Shown here one piece after another: positions 1 to 41,438 of a stretch of 41,438 bases of DNA. Each line of letters begins with the position of its first letter. The first letter of the stretch is position 1. Source of the stretch: Psychrilyobacter piezotolerans (GTDB lineage Bacteria > Fusobacteriota > Fusobacteriia > Fusobacteriales > Fusobacteriaceae); the NCBI RefSeq assembly GCF_003391055.1, contig NZ_QUAJ01000025.1:1-41438 (forward strand). The letters are read 5' to 3'. Both the position numbers and the translations under genes were made by a program. A model generated the notes under the pieces. The model ran no database searches and was not told where the DNA came from. It worked only from the letters and a program-made list of their open reading frames with translations.

Positions 1-482
1 CACTTAATCAAAAAAAATCTACAAGATATTAAATAAAAATAAAAATAAAAAATACTATCTAATATTTTAGTCCCATTTTAGAGTACATTTTTTTAAAAAA
101 TAAAAAATTACTAAAAATATCCTAATATTAGGTTAGATTAAATGTTGCTATAGAGGTTAATTATAGTAATCCATGGACTTAAAAATTATTTATTAAAAAT
201 AACTAATAAAGGGGAAAATCGCTGATAAATCGACCAAAAATATAAGAAATAGAAGCATCGAAATACTAAAATTTCAAACTCTACTACCCTTGGTTATAAA
301 TTTCTATTTTTTGACAAAAAAATCACAACCTCTAAGATTACAAGAAAAAAATGAACAAAAAATAAGACAGAATGTCCATATTGTAGTTTTGACATCCATG
401 AAAAGTGGGGCTAAGCTGTTATTAGTTGATAGATGGAATTTAGAGTTTTATTTTTATTGTTGAAAATTACTTAGGAGGTTTT
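1..482. other. Non-coding leader region, left edge
   Basis: Very AT-rich stretch with no credible coding frame. I see no tRNA-like fold and no glycine-riboswitch-like consensus, although the downstream gene is an alanine/glycine-type symporter. The only supported signals are the promoter-like pair and ribosome binding site just before the first gene. Confidence 0.5.
426..454 (+). promoter_or_regulatory. Candidate sigma70-type promoter of first symporter
   Basis: TTGATA (426-431) and TATTTT (449-454) are separated by 17 bases and lie 28 bases upstream of the ATG. AGGAGGT at 472-478 is the ribosome binding site. Two other TTGACA boxes lie further upstream (about 313 and 386), so the true start of transcription is not settled. 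Confidence 0.4.
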
Positions 483-2012
483 ATGGGGAGTTTAGTTAAT
501 CTGTTAAATAGTATTGTTTGGTCACCGGTGCTTATATATCTTTGTTTAGGTGCAGGATTATTTTTTACTTTAAAAACAAGCGGCGTTCAATTTTTGATGA
601 TAAAAGAGATGATAAGATTATTATTGGGAAAAGATGTAAAACCAGGTGAAAGATCTAAAGATTCAATAAGTGGATTTGAAGCATTGTGTATGTCTGTTTC
701 TGCAAGGGTGGGAACTGGAAATATTGCAGGAGTGGCTACAGCTATATCATTAGGAGGACCTGGATCTATATTCTGGTTATGGATGATTTCATTATTGGGG
801 GCTGCATCATCATATATCGAGTCTACGCTGGGACAATTATATAAAGAAAAATTTGAAGGCGGATATAGAGGGGGACCTTCTTATTATTTCCAAAAAGGAT
901 TATTAGGCGGGAAATCTTGGTATGGAAATTTATTTGCTCTATCTACAATATTGGCTATGTTAATATGTATGCCATCTACTCAATCACATGTAATTGCAGG
1001 AACTTTTAAAGTAGCAGCAGGGGTTCCCCAATGGGTTACAGGAACAATTATCGTAGGACTCTTAGCAATCATTATTTTGGGAGGAGCTAAAAGGCTGGCA
1101 ACATTTGCCGGGATAGTAGTTCCATTTATGGCTGTGGCATATGTAGTTATTGCAGTGATAGTTTTGGCACTTAATGTCGAAAATATTATCCCAACGTTAA
1201 CTTTAATTGTTAAATCTGCTTTTGGAAGGGAAGAAGCATTTGCAGGGATAGTAGGATCAGCCATATCCTGGGGTGTAAAAAGAGGTGTTTATTCAAATGA
1301 AGCAGGGCAGGGAACAGGACCAGGTGCAGCAGCAGCAGCAGATACATCACATCCTGCTAAACAAGGGCTGGTACAGGCATTTTCGATCTACATTGATTCA
1401 ATATTCATATGTACAGCAACAGCATTGATGATCATCATCACAGGTGCATACAAGGTATTTGATGGAACTGGTAAGGCAATTTATGCAGGAAAGGGAGCAA
1501 CTGCTAGTATGAGTATAGGAACAGTAGGAGCAGCCAATACATCTACAGCTTTGGATATTGGAATTGGGTATGGTGCATATATAGTAGCCATAGCTATTGC
1601 ATTCTTTGCCTTTACTAGTTTATTAGGATTTTTCTGGAATGGAGAGACAGCGTTAATTTATTTAACTAAAGACAGTGAAAAAGGGAAAAAAATCAGATAT
1701 ATTTTAATGTTCATATTCTTCGGTTGTACATTTTTAGGATCTCTACTTGCAGGAGGAATGGCTTGGACTGTTGGAGATATTGGAATAGGAACAATGGCCT
1801 GGATAAATATAATAGGAATTTTAATTATGCATAAGCCTGCCATTGCCTGCTTAAAAGATTATAGAATAAGACTGAAAGAGGGGAGAGCAGATGATTGGGA
1901 CTTTAATCCAAATGAGGTTGGAATTAAAGGAGAGTTTGCTGTTTGGGATGAAATAAGAAGAGAAGGAAGAGGAATGGTAACAGAAGATGCAGCAGAATTA
2001 AAAAGATCATAA
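483..2012 (+). CDS. Sodium:alanine/glycine symporter (AGCS family)
   Basis: Inner-membrane carrier expected to import alanine or glycine with Na+. The 509-residue length is normal for the family. The N-terminus (FLN/LLNSIVWSP type), the glycine-rich RVGTGNIAGVATAI segment near residue 75 and the NEAGQGTGP loop from N272 are AGCS hallmarks. About ten hydrophobic segments are visible. The start is fixed by AGGAGGT seven bases upstream. It is followed 253 bases later by a second AGCS gene of different nucleotide composition. The alanine dehydrogenase at the other end of the window fits alanine use as carbon and nitrogen source. Whether alanine, glycine or another amino acid is the substrate cannot be read from the sequence. 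Confidence 0.93.
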   Translation: MGSLVNLLNSIVWSPVLIYLCLGAGLFFTLKTSGVQFLMIKEMIRLLLGKDVKPGERSKDSISGFEALCMSVSARVGTGNIAGVATAISLGGPGSIFWLWMISLLGAASSYIESTLGQLYKEKFEGGYRGGPSYYFQKGLLGGKSWYGNLFALSTILAMLICMPSTQSHVIAGTFKVAAGVPQWVTGTIIVGLLAIIILGGAKRLATFAGIVVPFMAVAYVVIAVIVLALNVENIIPTLTLIVKSAFGREEAFAGIVGSAISWGVKRGVYSNEAGQGTGPGAAAAADTSHPAKQGLVQAFSIYIDSIFICTATALMIIITGAYKVFDGTGKAIYAGKGATASMSIGTVGAANTSTALDIGIGYGAYIVAIAIAFFAFTSLLGFFWNGETALIYLTKDSEKGKKIRYILMFIFFGCTFLGSLLAGGMAWTVGDIGIGTMAWINIIGILIMHKPAIACLKDYRIRLKEGRADDWDFNPNEVGIKGEFAVWDEIRREGRGMVTEDAAELKRS

Positions 2013-2265
2013 GATATAATTAGGATAAAATTGAAGCTGTAAAATAATTTTTTTTATATTCGATAGCTGCCCTGTTCTATTTAATGAGACAAATTAATAA
2101 AAAACACCTATCTGTAATAAGCTCCCTCTAGATTTATAAAAAATTTATACTTAAAAAAAAGGAAAATTGTTATAAAAAAAGAATATAGAATTGCAGTTAA
2201 AATTATATTCTTATTAAATCTAAACAAAGGCCAAAGTATTATGTTTTTTATTAAGGAGGTTATTT

Positions 2266-3738
2266 ATGGGTCAAGCTGTTGATTTTCTTAACGGAATAAT
2301 CTGGAGTCCGGTACTGGTGTATTTGCTTCTTGCAACAGGACTTTACTTCTCATTTGCAACGCGATTTATGCAGATACGCCATCTCAAAGAAATGGTAAGA
2401 CTACTTTTTGGTGGTCAAGAGTCTGAACAAGGGGTTTCTTCTTTCCAAGCCTTTGCACTTGCGGTTTCAGGTAGAGTAGGAACAGGTAATATTGCAGGTG
2501 TTGCAACAGCCATTGCTCTCGGTGGTCCCGGAGCATTGTTTTGGATGTGGGTAATCGCATTTCTGGGTGCGGGTTCTGCATATGTGGAATCGGCATTAGC
2601 TCAAATCTACAAGGTTGAAATTGATGGTCAGTATCGTGGTGGACCTTCGTACTATATTGAAAAAGGTCTCGGTATAAAATGGTATGCTGTATTATTTGCA
2701 ATTTCTTCGGTAATTGCAATGGGATTTTTACTGCCAGGGGTTCAGGCAAACAGTATAGCTACAGGTGTAGAAACTGCTTTCGGTCTCAGCCCGTATATAA
2801 CAGGTGGTATTATCGTGGCTCTTTTGGGGATTATTATCTTCGGTGGAGTCCATCGTATGGGTAAGGCCGCTGAGATCCTTGTGCCATTCATGGCAGGAGC
2901 CTATATACTTGTGGCACTTATAATTATTGTCGTTAACATTGCACAGCTTCCGGCTGTTTTCATGTTGATTTTTAAGAGTGCTTTTGGTGTAGACGCAGCC
3001 TTTGGAGGAATTATCGGTATGGCAATTTCATGGGGTGTAAAACGTGGTATCTACTCCAATGAAGCCGGACAGGGTACTGGTCCTATGGCAGCCGGTGCTG
3101 CAGAGGTTTCTCATCCTGCTAAGCAAGGATTAGTTCAAGCATTTTCAGTTTATATCGATACATTGTTTGTCTGCAGTGCCACAGGATTTATGATTCTGTT
3201 AACAGGAGCGTATAATGTCCATGATAAAGTAGGTGGCTACATCGTTGAATATATACCGGGTGTTGAATACGGTCCGGCCTATACACAGATGGCAGTGGAT
3301 TCTTTTATCCCGGGATTTGGTAGTAAATTTGTTGCCATTGCCCTATTCTTGTTTGCATTCACGACTTTGATGGCTTATTATTATTATGCAGAGACCTGTA
3401 TTATTTATTTATTTAGAGGAAGCCATCACCATAAACTGGTTGTCAATCTAATGAGGTTTGCACTGCTGGCTGCCATTTACTATGGTGCAATCAAAACAGC
3501 TTCATTGGCTTGGGGTATGGGAGATGTAGGTGTTGGACTTATGGCTTGGCTAAATATTATTGCCATTATCCTTTTAAGAAAACCTGCACTGCAGAGTCTC
3601 AAAGACTATGAGGAACAAAAAGCACAGGGAGTGGATCCGCAATATGATTCCATCAAACTGGGAGTAAAAAATGCAGAATTCTGGGAAGGCGGATATAAAC
3701 ATCATCCGGATTATAAAAAACATCACCATAATCTTTAG
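2266..3738 (+). CDS. Second sodium:alanine/glycine symporter, His-rich tail
   Basis: Same AGCS family as its upstream neighbour (490 aa): it shares the start (LNGIIWSPVLVY), GRVGTGNIAGVATAIALGGPG and SNEAGQGTGP. The two are paralogues or independently acquired homologues, not a recent duplication, because the DNA is clearly diverged. This gene uses more G/C-ending codons (GGC, CTC, GCC, CGT) than its neighbours, which hints at a different origin or expression level. The C-terminus is unusual: a GSHHHKL patch near residue 387 and a final tail with two clusters of histidines (YKHHPDYKKHHHNL), which could bind metal. An AAGGAGG ribosome binding site precedes the ATG and the gene ends in a strong bidirectional terminator. 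Confidence 0.93.
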   Translation: MGQAVDFLNGIIWSPVLVYLLLATGLYFSFATRFMQIRHLKEMVRLLFGGQESEQGVSSFQAFALAVSGRVGTGNIAGVATAIALGGPGALFWMWVIAFLGAGSAYVESALAQIYKVEIDGQYRGGPSYYIEKGLGIKWYAVLFAISSVIAMGFLLPGVQANSIATGVETAFGLSPYITGGIIVALLGIIIFGGVHRMGKAAEILVPFMAGAYILVALIIIVVNIAQLPAVFMLIFKSAFGVDAAFGGIIGMAISWGVKRGIYSNEAGQGTGPMAAGAAEVSHPAKQGLVQAFSVYIDTLFVCSATGFMILLTGAYNVHDKVGGYIVEYIPGVEYGPAYTQMAVDSFIPGFGSKFVAIALFLFAFTTLMAYYYYAETCIIYLFRGSHHHKLVVNLMRFALLAAIYYGAIKTASLAWGMGDVGVGLMAWLNIIAIILLRKPALQSLKDYEEQKAQGVDPQYDSIKLGVKNAEFWEGGYKHHPDYKKHHHNL

Positions 3739-3762
3739 TTTTTAAATAGTTAATTCAGAATA

Positions 3763-3811
3763 AAAAAAGGACAGCCTCTGGTTCCCTGGAACCAGAGGCT
3801 GTCCTTTTTTT
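3763..3811. terminator. Strong bidirectional terminator
   Basis: GGACAGCCTCTGGTT pairs perfectly with AACCAGAGGCTGTCC around a short CCCTGG loop, flanked by A7 on the left and T7 on the right. It serves the symporter on + and the convergent metalloprotein gene on -, whose stop codon it abuts. Confidence 0.93.
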
Positions 3812-4313
3812 AATAAAGTTCTTCCTTATATATATCCACATAGGTAAGATAAATTCTCAGATCTAACTCTACCTGCCCGCAATTATCTTCCATAGACTGA
3901 CAGAGCCTGTAAAAAGCCTTATCATGATTTTTTTCCTTTAAATGAGCTAATTCATGAACCACTATATGTTCTAAAAACTCTAATGGCATTTTTTTAAACT
4001 TCGAAGCTATCTTTATTTCATTTTTTACCTTTGTTTTTTTTCCCTGTTTCCTAGGAATATACGAATGGAGACCCAGAGCTTGATTTTCTAGGATTATCTT
4101 TCCATCATAAACTACCTTTGACAAAGGCTGGCTCTTTTTTAAAAAATTATTCTTTATCTCCATAGTATATTCATACAGTTGTTTATCTGTATCGATTCTG
4201 TGACCTTTGGGATATTTGTTTTTTATATAAACTCCTAATTTATCACTTTTTATTAATTGTTCTACCTGCTGCAGGATATTTTGTGAATATCCGTTTAAAT
4301 ATTTAAATTCCAT
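3810..4313 (-). CDS. YgjP-type zinc metallopeptidase domain protein
   Basis: Short member (167 aa) of the YgjP/DUF45 metallopeptidase-like family. The zinc site is intact: HELAH near residue 122 followed by KEKNHDKAF, the usual HExxH plus distal His in an NH motif. Family members elsewhere are about 230 aa, so the N-terminal strand-rich part is shorter here. It is the last gene of a minus-strand operon, 33 bases after the LspA-like gene. AAAGGA precedes the ATG. It has no signal peptide, so it is probably cytoplasmic. Substrate unknown. Confidence 0.8.
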   Translation of the reverse strand: MEFKYLNGYSQNILQQVEQLIKSDKLGVYIKNKYPKGHRIDTDKQLYEYTMEIKNNFLKKSQPLSKVVYDGKIILENQALGLHSYIPRKQGKKTKVKNEIKIASKFKKMPLEFLEHIVVHELAHLKEKNHDKAFYRLCQSMEDNCGQVELDLRIYLTYVDIYKEELY

Positions 4314-4346
4314 TTTTTTCCTTTCTAAATTTTTCCTTTGATTTCA

Positions 4347-4793
4347 TTAACCTATTATCTCCCTTACCATAACTATACTTATCCCTAAAAGTACCTCAAA
4401 ATCTGCGATATTAAACACGGGCCAGCCTTGGATGTTAAAGTATATAAAGTCAATCACATAGCCTTTCTGTATTCTGCCGATAAAATTTCCCAAGCCCCCT
4501 GCTAATATCAGGGAATAAGCTAAATAGTTGTTTATATCGGTGTAGAGGAGGTAGCCTAGATAGGTAAATAAAAATAAATTTATAATTAATATTAAATTTT
4601 TCTTCCCTGACAATCTATTGAATGCTATCCCGTAGTTTCTCACATAGATTAATTGTATCTTCCCTCTAAACAGATGTTTGGAGATATTCAGATTCTTTTC
4701 AGCCCATTCCTTAGTCCGCAGGTCCAAGGTTAAAAAAATTATTATTACCCCTAAGACGAAGAACCACTCTCTATTCAAATTCATACCTATCAT
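4347..4793 (-). CDS. lspA: Signal peptidase II-like protein (LspA family), altered active site
   Basis: Small membrane protein with four hydrophobic segments, matching lipoprotein signal peptidase II. It has DLRTKEW near the start, VRNYGIAF, GGLGNFIGR, VIDFIYF and FNIAD in the correct order. The family cuts prolipoproteins using two aspartates, one in GNxxDR and one in FNxAD. Here the first is glycine (GGC codon at 4476-4478, minus strand), while the second is present. It may therefore be inactive or mechanistically divergent, and another LspA is likely elsewhere. The gene overlaps the end of the glucosaminidase gene. The open frame extends to a TTG at 4817, but ATG 4793 (148 aa) or 4784 give more usual starts; no clear ribosome site distinguishes them. 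Confidence 0.75.
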   Translation of the reverse strand: MIGMNLNREWFFVLGVIIIFLTLDLRTKEWAEKNLNISKHLFRGKIQLIYVRNYGIAFNRLSGKKNLILIINLFLFTYLGYLLYTDINNYLAYSLILAGGLGNFIGRIQKGYVIDFIYFNIQGWPVFNIADFEVLLGISIVMVREIIG

Positions 4794-5676
4794 ATTGATA
4801 TAGTTTATTGTGCTCAATGGTAGCTAAAAGCCTGTTGATATAGACCTCCTCCATCTCACTGTACTTGTCTAATTTGGGCACCAAAATTTTATAATCCTCT
4901 GTCACCTGTAATTTTTCACGGAATTCGCTATAGGCTCTATGCCTGGCCAAAAGTTTCATATAGTCAGCCATAGATTCCTTTAATGTAGGATAGCTTCTTA
5001 AGTATACCTGTTTATTTACCCTGGCTTCTCCAGCCTTTATCCTAGGTTCTGTAGGATCTACCGACCATACACCAAATATATTATTCCCTTTTTCAAAGAT
5101 TCTAGAGGTTCCCCAGCCACTTTCTAAAATAGCCTGAGAAAGCAGAATTGATATAGGGACAGGTTTTAATTTATGATATAAAACTTCAATGTCTTTTTCC
5201 TTAACCCTGTATTTAATATACATTTTTGAAAGATATTCTTCATCTCTCTCCCTCTTGCCTTCCATAATTAATTTTAACCCTTTCCTGGTCTCTTCTATCT
5301 CTTCTACCACAACCATGGCTGTAGGTACCATGATTTCAAAGAATTTTTGCTTTTTCTTCGGGATATTTAAACCCCTCAAAGATACATTATCCATACTATA
5401 GACCACCCTGGGTACTGATTTTTCTCCTGGAATTGGCTGAACTTCAGACAGATGGAGTAAATCGATCTCCTTATGTGTGCCTTTCACCATTTTTTTTATC
5501 TCTAATCTAATTTGAATATTTCGTTCTGCCAGTATTTTTTCTTCTTCGATTTTTTTAAATTCAGTATTTTTTAAAACTGCTTTATTTTTTGATAATTCAT
5601 CTTTATTAATTTCTTCTACCTGGGAAAAATTAATAATCACAACAACTAAATAAAGTAAAAATAATTTAATACCCAT
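4771..5676 (-). CDS. Bax-like glucosaminidase-domain protein, secreted
   Basis: 301 aa with an N-terminal hydrophobic signal segment (residues 2-18), a charged linker of about 130 residues, then a glucosaminidase/Bax-type domain from about residue 170. Its features are the catalytic-type SQAILESGWGTSR, GNNIFGVWS, the YPTLKESMADYMKLL stretch and a C-terminal YINRLLATIE helix. Such proteins cleave peptidoglycan glycan strands between GlcNAc and MurNAc. The glutamate in ILESGWG is the expected general acid. The ribosome site AAAGGAGG is encoded within the last codons of the upstream methyltransferase gene, implying translational coupling. It is likely periplasmic or membrane-anchored, since no cleavage motif is evident. 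Confidence 0.82.
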   Translation of the reverse strand: MGIKLFLLYLVVVIINFSQVEEINKDELSKNKAVLKNTEFKKIEEEKILAERNIQIRLEIKKMVKGTHKEIDLLHLSEVQPIPGEKSVPRVVYSMDNVSLRGLNIPKKKQKFFEIMVPTAMVVVEEIEETRKGLKLIMEGKRERDEEYLSKMYIKYRVKEKDIEVLYHKLKPVPISILLSQAILESGWGTSRIFEKGNNIFGVWSVDPTEPRIKAGEARVNKQVYLRSYPTLKESMADYMKLLARHRAYSEFREKLQVTEDYKILVPKLDKYSEMEEVYINRLLATIEHNKLYQYDRYEFE

Positions 5677-5678
5677 GT

Positions 5679-6326
5679 CTACCTCCTTTGAAAAATTATA
5701 ATATTCTTATGATTATATTTTATGATATTTAAATCATATTTCCTTCCTATAACCTCAAAAGTTTTTTCATTATAAAATACAACGTGGGTAGGGTCTTGAA
5801 TATACCACCATCTTCTGAACTCCTCATCGGTAGGAGGAGAGACAGCAGTCATGAGAATTAATTTACCATTTTTCTTTAAAATAGACAATAAAGTTTCTAA
5901 AGTTTCTACAGGCTTATATATATGCTCAAAGACCTCTGTAGAGATGATCACATCATATTTTTTATCCAGATAATCTTTTTTATTGTAGAAAAATTTATCA
6001 TAGATATCGACCCTATATCCATCTTCTTCCATTACATCTGCCAATACCGGCTGAGGTCCTGAACCATAGTCTAGGATAACATTATCTTTATCTAGGTTAT
6101 CTTCTATATAGTTTATAAATTTTTTAAAATAAGATCTATATGAGGGATCTGAAATCTCATTATTATGAACCTCATACCTCAGACCTTCATCCTTGTAGGA
6201 TAAAATATGAGCCTTATCTATAAAAATAAATTCACACTCTTTACATCTATAGTATTTTTTTAATCCAGCTTTATTTTTTACCCCAATGAGGCGAAGGTCT
6301 TCATTTCCACATATATTACATCTCAT
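5679..6326 (-). CDS. Zinc-ribbon class I SAM-dependent methyltransferase
   Basis: 215 aa from the preferred ATG. It starts with a CxxC...CxxC zinc ribbon (MRCNICGNEDL, then YRCKECEF near residue 29), followed by a Rossmann methyltransferase fold. Motif I is VILDYGSGPQP near residue 83, then STEVFEHIYKP and a hydrophobic GKLILMTAV strand. The layout resembles methyltransferases with an N-terminal CNICG ribbon. The frame is open further upstream to 6365, but that would overlap the U32 gene by 35 bases, and the ATG at 6326 directly starts the zinc ribbon with GGGAG 12 bases upstream. Substrate not identifiable. It lies between the U32 and Bax-like genes in the same operon. Confidence 0.8.
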   Translation of the reverse strand: MRCNICGNEDLRLIGVKNKAGLKKYYRCKECEFIFIDKAHILSYKDEGLRYEVHNNEISDPSYRSYFKKFINYIEDNLDKDNVILDYGSGPQPVLADVMEEDGYRVDIYDKFFYNKKDYLDKKYDVIISTEVFEHIYKPVETLETLLSILKKNGKLILMTAVSPPTDEEFRRWWYIQDPTHVVFYNEKTFEVIGRKYDLNIIKYNHKNIIIFQRR

Positions 6327-6330
6327 AAAT

Positions 6331-8466
6331 TTAAAATACTCCCTTGTGCAGGTTATAAGGCACATATTCTCCTATCCCTGTTTTAATACTTTCCAAAATT
6401 TTTCTCATCTCAAAGGCTGATTCCAATACAAAATCTAATCTTACTTCAGCTAGTCCTAAGTCCTTTAATTTATCGATCCTGGAGATGATATTCATAGGAT
6501 CTTCCAAGAAGACCTGTGTATTACCCAATTTATTGGTATGAAGTTTAAAGTTATCCCCATTTTCATTGGTTAAATCATTAGCTTCCACCTTGAGATTTTC
6601 TATATACATCCCTGTAAGGTGACCATAGACCATCATCCCGCACTTACTCAGTTCCAGAGTACTCAAATAATCCAAATCAAACTCAGGTGACAGATAGATG
6701 ACTCCTGTATTTTTCATCTTTGAAAATTCCTCTATAGATCTGCTGTTGGCTATGTTAAAGTTATAATCTACAGATACAACCTCATTTTCATTTTGTATCA
6801 ATTGGTATAGATTAGAGGCTAATCTTGATTTTGTATCTATCTTATCTAAATTAGATTCCTTAGCTACTTCAGGCCCCCTATAGTAGATCTTTTTAATTCC
6901 AAATTCCTTGGCTGTTTTAAACTGTTCCTTGTTTACAACAGATACAGCAACTGTAGTTTTATAGTCATTTTCACTTATTGTTGGTGTAAATCCGACAATT
7001 TCATGGGTATCTAAAGTTCTTCTTGTGGTTGCCAGATATTCATTTTCAAATTTCTCAATGGCACACCTCTTTATATCTTTTAAAGTTTTCAATGAGACAA
7101 AGGCTTTCCCATCATATTGTATATCTAAAGTGGATAATTTTAGTGTAGAATTACCCATCTCTCCTAATTTTTCAAATATAGTTTCATTGTCTAAAGGTCT
7201 TTTTTTAGCTTCTTCCAATACATCCCCTATGACAGATAGAGTTACTTTATTTGCATAGATATCAAATCTTATAGGTTCTCCTACATGTGCAAAAAACTTT
7301 CCACCTACAGACATTCTGACCTTTGCAGTTTTTAATGTAGATTCAACACTGTCATTTAATGCTTTATCAAATGTTTTATAGATGTACTTAGTCCCCTTAG
7401 GCGGGTAGATACTGATCAGGTCCAATCTTTTAGCTTCCTTTACCTTTTTCCCCATGATGATGATCTGGTTTAGGTATTCCCCCTTTAATATATTCATATC
7501 CTTATCTAAATAAGCTATTCCATCTCCTAAAATAACTGTAGTGTTTAACTTTAATATCCTTCCTCTGACATCCCCAATACTGTATCCATAGTTAGAAGCA
7601 TATTGGCTGTTCATTAGTTTGTCACTGTCGCTTTTATAAAAATATCCCTTTGAGTAACCTCTGTTAAATATTTTTTCAGGATGATGTTCCTCATTCGTTT
7701 TCCTTAAGATATCATTGTATTTTCCTACCATCTCATAGACATAGTTAGGAGATTTCATTCTTCCCTCTATTTTAATTGCGTCTATTCCTGCATCTTTTAA
7801 TTTTTCAATCTCAACTTTATCCAGCATCTGGTCTTTTGGACTTAAAAGATATCCGCTTTCTTTTTTACTTGTTGTATATTTTTTTCTGCAAATTTGAGCA
7901 CACATTCCCCTGTTACCACTTCTGCTGCCTATGAAACTACTGATATAACAATTCCCAGAATAAGATATACATAGAGCTCCAGATACAAATACCTCTAATT
8001 CTATCTTAGTTTTTTTTCTGATAGTCCTGATCTCTTCAAAACTAAGTTCACGGGATAAAACTACCCTTTTAAATCCTAAATTATAGAGGTAGTTAGCTTC
8101 AACATGATTAGCCACAGTCATCTGAGTACTTCCATGGATCTCCAACTCTTTAAAATTATCCTTTAGATATCTGAAAACACCTAAATCTTGTACGATTACA
8201 GCATCTAACCCATGTTCATACAGGGTAGACAGATTCATATATAAAGAATCTAACTCACTGTCTTTCATAATTGTATTGAGTGTCAGTAAAACTCTTACCC
8301 CTCTTAAGTGTGCATAATCAATGGCATCTTTTAATTCGCTGATTGTAAAATTGATAGCTGATCTCCTGGCTCCAAATCCTTTTAGCCCCAGATAAACTTC
8401 GGCTGCACCCCCTTTTATAGCTGCTTTCATTCTCTCTATATCTCCTGCAGGAGCAATTATTTTCAT
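6331..8466 (-). CDS. U32-family protein (RlhA/YdcP-like)
   Basis: 711 aa, first gene of a five-gene minus-strand operon. The N-terminus (IAPAGDIERMKAAIKGGA, VYLGLKGFGARR) and the Cys-rich core near residues 165-195 (SGALCISYSGNC, then NRGMCAQICR) define the U32 family, often annotated as collagenase-like peptidase. Known long members such as E. coli RlhA are Fe-S dependent RNA hydroxylation factors, and the four cysteines here are consistent with a cluster. After the U32 core there is a long C-terminal half typical of the DUF3656-bearing forms. I infer rRNA/tRNA modification rather than proteolysis. The start ATG has GGTGGAAGG upstream and a good promoter further out. Confidence 0.85.
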   Translation of the reverse strand: MKIIAPAGDIERMKAAIKGGAAEVYLGLKGFGARRSAINFTISELKDAIDYAHLRGVRVLLTLNTIMKDSELDSLYMNLSTLYEHGLDAVIVQDLGVFRYLKDNFKELEIHGSTQMTVANHVEANYLYNLGFKRVVLSRELSFEEIRTIRKKTKIELEVFVSGALCISYSGNCYISSFIGSRSGNRGMCAQICRKKYTTSKKESGYLLSPKDQMLDKVEIEKLKDAGIDAIKIEGRMKSPNYVYEMVGKYNDILRKTNEEHHPEKIFNRGYSKGYFYKSDSDKLMNSQYASNYGYSIGDVRGRILKLNTTVILGDGIAYLDKDMNILKGEYLNQIIIMGKKVKEAKRLDLISIYPPKGTKYIYKTFDKALNDSVESTLKTAKVRMSVGGKFFAHVGEPIRFDIYANKVTLSVIGDVLEEAKKRPLDNETIFEKLGEMGNSTLKLSTLDIQYDGKAFVSLKTLKDIKRCAIEKFENEYLATTRRTLDTHEIVGFTPTISENDYKTTVAVSVVNKEQFKTAKEFGIKKIYYRGPEVAKESNLDKIDTKSRLASNLYQLIQNENEVVSVDYNFNIANSRSIEEFSKMKNTGVIYLSPEFDLDYLSTLELSKCGMMVYGHLTGMYIENLKVEANDLTNENGDNFKLHTNKLGNTQVFLEDPMNIISRIDKLKDLGLAEVRLDFVLESAFEMRKILESIKTGIGEYVPYNLHKGVF

Positions 8467-8503
8467 CCTTCCACCTCTATTTTCAAATTTTTATTTACCT
8501 AAT

Positions 8504-8532
8504 ATAATACTATATTCTACAGGTTTTATCAA
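8504..8532 (-). promoter_or_regulatory. Promoter of the U32 operon
   Basis: On the minus strand TTGATA (8527-8532) and TATTAT (8504-8509) are 17 bases apart, 38 bases before the ATG. The spacer contains CTGTAGAATAT, an 11-base match to half of the 37949-37974 palindrome. Confidence 0.65.
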
Positions 8533-8628
8533 GAATTAAAACCTAAGCACTGAAAACTAATAACCGCCAATGACACTATTTGTTTAGATTAGTGGCAAAA
8601 AAATAGGAAAAAGAAGTTTCCTCCCCCC

Positions 8629-8643
8629 TCTTTATGCTATAAT
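8629..8643 (+). promoter_or_regulatory. Extended -10 promoter of AIR-synthase-like gene
   Basis: ATGCTATAAT has a perfect TATAAT (8638-8643) preceded by a TGC extended -10 element. There is no good -35 box. The start codon is 45 bases downstream. Confidence 0.55.
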
Positions 8644-8687
8644 ATTTTATAACAACTAAAATTTAAATTTTGAGAGGATGAAGATTA

Positions 8688-9677
8688 ATGAAAATAGGAA
8701 AACTGACTGCTTCACAACTAAAACATGTAATTTTTAACAATATAAAGAAGAAAAGAAAGGAATTTTTAAATTCACCGGGAATAGGAGATGACTGTGCCGC
8801 TATAGATTTAGGGGAAAAGGTATGCTATGTCAGCAGCGACCCCATCACCGGTGCAGTTTCTGAGATAGGAAAATTAGCTGTAAATATAACCTGCAATGAT
8901 CTAGCTACTACAGGAGTAGAACCCATGGGTATCATGGTGACTATATTAGCTCCTCCATCTACTAGTGTAGAAGACCTGCAAAAGATCATGGTAGATATGG
9001 AATCTGAATGTACTGTGTTAAATATTGATATCTTAGGAGGACATACAGAGATTACCGATGCTGTAAATAAGATCATAATCTCTGTGACAGGACTAGGATT
9101 CGGTACTAAGGATCACTATGAAGATAGAAAAGAAATTTTAGAGGGAGACATAGTATTACTTACTAAAGGAACCGGAATAGAGGGTACGGCTATCATAGCT
9201 TATGAAAAAGAAGAAGAGTTGAAAGTTATCTTGTCTCAAGATGAAATTAACCATGCAAAATCTATGATGGCCCAGACCAGTGTAGTCAAAGAAGGTCTGT
9301 TGTCTTCACAACTGTCTAAGGGGATGCATGATGTAACTGAAGGGGGGATATTAGGAGCCATCTGGGAGGTTGCAGAACTTTCTAAATTAGGAGTTACTGT
9401 CTACCGTGATCAGTTCAATGTTGCTGAAGTTACCCATAAAATTTGTGATCATTATAAGATCGATCCATTAAAGTTAATTTCCAGCGGTTCCATGCTTATA
9501 GTTGTATCTCCTAAAAATAAAGATGAACTATTGGATAAATTAATATCAAATGAGATCCCTACTTTTGAAATAGGTTATTTTACCCAAAATATCGAGGAAA
9601 AATTTATGTATCACTCTGAAGATCAAAGATCAAATATATCTGAACCGGAAAGTGATGAACTCTATAAAATAGTATAA
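8688..9677 (+). CDS. AIR synthase-related / HypE-like ATP-binding protein
   Basis: 329 aa of the PurM/HypE/ThiL/SelD superfamily. The N-terminal AIRS domain holds the metal and nucleotide motifs PGIGDDCAAID, SSDPITGAV, LAVNITCNDLATTG and LGGHTEIT; the C-terminal domain has GMHDVTEGGILGA and ISSGSMLIVV. It lacks the C-terminal cysteine motif (PRIC type) that true HypE needs for carbamoyl transfer, and ends in EPESDELYKIV. It is therefore a HypE-like stand-alone protein of unknown substrate, and not a hydrogenase maturase by this evidence. No hydrogenase genes are nearby. Followed after 19 bases by a TPR gene, probably co-transcribed. Confidence 0.82.
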   Translation: MKIGKLTASQLKHVIFNNIKKKRKEFLNSPGIGDDCAAIDLGEKVCYVSSDPITGAVSEIGKLAVNITCNDLATTGVEPMGIMVTILAPPSTSVEDLQKIMVDMESECTVLNIDILGGHTEITDAVNKIIISVTGLGFGTKDHYEDRKEILEGDIVLLTKGTGIEGTAIIAYEKEEELKVILSQDEINHAKSMMAQTSVVKEGLLSSQLSKGMHDVTEGGILGAIWEVAELSKLGVTVYRDQFNVAEVTHKICDHYKIDPLKLISSGSMLIVVSPKNKDELLDKLISNEIPTFEIGYFTQNIEEKFMYHSEDQRSNISEPESDELYKIV

Positions 9678-9696
9678 AAATTTAGGAGGTAGCCAG

Positions 9697-10182
9697 ATGA
9701 AGGTATCTATATTAAAAAAAGTAGTTGAACTGAGAAAAAATGGTGAAAAATTAAAGGCCTTAGAAACTATAAAAACCTATCTGAAAGAAAACCCTAACGA
9801 TCCTATAGCTAACTATCAATGTGCTTGGTGTTACGACACATTAGAACAGGAAAAAGAAGCTATCCCTTATTATCTTAAAGCCATTGAAAATGGTCTTTCC
9901 AGCGAGAATCTAGAGGGTGCTTATCTGGGTTTAGGTAGTACCTACCGCTCTATAGGAGAGTATAAAAAATCAGAAGAAATTTTTAAAAAAGCCACGAATG
10001 AATTTCCGGATAATAAGGATTTTAAAGTTTTCTATTCTATGACCCTTTATAATTTAGGTTATCATAAAAAAGCTATGGAGATACTACTAAAGATTATAAG
10101 TGAAACTTCAAATGATACTAAAATTAAAACTTATAAAGATGCTATTTTATTTTATTCTGATAAATTAGATCAAATATTTTAA
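9697..10182 (+). CDS. TPR-repeat protein
   Basis: 161 aa, cytoplasmic, with at least three tetratricopeptide-type helix pairs. Examples are DPIANYQCAWCYDTLEQEKEAIPYY, split across residues 34-58, and LGLGSTYRSIGEYKKSEEIF near 88-107, followed by a third repeat (YNLGYHKKAMEIL). Such proteins act as protein-binding scaffolds; no enzymatic motif is present. AGGAGGT lies upstream of the ATG. It sits between the AIR-synthase-like gene and the TatD remnant, so the ancestral operon was probably a three-gene unit. Confidence 0.8.
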   Translation: MKVSILKKVVELRKNGEKLKALETIKTYLKENPNDPIANYQCAWCYDTLEQEKEAIPYYLKAIENGLSSENLEGAYLGLGSTYRSIGEYKKSEEIFKKATNEFPDNKDFKVFYSMTLYNLGYHKKAMEILLKIISETSNDTKIKTYKDAILFYSDKLDQIF

Positions 10183-10193
10183 AGGAGTACTAT

Positions 10194-10475
10194 ATATATT
10201 ATGATATTCACTGTCATGCTGACAAACTTAGTCCAAAAGAAATAAAAACTGCAATAAAAGAAAATTTGATAATAGGTGCAGTTGGGATGAAGGCAGCCCG
10301 GAAGATCTTAATTTATAAATATTAAACAATCATTATATCTCTATCAGTCCTGAGATCTTGGTGAATAAAGAATATTTGGAGTTTGCTAAAAAAAATACCG
10401 CTAGATATGATCTTACTCGAAAGTGACGGTCCTTGGCAGTATGAGGGTAAACGCGGGCTACTTAGATCAGAATAA
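10194..10475 (+). pseudogene. Decayed TatD-family metallohydrolase gene
   Basis: Two fragments of a TatD-like hydrolase are readable. From 10194 the frame gives YYDIHCHADKLSPKEIK, containing the DxHCH metal motif, and runs to a stop at about 10324. Near 10327 a second piece reads NHYISISPEILVNKEYLEFA. After a shift of one base at an A-run near 10390 it continues as IPLDMILLESDGPWQYEGKR, the typical C-terminal LExDxPW motif, stopping at 10473-10475. The expected start codon is ATA, six bases after AAAGGAG. About 150 central residues are missing compared with a normal 250-aa protein. Lost start, internal deletion and frameshift together indicate a pseudogene. Confidence 0.8.
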
Positions 10476-10480
10476 CAATT

Positions 10481-10518
10481 AAAAAAATGGACTTCTCTCA
10501 GAGAGTCCCATTTTTTTT
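10481..10518. terminator. Bidirectional terminator
   Basis: An imperfect hairpin, TGGACTTCTCT with AGAGAGTCCCA (one bulge on each arm), is flanked by A7 on the left and T8 on the right. It can end the AIR/TPR/TatD unit on + and the amidohydrolase on -. Confidence 0.8.
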
Positions 10519-10565
10519 ATCTGGGAAATTATATTATGTGGTGACAACGTCACGCTGCTTTTTTA

Positions 10566-11666
10566 TTAATCAATAATTTTACCATCTATCATAACCAAAA
10601 CCGGATCTTGAATAGTTATAAAAGGCTTATCTTTCCACACAACCAGGTCTGCATCTTTCCCCTCTTCGATGGAACCAATTCTTTTTTCCACTCCCATCAT
10701 ACGAGCTGGATTTATAGTTACAGCTTCTAAGCCCTTTTCAAAGGTCAGCCCCTTAGAAATTGCTAATCCTACACAAATTGGCAGGTATTGCAATGGGATT
10801 ACAGGAGCATCTGTTATTATGGATATATTCTGATTTTTAGCTAATTTAACTACATTTTCAAACCCTTTTCCCTTTAACTCCATCTTTCCTCTGGCTCCTA
10901 AACTAGGCCCTACTATCAGGTTTCTTTTTTTAGTATGGATATAGTCCAATATATCTGCCCCGCAAGTCACATGATCCAGTGTATATAACAGATCAAATTC
11001 CTCCATAACCCTTATGGCAGAGACTATGTCATCGGCTCTATGAACATGAATTTTTAAGGGTATTTCTTTATTCATTATGGGTTTCATCGCTTCTAATTGA
11101 TGGTCATATTCAGCCTCTTTATCTAAAAAGTACTCTTTGGAAAGTCTCAAAAATTCTCTTAATTTGCTTATAAGACCCATCCTGGTAAGATTATGAACTC
11201 TTTTTGGATTCTCTCCTAAAGCAGCTTTCATAGCAATATATGGATCTACTAATATATCATCTATTGTATCCCCAAAAGTTTTTATACAGGCATACTGCCC
11301 GGCTATGAGATTAGCCGATCCCGGACCGCTTCCACAGGCTGTTATACCGGCTGATCTCGCTTCTGCAAAGGTTATATCTTGAGGATTTATTGCATCTATT
11401 GCTCTCACTTCTGGGGTTATAAAGTTACTTTTCTCATTGTGATCGGCATAAAAAACACCGGCTGAATCAGTTTTTAATCCCAAATGAGTATGGCAGTCAA
11501 CTAAACCAGGGGTCAAATAGTTTCCCTCTATATCGATTATTTCTTCACCTGCTAAGGGAATGATCATTTCCTTACTGATGGTTTTAATCTTATTATCTGC
11601 TATTCTGATAAAATATACCCCTTCATCTATCCCAGAACTCAAAATTCTTGCTTTTGTCAAAATCAA
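10566..11666 (-). CDS. Amidohydrolase (imidazolonepropionase-like)
   Basis: 366-aa cytosolic metal-dependent hydrolase of the amidohydrolase superfamily. It has the first metal motif DCHTHLG near residue 57, KIHVHRADD near 205 and LDHVTCG near 230 as further metal ligands, TDAPVIP near 290 as the catalytic aspartate, and a C-terminal GSIEEGKDADLVVW beta-sandwich signature. Substrate unknown, probably a cyclic amide or dipeptide-like compound. Start choice: TAGGAG lies nine bases before a TTG at 11666; the upstream TTG at 11675 overlaps that ribosome site. No neighbour suggests a pathway. Confidence 0.82.
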   Translation of the reverse strand: MILTKARILSSGIDEGVYFIRIADNKIKTISKEMIIPLAGEEIIDIEGNYLTPGLVDCHTHLGLKTDSAGVFYADHNEKSNFITPEVRAIDAINPQDITFAEARSAGITACGSGPGSANLIAGQYACIKTFGDTIDDILVDPYIAMKAALGENPKRVHNLTRMGLISKLREFLRLSKEYFLDKEAEYDHQLEAMKPIMNKEIPLKIHVHRADDIVSAIRVMEEFDLLYTLDHVTCGADILDYIHTKKRNLIVGPSLGARGKMELKGKGFENVVKLAKNQNISIITDAPVIPLQYLPICVGLAISKGLTFEKGLEAVTINPARMMGVEKRIGSIEEGKDADLVVWKDKPFITIQDPVLVMIDGKIID

Positions 11667-11697
11667 TACTATCAACTCCTACAATTTCATTTCCCCC

Positions 11698-11703
11698 ATT
11701 ATA
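11698..11703 (-). promoter_or_regulatory. -10 box of the amidohydrolase gene
   Basis: A perfect TATAAT on the minus strand lies 31 bases before the TTG start, directly downstream of the ATPase hairpin. No convincing -35 element is visible. Confidence 0.4.
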
Positions 11704-11707
11704 CACT

Positions 11708-11743
11708 AAAAGTCCAGGAATTTTAATTAATTCCCAGACTTTT
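11708..11743. terminator. Hairpin after the P-type ATPase gene
   Basis: AAAAGTC pairs with GACTTTT and, after a small internal loop, GGAATT with AATTCC. The hairpin sits 16 bases past the ATPase stop codon. The U-tract on the minus strand is short, so termination may be partial and the amidohydrolase may receive read-through. Confidence 0.6.
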
Positions 11744-11759
11744 ATTTAGACGCTTTTAA

Positions 11760-14096
11760 TTATTTTTTTAGTATTCTGATAGAGTTAAATATGGCAAGGA
11801 TAGCCACTCCTACATCTGCAAAAATTGCTTCCCACATTGTAGCTTCTCCCATAAGCCCTAATCCCATAACAACCAGCTTTATAACTAAGACTAATATAAT
11901 ATTTTGTGTAACTATCTTTCTAGTGGCTTTTGCAACAACAATTCCATCTACTATCTTTGTGAGTTCATCGGTCATTATAACCACATCAGCAGCTTCTATT
12001 GCAGCATCACTGCCAATTCCTCCCATGGCAACTCCAACGTCAGCACGAGCCAGAACAGGTGCATCATTTATTCCATCCCCTACAAAAATAACATTCCCAT
12101 GGACCTCAGATTGTATTTTTTCAAAGATCTCTACCTTTTGATCGGGTAATAGTCCTGCATAGACTTTATCTATTCCTACTTTATCAGCAATATCAGCAGC
12201 TACCGATTCATTGTCTCCGGTTAACATATATGTTTTTATCCCCAGATCTCTTATAGATGATATTGCTTTTTTTGAGTCGGCCTTCAGTTCATCTGAGATT
12301 ACAAGGTAACCCTTAAATTCATTTTCAACAGCCAGATAAACAATAGTTCCTATTTTATCTGTCTTAGGACAGTCTATCTTATTTGTTTCCATCAATTTAT
12401 GATTTCCTAATAAGATTTTTTTATCCTCTAAAGTTAAACTCACCCCATATCCCTCAATTTCCTTATAATCTTTTACTTTTTCTATCTGAATCTCTTTCCC
12501 ATAAGATTTAACTATACTTTTAGCTATAGGATGGTTGGAATATGCCTCTCCGTAAGCTGATATATACAGGAGTTCTTCTTTTGAAATTTCATTAGCTGCT
12601 ACTTCTGTAACCTTAAAATTTCCTTTAGTGATAGTCCCGGTTTTATCAAATACCACAGCATGAACTTTATTAAGTGCTTCCAGATGATTTCCGCCTTTTA
12701 TTAAGATCCCCTTTTTAGATGCAGCACCGATTCCGCTGAAGAATCCAAGGGGTATAGAGATTATCAGTGCACATGGACAGGAGATAACTAAAAATATCAA
12801 CGCTCTATATAACCACGTATTAAAATCTCCTCCAAATAATGGCGGTATTATCACCGTCACAGCAGCCACAGATACCACTGCCGGGGTATAATATTTAGCA
12901 AATTTAGTTATAAATTTTTCAGTTTCAGCTTTTTTATTGCTGGCATTTTCCACCAATTCCAATATTTTATTTACAGTGGAGTGATAAAAATCTTTCTTTA
13001 CTTCAACTTCTATAACCCCATTTTTATTGATACTGCCGCTCAGTACATTGTCCCCGGATTTAACGTCTACAGGAAGTGCTTCCCCGGTCAATGCAGAGGT
13101 ATCTAGAGCTGCTTTTCCAGATATAATAACCCCATCCAGTGGGATCTTTTCCCCGGGTTTAACCACAATTACTGCCTCTACTTTTACACTTTCAGGTCTT
13201 ACTTTTTTCACTTCATTACCGATCTTTATATTTGCAAAGTCAGGTCTTATGTCCATCAATCCTTCGATAGATTTTCTGGAGTTATTGACTGCTCTTCCCT
13301 GAAAATATTCTCCTATTTGATAAAACAGCATAACTCCGACAGCTTCTGAATGTTCCCCTACAAAGAAGGCCCCGAAGGTTGCAATAGTCATCAGGAAATT
13401 TTCATCGAAGATATTTCCACGGGCTATATTTTTAAATGATCTTAAAACTACTTCTCCACCAGAAACTATATAGGCAAGAACAAGTACAGCTAGTTTAAGT
13501 GTACTGTCTTCTATCCCAAAAGTTCCCAGTAAAAATAAAAATAATGCAATCCCTACTCCGACCTCTTCTTTATAGGTCATACCTTTGTCCGATGTAAGGA
13601 CTTTTTTACTCTCTACATATTCCTCGGTAAAATCTTCTTCCTCTACCTCTAAAATAGCCGTCCCCGGCTCGATCTTATCAGCTAAGATTCTGATCTCCTC
13701 CAAAAACTCATCTCTCTCCCCGGAGAATTCAACCACCAAAGTTTTTTTCATAAAATTTAATGTAGCTTCCGAAACATGGGGAAGCTCATTTATTGCATTT
13801 TCAACCTTGGATGAACAGCCAGCACAGTGCAGGTTTTCTACATTATAGGTAACTTTTGTATTTCTTTTAGTTAAAATTTCTTCAATTACTGTTCCAGGTT
13901 CCAAATTATCTGCCAATTTATTCAACTCCTCCAGAAGGTTTTCTTTTATCTCCTTCAATTCAATGAGTAAAGTTTTTTTCATAAAATTTAAGTTAGCATT
14001 TTCTACATATGGCAATGAACCGACTGCATCTTCTATCTTAGCAGCACAGCCGCCGCAATGCAGGTTTTTTACATTGTATATAATTTCTCTTTTCAT
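11760..14096 (-). CDS. zntA: Zn/Cd/Pb-type P1B ATPase with two HMA domains
   Basis: 778-aa metal-exporting P-type ATPase. There are two N-terminal heavy-metal-associated domains: HCGGC at residues 13-17 and HCAGC near 89. The SALTGE actuator motif follows, then CPC at 440-442 in the transport helix (LVISCPCALIIS). The phosphorylated aspartate is D484 in DKTGTITKG, then NHPIAKS, GDGINDAPVLA, and a last membrane helix with DVGVAILAIFNSIRIL. CPC plus the DxG of the final helix marks the P1B-2 group (Zn2+, Cd2+, Pb2+) rather than copper pumps. Single-gene unit with AAGGGAG before the ATG and twin operator-like sites in its promoter, which fits metal-responsive control. The regulator gene is not in the window. 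Confidence 0.92.
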   Translation of the reverse strand: MKREIIYNVKNLHCGGCAAKIEDAVGSLPYVENANLNFMKKTLLIELKEIKENLLEELNKLADNLEPGTVIEEILTKRNTKVTYNVENLHCAGCSSKVENAINELPHVSEATLNFMKKTLVVEFSGERDEFLEEIRILADKIEPGTAILEVEEEDFTEEYVESKKVLTSDKGMTYKEEVGVGIALFLFLLGTFGIEDSTLKLAVLVLAYIVSGGEVVLRSFKNIARGNIFDENFLMTIATFGAFFVGEHSEAVGVMLFYQIGEYFQGRAVNNSRKSIEGLMDIRPDFANIKIGNEVKKVRPESVKVEAVIVVKPGEKIPLDGVIISGKAALDTSALTGEALPVDVKSGDNVLSGSINKNGVIEVEVKKDFYHSTVNKILELVENASNKKAETEKFITKFAKYYTPAVVSVAAVTVIIPPLFGGDFNTWLYRALIFLVISCPCALIISIPLGFFSGIGAASKKGILIKGGNHLEALNKVHAVVFDKTGTITKGNFKVTEVAANEISKEELLYISAYGEAYSNHPIAKSIVKSYGKEIQIEKVKDYKEIEGYGVSLTLEDKKILLGNHKLMETNKIDCPKTDKIGTIVYLAVENEFKGYLVISDELKADSKKAISSIRDLGIKTYMLTGDNESVAADIADKVGIDKVYAGLLPDQKVEIFEKIQSEVHGNVIFVGDGINDAPVLARADVGVAMGGIGSDAAIEAADVVIMTDELTKIVDGIVVAKATRKIVTQNIILVLVIKLVVMGLGLMGEATMWEAIFADVGVAILAIFNSIRILKK

Positions 14097-14123
14097 AGTT
14101 TTCTCCCTTGAAATAAATTAATG

Positions 14124-14177
14124 TATGAATGTCTACTCACATATTACCTCAAAGTTATATGAATGTCAACTCATGTA
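14124..14177 (-). promoter_or_regulatory. Metal-ATPase promoter with two operator-like repeats
   Basis: On the minus strand TTGACA (14164-14169) and TAATAT (14141-14146) are 17 bases apart. Two near-identical 20-base elements bracket them: TGTGAGTAGACATTCATA (14124-14143) and CATGAGTTGACATTCATA (14158-14177), 34 bases apart. Each contains an imperfect inverted repeat TGAGT-N4-ATTCA like operators of ArsR/SmtB metal sensors. One site covers the -35 box and the other the transcription start, so bound repressor would block the polymerase. Confidence 0.7.
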
Positions 14178-14274
14178 TGAAAAAATATATTTACTATCTT
14201 TGGGAATTTTAAAACACTTTTTTAACTAAGGATATCTTTGCCATTATCTTTAATTCTTTCAATGGTAATTAAAA

Positions 14275-14301
14275 AAAGATCCTAAGAAAATTAGGATCTT
14301 T
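14275..14301 (-). terminator. Terminator of the FUSC gene
   Basis: AAAGATCCTAA and TTAGGATCTTT form an 11-bp stem around a five-base loop. On the minus strand it is followed by a run of seven T, about 90 bases beyond the stop codon of the FUSC gene. Confidence 0.85.
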
Positions 14302-14392
14302 CATTTATAATGGGTCAATAAATTAATACAGCCCCACCTTAAACTTAAGCAAAAAATAGTTTATAATCATACTAGAAAATAAAAATTTCCTT

Positions 14393-16240
14393 TTATATTT
14401 CTTTCCAAAAATAATTTCTATTGTTAAAATTTTCTATATAATGTTTCATCAATTCTAAAATTTCTATTATCATGGTATCATCTATAGAGCTGTCTAATAA
14501 TTCTTCTATTTTTCCCCTGTAGTTTAATATTTCTTCTGAATTCTCTGTTTGTATAGAAACTATAGAGCTTTTTATAAAGTTACTCATTAAAATCAAAACT
14601 TCTATATATTTTTTATCCATATCATTACTTCTTATTCTGGAATATATTAATTTCAATTTATCCATAAACACAAGACTGTCTTTTAGTATCATCTTACTGT
14701 TTTCTTCACCTGCATTTTCTAGATCTTTTATAAGGATATCCCTAAAAATATAACCTCTTACAATATATCCATCTAAATGTTTTTTTTCTTTATTTTTTAA
14801 AAGTTTTACCATTTCATCCAAAAAAACAACATCATTTTCAATCATTCTAATCAATCTTCCTTTTATTATCGATCTATTTCTATCCTTTAGCAAAAATTCT
14901 ACAATAAAGATTATTGCCCCTGCCATAATTGTATATAACATCCTATGCATATAACTATTTTCCGGTGATAGATATGATAAACTCATGAGTACAGCAGTAA
15001 TTGTCGCAAACATTACAACTCCGATAGATGAAACCCTCATTAAAGAAAAAGATAGATACACAGATAATACAGCAATGACCGTTATTCCTTTACCGCTTGG
15101 AAATATTGCAATTATAATACTTACAACTAGTAATCCAAATATTGTTCCTAGGATTCTATCCCAAATTTTCTTTTTAGAATCCATCCCATAAGGCTGTGCT
15201 ATAACTACCATAGTAGTTGGCAGCCAAACTGAGTTAACCATCCCAGATTTTTGAAATATAACTATTCCTATTGTAAAAGTTATTGCAAGCTGTATGGCAT
15301 GCCTCATCCTAGTTGTATTTAGGGACACACTCTCCTTTAGATAATATAGTGTCCTATGATTTTTTTTGTATTTTTCGTCTGAATTTCTCTCTATTTCAGA
15401 GAATAAATTTTTTCTGTTTTTATAGATAACTTTTACTGTGTTCATAGGCAGCTCTAATTTTTCCAAATCTATATCTTTGTTACTTTTTATATCTTTCAAA
15501 AACATTTCAAGCTCCAAGTATTTATTTTGAGTGAAGGGCTCTTTTTTATTTTTTATTCTAAATTTTTCAATAAGTTCATGCAAAGAAAGGACAAATTCAA
15601 AATTCTTTTTTGCCTTTTCATCTCCTAGATATGATCCATAAGAAGTTTTATAGAATTCATTTAAAAAAATTTTGTAGGCTTTCCTTCCTTCTTCCCTTGT
15701 TTTTTGGATATCTATCCCCTTCCTGCAGGACCTCACCTCTTTTATTAGGGAATCCAAATATTCCTCTACAGTTTGTTTCATCTTATCATTGGGACAGCTC
15801 TTCCAAAATATCTGAATATACATATACCCCACTAAAATACCAATCAAAACTCCGGCTAAACTTTTTAGATAATCATTTAGTTCCTTATTAAAAAATGAAT
15901 AGATATAAATATATACGGCTGGAATATGAGCTAAAAATCCCCCCAAGTACTCCTCCAATGAAAAAAAAGCTGTAACACCTACAAATATCAACGTTCCGGC
16001 TACCAAAGCTGCGGTATTGTCTTTAGCAATATACGGTATGAATGCAGCCAGGCTAAAAAGTATCCATAGGTTAATAACCCTGAGAATTATTCTTTTTTTA
16101 TTCAGTCCCTTTAAATTGAAAAGATATCCTCCAATGGCCGATACAGCACTCAAAACTGAGGGTATCCCCCCTAAAAAATGAAAACTTACTCCATAGGCGG
16201 TAGCACCTATAAGGATTATTTTAAACGCATCCCATAGCAT
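14393..16240 (-). CDS. FUSC-family inner-membrane protein (aromatic acid exporter type)
   Basis: 615 aa with the two-block layout of the FUSC/YccS group. A first cluster of hydrophobic helices covers residues 1-150, a long charged cytoplasmic stretch follows, then a second membrane cluster from about 310 to 450 (VWLPTTMVVIAQPYG, RILGTIFGLLVVSI), and finally a helical cytoplasmic tail. Members include efflux components for aromatic carboxylates and cell-envelope proteins. The ATG at 16240 has no ribosome site. A perfect AGGAGGGAT lies 31 bases upstream and an in-frame ATT at 16267 sits at ideal spacing, so the true start may be that rare codon (624 aa). Single gene with its own terminator. Confidence 0.78.
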   Translation of the reverse strand: MLWDAFKIILIGATAYGVSFHFLGGIPSVLSAVSAIGGYLFNLKGLNKKRIILRVINLWILFSLAAFIPYIAKDNTAALVAGTLIFVGVTAFFSLEEYLGGFLAHIPAVYIYIYSFFNKELNDYLKSLAGVLIGILVGYMYIQIFWKSCPNDKMKQTVEEYLDSLIKEVRSCRKGIDIQKTREEGRKAYKIFLNEFYKTSYGSYLGDEKAKKNFEFVLSLHELIEKFRIKNKKEPFTQNKYLELEMFLKDIKSNKDIDLEKLELPMNTVKVIYKNRKNLFSEIERNSDEKYKKNHRTLYYLKESVSLNTTRMRHAIQLAITFTIGIVIFQKSGMVNSVWLPTTMVVIAQPYGMDSKKKIWDRILGTIFGLLVVSIIIAIFPSGKGITVIAVLSVYLSFSLMRVSSIGVVMFATITAVLMSLSYLSPENSYMHRMLYTIMAGAIIFIVEFLLKDRNRSIIKGRLIRMIENDVVFLDEMVKLLKNKEKKHLDGYIVRGYIFRDILIKDLENAGEENSKMILKDSLVFMDKLKLIYSRIRSNDMDKKYIEVLILMSNFIKSSIVSIQTENSEEILNYRGKIEELLDSSIDDTMIIEILELMKHYIENFNNRNYFWKEI

Positions 16241-16503
16241 TAATTTCTTATATAAATTTTTTAAAATTTTAATCCCTCCTTTAGCTGTTTATAAGATCTA
16301 TTTCTGTAAAATCCATTTATTATTATAAAATTTTATCTCTCAAATGTCCATAAAACTTAAGAAAGATAGAAAAATAAATAATAACAAGAGGAATAGGATA
16401 TTTTTATAAAATTTCTAATAATGTAACAATAGTAACAGATAAACCACATTTTTATGAATATGCAAGGGGACACAACCTTTTTAGTAGTTTTAGGGAAGAA
16501 ACT

Positions 16504-16734
16504 TTAAAATGGGTCTGTCTCATATTTTTTTTTGAATTTGTTTTCAAGATCAGTCAAATTTTCTAAATCTTTTTCCAACTGATTTATTTTACTTTTAATA
16601 TTTCCCATTCTTTGGGCTATTTTTTCATTTCTATTTTCAAATTGATAATCTTTTTCTAATCTGTTTAATTCTTTTTCAGCGACTAATTTCCTTGTTTTTC
16701 TTAATTCTTTGATTTCTTCTAACCTGTTAAACAC
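16504..16734 (-). CDS. Small coiled-coil protein of unknown function
   Basis: 76 aa, highly charged, and predicted to be one long amphipathic helix: LEEIKELRKTRKLVAEKELN, then a region near residues 40-65 with regular I/L spacing (KSKINQLEKDLENLTDLENK). No family recognised. Start: GGGAGG lies seven bases before a GTG at 16734; the further upstream TTG (16749) overlaps that site. No hydrophobic segment, so cytoplasmic. It may be a small structural or regulatory partner, but context gives no hint. Confidence 0.62.
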   Translation of the reverse strand: MFNRLEEIKELRKTRKLVAEKELNRLEKDYQFENRNEKIAQRMGNIKSKINQLEKDLENLTDLENKFKKKYETDPF

Positions 16735-16925
16735 AAAACAACCTCCCAAATGTCCTTTCTTAGATTATTCAATTAAAAATTACTTTCCTTTTAAATCTAG
16801 CTCAACTTTTAGCGGTAAATAAAAAAAGGTTTTCAGAATATTTTTATCATTTTTAATATTCAAATTCAAATACTATAATAATTAGACTTTTATTATAGTA
16901 TTTGAAAATTGAATTAATTATGAAT

Positions 16926-18509
16926 CTAACTAAAAGCAAAGGCTACAACACCTATACCCAATGAGTATAAAACACTAGGTACAAATACCTTTCTAATTAC
17001 TATACCTTCCTTACCAGAAAGCCCAACGACAGTACATGCTGCTACAACTACATTAACACAAATTATATGACCTACTCCTGCTCCAAGAGTTTGTTCAGCA
17101 AGTATTAGTGTAGGGTTTAAATTTATTATATTTGCCACATCATGTTGAATAGCTCCAAAGGTAAGATTTGACACCGTACCACTTCCAGAAATAAAGGTTC
17201 CAAGCATCCCTATAAATGGGGCAATAAAGATCCAAGATTCTGCAAATGAAGAACTCATTGTGGTGGCTATATATTGCGGCATAGATGCATAACCGAGACC
17301 ATTGATCCACGAGTTGGAAAATATCTGTACCAGAGCCAGTGTAGGAAATAATATCAATGTAGTATTTTTTACTTGTCCGAATGAAGTTAAACAAGCTCTT
17401 TTAAATGAATTGTAGTTTGATTTTTGAAGAAATATAGTTAAAAATGCTATTAGTATCAATACAGTTCCTGGAGAATATAATAGAGGCCACTTACCGGAGA
17501 TTTGCTCAAACCCCATTATATTTTTCCATGAAAGATCTATAGCTGAAGTTGTAAAATTTTTGATAACTGGAAATATTCTAGTAGTTAGTAAAACTAGAAC
17601 TACAAGGATATATGGAACCCAAGCTCTAAATAATGACATATCACTCTCAGAACTTTCTATTTCTACCTTTGCCTCTTCATCTAAAGCTTCTATCCATATG
17701 TGTTTAGGAATTAAAAATTTCATTTTACAAGTCATGGTAGCTGCGAAAAGTCCAGTAATAGGAGCAAGGATAGAAACAAATTCAGGTCCCACAAGTTCTG
17801 CATATAAATATGCAGATAATGTATAGACTAGGCCTATCAGGATAGACCAAGGAGCCATCTCGAGTATAGATTTTATCTTGTTTTTTTTACCAAATGATAA
17901 TACTAAGACCACTACAAGAAGCAGCGGCATAAAGGTTCCAAGAAAGATATCTAGCTTAGTTATCAATGTTGCTATACTGCCATAATCTTGTGTGCTTAAC
18001 CCTGAAACATTACTAAGTCCTACAAAAATTGGAGTTCCTACAGCTCCAAATGGAACAGGAGTACTATTTGCAATAAGTACTAATATAGCAGCAGTTAATG
18101 GCTGAAATTCTAATGCCACCATTAAAGCACCAACAACGGCAACAGGAGCACCAAATCCAGAAACTCCTTCGAGGAGAGCACCAAATAAAAATGCCAGTAT
18201 TATAGCTAAAATTCTCATATCTTCAGAAAGGGCTTTAAACCCCTTGTTTAATCTTGTGATGGCACCTGTGTTTTTTAACATATTTAAAAGAACCATAGCA
18301 CCCAAGAGTATGAGAAGTATAGTCAGTGCTTTATGGATTCCTTGAAGTGATGAAGCCGCTAAAACTTTTAATTCCATACCCCAAATGAAATAAGCACCCA
18401 GAAATAAAATTACATAACTCAATGCCATTCCTTTTTTAGCAGGCATCTTTAAAATAACTAAAAATAACAGGGGAAAGACCACTGCAATAAGGGCTGTAAA
18501 TAATAACAT
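16926..18509 (-). CDS. lctP: L-lactate permease (LctP/LldP family)
   Basis: 527-residue membrane transporter that brings in lactate with H+ or Na+. It has more than ten hydrophobic helices, with family motifs FLFGALLEGVSGFGAPVAVV near residue 110 and a C-terminal SGSGTVSNLTFG segment near 440. The preferred ATG at 18509 has AAAGGAGGCAG directly upstream; the frame runs open to 18554 but that part lies in a terminator hairpin. It is the last gene of the lactate operon, 113 bases after the dehydrogenase gene and behind an intrinsic terminator, so it is probably transcribed at lower level or conditionally. Confidence 0.92.
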   Translation of the reverse strand: MLLFTALIAVVFPLLFLVILKMPAKKGMALSYVILFLGAYFIWGMELKVLAASSLQGIHKALTILLILLGAMVLLNMLKNTGAITRLNKGFKALSEDMRILAIILAFLFGALLEGVSGFGAPVAVVGALMVALEFQPLTAAILVLIANSTPVPFGAVGTPIFVGLSNVSGLSTQDYGSIATLITKLDIFLGTFMPLLLVVVLVLSFGKKNKIKSILEMAPWSILIGLVYTLSAYLYAELVGPEFVSILAPITGLFAATMTCKMKFLIPKHIWIEALDEEAKVEIESSESDMSLFRAWVPYILVVLVLLTTRIFPVIKNFTTSAIDLSWKNIMGFEQISGKWPLLYSPGTVLILIAFLTIFLQKSNYNSFKRACLTSFGQVKNTTLILFPTLALVQIFSNSWINGLGYASMPQYIATTMSSSFAESWIFIAPFIGMLGTFISGSGTVSNLTFGAIQHDVANIINLNPTLILAEQTLGAGVGHIICVNVVVAACTVVGLSGKEGIVIRKVFVPSVLYSLGIGVVAFAFS

Positions 18510-18542
18510 ATCTGCCTCCTTTTTATAAAAAAGTGTATAAAA

Positions 18543-18578
18543 AAATACTCCCATCTATAGATGGTAATGGGAGTATTT
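18543..18578 (-). terminator. Attenuator-like terminator between dehydrogenase and permease
   Basis: AAATACTCCCAT (18543-18554) pairs with ATGGGAGTATTT (18567-18578) and on the minus strand is followed by a T-run. Within it CCATC-TATA-GATGG (18551-18564) forms a competing hairpin that would sequester one arm of the terminator stem. A further 9-bp hairpin lies at 18591-18614. Confidence 0.75.
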
Positions 18579-18622
18579 ATATTTGGTAGTGAAGCCTTTG
18601 ATTAAAAAGGCTTCTATTAAAT

Positions 18623-20029
18623 TTATTTGCAGACTTTTCCAGGGTTTAGTATATTTTTTGGATCAAATATTTCTTTTATACCAACCATTAAATTAAGATG
18701 ACCTCCATTGTACTGATTGAACATATATTCCTTCTTAGCAAATCCAATCCCATGCTCTCCAGATACTAATCCTCCTAATTCTAAGGATTTATCATACATT
18801 TTTTCAAAGACATCTGCTCTTTTTTTATTCCATAATTCAACATCCATACTATCTTTACAGATATAAACATGCAGATTTCCGTCTCCAGCATGACCAAAAC
18901 TAGGGATTCTGATATCAAATTCTTTAGCTAAAATTTTTGTATATTTAATAAATTCTGCTACATTATTTCTAGGTACTACTACATCACATTCATCCATTTC
19001 ATCGGTGGACCCATGGATTGCTTCTAAAAATGCTCCTCTGGCAGACCAAACAGCTTCCTTTCTTTCCTCTGTATCTACTAAATAAGCATCCAAAGCCCCT
19101 ATTTCCAGGCACAGGTCAGCTACTTTTTCATAGTCTTTTTCTACCTGCTCCTTTGAGTTCCCGTCAAAAGTTAATAAGAGGTAGGAATCACTGGATTTAT
19201 CCGGGAATATTTTTCCTAAATATTCTTCTGCAGCAAAGATTACTTCCCTTTGTAAAAACTCGATAGCTGTAGGAATAGCTTTAGACTTAATAATACTCGG
19301 TACTGCATCGATAGCAGTGTTCAGGTCTTCAAATGGAACCAGCAGACTTATCGTATGCTTAGGCAGCGGGATTAATTTTAAAATTACCTTTGTGATAATC
19401 CCCAAAGTTCCTTCAGAACCTATGATTAAATCTTTTATACTATAACCAGAAGAGTTTTTTACTACTTTTCCACCCACTTCAATAATTTCTCCGTTGGGAA
19501 GAACCACTTCTAATCCCCTCACATAATCCCTGGTTACACCATACTTTACAGCTCTCATCCCACCTGCATTGGTACTTATATTTCCTCCGATTGTTGCACT
19601 CTTTTCCCCTGGATCTGGTGGATAGAAGAAATCTTTCTCTTCTACATATTTACTTATTTCCATAAGCAATACTCCCGGCTCTAATGTCAGAGTTAAGTTT
19701 TCTTCGTCTAATTCTAAGATCTTATTCATCCCTGTAGTCTCGATAACTATTCCTCCGAAAAGAGGAACACATGCTCCTACAAGACCTGTTCCTGATCCTC
19801 TGGCAGTTACAGGAATATGATTTTCATAGGCATATTTCATAATATCAGAAATTTCCTTAGCAGAATGAGCTTTTACCAGTATATCCGGCATTTTGTCTAT
19901 CCCACCTAATTCATCATGGGAGTAGTCTGGATTGATCTCATCTTTAAAGAGTACCCTTTCAGCATCTCCTATTAATTTTTTTATATTTTCAAAATCATTT
20001 ATATCTATTTCTTTGTATTTATTATGCAT
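18623..20029 (-). CDS. lctD: FAD-linked lactate dehydrogenase (GlcD/LctD type)
   Basis: 468 aa of the FAD-binding (PCMH) oxidase family, expected to oxidise lactate to pyruvate. The N-terminal FAD domain shows [12 protein letters not shown] near residue 77, [21 protein letters not shown] near 137 (split at the PPDPG turn) and [10 protein letters not shown] near 205. The C-terminal cap domain has [13 protein letters not shown] near 376 and [13 protein letters not shown] near 423. Immediately upstream, and separated by only 13 bases, is etfA. This order (etfB, etfA, dehydrogenase, permease) is that of the NAD-dependent, electron-confurcating lactate dehydrogenase/Etf complex. The stereospecificity (D or L) is not readable; GlcD-type enzymes often take D-lactate. 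GGAGG precedes the ATG. Confidence 0.9.
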
Positions 20030-20042
20030 CTTAGTCCTCCAT

Positions 20043-21245
20043 TTAAAAAGTGATTTTTCTATCTTTTTTTATTTCTTCTGCCAATTTTGGAATAACCTTG
20101 TATAAATCTCCTACAATTCCATAATGTGCCACATCAAATATTGGAGCCTGTTCATCTATATTTACAGCAACTATTGTTTCAGAACCATTCATCCCAGCAG
20201 TAAACTGAACTGCTCCATGGATTCCAAATGCAAATAATAATTTTGGTTTTACAGTTCTTCCACTGAGTCCAACCTGTAATTTATTGCTTAGCCATCCGCA
20301 CTCTATAAGAGGTCTGGTGCAAGCTATTTTTCCATCTACAAGATCTGCAAACTCCTGAATCATCTTAAGATCTTCTTCTTTTACTATCGCTCTTCCTACA
20401 GCTACAATTACTTCTGCGTCAGCTATAGATACTTCCTTATCTTTTTTTACTATATCCAAAACTTGAATTTCTGAATTTAATTTCTTTATATCGATCTGAT
20501 GATTTATTGTTTCCCCATTTTTTTCTACTGTTCTTTCAGGAGCATCAAATATTTTAGCTCTCACAGTACATAACTGAGGTCTATGTCTTTCTGTAACTAT
20601 TTGTGCCATTATATTCCCGCCAAATGCCGGTCTTATCTGCACCAGGTCTGTATTAGGTTTCATTTCCAGGATAGTACAATCTGCAGTAAGTCCTGTTCTG
20701 AATCTTGCGGCTACTCTTGGAGCCAAAGATCTTCCTAATGTTGTAGCTCCTACCAATATGGAAGATGGTTTTTTCTTATCGATATAGTCGGCGAATACCT
20801 CGGTATAGTTTTGAACTTTAAAATGCTCTAATTCTTTATAGTCGTAGACATGAATTTGATCTACTCCATAATGCTCTAATTCTTCTGCTATTTCTTTTAC
20901 ATCTGAACCAATTAAAATAGCTTGAACCGGATGATTTATTTCTCCAGCCAATTCCCTGGCTTTACCTATCAATTCTAAAGATACTGGATTTATTACACCA
21001 TGAAAATGATCTATATAAACAGTTATTCCGTTCCATAATTTTTTATTAACACTTGTTACAGTTTCATCTTCTACAAAGTCAATAGTTCCATTACCATTTT
21101 TAACACAGAGTTTACACATCTTACATCCTGAATTTATATATGTCAGACCATCTTGTTCTTCAATTGCATTGAAGGGACATAATTCTATTAATTCCATCAT
21201 TTTTTTATGATTTATTTTATCGTGATTTATAACTAATTTAGCCAT
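20043..21245 (-). CDS. etfA: Electron transfer flavoprotein alpha with ferredoxin domain
   Basis: 400 aa. The first 65 residues form a ferredoxin-like domain with LCPFNAI near residue 22 and CKMCKLC near 41-47, giving four cysteines for one [4Fe-4S] cluster. The EtfA core follows, with [12 protein letters not shown] near 170 and the C-terminal FAD site [20 protein letters not shown] near 330. EtfA proteins with this N-terminal extension are typical of confurcating lactate dehydrogenase (LctC), where the cluster exchanges electrons with ferredoxin. The gene starts nine bases after etfB with TAGGAGG as ribosome site. Together with etfB and lctD it should form the three-subunit complex. Confidence 0.92.
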
Positions 21246-21254
21246 TTTAACCTC

Positions 21255-22037
21255 CTAGATAATTTTTCTCTTTTTCAATATATCAAATAATCCAACCGCA
21301 GCTTCGTCCCCTGAAAGCATCTCTTTATCTGCATTTTTAGGAGGATTAAATATTCTTTCTACCTGAGTCGGAGACCCATTTAAACCATATTTTTTTTCAT
21401 CTTTATCGTCTAAATCATCAAAAGTTAAAACTTTTATCTCTCTGGTAGCTGTTTTTAATTTGTTTTTATAAGATGGCAGTCTAGGAGAATAGATCCCCTT
21501 TTCCACTGTAATTAAACATGGGTAACCAATAGTCTGTATCTCGATAGTTTCTCCCATATCTGCTTCTACAGTTAAACTTTCTGAAGTTACTTCCAATATT
21601 TTACTTATATTCGAAATATGGGGTATCGATAAATACTCCGCCATTTCTGGTCCTACCTGAGCTGTATCCCCATCGGTAGTTTGTTTCCCGCAGATTATGA
21701 GGTCTATCTCTCCCATTGCTTTTAACCCTTGAGCTAAAGCATAAGAAGTTGCCAGTACATCGGCTCCGGCAAACTTCCTGTCGGAAAGTAATACCCCGGT
21801 GTCTACTCCCATAGAAAATGATTCTTTAATCACAGCTTTGGCCTGGGGAGGGCCCATAGATAGGACTCCTATTTCACTGCTGACTTGATTTTTTATTTGA
21901 AATGCAGATTCTAAAGCATAGAGATCATATGGGTTTATCTTAGAATCAACACCATCTCTTAGCAGTACTCCTGTAACCGGATCAACCTGAACATTAGTAC
22001 CTCCAGGTACTTGTTTTATACAAACGGCAATTTTCAT
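21255..22037 (-). CDS. etfB: Electron transfer flavoprotein beta subunit
   Basis: 260 aa, the usual length. Family signatures are [11 protein letters not shown] at the start, [10 protein letters not shown] near residue 35, the adenine-nucleotide loop [16 protein letters not shown] near 118, and the recognition-loop region [19 protein letters not shown] near 172. In confurcating Etf complexes this subunit binds the FAD that handles NAD+ and ferredoxin chemistry, as LctB. It is the first gene of the lactate operon and has an excellent AAGGAGG site. Two palindromic operators lie 23 and 81 bases upstream of the ATG. Confidence 0.92.
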
Positions 22038-22059
22038 ATTTTATCCTCCTTGTATTTGA

Positions 22060-22134
22060 AATTGGTATGACCAATTATTTTTGCAAAATTAAAAACAAAT
22101 AATATTAATTTCATCTCAATTGGTATGACCAATT
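22060..22134 (-). promoter_or_regulatory. Twin GntR/FadR-type operators of the lactate operon
   Basis: The same perfect palindrome, AATTGGT-ATG-ACCAATT, occurs at 22060-22076 and 22118-22134. Its TTGGT...ACCAA core is that of LldR/PdhR-type FadR-subfamily regulators. The divergently organised GntR gene at 22453-23133 is the obvious binder. Confidence 0.85.
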
Positions 22135-22174
22135 ACTTTTGTAAAAATTAAAAACAAATAATATTAATTTGCTT
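22060..22174. repeat. 58-bp tandem duplication carrying the operator
   Basis: Unit 1 begins at 22060 and unit 2 at 22118. Both contain the palindrome, then a TTTTG-rich linker and the string ACAAATAATATTAATTT. They differ by only a few substitutions and one inserted A. The duplication doubles operator and possible promoter elements. Confidence 0.85.
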
Positions 22175-22452
22175 CCTCTAAAATACTACTTTAAACATCG
22201 CCTATATGTCAACAAAGTTATTTTTTTATTTAAGTCATTTTACCAAATGTAAACACTAATATTATAAAAATCCTATTTTTTTATTTTCATTACTGTCTTT
22301 TAGATGTGTTTTAATATAAAAAAATAATTTGTCTGAAAACAGGAAAATTATTATTTTTTTTATTACTTTACTATAATCAATGATTAATTATTTTATTCAC
22401 ACAATATTTAAAAAGACAAACCTCTACGATAGAGGTCTTTTCTTTTAAATAT
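22175..22452. other. AT-rich spacer between lactate operon and regulator
   Basis: No coding frame is evident. It contains the terminator of the regulator gene near its right end; nothing else is recognisable. Confidence 0.5.
22411..22436 (-). terminator. Terminator of the GntR gene
   Basis: ACCTCTA (22420-22426) and TAGAGGT (22430-22436) form a 7-bp stem with a three-base loop. On the minus strand TTGTCTTTTT follows, 17 bases after the stop codon. Confidence 0.7.
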
Positions 22453-23133
22453 TTAATCTAAATTTGGAAGACTTTTATCTATATTATCAAAATGGAGCCT
22501 TAAACTATTTTTCAATCCTTCTTCATCCCTGTTTTTTAGAGATTCTAAAATTTTCTTATGATCAAAGTCTATTTTTTCCTTCCCGAATTTTTCTAAAACC
22601 ATATCTCTAGAAGCTATTATTGATTCTTCTAAGAGTTCGGATATAGCAGAAATGATTGTAGTCAATAAAATATTTTTAGAAAACGACATCATTAAAAGGT
22701 GAAAATCTCTGTCTAAATCAGCTAATCTTTCAATATCATTACAATTTAACATTTTCTCATAAATTTTTTCAACCTGCTGTATCTCCTCTAGAGTTACCCT
22801 CTTAATCATGAATTCTGCATTGGAAAGCTCCAGCATCTTTCTGAGTTCTATAACATCTCTTATCTTTCCCTTTTGCAGTTCAAAAGCCAGAGATAATGGG
22901 TTGCATAACATATTTTTAAAATCATTGGTGATATAGTTTCCTCCGCCTCTTTTACTTTCAATCAAACCAATTATTTCTAATATTTTGATTCCTTCCCTTA
23001 CCGATGATCTCCCAATATTCAGATTTTCAGCCAGGGTACGTTCCGGATATATCTGGGATCCATTTTTTAAATTACCCGATTTTATTTCCTTTTTTATATG
23101 CTCTATTAATTTATGAAATTTTCTTTCTTCCAT
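22453..23133 (-). CDS. GntR/FadR-subfamily transcription regulator (LldR-like)
   Basis: 226 aa. The N-terminal winged helix (residues 5-72) carries LAENLNIGRSSVREGIKILE, and the wing has the RGGGNYI motif; the C-terminal FCD ligand domain has six or more helices and the metal-binding type residues D..H (DRDFHLLM near 145, RLHFDN near 217). FadR-subfamily proteins of this form control lactate, pyruvate or glycolate genes. The adjacent operon for lactate oxidation and its two TTGGT/ACCAA palindromes make it the likely lactate-responsive repressor. GGGAG precedes the ATG. It is transcribed in the same direction as the lactate genes but has its own terminator. Confidence 0.88.
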   Translation of the reverse strand: MEERKFHKLIEHIKKEIKSGNLKNGSQIYPERTLAENLNIGRSSVREGIKILEIIGLIESKRGGGNYITNDFKNMLCNPLSLAFELQKGKIRDVIELRKMLELSNAEFMIKRVTLEEIQQVEKIYEKMLNCNDIERLADLDRDFHLLMMSFSKNILLTTIISAISELLEESIIASRDMVLEKFGKEKIDFDHKKILESLKNRDEEGLKNSLRLHFDNIDKSLPNLD

Positions 23134-23442
23134 CTCTCACTCCCTTATTTACCTCTTTTATCTTCTTTAGTTATTTTATCAACCTTTATAAAAAAAGACA
23201 ACTTTTAAAAGGTTCTGTTCTGCCTGCTATAGAAGAAACATAAACTTTCATTTATAACACTAATTTCATTTCTAAGCAATTCTAGATTCTAATCATAATA
23301 TTTAGAAACTTATTACAGTCTTAAAAGTCATAGTGACCCAGCTAAAAAAGGAAAAATAGATTCAGTTTATCTGCTTAACCTTTAAGATATTAAGATAAAA
23401 CTTTACTTTCGAAATCACCCAGGGTGATAAAGGTCCTTGTGC

Positions 23443-23540
23443 TTCAAACATAGAAACTGTATAATTATGTAAAATTTTGAGTATTCAAAGTGGTAGAAAT
23501 TTCTACCACTTTTTTATTTGTTATTTTTAGGATATTAAAT
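23443..23540 (+). repeat. Direct repeat, copy 1 (upstream of binding protein)
   Basis: About 98 bases, roughly 90 percent identical by eye to 24733-24829. Shared parts include ACTGTATAATTATGT, TTTTGAGTATTCAAAGTGG and TTTTAGGATATTAAAT. Each copy has a perfect TATAAT followed about 25 bases later by a terminator hairpin. Confidence 0.85.
23487..23517 (+). terminator. Terminator inside repeat copy 1
   Basis: A perfect 26-base palindrome, AAAGTGGTAGAAA joined to TTTCTACCACTTT, runs into a T-run. There is no upstream + strand gene for it to terminate; a TATAAT lies at 23460-23465. Confidence 0.8.
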
Positions 23541-23566
23541 ATGAAAAATAAATAATTTTTTTGGTT

Positions 23567-23603
23567 AAACACAAAGTGTACCCATACACTTTGTGTTTTT
23601 TTT
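23567..23603 (+). terminator. Terminator or attenuator before the binding-protein gene
   Basis: AAACACAAAGTGTA and TACACTTTGTGTTT form a 14-bp stem with a CCCA loop and eight T after it. It ends 73 bases before the start codon, so it either insulates the gene or works as a leader attenuator. Confidence 0.8.
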
Positions 23604-23675
23604 ATTGAACAAAGAATATAATACAAGTATCATATTCTTTAGAGTTATTATAAAATATTATTAGGGAGAAATTAT

Positions 23676-24698
23676 ATGAAAAAATTAACGAAAATTTTAA
23701 ATTTAGTACTGGCACTGTCACTTCTATTGGTTGCAGCTTGTGGAAAAAATGATGAAATACCTGCTCAAAGCAATGAAGTCACGGTATATTCACCACTTTT
23801 CCCCGATGCTATCAATAGTGTTGTTGATGGTTTTACAAACAAAACAGGAATCAAGGTTAACCTAGTTGTAGCAGGTACTGGAGAATTACTTAAAAGAATC
23901 CAAGCTGAAAGTGAGAATCCTTTAGGGGATGTTATTTTTGGAGGAGGAGCTGAATCACTGAATTCATACAAAGAATATTTCACACCATATCAAACTGCAA
24001 ATCACGATAAGATAAATCCTTTATTTAAAGATTCTAAAGACAAATGGTTTGGTTTTGCTGTCTTACCTATGGTTATGATCTATAATACTGATCTTGTAAC
24101 GAAGGAAGACGCTCCTACTTCTTGGAACGACCTGATCGATCCCAAATGGAAGGGGGAAATTGCTATGGCCTCTCCTGTTAAATCCGGATCATCTTATACA
24201 ATCACGGCGACTCTTTTGACTGCCTTTGGAAAAAACTCTGAAGCTGGTTTTGATTTCATCAAAAAATTTGTAACTAACTTGGATGGGAAGATTTTAGGAG
24301 GTTCATCTGCTGTACCTAAAGGTGTAGTAGATAAGGAATACTCTATCGGATTAACTTTGGAGAGTTCTGCTGTTAAATATAAAAATGCCGGCGGACATAT
24401 AGAAATAGTGTATCCATCTGAAGGTACCTCTGTCGTTGCTGATGGTGCCGCTTTAATTAAAGGTTCTGAGAATCAAGAAAATGCTAAATTATTCTTAGAC
24501 TATGTAGGAAGTAAAGAGGTTCAAGAAATTTTAGCTACAAAGTTTAATATCAGAGGAGTTAGAACCGATGTTGCTCTTCCAAAGGGATTAGGACCAATTT
24601 CAGATATCAAACTACTTGACTATGATTTTGACTGGGCATCTAATAGTAAAAAAGATATCGTTAAAAGATGGAAAAATATAGTTTCAGGAAAGGAGTAA
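23676..24698 (+). CDS. Orphan ABC substrate-binding lipoprotein (AfuA/FutA-like)
   Basis: 340 aa extracellular-solute-binding protein. It has a lipoprotein signal peptide with lipobox LVAAC (Cys22), then a type-2 periplasmic-binding fold: VTVYSPLFPD, GDVIFGGGAES near residue 91, VMIYNTDLV near 134, SWNDLIDPKWKGEIAMA near 149 and a C-terminal KRWKNI. This pattern is that of the Fe(III)/phosphonate/hexose-phosphate binding proteins (AfuA, PhnS). Its ligand cannot be decided. No permease or ATPase gene adjoins it, so it must use a transporter elsewhere or act as a sensor partner. AGGGAG is upstream of the ATG. It is framed by direct repeats and terminators. Confidence 0.87.
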   Translation: MKKLTKILNLVLALSLLLVAACGKNDEIPAQSNEVTVYSPLFPDAINSVVDGFTNKTGIKVNLVVAGTGELLKRIQAESENPLGDVIFGGGAESLNSYKEYFTPYQTANHDKINPLFKDSKDKWFGFAVLPMVMIYNTDLVTKEDAPTSWNDLIDPKWKGEIAMASPVKSGSSYTITATLLTAFGKNSEAGFDFIKKFVTNLDGKILGGSSAVPKGVVDKEYSIGLTLESSAVKYKNAGGHIEIVYPSEGTSVVADGAALIKGSENQENAKLFLDYVGSKEVQEILATKFNIRGVRTDVALPKGLGPISDIKLLDYDFDWASNSKKDIVKRWKNIVSGKE

Positions 24699-24732
24699 TA
24701 GGTAAATTATCAAAAATACTTCTCCGGGTCTG

Positions 24733-24829
24733 TTGCAAACATAAAAACTGTATAATTATGTTAAATTTTGAGTATTCAAAGTGGTAGAATTTCTACCACT
24801 TTTTTATTTGCCGTTTTAGGATATTAAAT
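24733..24829 (+). repeat. Direct repeat, copy 2 (downstream of binding protein)
   Basis: Partner of 23443-23540, separated by about 1.3 kb that contains only the binding-protein gene. It starts 35 bases after that gene's stop codon and supplies its terminator. Confidence 0.85.
24778..24807 (+). terminator. Terminator of the binding-protein gene
   Basis: AAAGTGGTAGAA and TTCTACCACTTT form a stem followed by T6. It is the same hairpin as at 23487 with one base pair less. Confidence 0.85.
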
Positions 24830-25023
24830 TAACCTCTTAATTATATTGTTATTCCAACATAATTTTTTTATTAATTTTGTATTTATATCTTATGGATAAA
24901 AAATCACTGTAGGGGAATAGTCCGTTTGACATGACACCATAATAAATAAATATTAAAAGGAATTTGATAAAATATCAGAAAGATATTAAGGACACAGTAA
25001 ATTAAGTTGTAAAAGACATATGC

Positions 25024-25037
25024 AATACTATAGTATT
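25024..25037 (+). promoter_or_regulatory. Palindrome in the pncB upstream region
   Basis: AATACTATAGTATT is a perfect 14-base palindrome 34 bases before the start codon, with TTGTAA 15-16 bases upstream of its TACTAT. It may be an operator overlapping a -10 box. It does not match NAD-repressor sites I know. Confidence 0.35.
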
Positions 25038-25070
25038 AAGGGTTTTGATAAAATTATATGAGGTGTTTTT

Positions 25071-26576
25071 ATGAATAATAAGAGAATATTAACCGATTTT
25101 GCAAGAGTAATTAATTCGGATCGTTATCAATACACTGAAAGTGATGTACTTCTTATGGAAGGGATGCAGGATAAGGAAGCTATTTTTGATATGTTCTTCC
25201 GAAAAACAGAGGACGGTGGATTTGCTGTAGTTAGTGGAATTCAAGAAGTAATTTCCCTTGTTGATATACTGAATACAACCTCTGAAGAGGAGAAGCGAAG
25301 ATATTTTTCAGAGATAATAGAGGAAAAAGAACTCTTGGAATTTTTGGTAAAACTTAAATTTACAGGAGATATATATGCCATGAGAGATGGTGAAATTGTT
25401 TACCCGAATGAACCGGTAGTAACGGTTAAAGCACCGCTGATTCAAGCAAAAATACTTGAAACTCCAATACTAAACATCATGAATATGAACTTAGCCATAG
25501 CTACAAAGGCATCCATGGTAACTAGAGCAGCTAACCCAGTTCCTGTTTCATCCTTTGGAAGCAGAAGAGCTCATGGATTTGACAGTGCCGTATCAGGGAA
25601 TAAAGCCGCCTATATAGGAGGATGCTCAAGTCATTCAAATTTAGTTACAGAATATAGATATGGAATTCCAAGTGTTGGAACCATGGCACACTCATTTGTT
25701 CAAGCTTTCGGATTGGGAAGAGAAGCTGAAAAAGAGGCTTTTGATGCTTTTATAAGACATAGAAAAACTAGAAAAAATAATACCTTAATTTTATTGATCG
25801 ACACCTTCGATACTTTGGAGATGGGAATAAGGAATGCAATTAAAGCATTTAAGGATGGTGGGATAGACGATTCCTACGATGGATTATATGGAATAAGAAT
25901 TGATTCAGGGGATTTAGCATATTTTTCAAAAAAATGCAGAAAAATACTCAATGAAGCCGGCCTTTTTAAAGCTAAGATATTTTTAACCAGTTCCATCGAT
26001 GAAAGTGTGATTAAGTCCCTAAAGGGACAGGGTGCAGAGGTAGATTATTTTGGTGTTGGTGACGCAATAGGAGTTAGTAAATCTAATCCGTGTTTTGGCG
26101 GGGTTTATAAGATTGTTGAAGTAGACAAAAAACCTGTAATGAAATTATCTGAAGACATAATAAAAATATCTAATCCTGGGTTTAAAGAGGTTTACAGAAT
26201 TTATGATGCTGATGGGATAGCTTACGCAGATTTGATTACACTTGTACGGTCTGACGATGAAAAAGAAAAATTAATTAATAATGAAGATATTGTAATTAGA
26301 GATGAAAAGTATGAATTTAAATCAAGTAAGCTAAAAAGCGGAGAATATTCCATTAAATTACTGTCAAAGAAATATGTTCAAGAGGGAAAAATAATGGAGG
26401 ACTATAAGGAGCTGTTAGACGTAGATCTGTCTAGAGAATATTATTTAAGAGGTCTAGAGAAAATTTCCATAGAAAGAAGGAGATTGGAAAATCCTCATAC
26501 TTATAAAGTAAACCTTTCCACCCCATTGATTAATCTGAAATATGAACTCATAAAAAAGATCAAGGAAACCATATAA
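25071..26576 (+). CDS. pncB: Nicotinate phosphoribosyltransferase
   Basis: 501-aa cytosolic enzyme of NAD salvage, making nicotinate mononucleotide from nicotinate and PRPP with ATP hydrolysis. It has the family opening TDFARVINSDRYQYTESD, the ISGLQE-like VVSGIQEV, SSFGSRRAHGFDSA near residue 162, GTMAHSFVQAFG near 203, RIDSGDLAYFSKK near 283 and FGVGDAIGVS near 326. Length fits the long bacterial form. GAGGTG is the ribosome site. Apparently a single-gene unit with its own terminator; no other NAD genes in the window. Confidence 0.93.
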   Translation: MNNKRILTDFARVINSDRYQYTESDVLLMEGMQDKEAIFDMFFRKTEDGGFAVVSGIQEVISLVDILNTTSEEEKRRYFSEIIEEKELLEFLVKLKFTGDIYAMRDGEIVYPNEPVVTVKAPLIQAKILETPILNIMNMNLAIATKASMVTRAANPVPVSSFGSRRAHGFDSAVSGNKAAYIGGCSSHSNLVTEYRYGIPSVGTMAHSFVQAFGLGREAEKEAFDAFIRHRKTRKNNTLILLIDTFDTLEMGIRNAIKAFKDGGIDDSYDGLYGIRIDSGDLAYFSKKCRKILNEAGLFKAKIFLTSSIDESVIKSLKGQGAEVDYFGVGDAIGVSKSNPCFGGVYKIVEVDKKPVMKLSEDIIKISNPGFKEVYRIYDADGIAYADLITLVRSDDEKEKLINNEDIVIRDEKYEFKSSKLKSGEYSIKLLSKKYVQEGKIMEDYKELLDVDLSREYYLRGLEKISIERRRLENPHTYKVNLSTPLINLKYELIKKIKETI

Positions 26577-26646
26577 AGCTGCTTTCCTTTTGGCAGGCTA
26601 TTTGGTGTTACTTTCACCTCAAGAAATTAGAAATAATAAAACAAAA

Positions 26647-26677
26647 AAAACTGAACTCCTGATTGGGGTTCAGTTTT
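26647..26677. terminator. Bidirectional terminator after pncB
   Basis: AAAACTGAACTCC pairs with GGGGTTCAGTTTT (one G-U pair), with A/T runs on both sides, between the convergent pncB and DUF559 genes. Confidence 0.88.
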
Positions 26678-26683
26678 TTATTT

Positions 26684-27037
26684 CTAACCTTTAAGACCGC
26701 TTACAGCTGCCTCTATTTTATTTAATGTTTCCTCTAAATTATTCTTTATCTCACTGCTGGTAAACCGAAGACCAATTACTCCTATAGAATCCAGGTATTC
26801 TTCCCTTGTTTTTTCATATTTTTTAGTATGATTACTATCATCTATCTCTATCCCAAATTCTATCTCTGGAGAATAAAAATTAAATATATATTTTCCGATT
26901 TCAGTTTCTTTTTTAAATTTTACATTATAAAGTTTTCTATCTTTAATAAAATTCCATATCATCTTCTCTTCCTCAGTAAAATTTTTCTTTGTCTTAGTTT
27001 TTGTTAATTTAGCTTTTTTCAAATTAATGATTTCCAT
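26684..27037 (-). CDS. DUF559 (Vsr-like fold) protein
   Basis: 117 aa matching the DUF559 family of restriction-endonuclease-like fold. It has EEEKMIWNFIKDRKL, a VKFKKETEIGKYIFNFYSPE strand pair and a central IEIDDSNHT, then GVIGLRFTSSEI and a final helix. The E-x-D and preceding K residues could be a PD-(D/E)xK-type metal site; nuclease activity is unproven for the family. GAGGAG seven bases before ATG 27037 fixes the start; a GTG further upstream (27064) would overlap that site. Similar small genes are common in clusters but no partner is seen here. Confidence 0.72.
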   Translation of the reverse strand: MEIINLKKAKLTKTKTKKNFTEEEKMIWNFIKDRKLYNVKFKKETEIGKYIFNFYSPEIEFGIEIDDSNHTKKYEKTREEYLDSIGVIGLRFTSSEIKNNLEETLNKIEAAVSGLKG

Positions 27038-27122
27038 ATAACCACTCCTCTTTAGTATTTTCACATTCCTATTTCTTCCACACTATCGGCGAAACCTACA
27101 ACAAGGGAGGAGCTGACCATCA

Positions 27123-27602
27123 CTACTTTCTATACTTTACAGCCAGTCCCTTTAAGAAGGTTCTCAAAAATTTGTCCAGACATTCCTTATAGTTTTTCTG
27201 TCCTTTTTTCCTGAATAATGCAGTTACATCTGAGTTTGAGATGTAGATATCTGCAGCTTCCCATACAGCTACCATATCTTCAGTTTTTAAGTTTAAAGCT
27301 ATCTTTATTTTTCTAAGGATTTGGTTATTGATATTATTAGAAGTCATTACCTCTGGTTTTCTTGGAGTTTCTCCAGGTTTTACCTCTTGTCTTCCTCTTT
27401 TTTGGACTATAACACCGTCAAAAAACATCCCCAGTAATTTATTGTTACACTTTACAAAACCTTCCTCTTCATCTTTTTTCAAAAGATTAAGAACTCCCTC
27501 TTTATCTATGATATGTCCTGATTCTTTAAATGCATCTATTACCTCTTTATCACTCATATCCAAAGCGTATCTAAATCTACGTAGTACATCGTTATTATTC
27601 AT
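27123..27602 (-). CDS. DUF1456 (YehS-like) protein
   Basis: 159 aa with the duplicated YehS/DUF1456 module. The first repeat starts at NNNDVLRRFRYALDMSDKEV, and the second near residue 86 with NNQILRKIKIALNLKTEDMV. Each repeat ends in a VLNLLKK/VTALFRKKGQKNY type segment. Function unknown in all species. The ATG at 27602 follows AGGAGGATTTT; the frame runs open upstream to 27743 but with a hydrophobic, non-conserved sequence, so the longer start is rejected. Divergent from the unknown gene at 27776. Confidence 0.85.
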   Translation of the reverse strand: MNNNDVLRRFRYALDMSDKEVIDAFKESGHIIDKEGVLNLLKKDEEEGFVKCNNKLLGMFFDGVIVQKRGRQEVKPGETPRKPEVMTSNNINNQILRKIKIALNLKTEDMVAVWEAADIYISNSDVTALFRKKGQKNYKECLDKFLRTFLKGLAVKYRK

Positions 27603-27775
27603 AAAATCCTCCTGATTTTTTATTATTACTAAGGTCCATTTTACCATAGATATCATAAATATGAAAATATTATTTTTTAGCCATTGAGAGACAATGAATA
27701 GAGGAAAATTTATATTTTTGCCAATAGATAGGTAAAGACACAAGATTATCAGAATTCTAAGATGAGGTGGGAACT

Positions 27776-28594
27776 ATGAATGAGACTACTTATAATCAAA
27801 GTGATATTGAAAATAAAAATATTAAATTAGAGATAAACATGAAGTTAAGGGATGTACGTCTCCTTTCGAGATATTTAGAGGATGAATTGATTGTGGGAAT
27901 AGGAAGTATCCTGAGTCAATTAGAAGATTCTGAGGCTGATAAAAATAATCTGGAACATGAACAGATGACCGCTTTTTATAACGGCGTTTATGATATTTTT
28001 AATGAAATGGCTGAAGTAGTTTACAGGGGGATGGTTGAAAAGGAAAAAAGTATAATAGACGAACTTAAACAACATGGAATTTCAGTAGAAGGAGTAATTG
28101 CCATTCTGGCCAGAGAACCAAATGATGAAGAGAGGATCGCTAATATATATGAGGCTGTAGATGATTTAGAGCTTGAAAAGAAGGAAGCTGAAAATTTAAA
28201 AAAACTTCTCCCTCCTATCACCGAAAAGATTATAGATAAGTTGGAGATGGATATAAGGAGTCTGTATATGCCCCTGGTCATAAAGTTTGTCTCCTTTCTC
28301 AGCGATACCACAAGAAGTTATACTAAGCCTATAAATGAAGCAATTTTTTCAGAGAGCGCATTGGAGGAACTCCTGGATTTAGACCTGGAGGCTTTGGATA
28401 TATTTTTGACTAAACTTACCAAAATAAGGGTGAAACTAGGAGATGTTGAAGGATTTATCATAGATGATTTTACCATCTATAATAACACGACCCTTATAGT
28501 TCACTACCCTATATTTATTACTAATCCGAAAGAATTTCAAAGACATTTTTCCAGCCTGGATTCCAAAGACATAGAGGTAAGTTTCGAGGCGTGA
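27776..28594 (+). CDS. Hypothetical 272-aa acidic helical protein
   Basis: Not recognised. No signal peptide and no convincing membrane helix. Acidic, with mostly helical content: a central stretch around residues 85-155 (GISVEGVIAILARE, DLELEKKEAENLKKLLPP) and LEELLDLDLEALDIFLTKL near 203. The C-terminal 45 residues look like beta strands (FIIDDFTIYNNTTLIVHYPI). It may be a cytoplasmic structural or adaptor protein. GAGGTG six bases before ATG 27776 decides the start against an upstream GTG. It ends at a strong terminator shared with tgt, and has good coding character, so I am confident it is a real gene. Confidence 0.75.
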   Translation: MNETTYNQSDIENKNIKLEINMKLRDVRLLSRYLEDELIVGIGSILSQLEDSEADKNNLEHEQMTAFYNGVYDIFNEMAEVVYRGMVEKEKSIIDELKQHGISVEGVIAILAREPNDEERIANIYEAVDDLELEKKEAENLKKLLPPITEKIIDKLEMDIRSLYMPLVIKFVSFLSDTTRSYTKPINEAIFSESALEELLDLDLEALDIFLTKLTKIRVKLGDVEGFIIDDFTIYNNTTLIVHYPIFITNPKEFQRHFSSLDSKDIEVSFEA

Positions 28595-28603
28595 GTGAAA
28601 AGT

Positions 28604-28634
28604 AAAAAAAGAGATGCAATGCATCTCTTTTTTT
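28604..28634. terminator. Bidirectional terminator
   Basis: AGAGATGCA-A-TGCATCTCT flanked by A7 and T7, between the convergent hypothetical gene and tgt. Confidence 0.88.
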
Positions 28635-28642
28635 AGTCCTCT

Positions 28643-29857
<1,215 letters not shown>

Positions 29858-32035
29858 TTAATTGTTTTGATTTCTCCTGATTTCTATTACATCTTTTAAA
29901 TTTACAATATGATTGATTAATTTTTCATAGTCTCTCTTTTCGTTGATATCTATAGTGATCTCGATAACTGAAAGTCTTTCCGCTCCGTTTTTAATATGGC
30001 CGGAGTTTACTCCTTCCAGGTCTATCTTATGATCAGCTATAATTTTTACAATTTCCAAGAGGATATTAGCCCTGTCTGTGGTGACTATGGTAAATTTAAA
30101 CCTGTATTTGTTGATCTTTCTGCCTATAATTTCATCATCCCATCCGACACCTATCTCTCTGTTGGGATCACGGGCAATCAAATTCATATAGTTTTTACAG
30201 TCTAATCTATGGATGCCGATATCTCCATAGGTAGTTATATATCCACCAATCTCATCTCCTGGGAGAGGAGTGCAGCATTTGGCAAATCGAACAATAGTAT
30301 TATCAAGACCATCTATTATAACACCATAATCATTTTTTTTCCGACTTTTTCTTTTAGGAGTTTCTTTTTGATAATTTTCTATGAGTTCCAGGTCTATTTT
30401 TTCATCTTTTTTTATCAATCTTTCTGCAAGAAGGGCTGCATTCAATCTTTTATCGGTTATCTTAATCAGCAGTTCATTGAAATTATTGATAGTATTTTTA
30501 ATTAAATATTTCTTCATTTCAGGGCTGTTTTCAATCTGTTTTAGAGAAGATCCGACCTTAAGTAATTCTTTTTCAAAGATCTCCTTTCCTATTTTTAGAT
30601 TTTCATCAAAGTTTTTTTCTCTTATCCACCTTCTGATCTTACTTTTAGCACTCTGGGTGGCGACTATATTTAACCAGTCTCTCCCAGGTCCCTTGGAGAT
30701 ATTAGAGGTTATGATATCGATCCTGTCTCCGTTTTGTAACTTATAATCGATTGGGACAATCTTATCATTGGCTTTGGCTCCTATACACTTATACCCCACC
30801 TCTGTATGGATATGAAATGCAAAGTCTAACGGGGTAGAACCCTTGGATAGTTCGATAACATCTCCTTTAGGAGAGAAAACAAACACTGTTTCATTGAGTA
30901 TATCCCCTGTGACAGTCTCGATAAATTCTTCAGATGTATCGGCTTCACTCTGCCATTCCAATATCTTTCTAAGCCATGAATAAACATTATCTGCCTTGGA
31001 GTTTTTTCTTTTTTCCTTATAGTTCCAGTGTGCTGCTATTCCATCTTCTGCAATAGCGTGCATATCTTTAGTTCTTATCTGCACCTCGATAAATTTCCCC
31101 AGGGGACCTACCAGGGTAGTATGGATCGATTGATAACCATTGGATTTAGGGACTGCTATATAGTCTTTGAACCTCCCAGGGACAGGCTTCCAATGACTAT
31201 GCAGCATTCCTAAGATATTGTAGCACTCTCCTTCTGTGTCCACCAACACCCTTACAGCTGTGAGGTCGTAGAGTTCATCAAAACTTTTCTTTTTCTCATA
31301 CATTTTTTTATAGATACTATAAAAATGTTTAACCCGCCCAGAAACTATCCCATCTATATTGGTTTCACGGATAATTTTTTTCATATTTCTTAAGATAGCA
31401 CTGGTATATTCTTCCCTTTCAACCCTTTTATTGTTAACCATTTTCACTAATTTTCTATAGATCTCAGGTTCCAGATAATACAGGCATAGATCTTCTAACT
31501 CCCATTTTATCTTTGCCATTCCAATTCTATGAGCTAAGGGTGCAAAGATATCCAGTGTTTCCCTTGCAATTCTCTCCTGTTTATAAGCGGGCATATATTT
31601 TAGTGTACGCATATTATGCAGTCTATCAGCTAATTTAATGATAACAACCCTTACATCACTAGCCATAGCTACGATCATCTTTCTGATGTTTTCAGGCTGC
31701 TTATTGCTGCCTACAGGCAGATTTGTAAGTTTAGTTACCCCGTCCACTAGTTTAGCTACTTCAGAACCGAAATTATATTCGATATCTTGTATAGTGGTCA
31801 TGGTATCTTCTACAATATCGTGCAGAAATCCAGCGGTAATGGTTTCAGCATCCATCTTCATATTAATGAGAATTTTAGAGACCTCTACAGGATGAACAAT
31901 ATATTCCTCCCCTGATTTCCGGTACTGCCCCACATGGGATTCCCTGGCAAATTCATAGGCAGAGAAGATCATATCCTCGTTTATCTTTAAATTATTTTTT
32001 TTAAGTTCTTCAGCGATATTTGATTTATATTCCAT
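29858..32035 (-). CDS. rel: Bifunctional (p)ppGpp synthetase/hydrolase (RelA/SpoT)
   Basis: 725 aa with all expected domains in order. The HD hydrolase has HPVEVSKIL near residue 47, FLHDIVEDT near 69 and RLHNMRTLKYM near 138. The synthetase has KHFYSIYKKM near 237, RFKDYIAVPKSNGYQSIHT near 293 and EDGIAAHWNYK near 332. The TGS domain follows near 388 and the C-terminal ACT domain near 650. Intact HDxxED and the RxKD form of the synthetase loop indicate both hydrolysis and synthesis, as in single Rel proteins of non-proteobacteria. It controls the stringent response. Ribosome site AAGGAAGGA. The inverted repeat after apt lies upstream, so it may have its own promoter. Confidence 0.95.
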   Translation of the reverse strand: MEYKSNIAEELKKNNLKINEDMIFSAYEFARESHVGQYRKSGEEYIVHPVEVSKILINMKMDAETITAGFLHDIVEDTMTTIQDIEYNFGSEVAKLVDGVTKLTNLPVGSNKQPENIRKMIVAMASDVRVVIIKLADRLHNMRTLKYMPAYKQERIARETLDIFAPLAHRIGMAKIKWELEDLCLYYLEPEIYRKLVKMVNNKRVEREEYTSAILRNMKKIIRETNIDGIVSGRVKHFYSIYKKMYEKKKSFDELYDLTAVRVLVDTEGECYNILGMLHSHWKPVPGRFKDYIAVPKSNGYQSIHTTLVGPLGKFIEVQIRTKDMHAIAEDGIAAHWNYKEKRKNSKADNVYSWLRKILEWQSEADTSEEFIETVTGDILNETVFVFSPKGDVIELSKGSTPLDFAFHIHTEVGYKCIGAKANDKIVPIDYKLQNGDRIDIITSNISKGPGRDWLNIVATQSAKSKIRRWIREKNFDENLKIGKEIFEKELLKVGSSLKQIENSPEMKKYLIKNTINNFNELLIKITDKRLNAALLAERLIKKDEKIDLELIENYQKETPKRKSRKKNDYGVIIDGLDNTIVRFAKCCTPLPGDEIGGYITTYGDIGIHRLDCKNYMNLIARDPNREIGVGWDDEIIGRKINKYRFKFTIVTTDRANILLEIVKIIADHKIDLEGVNSGHIKNGAERLSVIEITIDINEKRDYEKLINHIVNLKDVIEIRRNQNN

Positions 32036-32078
32036 AAAATTCCTTCCTTAAAAATTTTTTAAATAAATATAGTTAATC

Positions 32079-32129
32079 CAAGTACTAATAAGAAAGCGAC
32101 ACCAAGTGTCGCTTTCTTATTAATACTTG
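32079..32129. terminator. 24-bp inverted repeat covering the apt stop codon
   Basis: Arms 32079-32102 and 32106-32129 are complementary with one G-U type mismatch and a three-base loop; the core is AAGCGACAC with GTGTCGCTT. The apt stop codon (32120-32122) and last two codons are inside one arm. It probably terminates or protects the apt message. Confidence 0.8.
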
Positions 32130-32632
32130 AGCAATGTCATGATATCATAACCTGCTAAATTTTCTCTGCCATTTAGATCCTCTAATTCGATAAGAAATGC
32201 CATTCCAGCAACAATTCCGCCTAAATCTTCTATTATCTTTATAGTAGCTTCAACTGTTCCCCCAGTAGCCAATAGATCGTCAACGATAAGCACCCTTTGA
32301 CCAGGTTTTATAGAATCATTATGCATACATAGTGTATTAGTTCCATATTCTAAATCATATTCATATTCCACTGTTTCTCTGGGAAGTTTTCCGGGTTTTC
32401 TTACCGGTGCAAATCCTACCTCTAAAGCATAAGATACCGGGCATCCAAAGATAAATCCTCTGGCTTCAGGACCTACTACCAGGTCGATCTTTTTTTCTTT
32501 GGCATACTCTACTATCTCATCTGTTGCTTTTTTAAAAGCCTTTCCATTTGCCAGTAAAGGCGTTATATCTCTAAATTTTATCCCTTCTTTTGGATAATCT
32601 TCCACAAGTGCTATATAGTTCTTCAAATTCAT
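32120..32632 (-). CDS. apt: Adenine phosphoribosyltransferase
   Basis: 170 aa, normal length. Converts adenine and PRPP to AMP in purine salvage. It has [17 protein letters not shown] near the start, [10 protein letters not shown] near residue 55, [14 protein letters not shown] near 73 and the PRPP loop [16 protein letters not shown] near 114. GGGAG precedes the ATG. It follows the Nudix gene by 69 bases and precedes rel, an apt-rel neighbourhood found in many bacteria. Confidence 0.95.
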
Positions 32633-32701
32633 TTTTCTTTCTCCCTTATTTTTTCTTTTAATTTTTTCTTCGTGCTATTCGTGACTAAGTCTTAGTTATC
32701 T

Positions 32702-33142
32702 TTATTCCCATCTATTCCCCAGATACTTTATACCGGTGTTTCCATTCTCAAAATATTCTTTTAACTCTTTTTTTGTATTTGGATGGAGTATAATATTCTC
32801 TAAGTCTGATTTTTTTATGTATTCCACACCTATTAAATTACTGCCATCTAATCCAACCTGCAGGTCTCCGCTTATATAGGAAACTTTAAAATAGATATTT
32901 ACAATGTGACGGCCGCCATTAGGAGCTATTCCTTCAGATATAAAGATCATATCTCCTACTTCTACATCGAGGCTGCACTCTTCCATAAACTCCCTTTTAA
33001 GAGCAGTCCTAAAGTCTTCACCGTGATCTACCCCGCCCCCTGGGAGGAGGTAGTATTCACACTTATTTTTTACATGTTTAACTAAAAGTAATTCATCATT
33101 CTTTTCTAAGATTCCACAAACTCTAATTCTGATATTCTTCAC
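32702..33142 (-). CDS. Nudix hydrolase
   Basis: 146 aa. The Nudix box is GGVDHGEDFRTALKREFMEE near residue 36, with the metal-binding REFMEE intact. The position usually occupied by Gly just after the box is Ser (EECSL), a mild deviation. Substrate, a nucleoside diphosphate linked compound, is not predictable. It starts with GTG inside the end of the TPR lipoprotein gene (20-base overlap) without its own strong ribosome site, so translation is probably coupled. Confidence 0.85.
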   Translation of the reverse strand: MKNIRIRVCGILEKNDELLLVKHVKNKCEYYLLPGGGVDHGEDFRTALKREFMEECSLDVEVGDMIFISEGIAPNGGRHIVNIYFKVSYISGDLQVGLDGSNLIGVEYIKKSDLENIILHPNTKKELKEYFENGNTGIKYLGNRWE

Positions 33143-34031
33143 TGTCTAAATCACTCACCTTCTCAATTATTTTTTGATATTTTTTAACATCTGCAGGCTT
33201 GTTATTATGGACGGCTATTTCTTTTTTCAAATTTAAAACATCCAAATCATATTTATAGGCATCTGTTAATAATTTTAGGTATAGTTCAGTATCATTTATT
33301 TTGCCCATTTCAAAACTTCGTTTAGCGACCTCCAATATTACACGGTTATTTTTTTCCCTTGCAATATATGTTTTTAAAGCTTTTAAAGCCCCATCATAAT
33401 CATTAAAAACATCGATCAGAAATCTGGAATATGTGATCACTGCATCTGGATCATTTTTTTGAACTTCATATACTTTATAGATAAATGGATAGATCTCATT
33501 GGTTCTGTTTGTTTTTTGTAAAATTTCTACATATTTGCCTACAAAGGTATAGTCCTCGATTTTTATTAAATTTAGAACTTTGGTAAATTCAAGATAAGCA
33601 TCTTCATATTTTTTTTCATCATAGGCGATATATCCCTTTAACAGATATATTTTATAATCTATACTGTCCGATGAAATTTGTGACAGATAGTACCTGCTTT
33701 CCCTTAATTTTCCCATTTTATAGGACAAAATAGCCATATTGGATAATGTTATCTGATCCTTAGGATCTAATTTTATAGCTTCTAAATAGTATTTTTCAGC
33801 TGTCCCATAATCACCTAATTGAGCATAGGCTAATCCCATCTCCCTAAGGAGAATAGGATCTTTTTTGTCAATCTCATAAAAATATTTATATTCATCTATG
33901 GCTTTGGTATAATTACCACTTTTACTATAATTCATCCCTCTGATTAGATGATGTTCCTTATTTTTCTTCTGATCTGCCGAGGTACAGCCCATAAGCAGAA
34001 GCAAACCTATCACTAATAATATTTTTTTCAT
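33123..34031 (-). CDS. TPR-repeat lipoprotein
   Basis: 302 aa. Signal peptide MKKILLVIGLLLLMGC with lipobox LMGC, so Cys16 is lipidated and the protein is anchored in an envelope membrane. Several tetratricopeptide repeats follow: residues 30-60 (RGMNYSKSGNYTKAIDEY), 64-95 (MGLAYAQLGDYGTAEKYYLE) and 98-130 (NMAILSYKMGKLRESRYY), then more degenerate ones. Scaffold-type protein of the cell envelope; partner unknown. It lies 17 bases after the DUF502 gene in a five-gene run. Confidence 0.86.
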   Translation of the reverse strand: MKKILLVIGLLLLMGCTSADQKKNKEHHLIRGMNYSKSGNYTKAIDEYKYFYEIDKKDPILLREMGLAYAQLGDYGTAEKYYLEAIKLDPKDQITLSNMAILSYKMGKLRESRYYLSQISSDSIDYKIYLLKGYIAYDEKKYEDAYLEFTKVLNLIKIEDYTFVGKYVEILQKTNRTNEIYPFIYKVYEVQKNDPDAVITYSRFLIDVFNDYDGALKALKTYIAREKNNRVILEVAKRSFEMGKINDTELYLKLLTDAYKYDLDVLNLKKEIAVHNNKPADVKKYQKIIEKVSDLDSEEYQN

Positions 34032-34048
34032 ATAATACCCCTAATTTT

Positions 34049-34693
34049 CTAATTTTTATTGATCTTTGGAACTATTGCTCCGCCAGAAATTATTAATTTA
34101 ACAGCATCTTCAATCTTGATATCTAATTCCCTGACACTATCTGCTTCTACCATTATAAACATTCCGGAAGTAGGATTAGGAGAGGTAGGTATAAATATAT
34201 TGAGCAATTTTTTCCCTCCTAAAATATCTTCAAAAAGTTTATTTTCTCTGTTGGTTAAAAATCCCAGACTATAGATCCCCTTCCTGGGATACTCTATCAT
34301 AACTACTTTTTGATAAGCCTTTGTGTTTGATGTAAACATCAGGTGTCTAATCTGCAAAATAGTGGTGTATATAGGTTTTACTAAAGGAATATTAGAAAAC
34401 AAACGATCTATTATTTTTGCTATTTTTTTTCCCATTACATTTCTCATGGCAAGACCTGTAATGATAATAGTTAATATAATTATTGTTACAGCAATTAAAT
34501 AAACCAACATCTGTGTTATAAATTTAGAATAGAACCCATTTTTTAACAGGTATGAGGTCATCTCTTTTACAAAAATATTCTGGCTTAAATAATTATTTAA
34601 AAATTTAAATATCCATGACATTATATTGATTGTGATTAATACCGGTAAAACAGTGATTAATCCTGTTGCGAATAGACTTTTTATTCTTTTCAT
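34049..34693 (-). CDS. DUF502 membrane protein
   Basis: 214 aa, with two hydrophobic segments (residues about 10-32 and 60-85) and the DUF502 features: LFATGLITVLPVLITINIMSW split over the first segment, PLVKPIYTTILQI near 103, and the IFIPTSPNPTSGMFIMVEAD core near 167. Function of the family is unknown. Its ATG overlaps the stop codon of the upstream CorC-type gene (ATGA), and the ribosome site lies in that gene's last codons, indicating tight co-expression. Confidence 0.87.
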   Translation of the reverse strand: MKRIKSLFATGLITVLPVLITINIMSWIFKFLNNYLSQNIFVKEMTSYLLKNGFYSKFITQMLVYLIAVTIIILTIIITGLAMRNVMGKKIAKIIDRLFSNIPLVKPIYTTILQIRHLMFTSNTKAYQKVVMIEYPRKGIYSLGFLTNRENKLFEDILGGKKLLNIFIPTSPNPTSGMFIMVEADSVRELDIKIEDAVKLIISGGAIVPKINKN

Positions 34694-35961
34694 CCTTCTT
34701 CCTCACTTATCTCTATAAGAATTTTAACTACCCTCATCTTATCTATTTCCAAAACTTTCATTTTAAGACCTTCTAACTCAACGACATCTTCAACCTCTGC
34801 TACCCGGCCCAGGATATCTAAGACATATCCACCAAGACTCTCATAATCTTCCGATTCAGGGATATTTAACCCCAATTCTTTATTTAAATCTTCAATATTT
34901 ATCCGTGCATCAACTTTATATTTTGATTCACTTATTTTTTCAATTTCATCCTCTTCGTGAAGGTCATATTCATCTTTTATCTCACCGATTATTTCCTCAA
35001 TGAGATCTTCAATAGTGGCTAACCCTACAGTTCCTCCATATTCGTCCAGGACAATGGCCATGTGAACATACTTACTTTTAAATTCACCTAAGATCTCCAC
35101 TATAGACTTTGTATCAGGTACGAAATATGCCTCCCTCAATATACTTTTTAGAGGGATATCTGTAGTTCCTTTTTTAGCTAGTATCAGAAGGTCTTTAACA
35201 TAGAGGATTCCTAATATTTCATCTAAATCTTCCCCGTATACAGGTATTCTGGAGTAACCGCTCTGTATAATCTCATCCCAAACCTCGTCTATTGTAGATT
35301 CGCCATCTAACATAAAAATAGAGGTTCTAGGAGTCATGACCTCCTTTGCAGCGGTGTCACCAAACTCTATAATAGAGTGGATCATCTCCCTTTCCTCTTC
35401 TTCTATTACCCCCTCAGCTTTGCCTACATTAATATAGGATTTGATCTCTTCCTCTGTTATCATGAGATTTTCATGTCTGATATCTACCCCCATCATCCTG
35501 CTGATGACCTTTGTGACAAATATCAATAACTTTATGATAGGTAATGTAACGATACTCAGGAGATAGATTGGTCCTATAACAATTCCTGATATCTTTTTCG
35601 AGTATGTTTTGGCAACTATTTTAGGAGTTATCTCCCCAAATATCAAGACTACAATTGTCATAGATACAGTAGCTATGGCTATTGCGTCCCCAGATTTAGA
35701 TCCCATTATTTGTAAAGTCACTACGGTTGCTATAGATGAAGCTAAGATATTTACAATATTATTTCCTAAAAGTATTGCTGTTAAGATCTCATTAGGTTTG
35801 GTTAACCATTTTTTTAACAATTTTGATTTTCTAGGATTAGTCCTTTCAATTTCTTCCAGATCGGTACTTTTAAATGCAGTAAGAGCTGTTTCAGAAGCTG
35901 AAAATAATCCCGATAAAATAATTAATACCACCAATAAAATAAGTTGACTATAAATTTCCAA
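34690..35961 (-). CDS. CNNM/CBS/CorC-domain membrane protein (HlyC family)
   Basis: 423 aa. An N-terminal CNNM membrane domain (residues 1-175; [15 protein letters not shown] near 18, [13 protein letters not shown] near 64) is followed by a pair of CBS domains ([12 protein letters not shown] near 209, then [10 protein letters not shown]) and a C-terminal CorC/HlyC domain with [19 protein letters not shown] near 309. Members are linked to Mg2+/Co2+ homeostasis, probably Na+-driven Mg2+ export. It begins with TTG, 11 bases past a GGTG element. First gene of the long minus-strand run. Confidence 0.88.
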
Positions 35962-36013
35962 CGTTTTTTTTACACCATCCTCTTTTTTTTAATTTAAAAC
36001 ATTTATTAACTGA

Positions 36014-36182
36014 ACTTTCGCGATGGTGCACGCATTAAAAACCGTAGAGTTTGCCGCCAGAGGCGGGCAAACAGCCGTAATTTTTCTTTAAAATCATCAA
36101 AATAATTTATTTTAAATAGAATTTTAAGGAAAATAAGAATTACATCTTAATATTATTATAGGCTTTGTAAGCGCGAAGCATC
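36014..36182. other. GC-rich structured intergenic island
   Basis: Between the CBS gene and the CorC-type gene. Its left part is far richer in G+C than its surroundings. It contains a strong hairpin GTTTGCCGCC (36049-36058) with GGCGGGCAAAC (36062-36072) and lacks a T-run. TTCGCG (36017-36022) and CGCGAA (36172-36177) bracket the region. No coding frame. Confidence 0.5.
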
Positions 36183-36187
36183 ATTTA

Positions 36188-36634
36188 TTAATTAAAGCAT
36201 TTATTGATTAAATCAGTTTTCGTTATAATCCCCTCTATAGAATCCTCCTCTACCACAATGGCATAATTATATTTTTGTTCTACTATTTGAGTGATTACAA
36301 CGGCTAGATCATCAGATTCTTTTACAACTAAATAATCTGTAGACATGATGTCATTTGCAGTATACCCTGATAATTTTTTCAATTTTTTCTTAAATTCTTT
36401 ATTTTGTGGAAGTGTTATAAGCAGATCCCAAAATGCAACTACTGGAGGGAGCGGGGCAGTTTCTTGTCTTACCAAAATATCATCCCTTGTAACAACTCCT
36501 ACCAACTGTCCATTATCGATCACAGGAAGTTTACCCACACCTTTTTCTGTCATTATCTTTAAGATATTATCAAAGGTCAAGTTGGCCTCTATTGTTATTA
36601 AATCTGTATTCATTACATCACTCACTTGTTTCAT
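36188..36634 (-). CDS. Two-CBS-domain protein
   Basis: 148 aa consisting of two CBS motifs only: VMNTDLITIEANLTF and GKLPVIDNGQLVGVVTRDDI (residues 7-53), then DIMSTDYLVVKESDDLAVVI with YNYAIVVEEDSIEGIITKTD (residues 94-143). CBS pairs bind adenine nucleotides and act as energy sensors. GGGGTGA precedes the ATG. Between the CBS and ndk genes lie 90 bases. Confidence 0.86.
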   Translation of the reverse strand: MKQVSDVMNTDLITIEANLTFDNILKIMTEKGVGKLPVIDNGQLVGVVTRDDILVRQETAPLPPVVAFWDLLITLPQNKEFKKKLKKLSGYTANDIMSTDYLVVKESDDLAVVITQIVEQKYNYAIVVEEDSIEGIITKTDLINKCFN

Positions 36635-36724
36635 AATAAATCACCCCTATTTATTTTAAATAATTTTATCATAAATATACATTTATCTCAAATTTTAGAA
36701 GAGTAAAAACATTTTTTTACCTCT

Positions 36725-37147
36725 CTATTTACCTAGGATCTCTGCCTTTTCAAAAAAATTAATTATCTCCCTTTTAGCACTTACTATAGAATCAGAAGTA
36801 TGTACAACATTCTGAGTCAGGTCATAAGCATAATCACCTCTTATTGTACCACATCCTGCCTCTTTTGGATTAGTTTTTCCTGCAAAATTACGGATAATTT
36901 CTACAATCCCTTCTCCTTCTAAAACCATCGCTACAACAGGTCCAGAGGTAATGAATTTAATCAGTTCCTCATAGAACCCTTTTCCCCTATGCTCCTGATA
37001 ATGAATTTCTGCCAATTCCCTTGTTATCTGCAGCATCTTCATGGCGACTATTTTTAATCCCTTTTTTTCCAGTTTAATCAATATATCTCCTACTAACCTT
37101 CTTTTAACACCGTCTGGTTTAATCATTAAAAATGTTTGCTCCGGCAT
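36725..37147 (-). CDS. ndk: Nucleoside diphosphate kinase
   Basis: 140 aa, the standard length. Transfers phosphate from ATP to other nucleoside diphosphates. Visible are [13 protein letters not shown] near residue 8, [12 protein letters not shown] near 53, the ATP-binding region [15 protein letters not shown] near 95 and the phospho-histidine loop NVVHTSDS near 115. AAGGGG eight bases upstream favours ATG 37147; a GTG and ATG at 37156 and 37153 lie too close to it. Confidence 0.95.
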
Positions 37148-37261
37148 ATCCATCACCCCTTGTAGTAAATATACTAAAACTGCTGCCTTTTCCTTTTTTT
37201 ATTGACCCTTCATAGGATCAATATTTTTCCAATTTCATTTTACTTCCTCCGACTATATTTT

Positions 37262-37909
37262 TTAAATTTTAATATATTCCTCTAGTTTTTTTCTGTCTAG
37301 AATTTTGATAATTTTATTTTCTCTGATTATTAATTTTTTTTCCTCTAATTTTTTTACAGCACTATATAAACTTTTTCTGTCAATACTGAGTATTTCACTG
37401 AGAAAGGACATATTTTTAAATCTAAACTTATCATCTGTGGAATAGGTCAGTATATTGTGAGCTAAAAACTTTTTTACTCCCTTAAAGTGTAGGATGGAAA
37501 TATCCCATACAAATTTATGCAGCTTTTCACAGTGAAGTTTCAATAAAAAAATTTTAAATTTATCATTTTTAATCAATTTTATTCCAATATCAAGTGGAAT
37601 TTCTAAAATTTTCGTTTTATCTCTTATGGTGTAAAAATCCACCCCTCCTTCCTTTCCAAAGAGTAATTTTTTCTCTCCAACGACATTAAAGTTATCCAAT
37701 AAGATATAATTTAAATCAACTCCATCCTGAGTAGTTTGTTTTATTTGGATCATTCCCTCAATAAGAAAAAAAGTAGAGTTTAGTTCTTTCTCTGAATAAT
37801 GAAAGTATTCTCCAGATGATAGATTTAATATTTTTAATCTATTTGTGTATTTTTGAGGAATAAAATCTTTTAGTGGAGTTTTCCCTATAATTTCAATGAT
37901 TTTTTCCAC
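37262..37909 (-). CDS. Crp/Fnr-type transcription regulator
   Basis: 215 aa. The N-terminal cyclic-nucleotide-binding-like beta barrel (residues 1-120; LSSGEYFHYSEKE, FFLIEGMIQIK near 47-60) is followed by a C-terminal helix-turn-helix at about 165-200 with MSFLSEILSIDRKSLYSAVK. There are no cysteines for a Fnr-type iron-sulphur cluster: the single cysteine (LHCEK) is in the linker helix. So it is more likely YeiL-like or a ligand sensor. GTG start with GGGAGGTGA upstream. A perfect 26-base palindrome lies 40 bases upstream, between it and the divergent MATE gene, implying autoregulation and control of the transporter. Confidence 0.82.
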   Translation of the reverse strand: MEKIIEIIGKTPLKDFIPQKYTNRLKILNLSSGEYFHYSEKELNSTFFLIEGMIQIKQTTQDGVDLNYILLDNFNVVGEKKLLFGKEGGVDFYTIRDKTKILEIPLDIGIKLIKNDKFKIFLLKLHCEKLHKFVWDISILHFKGVKKFLAHNILTYSTDDKFRFKNMSFLSEILSIDRKSLYSAVKKLEEKKLIIRENKIIKILDRKKLEEYIKI

Positions 37910-37948
37910 GGCTCACCTCCCTATTTAGAGTATACCCCACAATTATCA

Positions 37949-37974
37949 AAAACTGTAGAATATTCTACAGTTTT
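37949..37974. promoter_or_regulatory. 26-bp perfect palindrome, likely Crp/Fnr operator
   Basis: AAAACTGTAGAAT joined to ATTCTACAGTTTT is fully self-complementary. It overlaps the likely promoter of the regulator, whose minus-strand GATAAT box is at 37943-37948, and is 119 bases before the MATE start codon. It is not followed by a T-run on either strand, so it is a DNA-binding site rather than a terminator. Confidence 0.78.
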
Positions 37975-38092
37975 ATCTGGAATTTATCTCTATACTTTGC
38001 TTGAACGTCTGAAGTTTCATAATAATTTTATCTAGGTATGATCTTTATGAAAGTTTGAATGCAGTTTATAGAAATTAAAGGAGAATTATATT

Positions 38093-39457
38093 ATGAACAA
38101 AGAATGGATACTTAAAGAGGAAAAAATACCCAGAGCACTGCTTAAATTATCACTGCCTGCCATCGTTGGGATTTTAATATCTGCCATATATAATGTAGTG
38201 GATACACTATTTGTCGGAATGTTAAATGATACCCGTGCAATAGGAGCTATTGCTGTTTCCTACCCGTTATTTATGCTGATAGCAGCCTTAGGACAGATGA
38301 TTGGTGTTGGCGGAGGGAGTATGATCTCCAGATTTTTGGGAGCACAGGATAAAAAAAGTGCAGATATCACATTTAATCTATCCATAGGTTTAGGGATCAT
38401 TCTTTCGGCAGCCGCGACTATTTTTGGGGTGGTATATTTAGAACAGATATTAAAGGTTGTAGGAGCAACTCCTACAATCCTACCCTATGCAAAGACATAT
38501 ACATTGATTATCATTTTAGGTACTTTTTTCACTGTCATCAATATGGTTTTAAATAATACTATTAGAGCAGAGGGAAACAGTAAATATAGTATGTGTGCCA
38601 TAGGGTTGGGAGCAGTTTTAAACATTATTTTAGATCCTATCTTTATCTTTGTTTTAAATTTTGGAATAAAGGGAGCTGCTATTGCCACAGTCATTGCACA
38701 GTTTATTTCAACTTTATTTTTATTAAAATACTATTTTTCAAAATCCAGCCTTTTAAACCTGTCTTTTAAGAAGTTTTTATTTAAAAAATCTATCTTTTAT
38801 AGTATTTTAATTGTTGGGCTGCCATCATTTTCCAGACAGGTTTTAGTGAGTGTATCCATGGCAGTGTACAACAATGCATTGGAAGTTTACGGAGATACAG
38901 CCATTGCTGCTGGAGGGATTGCCATGCGTGTTGTTTCTATTATTATGTTTACCCTCTTTGGATTTGCCCAGGGGTTCCAACCTTTGGTAGCTTATAATTA
39001 TGGACGGGAAAACTATTCACGTATAATAGAAGCTTTCAGAGTATCTCTTATATGGGTCACTATATATAGTATAGTTTTAAACCTTATGTATATAATATTT
39101 TCCGATGAAATTATAAAAATATTTTCATTGGATGCTGAAGTGATTAAATTAGGGCGGTTAAATCTTTATTCTTTAAATATTTTCTTCTTTACATTCGGAG
39201 TTACTACCACTGTAACTACTCTCTATCAATCTTTAGGAAGAGGCCGGGACAGTTTTATATTAGCCAGTTGTAGAAACGGTTTTTTCTTCATTCCTCTAGT
39301 GTATATTCTAAATTATAAATTTGGACTGGGGGGTATAATCGCAAGTCATGCTGTGGCAGACTTATTAGCAGGGTTATTCACCCTTTACTATATTGTTAAG
39401 ATAAAAAAAGAAATAAAAAAAGCAACGAGGCATTGCATCCAGACAGGGATAAACTAA
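38093..39457 (+). CDS. MATE-family efflux transporter
   Basis: 454 aa with twelve predicted membrane helices in two similar halves. The MATE start PRALLKLSLPAIVGILISA and GMLNDTRAIGAIAVSYP are followed by GGGSMISRFLGA near 75 and GFAQGFQPLVAYNYGRENY near 290. It exports drugs or metabolites using Na+ or H+. AAAGGAG precedes the ATG. Its divergent neighbour is a Crp/Fnr-type regulator with a palindrome between them, suggesting inducible efflux. Substrate unknown. Confidence 0.9.
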   Translation: MNKEWILKEEKIPRALLKLSLPAIVGILISAIYNVVDTLFVGMLNDTRAIGAIAVSYPLFMLIAALGQMIGVGGGSMISRFLGAQDKKSADITFNLSIGLGIILSAAATIFGVVYLEQILKVVGATPTILPYAKTYTLIIILGTFFTVINMVLNNTIRAEGNSKYSMCAIGLGAVLNIILDPIFIFVLNFGIKGAAIATVIAQFISTLFLLKYYFSKSSLLNLSFKKFLFKKSIFYSILIVGLPSFSRQVLVSVSMAVYNNALEVYGDTAIAAGGIAMRVVSIIMFTLFGFAQGFQPLVAYNYGRENYSRIIEAFRVSLIWVTIYSIVLNLMYIIFSDEIIKIFSLDAEVIKLGRLNLYSLNIFFFTFGVTTTVTTLYQSLGRGRDSFILASCRNGFFFIPLVYILNYKFGLGGIIASHAVADLLAGLFTLYYIVKIKKEIKKATRHCIQTGIN

Positions 39458-39654
39458 AGTTTTATAATTTATTTTGGTGATGCCCATTACGCCACCAATC
39501 TACACTAATTTTATAAAACTTTTATAGTTATTACACAGAAGGTTTTCTTTTTTTATCACAGATTACACATATTTTTTAAACTTAATTTTTTTAGATTTTA
39601 ACCTTTGAAGTTTATAGTCATTATATGGAAAAGAATATTTGTATCTATTTAGAC

Positions 39655-39687
39655 AAAAAAAAAGCTCAAGGATAACCTTGAGCTTTT
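39655..39687 (-). terminator. Terminator of alanine dehydrogenase
   Basis: AAAAGCTCAAGG pairs with CCTTGAGCTTTT around ATAA. On the minus strand a run of nine T follows. It lies directly after the ald stop codon. Confidence 0.9.
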
Positions 39688-39694
39688 AAAATAT

Positions 39695-40825
39695 TTATTT
39701 TCCAGCATACATTACTGTATCTAATTCGTCAAATTGTAAATTAGGGAAAGCAGTTGAAACATGCTTATAAACTAATTTACCTTCATAAACATTGATACCA
39801 GGTCTTAATTCAGGGAATTTATTGATAGCTCCCTCTACTCCTAAATCAGCTATTGCTAATCCGTATTTAAGTGTAACATTTGCAAGAGCATATGAAGATG
39901 TTCTAGGCATAGCTCCAGGCATATTAGCACAACAGTACATTACAACACCGTTGTCAGTTAAGAAAGTAGGATCCTCATGGTATGTAGGTCTAGATATCGG
40001 AGTTGATCCACCTTGGTCGATTGAAATGTCTACAATTACTGATCCTGCTTCCATTGAATGGATCATATCCATAGTGATTAAATGCGGACACTTTGCTCCT
40101 GGAATTAAGACAGTAGATATTACCAAGTCAGCTGTTTTAATTTGTGCTGCTAAATTTCCTGAATTAGAGTATAAAGTTTTGATCTTATTTCCATAAATAT
40201 CATCAAGATACTTTAATTTAGCGATATCTACATCTAATATAGTAACGTCAGCTTCTAATCCAACTGCCATCTTAAGTGCTGCTTGTCCAGAGATTCCAGC
40301 TCCTACGATAACAACTTTTGCTCTAGCAGTACCAGTAACTCCTCCTAATAAGATTCCTTTTCCACCCATATGTTTTGCTAAGATATTAGCTCCAAAAATA
40401 ACTCCTTCTCTACCAGCAACTTCAGACATTGGTGCTAATAATGGTAAACTTCTGTTTTGCATCTCTACAGTTTCGAATGCAATCCCGGTAGCTCCTGCTT
40501 CCATCAATCCTACTGTCTGGTCGTAGTCTGGTGCTAAATGAAGATATCTATAGTGAATTTGTCCGGGTTTAATGAGAGCAAGTTCTCTAGGTTGAGGCTC
40601 TTTAACTCCTACGATCATATCTGAAACTTCATAAACTTCCTCTAAAGTTGAAAGGATCTCTACTCCTACAGCTTTATAATCTTCGTCAGTTAATCCAATT
40701 CCATTTGCTGCTCCAGATGTCATATAAACATTATGCCCTCTGTTAACAAATTCTGCTGCTCCCTCTGGTACTAATGCAATTCTATGCTCTTGTGGTTTGA
40801 TCTCTCCAGGTATTCCTATTCTCAT
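39695..40825 (-). CDS. ald: Alanine dehydrogenase
   Basis: 376 aa, normal length. Catalyses NAD-dependent oxidative deamination of L-alanine to pyruvate and ammonia. Visible are MRIGIPGEIKPQEHRIALVP at the start, VGVKEPQPRE near residue 71 with the substrate-binding Lys, YLHLAPD near 93 with the catalytic His, the NAD fold VVIVGAGISGQAALK near 170 and VDISIDQGGSTP near 266 with catalytic Asp. AAAGGGGG precedes the ATG. With the two alanine-type symporters in this window it would feed alanine carbon into pyruvate, as the lactate operon does for lactate. Confidence 0.95.
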   Translation of the reverse strand: MRIGIPGEIKPQEHRIALVPEGAAEFVNRGHNVYMTSGAANGIGLTDEDYKAVGVEILSTLEEVYEVSDMIVGVKEPQPRELALIKPGQIHYRYLHLAPDYDQTVGLMEAGATGIAFETVEMQNRSLPLLAPMSEVAGREGVIFGANILAKHMGGKGILLGGVTGTARAKVVIVGAGISGQAALKMAVGLEADVTILDVDIAKLKYLDDIYGNKIKTLYSNSGNLAAQIKTADLVISTVLIPGAKCPHLITMDMIHSMEAGSVIVDISIDQGGSTPISRPTYHEDPTFLTDNGVVMYCCANMPGAMPRTSSYALANVTLKYGLAIADLGVEGAINKFPELRPGINVYEGKLVYKHVSTAFPNLQFDELDTVMYAGK

Positions 40826-40867
40826 TATTTTATCCCCCTTTAAATTTATTATTTTTTGCTCTAATCA

Positions 40868-40896
40868 TTTATACTACAAAATTTTCTCGAAATCAA
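40868..40896 (-). promoter_or_regulatory. Promoter of ald
   Basis: On the minus strand TTGATT (40891-40896) and TATAAA (40868-40873) are separated by exactly 17 bases, 42 bases before the start codon. Confidence 0.7.
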
Positions 40897-41337
40897 CCTT
40901 TTTTTATCAAATAAATGCAATTGATTCGAATAATAAACACTTATCCATTTTATGTAGAGTGAAAAAAATATCCAAGATGGATAGTTGTATTATTAATCAG
41001 CACGTTTTTCTCATTTTTTGGGCTTCGAATAGTGAAAAAAATATTTTTATTGTTTATTAGTCTTTTTTTAAGTTTAATAAAAAAATTAAAAAAAATTTTT
41101 TTATCTAGGAAAATATAAAGCTGCAAAAAAGATCCACAGAAAAATTCTGTCCAATGTACGTTGCCAAACATTAAATGAGATTTTTAGAAAATGAGATAAA
41201 GAGCTGCACTAAGAAATTCTTTTTCTAGATGTTACTCTACTCCTCAGTAAATATTCTACTCAGTCGTCCAACAGAATAAGTTCCGCAGTGTAACGAGACT
41301 AATTCCCTAGATAATAAAAAAAAGCTAACGCTTCTTC

Positions 41338-41367
41338 AACCCCCAGCCCCCATCTTGGGGGTTTTTT
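41338..41367 (+). terminator. GC-rich terminator before the last gene
   Basis: GGGGGTT can pair with AACCCCC (7 bp) or, alternatively, GGGGG with the nearer CCCCC, and six T follow. No + strand gene is upstream, so it appears to shield the following gene from read-through, as in many insertion sequences. Confidence 0.75.
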
Positions 41368-41375
41368 GGTATAAT
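41367..41375 (+). promoter_or_regulatory. Extended -10 box of the right-edge gene
   Basis: TGGTATAAT combines a TGN element with a perfect TATAAT. It ends seven bases before the ATG, so transcription would begin at or next to the start codon, giving a nearly leaderless message. Confidence 0.5.
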
Positions 41376-41382
41376 AACTATT

Positions 41383-41438
41383 ATGACTACTATTACACTT
41401 AAAGATATTCTTACCAACGACAACCTAAAAGCTTTTTT
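41383..41438 (+). CDS. Start of an incomplete gene, possibly a transposase
   Basis: Open frame from ATG to the window edge, reading MTTITLKDILTNDNLKAF. It is cut off after 18 residues, too few to assign a family. There is no ribosome binding site, and a strong terminator and a -10 box sit immediately upstream. That arrangement is typical of insertion-sequence ends, which is the reason for suspecting a transposase; this is inference only. Confidence 0.4.
   Translation, partial: MTTITLKDILTNDNLKAF

What the first reader, a model, noticed from the sequence alone, without database searches (positions are those of the whole stretch)
37949..37974. 26-bp perfect palindrome between a Crp/Fnr regulator and a MATE pump
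The site differs from the known CRP (TGTGA/TCACA) and FNR (TTGAT/ATCAA) consensus; its half is CTGTAGAAT. The regulator has no iron-sulphur cysteines. It may define a new specificity in which an unknown signal controls efflux.
Basis: partly seen in the sequence, partly recalled or inferred. Interest (0 to 1): 0.6.

Follow-up and report, generated by a model that had tools for sequence, protein, structure and literature searches.

The report
Conserved operator between regulator and pump
In the marine bacterium Psychrilyobacter, a perfectly mirrored stretch of DNA between a switch protein and a drug-pump gene is kept almost unchanged across species, so it is very probably the landing site through which that switch protein controls the pump and itself; this is a tidy new example of a known kind of control circuit.

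Summary
The palindrome is real: AAAACTGTAGAATATTCTACAGTTTT, 37949-37974. It sits between a divergent Crp/Fnr-type regulator (37262-37909, minus) and a MATE exporter (38093-39457, plus). Regulator, pump and palindrome occur together at one syntenic locus in 5 Psychrilyobacter species; G056 (98% complete, same genus) lacks all three. Across the five loci 25 of 26 palindrome bases are invariant, against 37 of 82 flanking bases (Fisher p = 1e-6); the one change is at the centre. A TATACT -10 box lies on each side at fixed distance: centre at -41.5 for the pump and about -39.5 for the regulator, with no -35 box on either side. This is class II activator geometry. The site has ordinary Crp-family architecture (TGTAG-N6-CTACA beside CRP TGTGA-N6-TCACA) and contains the NtcA core GTAN8TAC exactly. 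The recognition helix fits: Arg180 is kept with G3, while Glu181 is Lys and Arg185 is Ser where the site changes GA to AG. No second convincing site was found, so control is probably local. The signal is unknown; the CRP cAMP-phosphate Arg/Ser and the Fe-S cysteines are absent.

The parts
37949..37974 (.). 26-bp perfect palindrome, proposed operator for the Crp/Fnr-type regulator (core TGTAG-N6-CTACA at 37954-37969)
   Evidence: 25/26 bases invariant in 5 orthologous loci; single exact or near-exact copy in each genome that carries it
37262..37909 (-). Crp/Fnr-type regulator, 215 aa, GTG start; recognition helix R178-K179...S183 (CRP R180, E181, R185)
38093..39457 (+). MATE family exporter, 454 aa
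   Evidence: Pfam MatE E=1.5e-50; TIGR00797 above cut-off
37991..37996 (+). TATACT, predicted -10 box of the MATE promoter; palindrome centre at -41.5
   Evidence: conserved sequence and spacing in 5 species; consensus match only
37929..37934 (-). TATACT, predicted -10 box of the regulator promoter; palindrome centre about -39.5. Part of the invariant ATTGTGGGGTATACT, 37929-37943
   Evidence: conserved sequence and spacing in 5 species; consensus match only
37914..37921 (-). GGGAGGTG, likely ribosome-binding site of the regulator
   Evidence: sequence
38077..38083 (+). AAAGGAG, likely ribosome-binding site of the MATE gene
   Evidence: sequence; AAGGAG conserved in 5 species

Best explanation
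The palindrome is the shared operator of a two-gene divergon. A homodimer of the adjacent Crp/Fnr-type regulator binds TGTAG-N6-CTACA, one recognition helix per half-site. Bound there it lies at -41.5 of the MATE promoter, which has a good -10 box and no -35 box, so it most likely activates the pump by class II contacts with RNA polymerase. It also covers the -35 region of its own promoter (centre about -39.5), giving autoregulation of uncertain sign. The signal is unknown; cAMP and an Fe-S cluster are unlikely. Shown here: the palindrome, its conservation, synteny and geometry, the helix substitutions, and the absence of a second convincing site in the genomes searched. Inferred: binding, direction of control, effector.
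For: Palindrome 25/26 invariant in five orthologous loci against 37/82 for the flanks, p = 1e-6. Regulator, pump and site are present together in G000, G054, G058, G059, G060 and all absent from G056, which is 98% complete. Both TATACT boxes are at fixed distance in all five species, centre -41.5 and -39.5, with no -35 hexamer. NtcA-activated promoters have the same class II layout with GTAN8TAC at -41.5 (PMC3898017). Helix alignment to CRP: R180 kept, E181 to K, R185 to S. The family rule R180 with G3 and E181 with A6 (PMC1274295) fits a site that keeps G3 and loses A6. None of the four other Crp/Fnr relatives detected in G000 has the R-K-S combination. CRP residues R82 and S83 are not kept; one cysteine only.
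Against: No binding, expression or effector data. The -10 boxes are consensus matches, not mapped start sites, and the promoter scan did not call them. The regulator-side spacing is 2 bp off the ideal class II distance, so repression there is equally possible. Only five orthologues are known, and two of them (G054, G058) are close (95% identical flanks). The specificity argument rests on one site per genome.
Confidence: 0.72

Rival explanations
1. Same operator and same regulator, but acting as a repressor: the dimer blocks RNA polymerase at one or both promoters until a pump substrate or stress signal releases it, as TetR- or MarR-type local regulators do for MATE pumps.
For: A local regulator of a MATE pump elsewhere is a repressor (FepR for FepA, PMC4154695). 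The site overlaps the -35 region of both promoters.
Against: Neither promoter has a -35 hexamer that could work without help, and the -41.5 spacing to the pump -10 box is the usual activator position.
Confidence: 0.2
2. The palindrome is the operator of a different, unlinked regulator; the neighbouring Crp/Fnr gene is only a co-target.
For: Adjacency is not proof of binding. At least four other Crp/Fnr relatives exist in the genome.
Against: The site is present only where this regulator is, and single-copy. Its spacing is Crp-type, the helix R-K-S pattern fits the base changes and is not found in the four relatives.
Confidence: 0.06
3. The palindrome is a structural element (bidirectional terminator, RNA hairpin or cruciform), not a protein site.
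For: Any perfect palindrome can form a hairpin, and the arms end in A/T runs.
Against: The genes diverge, so no terminator is needed there; none was called; the predicted start sites lie outside it on both sides. Strict base conservation, with the only change at the dyad centre, fits a protein site better than a stem.
Confidence: 0.02

Closest known systems
NtcA of cyanobacteria (site GTAN8TAC)
   Same: Crp/Fnr superfamily; site contains GTAN8TAC exactly; centre at -41.5 over a -10 box (PMC3898017). NtcA structures are among the best fold matches.
   Different: NtcA is a global nitrogen regulator with many sites; this is a local regulator with one convincing site, in Psychrilyobacter. Only 14-17% identity in the Foldseek matches. 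2-oxoglutarate binding not tested.
CRP (CAP) of E. coli, site TGTGA-N6-TCACA
   Same: Fold, site register and spacing, Arg at position 180 with G3 in the site.
   Different: E181K and R185S with TGTAG instead of TGTGA; cAMP-contacting R82 and S83 not kept; local instead of global.
HcpR and other local Crp/Fnr regulators (PMC1274295)
   Same: Crp/Fnr regulator next to or divergent from its target, small regulon, site changes that follow residues 180 and 181.
   Different: Target is a MATE exporter instead of the hybrid cluster protein; half-site TGTAG is not among the HcpR motifs quoted there.
FepR-FepA of Listeria (PMC4154695)
   Same: A MATE pump with its own local regulator.
   Different: FepR is not a Crp/Fnr protein and is a repressor.

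Membership tests
Crp/Fnr superfamily | N-terminal cyclic-nucleotide-like beta-roll, long dimerisation helix, C-terminal winged HTH | tested here: met
   AlphaFold2 model with these elements in order; Foldseek probability 1.00 to CRP and NtcA; profile E about 1e-18 to CRP chains. Single-sequence Pfam scores fall just below gathering.
CRP (cAMP-responsive main cluster) | RE(T/M)VGR recognition helix and TGTGA-N6-TCACA site | tested here: not met
   RKSLYS helix and TGTAG-N6-CTACA site; motif quoted in PMC10127613
CRP (cAMP-responsive main cluster) | R82 and S83 that hold the cAMP phosphate | tested here: not met
   Gly and Val at the aligned positions
FNR (Fe-S) | N-terminal cysteine cluster | tested here: not met
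   one cysteine, C127, in the dimer helix
FNR (Fe-S) | TTGAT-N4-ATCAA site | tested here: not met
   site is TGTAG-N6-CTACA
NtcA | GTAN8TAC site centred near -41.5 | tested here: met
   GTAGAATATTCTAC is present; -41.5 relative to the predicted pump promoter
NtcA | 2-oxoglutarate response and nitrogen regulon | not tested
   no effector data; the only linked target is a MATE pump, so it is not filed as NtcA
Class II activator-dependent promoter | activator centre near -41.5 with -10 box and no -35 box | tested here: inconclusive
   sequence geometry fits for the pump promoter; start sites not mapped

The most novel reading that the evidence does not exclude
An uncharacterised Crp/Fnr subgroup confined to Psychrilyobacter, with an R-K-S recognition triad reading TGTAG half-sites, senses a non-cyclic-nucleotide, non-Fe-S signal (perhaps through the conserved His/Cys-rich LHCEKLH stretch of the dimer helix) and directly activates a dedicated MATE exporter.
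Probability: 0.3. Interest if true: 0.45.

Novelty: new member of a known kind. Interest (0 to 1): 0.3.

Why it matters
It gives a well-defined, testable regulator-operator pair. It extends the known link between Crp/Fnr recognition-helix residues and site bases to an E181K/R185S pair. It also suggests a MATE pump under a dedicated Crp/Fnr activator, where the local MATE regulator found in the literature here is a repressor.

Tried and rejected
A wider regulon: hits with 2-3 mismatches in G000, G054, G058 and G056 whose context was read fall mostly inside coding genes or in terminators. Intergenic exceptions (L002, L005, L091, L092) were single hits not found as orthologous sites; L091 lies at the 3' end of another MATE gene. 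The second 26-bp palindrome (23487-23512) shares GTAGAA/TTCTAC but belongs to a dispersed repeat with a T-run, so it was not taken as an operator of this regulator. Orthologues outside Psychrilyobacter: none close among 98 genomes of the phylum; remote relatives at 21-38% identity have other neighbours or other palindromes. Literature search for the exact 16-mer: no paper. No paper on a Crp/Fnr regulator of a MATE pump was found in the open-access library, which does not hold most subscription journals. One annotated-region call with a dummy accession was wasted.

Full report
Observation. The sequence at 37949-37974 is AAAACTGTAGAATATTCTACAGTTTT, a perfect palindrome of 26 bp. It lies in the 183-bp space between two divergent genes: a 215-aa Crp/Fnr-type regulator on the minus strand (37262-37909) and a 454-aa MATE exporter on the plus strand (38093-39457). 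From base composition a palindrome of this length is expected about 0.002 times in the window. The window does hold another (23487-23512), so length alone was not taken as proof.

Organism. A locus 88% identical in the regulator comes from a Psychrilyobacter metagenome-assembled genome (L016) and corresponds by coordinates and identity to G059, which belongs to the window's own genus. The window is therefore Psychrilyobacter or very close.

Conservation. Orthologues (84-88% identity) exist in four other genomes of the genus, G054, G058, G059 and G060, and in none of the other genera among the 98 genomes of the phylum searched. In all five the MATE gene is divergent from the regulator with the palindrome between them. 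In an ungapped 108-bp block, 25 of 26 palindrome positions are invariant against 37 of 82 flanking positions (Fisher p = 1e-6). The single change, in G054, is at the dyad centre (CTGTAGAACATTCTACAG). G056, 98% complete and in the same genus, has no orthologue of the regulator or pump and no exact site; G055 and G057 are too incomplete to count.

Promoter geometry. On each side of the palindrome a TATACT is conserved at a fixed distance in all five species. If these are -10 boxes starting at -12, the palindrome centre lies at -41.5 for the MATE promoter and -39.5 for the regulator promoter. No -35 hexamer is present at either; the hexamers at 17 bp spacing are CAGTTT and TACAGT, which are parts of the palindrome itself. 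This is the layout of class II activator-dependent promoters, as described for NtcA with GTAN8TAC at -41.5 (PMC3898017). The palindrome is upstream of both predicted start sites, so it is not in those RNAs, and no terminator was called.

Regulator. Single-sequence Pfam scores are weak (HTH_Crp_2 E = 2.5e-5, cNMP_binding E = 0.0016, both below curated cut-offs), but a profile of 15 relatives matches CRP chains at E about 1e-18. The AlphaFold2 model (mean pLDDT 84) matches CRP and NtcA with Foldseek probability 1.00, though TM-scores near 0.5 and large rmsd show that the relative placement of the domains differs or is uncertain. Aligned to CRP, the recognition helix has R at 180, K at 181 and S at 185 (the DNR and 1o5l alignments give the same register). 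CRP residues R82 and S83 are Gly and Val here, and there is one cysteine. cAMP sensing and FNR-type Fe-S sensing are therefore unlikely. The effector is unknown.

Specificity. Written in CRP register the site is cTGTAG-N6-CTACAg beside the CRP-like wTGTGA-N6-TCACAw. A comparative study of the family found that residue 180 correlates with base G3 and residue 181 with A6 (PMC1274295). Here R180 and G3 are both kept, while residue 181 and base 6 have both changed, as have residue 185 and base 5. None of the four other Crp/Fnr relatives detected in G000 has this combination. This supports the regulator as the protein that reads the palindrome. It also shows that the site is a variant of the normal family architecture; its GTA-N8-TAC core is that of NtcA.

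Scope. Scans for the core with up to 2 or 3 mismatches gave no second convincing site. The near matches whose context was read are mostly inside genes or in terminators and do not recur as orthologous promoter sites. The control is therefore probably local: one operator for the pump and the regulator.

Verdict. A real, conserved operator of a small self-contained divergon. Shown: presence, conservation, co-inheritance, geometry, helix substitutions. Inferred: binding by the adjacent regulator (about 0.9), activation of the pump (about 0.7), an unknown non-cAMP signal. It is a new member of a known kind with a slightly unusual specificity and target.

Noticed in passing
window 23420-23530 and 24736-24810: Dispersed repeat of about 100 bp with about ten or more copies in the genome, several near contig ends, two of them flanking an ABC substrate-binding protein gene (23676-24698). 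It holds a second perfect 26-bp palindrome AAAGTGGTAGAAATTTCTACCACTTT followed by a T-run; no Rfam or tRNA match.
   Followed up: partly
L028 1220-1237, L029 2412-2429, L033 2275-2292: Tandem Crp/Fnr paralogues in two Psychrilyobacter genomes (G054, G058) have a perfect palindrome CACTGTATACAGTG between them, possibly the operator of another regulator of this family with a different specificity.
   Followed up: no
window 37929-37943: ATTGTGGGGTATACT upstream of the regulator is invariant in five species, longer than a -10 box needs; only one exact copy in each of three genomes searched.
   Followed up: partly
window 37262-37909, regulator residues 126-131 (HCEKLH): A His/Cys-rich stretch (LHCEKLH) in the predicted dimer helix is identical in all five orthologues and could be a metal, haem or redox site.
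   Followed up: no
L009 and L010 near 1501 (G000 contig C36): Two identical CTGTGGAATTTTCCACAG hairpins with T-runs lie about 2.2 kb apart; they look like duplicated terminators.
   Followed up: no
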